In this document: positions 1 through 7,630 of the stretch, piece after piece
How positions within the stretch are numbered: position 1 is the stretch's first letter
Layout of the letters: every line of letters begins with the position of its first letter
From: an uncultured Gammaproteobacteria bacterium
Lineage (GTDB): Bacteria > Pseudomonadota > Gammaproteobacteria > Arenicellales > UBA868
DNA length: 7,630 nucleotides
Direction: 5' to 3'
Assembly: GCA_913051905.1 (NCBI GenBank)
Contig: CAJXBY010000129.1
Coordinates: forward strand, 1-7,630
Notes under the pieces: model-generated
Told to the model about the DNA's origin: nothing
The model's database searches: none
Seen by the model: the letters and a program-made list of their open reading frames with translations, nothing else
Program-made: the position numbers and the translations under genes

Positions 1-800
1 ATCCCCGCTCCAGCCCAGATCCAGATTTCCGGTTTTTCACCGAAGAATGCCAGCCCGATCAAGGTAGACCACACGAGTTGCAGAAAATCAACGGGCTGTG
101 ACACCGTCACATCAACGAGCGCCAGCCCGCGGGCCATGCACAGGTGACTGGCGGTCGCAAATACCGCGGTTCCAGCCAGAAAAAATAGGTCCGATGACGA
201 TGGTGGCTGCCAGACCCACAGCGCCGGTATCAGCATGGTCAGCGTGGCAAATATAGAAAGATAAACCACCAGCGTGCTGCTCGAATCATACCGGACCAGA
301 TGCTTGGTCAATATCTTGGACGCAGCAAATAGGGGCGCGGCAAACAGCATCGCGACAGCCCCCCACTGGATCACAGCACTGCCGGGCCGAAGTATTATCA
401 GCACACCGATCAGCCCTAGTATGACGGCCAGGATGCGCGGAGCAGTCATGCGCTCACGGAGAAAAAACGCGGCACCTACGACCACAAATACCGGGGAGAT
501 AAAGCTGAGTGCAGTGACCTCGGCAATCGGCAGCTGGCTGGCTGCAAAGAACCACAGCATCACTCCCACAGCGTGAACACACCCCCGAAAACCATGAAGC
601 CGAATATGGCGCGAGCGGAAAAGACCCATGCCGGCCCGCAGAAAAAGCGGCAACAGCACCAGCAGGCCGAATAAATATCGGATAAATGCGGCCTGTATCG
701 GGTGTAACTCGTTGCCAATGTAACGTACGAGAGCGATAAAGAACACGAACAATACACCGGCAACAGCGACCCACAAGAGGCCCCTTGTTGTCGAACTCAC
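1..800 (-). CDS. EamA/RhaT-type DMT superfamily transporter (3' end beyond window)
   Basis: This is an inner-membrane permease of the drug/metabolite transporter family; the substrate is not predictable. The reading frame is open from GTG at 800 to the left edge (266 codons). Translation gives a chain of hydrophobic helices. The first is at residues 7-25, directly after a short polar start, and two tandem EamA halves can be seen. The first half has a helix ending FFLRERM; the second contains MARGLALVDVTVSQP and ends with LAFFGEKPEIWIWAGAG, the usual start of the last helices. Family members are about 280-300 aa, so roughly 20-35 residues are missing. In-frame stop TAG at 810-812 leaves GTG 800 as the first usable start, and helix 1 begins only seven residues later. 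No Shine-Dalgarno is seen before it (polypyrimidine tract). It is divergent from the molybdenum hydroxylase operon; a role in moving that enzyme's substrate is only a guess. Confidence 0.88.
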   Translation of the reverse strand, partial: MSSTTRGLLWVAVAGVLFVFFIALVRYIGNELHPIQAAFIRYLFGLLVLLPLFLRAGMGLFRSRHIRLHGFRGCVHAVGVMLWFFAASQLPIAEVTALSFISPVFVVVGAAFFLRERMTAPRILAVILGLIGVLIILRPGSAVIQWGAVAMLFAAPLFAASKILTKHLVRYDSSSTLVVYLSIFATLTMLIPALWVWQPPSSSDLFFLAGTAVFATASHLCMARGLALVDVTVSQPVDFLQLVWSTLIGLAFFGEKPEIWIWAGAG

Positions 801-834
801 GGGGGAAGTCTAACCAATTATCCGACCTTGACTC

Positions 835-846
835 GGCGGGCCCGCC
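835..846. promoter_or_regulatory. Perfect 12-bp GC palindrome in the divergent spacer (possible operator)
   Basis: GGCGGGCCCGCC reads identically on both strands. It lies 35 bp upstream of the transporter GTG and just upstream of a GATAAT hexamer on the minus strand (822-817) that could be a -10 box for that gene, so a bound protein could block its promoter. The palindrome begins where an 8-bp inverted repeat starts: TTGACTCG (828-835) and CGAGTCAA (884-891). No T-tract follows, so a terminator is unlikely. The operator reading is inference. Confidence 0.3.
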
Positions 847-911
847 AGCTCAGGGCGTTGGAAAACACTCACGCTGCTTGAATCGAGTCAATACTTCGTC
901 GCCGATAATCA

Positions 912-938
912 TTACCAAACCGGTCTTCAAGGTATAAA
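912..938 (+). promoter_or_regulatory. Weak candidate promoter for the molybdenum hydroxylase operon
   Basis: TTACCA at 912-917 and TATAAA at 933-938 are separated by 15 bp, shorter than the ideal 17 bp for a sigma-70 promoter. They lie in the most AT-rich part of the 801-1055 spacer, and would leave a leader of about 110 nt before the ATG at 1056. Nothing else in the spacer is a better match. The call rests on hexamer resemblance only. Confidence 0.22.
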
Positions 939-1055
939 CTAATAACCTGTACAGTCCAGAGGCCGGCGGGACACCCCAGCGGTCTATTAATTGATCCAGA
1001 AAGCCAGAGAGTCGACATCGTTGTCACGATCAACTCGACCGGGAAACTCTACTCG

Positions 1056-1916
1056 ATGAAATATGAAACCCCTAGAACGACCAAAGAGGCTGCAGTACTC
1101 ATGATGCACGGAAAAGGCAACGCTTTCCCGCTTGCAGGTGGTACTGATCTTATGGTCCGCATGAAGAACGGACAGATCGAGCCAGATCTTGTCATTGATA
1201 TCAAACACATTGCGGCAATGCAGTCGATCAAAAAATCAGCGAGCGGTTTTCGCATCGGTGCCGCCATTTCTGCGGCTGAGATGGGTGAGAACGCACCCCT
1301 TAAGAAGGCCTGGCCCGGCGTTGTTGAAGCGGCCAACCTGATCGGATCAGATCAGATTCAAAACCGCTGCACTATCGCGGGCAATCTATGCAATGCGTCA
1401 CCTGCGGCAGATGCGGTGCCTGCGCTGATCGCTGCCGGTGCAAAGGTCAACGTTGTAGGGCCACACCGGCGACGGAGCGTTGCGGTCGAAAAAGTGATCA
1501 CCGGTCCGGGCTCGACGTCGCTTGCCACAGGTGAGTTGGTCGAAGCGATTACGCTGCCAGCAAGGCCACCCAAGTCGGGCGATGCCTACCTGCGCTTCAT
1601 ACCGCGATCCGAGATGGATATCGCGGTCGTAGGCGCCGGCGTGAGCCTCACACTGGACAACAAATCAGTCATCAAGAGTGCAAGGGTCTCCCTGGGTGCG
1701 GTTGCACCCACGCCTTTGCTGGTCCCAGCTGCTGCCAAAGCCATTATCGGTACCAAACTGAACGCCGCTGCGCTCGATAAACTCGCGCTAGCGTGTGCCG
1801 GAGCATGCGATCCGATTGATGACAAGCGCGGCACCATCGAGTTCAGAACGGAAGTCGCCGGTGTTCTTGCACAGCGTGCGGCGAAAATTGCCTATAAGCG
1901 GGCTGGAGGTAAATGA
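1056..1916 (+). CDS. Molybdenum hydroxylase FAD-binding (medium, CoxM-like) subunit
   Basis: This is the flavin subunit of a xanthine-dehydrogenase-family hydroxylase, taking electrons from the iron-sulfur subunit and passing them to an external acceptor. The 286 aa match the usual 280-290 of the family. AGGTDL (residues 27-32) and TIAGNLCNASPAAD (106-119) are the two pyrophosphate/FAD-binding signatures of the PCMH-type flavin domain. A CO-dehydrogenase flavoprotein C-terminal domain follows from about residue 175. No extra cysteine-rich insertion of the 4-hydroxybenzoyl-CoA reductase beta type is present. ATG 1056 gives the canonical MKYE start; a weak GGGAA lies at 1041-1045. The same frame is open upstream to a stop at 906-908 but has no ATG, GTG or TTG, so this start is well constrained. 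It is the first gene of the operon, and its TGA overlaps the next start. Confidence 0.93.
   Translation: MKYETPRTTKEAAVLMMHGKGNAFPLAGGTDLMVRMKNGQIEPDLVIDIKHIAAMQSIKKSASGFRIGAAISAAEMGENAPLKKAWPGVVEAANLIGSDQIQNRCTIAGNLCNASPAADAVPALIAAGAKVNVVGPHRRRSVAVEKVITGPGSTSLATGELVEAITLPARPPKSGDAYLRFIPRSEMDIAVVGAGVSLTLDNKSVIKSARVSLGAVAPTPLLVPAAAKAIIGTKLNAAALDKLALACAGACDPIDDKRGTIEFRTEVAGVLAQRAAKIAYKRAGGK
1905..1909 (+). promoter_or_regulatory. Shine-Dalgarno GGAGG deciding the start of the 2Fe-2S subunit
   Basis: GGAGG lies inside the last codons of the FAD-subunit gene. Two adjacent ATGs follow. The first (1913) is only 3 nt away; the second (1916) is 6 nt away, a standard spacing, so 1916 is preferred. 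Either start gives translational coupling, with a 4-base or 1-base overlap with the preceding stop. Confidence 0.7.
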
Positions 1917-2392
1917 TGGCTGGAACACTTGTGTCAACAACGGTCAATGGCGATCACACCGAATTTGTCTGCCAGACGGACGAGACGCTACTTGAAGTAC
2001 TGCGCAACCGGCTAGGGCTGACCGGTTCTAAAGAAGGCTGTGGCACTGGAGACTGCGGTGCCTGCAGCGTTACGCTTGACGGTCGTCTGGTTTGCGCCTG
2101 TCTCGTGCTAGGGGTCGAGGCTCAGGGCCGTGAGGTCAATACCATAGAAGGTCTGGCCGACGGCGATACGTTACACCCGCTGCAAACCAATTTCATCAAA
2201 CATGCGGCGTTGCAGTGCGGGGTCTGTACGCCGGGATTTCTGATTGCCAGCAAGGCGCTGCTCGACCGAAACCCCAACCCCAACGACGAGGAAATCCGAT
2301 TTGCCCTGGCCGGCAATCTCTGCCGCTGCACAGGCTACGACAAGATCGTACGGGCTGTTAAGGCTACGGCGAAAGAACTCCGAAAGAAATAG
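1916..2392 (+). CDS. Molybdenum hydroxylase 2x[2Fe-2S] (small, CoxS-like) subunit
   Basis: This is the electron-transfer subunit linking the molybdenum centre to FAD. The protein is 158 aa, typical for the family (150-170). Counting from ATG 1916, the N-terminal plant-type ferredoxin fold carries cluster ligands C42, C47, C50 and C62 in the pattern GCGTGDCGACSV...CL. The C-terminal helical domain carries C101 and C104 (QCGVCTPG) and C136 and C138 (GNLCRCTGY). All eight ligands are present, so both clusters should form. There is no signal peptide; the complex is expected to be cytoplasmic. It overlaps the FAD-subunit gene, in the order medium-small-large seen in cox-type clusters. An alternative ATG at 1913 adds one Met. 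Confidence 0.95.
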   Translation: MAGTLVSTTVNGDHTEFVCQTDETLLEVLRNRLGLTGSKEGCGTGDCGACSVTLDGRLVCACLVLGVEAQGREVNTIEGLADGDTLHPLQTNFIKHAALQCGVCTPGFLIASKALLDRNPNPNDEEIRFALAGNLCRCTGYDKIVRAVKATAKELRKK

Positions 2393-2446
2393 ATGTTCGA
2401 CTGACGACACGCCCAGCCAATCAAACCAATAACCGATTCAATTCTC

Positions 2447-2451
2447 AGGAG
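2447..2451 (+). promoter_or_regulatory. Shine-Dalgarno AGGAG deciding the start of the catalytic subunit
   Basis: AGGAG directly abuts an ATG at 2452, leaving no room for initiation there. The in-frame ATG at 2461 is 9 nt downstream, a workable spacing. The protein therefore probably starts MANDSKF rather than MPEMAND. Confidence 0.65.
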
Positions 2452-2460
2452 ATGCCTGAA

Positions 2461-4722
2461 ATGGCGAACGACAGCAAGTTTCGAAACCGAAATTTCAAAT
2501 CTGTAGGTACACGCCCACCCCGACCTGACGGCCTCGACAAGGTCACCGGCCGAGCCAAGTACGGTGCAGACACATTTGCACCGGGACAACTCGTCGGACT
2601 CGTTTTGCGCTCCCCTCACGCACACGCCGAAATCAAGCGGATCGATACGTCTAAAGCCGAAAAACTAAACGGTGTCAAAGCGGTCATCACCAGCAAGGAC
2701 CTACCCGACCTGACCGATGGCGACCGTGATTTGTATGACACGCTAGAGAACTGTATGGCCCGTGAAAGAGCGCTCTATGATGGGCATGCTGTCGCTGCTG
2801 TGGCGGCCATGGATGCCTCCACTGCCCGGAAAGCACTCAAACTGATTCGTGTCACCTACAAGGTCCTACCGCACGTGACCGATGTCGATGAAGCCATTAA
2901 ACCTGGCGCCCCCATCGTACAGCCTCGGGTCTATACCCGCGGGGTATCACCGAAGCCAAAGTCACCGTCAAACGTGGCGCGGGTGAGTGAGTTCGGTCAC
3001 GGCGACGTTGAAGCAGGATTCAAAGAAGCCGATGTGGTCATCGAGAAAAGCTACAAGACAGAACAAACGCACCAGGGCTATATTGAACCACACGCCTGTC
3101 TTGCTAGTGTCGGCCCTGACGGCCACGGTGAACTCTGGGTAACAACCCAGGGACATTTTATTTATCGCAATACCTGTGCGGCCCTGCTCGGAATGGATGT
3201 TGCAAAACTCAAGGTAACGTCCTCAGAGATCGGCGGTGGATTCGGCGGCAAGACCCATGTCTGGATGGAACCGCTGGCGCTTGCGTTGTCTCGCAAATCG
3301 AACCGTCCGGTCAAACTCGAGATGACCCGGGACGAAGTCTTCCGGAGTACCGGACCGACGTCTTCGACCTCCATCGACGTTAAGATCGGTGCCAAAAAGA
3401 ATGGTCAAATCACTGCAGCAACCGCGGACTTGCGCTACCAGGATGGTGCGTTTCCCGGTACCTGGGCGATGCTGGGTGCGATGACGTCCTATGCCTGCTA
3501 TGACCTCAAGAACGTTAAAACCGTGGGTTACGACATTCTGGTCAACCGGCCAAAAGTGGCTGCCTACAGAGCGCCTTCGGCACCCATGGCCGCTTTTGCC
3601 GTGGAAAGCACTATCGATCAAGTGGCTGTAGAGGTCGGCATGGACCCTCTTGATTTCCGCATCAAGAACGCCGCAAAAGAAGGAACCCAATCGTCTTATG
3701 GACCGACCTTTGGCCCCATCGGTATTGGTCCTACCCTGGCGGCGGTCAAGAAACATCCGCATATGCGCGCCAAGCTCGGCAAGAATCAGGGTCGGGGCAT
3801 GGCCTGCGGTTTCTGGTTCAATTTCGGCGGTGAGACCTGTACTGATATCAACATTGGTGTCGATGGAACCGTCACGCTGACCGTCGGCACGGTGGATGTT
3901 GGCGGTGCCCGCGCATCACTGTCGCTGATCGCGGCCGAAGAACTTGGTATTCCGTACGAACGGGTCAAGTGCAATATCACTGACACGGGTTCACTTGGAC
4001 ATAACGACATGACCGATGGCAGTCGGGGGACTTTCTCTTCGGGTATGTCAACCATTTTTGCGGCCCGCCATGCGATTGAGGAGTTGCGTCAACGCGCAGC
4101 GGACACCTGGGAAATCCCTGTTAAAGATGTGGTCTGGGCAGACGGCAAGGCAAGCGCCAAAGGCAAAAAGCACAAAAAGCTTAAATCGCTGAGCCTCGAT
4201 GACCTGGCTGCCGGGTCACCGAACACAGGCGGTCCGATTGCCGGGCATAGCCAGATAGTAGCCGATGGCGCCGGCGTTTCATTTGCCAGCCACATCTGCG
4301 ATATCGAAGTAGACCCGGAAACCAGTGCTACAAAAGTCGTGCGTTATACCGTTGTTCAGGATGCCGGCAAAGCGATCCATCCCGACTATGTCGAAGGACA
4401 ATTTCAGGGTGGTGCTGCCCAGGGTATAGGCTGGGCACTGAACGAGGAATATGTCTACGATGAGAAAGGCCGCTTACAGAATCCTGGATTTCTGGATTAC
4501 CGGGTTCCGGTCTGCTCGGACCTGCCGTACATCGATACAGAGATTCTCGAGATTCCAAACCCCAATCATCCCTACGGAATCCGCGGGGTGGGAGAGACCT
4601 CCATCGTGCCTCCACTGGCCGCAATCGGAAACGCGATCTCCGACGTCGCCGGTGTTCGGATGACCCACGTGCCGATGTCACCACCGCGGATTCGCAAGGC
4701 GATCAAGGAAAATCAAGCCTGA
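2461..4722 (+). CDS. Molybdenum hydroxylase molybdopterin-binding catalytic (large, CoxL/XdhB-like) subunit
   Basis: This catalytic subunit hydroxylates an unknown substrate at a Mo-pterin centre. Numbering is from ATG 2461 (753 aa). The aldehyde oxidase/xanthine dehydrogenase a/b hammerhead domain opens with RPDGLDKVTGRAKY and LRSPHAHAEI. Cofactor-binding motifs follow: QTHQGYIEPH (202-211) and EIGGGFGGK (256-264). The active-site loop is AYRAPSAP (368-375). The C-terminal GVGE (709-712) supplies E712, the conserved catalytic glutamate. CO dehydrogenase form I has AYxCSFR at the loop and form II has AYRGAGR; neither is present, so CO oxidation is unlikely. The usual GQG pterin motif is replaced by VDVGGARA (478-485), a pattern I recall from other uncharacterised branches of this superfamily. 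Length is normal (750-800) and there is no signal peptide. A 68-nt gap separates it from the small-subunit gene. Confidence 0.93.
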   Translation: MANDSKFRNRNFKSVGTRPPRPDGLDKVTGRAKYGADTFAPGQLVGLVLRSPHAHAEIKRIDTSKAEKLNGVKAVITSKDLPDLTDGDRDLYDTLENCMARERALYDGHAVAAVAAMDASTARKALKLIRVTYKVLPHVTDVDEAIKPGAPIVQPRVYTRGVSPKPKSPSNVARVSEFGHGDVEAGFKEADVVIEKSYKTEQTHQGYIEPHACLASVGPDGHGELWVTTQGHFIYRNTCAALLGMDVAKLKVTSSEIGGGFGGKTHVWMEPLALALSRKSNRPVKLEMTRDEVFRSTGPTSSTSIDVKIGAKKNGQITAATADLRYQDGAFPGTWAMLGAMTSYACYDLKNVKTVGYDILVNRPKVAAYRAPSAPMAAFAVESTIDQVAVEVGMDPLDFRIKNAAKEGTQSSYGPTFGPIGIGPTLAAVKKHPHMRAKLGKNQGRGMACGFWFNFGGETCTDINIGVDGTVTLTVGTVDVGGARASLSLIAAEELGIPYERVKCNITDTGSLGHNDMTDGSRGTFSSGMSTIFAARHAIEELRQRAADTWEIPVKDVVWADGKASAKGKKHKKLKSLSLDDLAAGSPNTGGPIAGHSQIVADGAGVSFASHICDIEVDPETSATKVVRYTVVQDAGKAIHPDYVEGQFQGGAAQGIGWALNEEYVYDEKGRLQNPGFLDYRVPVCSDLPYIDTEILEIPNPNHPYGIRGVGETSIVPPLAAIGNAISDVAGVRMTHVPMSPPRIRKAIKENQA

Positions 4723-4733
4723 ATTGAAGAATT

Positions 4734-4979
4734 GTGCTGACGGTCAGCTTATCAGGCCCGCTAAAAGCTGCGGCGGATGGCGCTGCTTCCGTGTCGATTA
4801 GGGCTGTAACGATTCGTGAACTGTTGCGCAAGCTCGTCAAACGGTATCCGGACATGCAAAATCACCTCGACGATGGTATCGCGGTATCAGTCAACGGCGA
4901 GATTTATCGTGACAGCTGGTCCCATGAAATTCCAGAAGATGCCGAAGTGTTTCTGTTGCCGCGGATTCAGGGTGGATAG
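4734..4979 (+). CDS. MoaD/ThiS-family ubiquitin-like sulfur carrier
   Basis: This 81-aa protein has a beta-grasp fold pattern and ends exactly in Gly-Gly (LLPRIQGG), the tail that is adenylated and thiocarboxylated in MoaD. The inner signature AVSVNGEIY followed by IPEDAEVFLLP corresponds to the MoaD strand-turn-strand segment (VNxxxV...DGDEVxxxPP). Such a protein is the small subunit of molybdopterin synthase. The start is GTG at 4734, 11 nt after the catalytic-subunit stop; only a weak purine stretch (GAAGA) precedes it, which suggests coupled translation. Placement as the last gene of the hydroxylase operon suggests a dedicated supply of molybdopterin. A sulfur-carrier role in another pathway cannot be excluded, and no MoaE partner is in view. 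Confidence 0.82.
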   Translation: MLTVSLSGPLKAAADGAASVSIRAVTIRELLRKLVKRYPDMQNHLDDGIAVSVNGEIYRDSWSHEIPEDAEVFLLPRIQGG

Positions 4980-4999
4980 AAAACCCCTCTAGTACATAC

Positions 5000-5076
5000 G
5001 CGCCCGTAGCTCAGCTGGATAGAGTACCTGGCTTCGAACCAGGTGGTCGGGAGTTCGAATCTCTCCGGGCGCGCCA
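5000..5076 (+). tRNA. tRNA-Arg (anticodon TCG)
   Basis: A full cloverleaf folds. The acceptor GCGCCCG (5000-5006) pairs with CGGGCGC (5066-5072). The D stem is GCTC/GAGT with one G-T pair. The anticodon stem CCTGG/CCAGG encloses loop CTTCGAA, with anticodon TCG at 5034-5036. The variable region is TGGTC. The T stem GGGAG/CTCTC (one G-T) encloses TTCGAAT. The discriminator is G, followed by an encoded CCA. It reads CGA, with CGG possible by wobble. It lies 20 bp after the MoaD-like gene on the same strand. Its 3' half is duplicated at 6103-6149. Confidence 0.95.
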
Positions 5077-5078
5077 TA
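5032..5078 (+). repeat. 47-bp direct repeat, copy 1 (3' part of tRNA-Arg; left att-like site)
   Basis: It runs from the first base of the anticodon loop through CCA and two further bases (TA). It is identical over all 47 bp to 6103-6149, in the same orientation. Similarity extends upstream to 5020 with three mismatches (5023, 5027, 5031). A repeat beginning at the anticodon loop and covering the tRNA 3' end matches the usual attachment site of tyrosine-recombinase elements. Confidence 0.9.
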
Positions 5079-5113
5079 ATTTCAATGAGTTACGGCGCCC
5101 TAAAATATTCCAC

Positions 5114-5259
5114 TGTCCGAAATAAAGCGCATTGTTCGAAATAATTCAGACCTCCAAGGTGGTAATCGATGGCTGGGGAACTGCTGTAAGGCGTGTTTTT
5201 ATTTCTGCCGCATAGAGTGCCTGAACAAACAAATGTAACGCTGTTAGTGGTGTCCGAAA
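5114..5259 (+). promoter_or_regulatory. Three TGTYCGAAA repeats upstream of the AllA-family gene
   Basis: TGTCCGAAATA (5114-5124), TGTTCGAAATA (5133-5143) and TGTCCGAAA (5251-5259) lie in the 198 bp between the tRNA and the gene start. The first two are 19 bp apart, close to two helical turns; the third ends 15 bp before the ATG. They could be an operator set, or accessory binding sites near the att-like junction. No convincing -35/-10 pair was found in this stretch. Confidence 0.3.
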
Positions 5260-5274
5260 CCAATCAGGAAAACA

Positions 5275-5856
5275 ATGAGTCAACTTCTCGAAATACCGGT
5301 CGAGCCCTTATCGTCCGAGTCCTTTGTCTCGTTCGGGGAGGTCATCGACGAGTTTCCCGATTCGGCCCACGCCGATGACGGATTCAAAGCCATGAAACCC
5401 GTTGACTTTAAAATAGACGGTGCAGTGGACCTGCAAGTCATTCGCTACGATTCTAAGCCGATGAAATTCCACCTCATGGAACGACATCTCCATGTGACCG
5501 AAACCCGGGTTCCGCTGACTCCAGAGCCGGTGGTCCTGGTGGTCGCGCAATCGACGTCTCCCGACGACCGGGCGGCGCTACCTCGCCTCGAGTCCGTTCG
5601 CGCCTTTCTCCTCAACGGCCGGCAGGGCGTCCTTCTCGGCACCGGCACCTGGCACGCCTTGGACTGTTTTCCAGTGCGATCACGCCATGCCGATTTCGCC
5701 TTCATCTCGGAAGCAGCGACAGAGAAAGAATTGCGGGAAACGCCGAATCTCACCGACTGCCGCCGTAGCCTCGTGGTCGACGTCTTGAAGGAACTCGACG
5801 TGTGCTTCGCGGTAATCGATGTTGCAGGGTTGTTATACGGATCCTCCGGAGGCTAG
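5275..5856 (+). CDS. Ureidoglycolate lyase (AllA)-family protein
   Basis: The family's namesake splits ureidoglycolate into glyoxylate and urea in allantoin (purine) breakdown, using a cupin-like fold. The protein is 193 aa against about 160 for E. coli AllA. It opens with the family pattern PLSSESFVSFGEVID (residues 11-25). It has the ERH element (69-71), then a core from 108 to 134 containing VRAFLLNGRQGV and GTWHALDCFPV, where W126-H127 match the conserved WH of AllA, and ADFAFI at 139-144. The extra length is mostly the segment at 26-60 and the C-terminus. AGGAA (5266-5270) precedes the ATG. It is the only gene between the two tRNA-Arg repeats. No other allantoin genes are in view, so the exact reaction is unproven; the family also contains uncharacterised members. 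Confidence 0.75.
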   Translation: MSQLLEIPVEPLSSESFVSFGEVIDEFPDSAHADDGFKAMKPVDFKIDGAVDLQVIRYDSKPMKFHLMERHLHVTETRVPLTPEPVVLVVAQSTSPDDRAALPRLESVRAFLLNGRQGVLLGTGTWHALDCFPVRSRHADFAFISEAATEKELRETPNLTDCRRSLVVDVLKELDVCFAVIDVAGLLYGSSGG

Positions 5857-6102
5857 CTGATGCCTGTCCAGTAACGTCAGAAAAGCCCTCTTTCTCTCCC
5901 CTGCGGCGAGAAGGCAGACACTGAGAGAAGTAATCAATCAGCTAAAGGCTATACCCTCCTCCTCTATTTACCTAGTCAAGCCTCAACAAGGCAATAAAGG
6001 GCAAAAGACCCCCAAACTAAAATTTATATCCGACAAAAGTTGTACAATAATCCGCAATAAACGCTGCACTTAAAGGGAAAACGACCACCGTAGGGTATCT
6101 GA
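5857..6102. other. AT-rich non-coding stretch with a weak hairpin
   Basis: No credible gene is seen. An imperfect hairpin lies 35 nt after the AllA-family stop: TTCTCTCC (5892-5899) pairs with GGCGAGAA (5905-5912), with one mismatch and a 5-nt loop. It lacks a T-tract, so termination is uncertain. From about 5940 the sequence becomes noticeably richer in A and T, ending at the tRNA-derived repeat. It differs from the GC-rich genes on either side, as expected of element DNA or decaying sequence. Confidence 0.5.
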
Positions 6103-6149
6103 CTTCGAACCAGGTGGTCGGGAGTTCGAATCTCTCCGGGCGCGCCATA
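6103..6149 (+). repeat. 47-bp direct repeat, copy 2 (partial tRNA-Arg; right att-like site)
   Basis: It is identical to 5032-5078: anticodon loop, 3' anticodon strand, T arm, acceptor 3' strand, CCA and TA. Upstream similarity reaches 6091 with three mismatches. The 5' anticodon strand here is TCTGA instead of CCTGG, the D arm is missing and no matching acceptor 5' strand (GCGCCCG) is present, so it cannot make a working tRNA. It lies 71 bp beyond the end of the minus-strand cyclase-type gene. Confidence 0.9.
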
Positions 6150-6220
6150 TTTCTGGACCTTAAAGAAGAAAGGACACCGTGTCTGAAGCATTGTTCCGTG
6201 AGTGAACTTGCGGACCCGTG

Positions 6221-7630
6221 CTACTCCAAAGGCAATCCTGCCTGGTGTATCAGGTTGGCCCAGTTCTGTATATGCTCCGGTGACTCACCTCCAGGCTTAA
6301 GGATTTTGGCAACCGTCCAGTCAGATTTGAGTGCCAGAGTCTTATCAATAGCCGCTTTTGCCTCCTCCATCTGCCCTTGGCCACAATACGCCGCGGCCAG
6401 GCCAAGAAAGGGCCAAAACGCGCTCGACCTCAACCGTGTTGCTTCGAGGAGACTTTCAATCGCCTGATCAAACTGCTCCAGGCAGGTAAGGGCAAAGCCC
6501 CTAATCAAAAAGAAATTCCATCGCGATGGATCATTTGGACTCAATCTGATAGCGCGGTCAAAACTTTCAACGCTCTCTTCTAACCGGCCAAAGTTAAACA
6601 AAATAAAGCCCAATTCGTTATGTGCGAGTGCCAAGTTTGGATTCAGCCTGGTGGCCGTTTCACACTCCAGAATTCCCGCTTCGGGCTGGCCTTTCAACTG
6701 TAAAATCGGTGCCAGCGCCAGATGCGCAAGGGCATTGCCGTCTTGCAACTGAACCGCACGTTCGGCCGCCTGCTCAGCTTCACTGAGGATTTCTTCGCGC
6801 GACCCGGTATAGCTTGTCTGGCCCGAACGAATCGAATAAGCCCCCATCATCGCGATCATGGCGTGGGCATCGGAGAAACTCGGATCAAGCTCAACGGATT
6901 GATCGAATAACCTCCTGCATTCGGCGTGATCCTCATGGCTGAATGGACGGTAATAGTGCGCAAGGCCTTTCTGGTAGGCTGTCCAGGAGTCCAGCTTCGG
7001 GTGGTTCTCGCGTTGGAACCGTTCGCGTTCAGCGATACCCAGGGCGGGGACCAGAACCCCGGTAATCGCTTGACTGATCTCGTCCTGCAAATCAAAAAGG
7101 TCACCGGTTGGACGATCGTAGTTCTCCGCCCATACCTGGCGATCATTCACAGCATCGATGAGTTGCACAGTAACACGGAGCCGAGACGGCGACATCCGCA
7201 GGCTTCCTTCAACGATATAACGCACACCCAGGTCTTCGGCGACGCGTTTTGCTGGAACATTCTCACCCTTGTAGGAGAAACTTGTATTGCGCGATATGAC
7301 AAACAACCAGGGAAATCGGGACAACGCCGTGATCAAGTCTTCAACGATGCCGTCCGCAAAGTATTCCTGCTCCTGATCTCCGCTCATATTGGTAAAGGGC
7401 AATACCGCTATCGCGGGCAATTTATTTTCATCGTCCTTGACCACAGCAGGCTCGTCTTGATCGCCTGAGGGGCTGTCTGAACTTGAATCGTCACTTAGTT
7501 TGGAGAGCTCAGATATGTCTATTTTGTAGGTAGAGATCGGATCGCGGATGTTTTTCATCTCCTGCTCACCCGTCGACACAAATGTCATGTCCAGCTTCCG
7601 GCAGACCTCTTCGTGGAACTTTCCTGAAAG
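6221..7630 (-). CDS. Adenylate/guanylate cyclase-type protein, C-terminal part: TolB-like domain plus TPR array (N-terminus beyond window)
   Basis: The frame is open from the right edge to TAG at 6221-6223, giving 469 visible residues. Residues 1-37 (LSGKFHEEV..., then LGEQ-like STGEQEMKNIRDP and STYKI) match the tail of a class III nucleotide cyclase domain, which normally reads GEQxxKNIxxPVxVY. The ATG at 7588 is therefore internal, not the start. An acidic, Ser/Asp-rich linker follows (about 44-70). A TolB-like domain spans about 71-197, with IAVLPFTNMSGD, EYFADGIVEDL, RYIVEGSLR and VQLIDA. About six TPR-like helical pairs fill 216-439, for example AHNELGFILFNFGRLEESVESF. The protein probably makes cAMP or cGMP and uses the repeats for protein contacts, but the catalytic residues are outside the window. 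No membrane segment is visible. It converges on the tRNA-derived repeat. Confidence 0.9.
   Translation of the reverse strand, partial: LSGKFHEEVCRKLDMTFVSTGEQEMKNIRDPISTYKIDISELSKLSDDSSSDSPSGDQDEPAVVKDDENKLPAIAVLPFTNMSGDQEQEYFADGIVEDLITALSRFPWLFVISRNTSFSYKGENVPAKRVAEDLGVRYIVEGSLRMSPSRLRVTVQLIDAVNDRQVWAENYDRPTGDLFDLQDEISQAITGVLVPALGIAERERFQRENHPKLDSWTAYQKGLAHYYRPFSHEDHAECRRLFDQSVELDPSFSDAHAMIAMMGAYSIRSGQTSYTGSREEILSEAEQAAERAVQLQDGNALAHLALAPILQLKGQPEAGILECETATRLNPNLALAHNELGFILFNFGRLEESVESFDRAIRLSPNDPSRWNFFLIRGFALTCLEQFDQAIESLLEATRLRSSAFWPFLGLAAAYCGQGQMEEAKAAIDKTLALKSDWTVAKILKPGGESPEHIQNWANLIHQAGLPLE

Follow-up and report, generated by a model that had tools for sequence, protein, structure and literature searches.

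A probable collapsed remnant of a tyrosine-integrase element in tRNA-Arg(TCG) that retains one intact gene

INTRODUCTION

Decayed mobile elements that carry attL and attR and are devoid of integrase and transfer genes are known as cis-mobilizable elements (CIMEs). According to passages of two reports, classical CIMEs with cargo in S. salivarius measure 1.2-13 kb, microCIMEs contain no genes, and other CIMEs, from S. agalactiae, occupy the 3' end of a tRNA-Lys gene (PMC7563491, PMC5704250). The signature searched for by the island finder Islander is related: an intact tDNA, the island, and a 3' tDNA fragment that has been displaced and keeps the orientation of the tDNA. The corresponding sections of its description list 2,083 islands in the anticodon-centred class and state that candidates without an integrase or shorter than 2 kb are rejected (PMC4383910). 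Tycheposons of aquatic bacteria, as outlined in part of PMC10872708, span 4-200 kb and contain a tyrosine recombinase. More generally, a partial tRNA copy is regarded as the scar of an integrated element, and one example given in an excerpt of PMC9897764 is flanked by 44-bp direct repeats.

Here, we describe a segment of about 1 kb between an intact tRNA-Arg(TCG) and a second copy of its 3' part. The term "window" denotes the whole stretch of DNA analysed, which comprises 7,630 nt. The features to which the text refers are as follows.

4734..4979, + strand: ThiS/MoaD-like gene of the left flank, separated from the tRNA by 20 bp and preceded by an xdhBCA-type operon (1056-4722) (ORF list, Pfam)
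5000..5076, + strand: intact tRNA-Arg(TCG), putative attL; in the standard model its 5' half would be chromosomal and its 3' half element-derived (ARAGORN, Rfam)
5032..5078, + strand: copy 1 of the 47-bp core repeat, opening with the first base of the anticodon loop and extending 2 bp beyond CCA (repeat search, simulations)
5077..5274, no strand: left end of the segment, 43% GC, without a detected integrase remnant (integrase comparison)
5082..5093, + strand: TCAATGAGTTAC, putative arm-type or integrase-end motif, beginning 50 bp after the core start (viral-contig scan)
5275..5856, + strand: intact PF04115 gene, 193 aa, the sole recognisable cargo (ORF list, Pfam, relatives)
5857..6102, no strand: right-hand end of the segment, devoid of ORFs of 60 aa, 44% GC over 5854-6082 (ORF list, integrase comparison)
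6091..6102, + strand: half-site of the core to the left of the crossover, which the standard model would assign to the element (9/12 bases tRNA-like)
6103..6149, + strand: copy 2 of the 47-bp core repeat, a displaced tRNA 3' fragment and putative attR (repeat search, simulations)
6221..7588, - strand: gene of the right flank, truncated at the window edge, for the TPR part of an adenylate cyclase-like protein (ORF list, Pfam)

RESULTS

An exact repeat of the tRNA 3' end

ARAGORN detected a single tRNA in the window, the tRNA-Arg(TCG) with its anticodon at 5034-5036, and Rfam placed it at 5000-5073. A direct repeat of 62 nt with 94% identity (5020-5081 and 6091-6152) contains an exact core of 47 bp, and the two cores lie on the same strand with a start-to-start distance of 1,071 bp. 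When the window was simulated 200 times with a first-order Markov model, the longest exact repeat had a mean length of 12.4 bp and a maximum of 17 bp. These results confirm the exact duplication of the tRNA-Arg 3' end around a segment of roughly 1 kb, which the first-pass annotation of this DNA had reported. The first base of the core is the first base of the anticodon loop (CTTCGAA), in agreement with the boundary proposed there, and the intact tRNA followed by a displaced 3' fragment in the same orientation supports the layout of a tRNA-integrated element. The recent exchange or continuing recombination that the first-pass annotation read from the perfect identity of the repeat is no more than a possibility, as 47 identical bases set only a weak limit on age.

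Tandem arrays of tRNA-Arg occur in other genomes (L024-L027, L073), and copy 2 might accordingly once have been a complete second tRNA-Arg whose 5' half decayed. The 12 bases immediately 5' of the copy-2 core match the tRNA at 9 positions (shuffle p 0.0004), whereas the next 20 bases further 5' match at only 4, which is chance level. Because of this difference between inner and outer bases, copy 2 does not resemble a complete tRNA that has decayed; the pattern is expected for a recombination half-site. The step from 47/47 identical bases in the 3' half to 4/20 in the outer 5' half falls exactly at the integrase crossover point, and the motif at 5082-5093 adjoins copy 1. Taken together, these features render a tandem duplication very improbable. 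By eye, we also noticed an 8-bp inverted repeat, CGACCACC at 6082-6089 and GGTGGTCG at 6113-6120, around the start of the copy-2 core; CGACCACC is absent from the equivalent place left of copy 1.

The tRNA region (5000-5079) was 98.75% identical (79/80) to the Arg-TCG tRNA stretches in the loci L070 and L071. The tRNA also matched that of genome G010 at 78 of 79 positions, the sole difference being the first anticodon base (TCG versus ACG). With a strict pattern, Arg-TCG was found in 12 of 274 sampled genomes of the class of G010, which was taken as Gammaproteobacteria by inference, and in two cases it lay near an ACG copy (L073, L078). The idea that integration itself had turned the anticodon from ACG into TCG was dropped as unneeded, Arg-TCG being a separate gene in these 12 genomes.

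A single recognisable gene between the copies

The interval between the two copies contains four ORFs with a length of 60 aa or more. Only one of them (5275-5856) belongs to a Pfam family, namely PF04115 (Ureidogly_lyase; E 2.8e-19, 69.8 bits versus a gathering score of 23); the remaining three overlap it and have no Pfam family. A profile of its family recovers the solved ureidoglycolate hydrolases 1xsq, 1xsr, 1yqc, and 2bdr. The protein stayed below every listed NCBIfam cut-off for ureidoglycolate lyases, with a best score of 55.1 of 230 bits. The earlier designation as an "AllA-family" enzyme thus stands at the level of the Pfam family, and the function is not proven by it. An xdh-type operon is located upstream of the tRNA; any other genes of an allantoin pathway would be found beyond the window. 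No defence role was indicated by PADLOC or PHROGs, neither of which returned a family match for the protein.

A protein search returned 23 proteins. Eleven relatives (P0001-P0011) cover 97% or more of the gene with 76-89% identity, the corresponding value over the alignment being 74-89%. Because these eleven match across at least 97% of the gene, we consider the gene intact and the family conserved. The first 99 residues of another relative, P0015, match the window gene in frame 1 (97%) and the following part in frame 2 (88%); because the match switches frame, a frameshift is indicated in that sister sequence or its assembly. P0006 has an N-terminal extension, which we take to resemble the C-terminus of an acyl-CoA dehydrogenase and which presumably hints at a different gene neighbourhood elsewhere.

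Among genome contigs, the PF04115 gene had counterparts at eight loci with 40-42% identity. The genome samples comprised 1,963 genomes, with repeat draws counted again and the clade of the window not among them; in these, matches were obtained in 2 of 398 genomes (39-40% identity; E limit 1e-20) and in 0 of 194, 0 of 107, and 0 of 19 further genomes (E limit 1e-15). The gene was not found in viral contigs. A literature search joining "ureidoglycolate lyase", "genomic island", and "tRNA" yielded papers that, by title, concern plasmids.

The same tRNA half adjoins integrase genes in viral contigs

Exact 45- and 39-base pieces of the window core gave no matches in viral contigs, and neither did an exact 21-base piece of the copy-2 left half-site. 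A degenerate pattern of the anticodon region had one match, in the viral stretch L039. A looser pattern for the 3' half of Arg-TCG, by whose design the matched half starts at the anticodon loop, retrieved 18 stretches from 17 viral contigs, L039 among them. ARAGORN detected an Arg-TCG tRNA in L039 and in five of the other 17 stretches (L041, L043, L049, L050, L053). The remaining 12 have the 3' half without the tRNA 5' half; their preceding bases differ, with at most a few stem bases kept. L049 comes from a phage contig that carries 14 tRNA genes.

In 11 of the 18 stretches and 11 of the 17 contigs (L039, L040, L042, L045, L047, L048, L052, L053, L054, L055, and L056), the site has beside it an ORF that exceeds the gathering score of PF00589 and whose edge is no more than about 0.25 kb away from the start of the core. 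No candidate ORF from L043, L044, L046, L049, or L050 entered the Pfam comparison, and L041 is the other end of the contig of L042. The corresponding ORF of L051 scored below the gathering score (22.4 of 27.1 bits). L054 has a further, upstream ORF, distinct from its PF00589 ORF, that belongs to no Pfam family. Judging from these neighbouring ORFs, the 3' half of Arg-TCG is a real target of tyrosine integrases.

In L039 (IMGVR_UViG_3300033142_001305), 64 bp separate an intact tRNA-Arg(TCG) from an integrase gene, and genes for portal, prohead protease, and major capsid proteins come next, within 6.6 kb; the stretch may be a capsid-encoding satellite or a cut prophage. L041 and L042 belong to one contig of 15,459 bp, with an intact tRNA at 40-116 and a 3' fragment at the other end. 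Here, an exact 47-bp repeat occurs at 70 and 15,362, that is, 15,292 bp apart, and the integrase gene adjoins the distal fragment. Its layout is that of the window with a predicted integrase present.

In two of the 12 genome regions with Arg-TCG (L079 and L080), the left sides are 93% identical over a 9,980-bp alignment that extends to 3 bp past tRNA-Arg(TCG), where they diverge, and in L077 an integrase gene lies 39 bp after the tRNA. Thus, tRNA-Arg(TCG) appears to be an integration hot spot. None of the plasmid or phage DNA matches to 5000-6152 covered 80% of the query; the best covered 7-13%, at the tRNA ends.

A motif beside the tRNA recurs near integrase ends

The sequence TCARTGANTTAC, within the motif at 5082-5093, occurs exactly only once in the window, both strands considered. 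The exact motif was present at 4 of 31 sites examined, namely copy 1 of the window, L040, L054, and L056. It lies 49 bp from the core start in L054 and, with one mismatch, 50 bp from it in L052, and it is found 50 bp on the other side of the core in L040, L056, and L053 (one mismatch in L053). It is absent from the closest analogues, L039 and L041/L042, and from the surroundings of copy 2 in the window. A literature search under the sole spelling TCAATGACTTA returned papers that were unrelated by title.

Since the motif had been defined after inspection of the window and a few loci, a wider scan of viral contigs served as the test. The pattern consisted of the T-arm sequence GTTCGARTC, 18-22 bases, and then TCARTGANTTAC. 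It matched 77 viral stretches, compared to none for the reversed motif; L054 is among the 77, so 76 are new. The 77 stretches span 41 distinct 20-base tRNA pieces. According to an integrase profile built here, the nearest integrase-like ORF lies at most 2 kb downstream in 38 of them, upstream in 12, and farther away in 3, with none found in 24. An integrase-like ORF that faces the tRNA ends 37-158 bp from the T-arm start in 31 of 77 stretches, compared to a background of 1.8% at random positions; at least 1.3 kb of room was available in 53 of 77, and 20 sites without a facing integrase lacked this room. By these counts, TCARTGANTTAC just past a tRNA T-arm is a strong signature of integrase att sites. 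Because the motif tracks both tRNA 3' ends and facing integrase ends, the left end of the window segment was probably the integrase-side end of a former element, and the motif fits an integrase element as the ancestor.

Judged by the positions of ORF ends, some of the integrases may have their stop codon in the TTA of the motif. One IMG/VR contig, with the stretches L094 and L117, has a tRNA 3' half plus motif at both ends, an arrangement that points to elements in tandem or to a (circular) genome with terminal repeats.

No integrase is detectable in the segment

A profile of ten integrases detected no integrase or integrase remnant in 5077-6102 (best E 1.8). Comparison of the segment with those ten integrases and the 53 integrase-like ORFs of the motif set gave a best E of 0.016 over 16 residues. 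This match, at the right end and to three related integrases, was judged to be due to chance. On the minus strand, an open frame in 5077-5274 that terminates at the motif was considered as an integrase C-terminus and rejected; its sole match among the C-termini of the 31 facing integrases had an E of 4.7. The first-pass annotation had described the segment as containing one gene and no integrase, which we can confirm, PF04115 being the only recognisable family and integrase similarity not exceeding chance. A self-sufficient satellite is not supported, as no integrase was found in the segment.

The missing integrase could be compensated by others. Integrases of different domain make-up occupy tRNA-Arg(TCG) sites elsewhere, and one of them, belonging to another element, might move the 1,071-bp unit of attL, cargo, and attR in trans, or in cis after accretion, so that the segment would still be mobile. 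The identity of both 47-bp cores and the intact left motif are in favour of this view. On the other hand, the surroundings of copy 2 lack the motif, the half-site of copy 2 was not found in viral contigs, and the sequence collections, which contain no reads, showed no second location, excised form, or polymorphism. We regard continuing mobility as unlikely. Unlikely in the same sense is the corresponding interpretation as a minimal non-autonomous integrative element of 1,071 bp. Such an element would consist of one metabolic gene between intact cores, with an equally intact arm motif on the left, and would be moved in trans by the integrases of resident phages or islands that use tRNA-Arg(TCG). 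If it were true, single-gene metabolic cassettes would spread between gammaproteobacteria without a mobility gene and would escape island finders that filter by size and integrase presence.

Flanking genes and host

The closest relative listed for the TPR protein, among the best 120 of 7,919 matches, was 93% identical and labelled Arenicellales. Among the best 120 of 8,000 xdhA relatives, nine were organism-labelled, seven of them as Gammaproteobacteria or Pseudomonadales and two only as Proteobacteria/Pseudomonadota. The host is therefore probably a gammaproteobacterium and perhaps a member of the Arenicellales. When the TPR gene was used as a clade guide in the genome samples, it was found in 0 of 3 and 0 of 18 genomes (E limit 1e-60) and in 0 of 66 (1e-80).

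The order of an xdhBCA-type operon followed by a small ThiS/MoaD-like gene (1056-4979 in the window) is repeated in all eight loci L011-L018, whose identities to the window are 72-74% for xdhA and 47-53% for the MoaD-like protein. The best plasmid records for the operon were rhizobial, at about 73%. Seven window proteins were compared with all 12 Arg-TCG regions, some of which are shortened by contig ends, and no window protein matched there; because of this, we see no synteny with these regions. The 20 short loci that surround Arg-ACG tRNAs encode none of the seven proteins either.

The window may derive from a metagenome contig, and assemblies typically break at long exact repeats. The 47-bp repeat might therefore have let the assembler skip a longer island before a distal PF04115 segment or join two genomes. 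Tandem arrays, which may occur given that the motif follows both copies in the contig of L094 and L117, would add to such a risk. A single contig, however, resolves both copies together with 1 kb of unique sequence, and the Arenicellales label on the right agrees with the xdhA labels on the left. An assembly or population artefact is thus improbable.

DISCUSSION

Our preferred interpretation, to which we assign a probability of roughly 0.74, is that the segment is a collapsed, CIME-like remnant of a tyrosine-integrase element in tRNA-Arg(TCG) that kept one gene. A collapsed island with one metabolic gene had been among the earlier suggestions, and it emerges as the best reading from the integrases beside the same tRNA half, the intact analogue L041/L042, and the integrase-end motif. 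According to this model, a tyrosine-integrase element, be it a prophage, a satellite, or a genomic island, would have integrated into tRNA-Arg(TCG) with the crossover at the anticodon loop. The element would have brought its own tRNA 3' half, leaving the tRNA intact (attL, 5000-5078), and the original 3' half would have been displaced to 6103-6149 (attR). A later deletion would then have removed the integrase gene and nearly everything else. The remaining piece of about 1 kb would retain the integrase-end motif beside attL, one intact PF04115 gene, and attR. We infer the deletion, selection on the PF04115 gene, and the arrival of this gene as cargo rather than as a later addition. Against this model speak the copy-2 left half-site, which was not found in viral contigs, the segment itself, in which no integrase or phage fragment reveals the ancestor, and the motif, which is exact at only 4 of 31 sites, is absent from the closest analogues, and has no integrase-like ORF in 24 of the 77 stretches. 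The genomes sampled yielded no syntenic relative that would show an empty site or a longer island at this position.

Remnants of this sort are already known, and the window looks like a clean example rather than a surprise. If the interpretation is right, it represents a clean, nearly minimal end state of a collapsed integrative island, in which one intact gene and an integrase-end motif are left along with two tRNA scars. The segment would be missed by any finder that, like Islander in the cited sections, requires an integrase and a length of 2 kb or more. The combination of T-arm and TCARTGANTTAC, with its 77 versus 0 matches in viral contigs, may provide a simple handle for spotting other integrase-less remnants.

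How does the segment compare with described systems? Tycheposons, as defined in the cited part of PMC10872708, are likewise tRNA-bounded cargo elements; the window segment falls outside that definition with its 1.07 kb and no recombinase found. The integrated elements mentioned in the excerpt of PMC9897764 measure about 9-23 kb in archaea and about 121 kb in another case, compared to 1,071 bp here. The IMG/VR elements L039, L041/L042, and L054 use the same tRNA 3' half with the same boundary as the window. L041/L042 shares the exact 47-bp repeat, and L054 shares the motif and has a PF00589 ORF adjoining the site. Unlike the window segment, all three have an integrase and are kilobases long, and L039 adds portal, protease, and capsid genes.

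With the islands in the Islander sections of PMC4383910, the window shares the signature of an intact tDNA and a displaced 3' fragment in the same orientation, and it corresponds to the anticodon-centred class, a boundary that other elements use too. Because the segment contains no integrase gene and its 1,071 bp are below the 2-kb limit, these two filters place it outside that catalogue. Relative to the streptococcal CIMEs in the passages cited above, it is slightly smaller (1.07 kb) and resides in a probable gammaproteobacterium. Its ancestor could also have been a prophage or satellite and not necessarily an ICE or IME, and no accretion partner was seen, which differs from the CIMEs of those passages. 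Like these CIMEs, it keeps att-like ends, recognised as putative attL and attR by their resemblance to integrase-bearing elements, while all recombination and transfer genes are gone and PF04115 is the only family recognised among the four ORFs.
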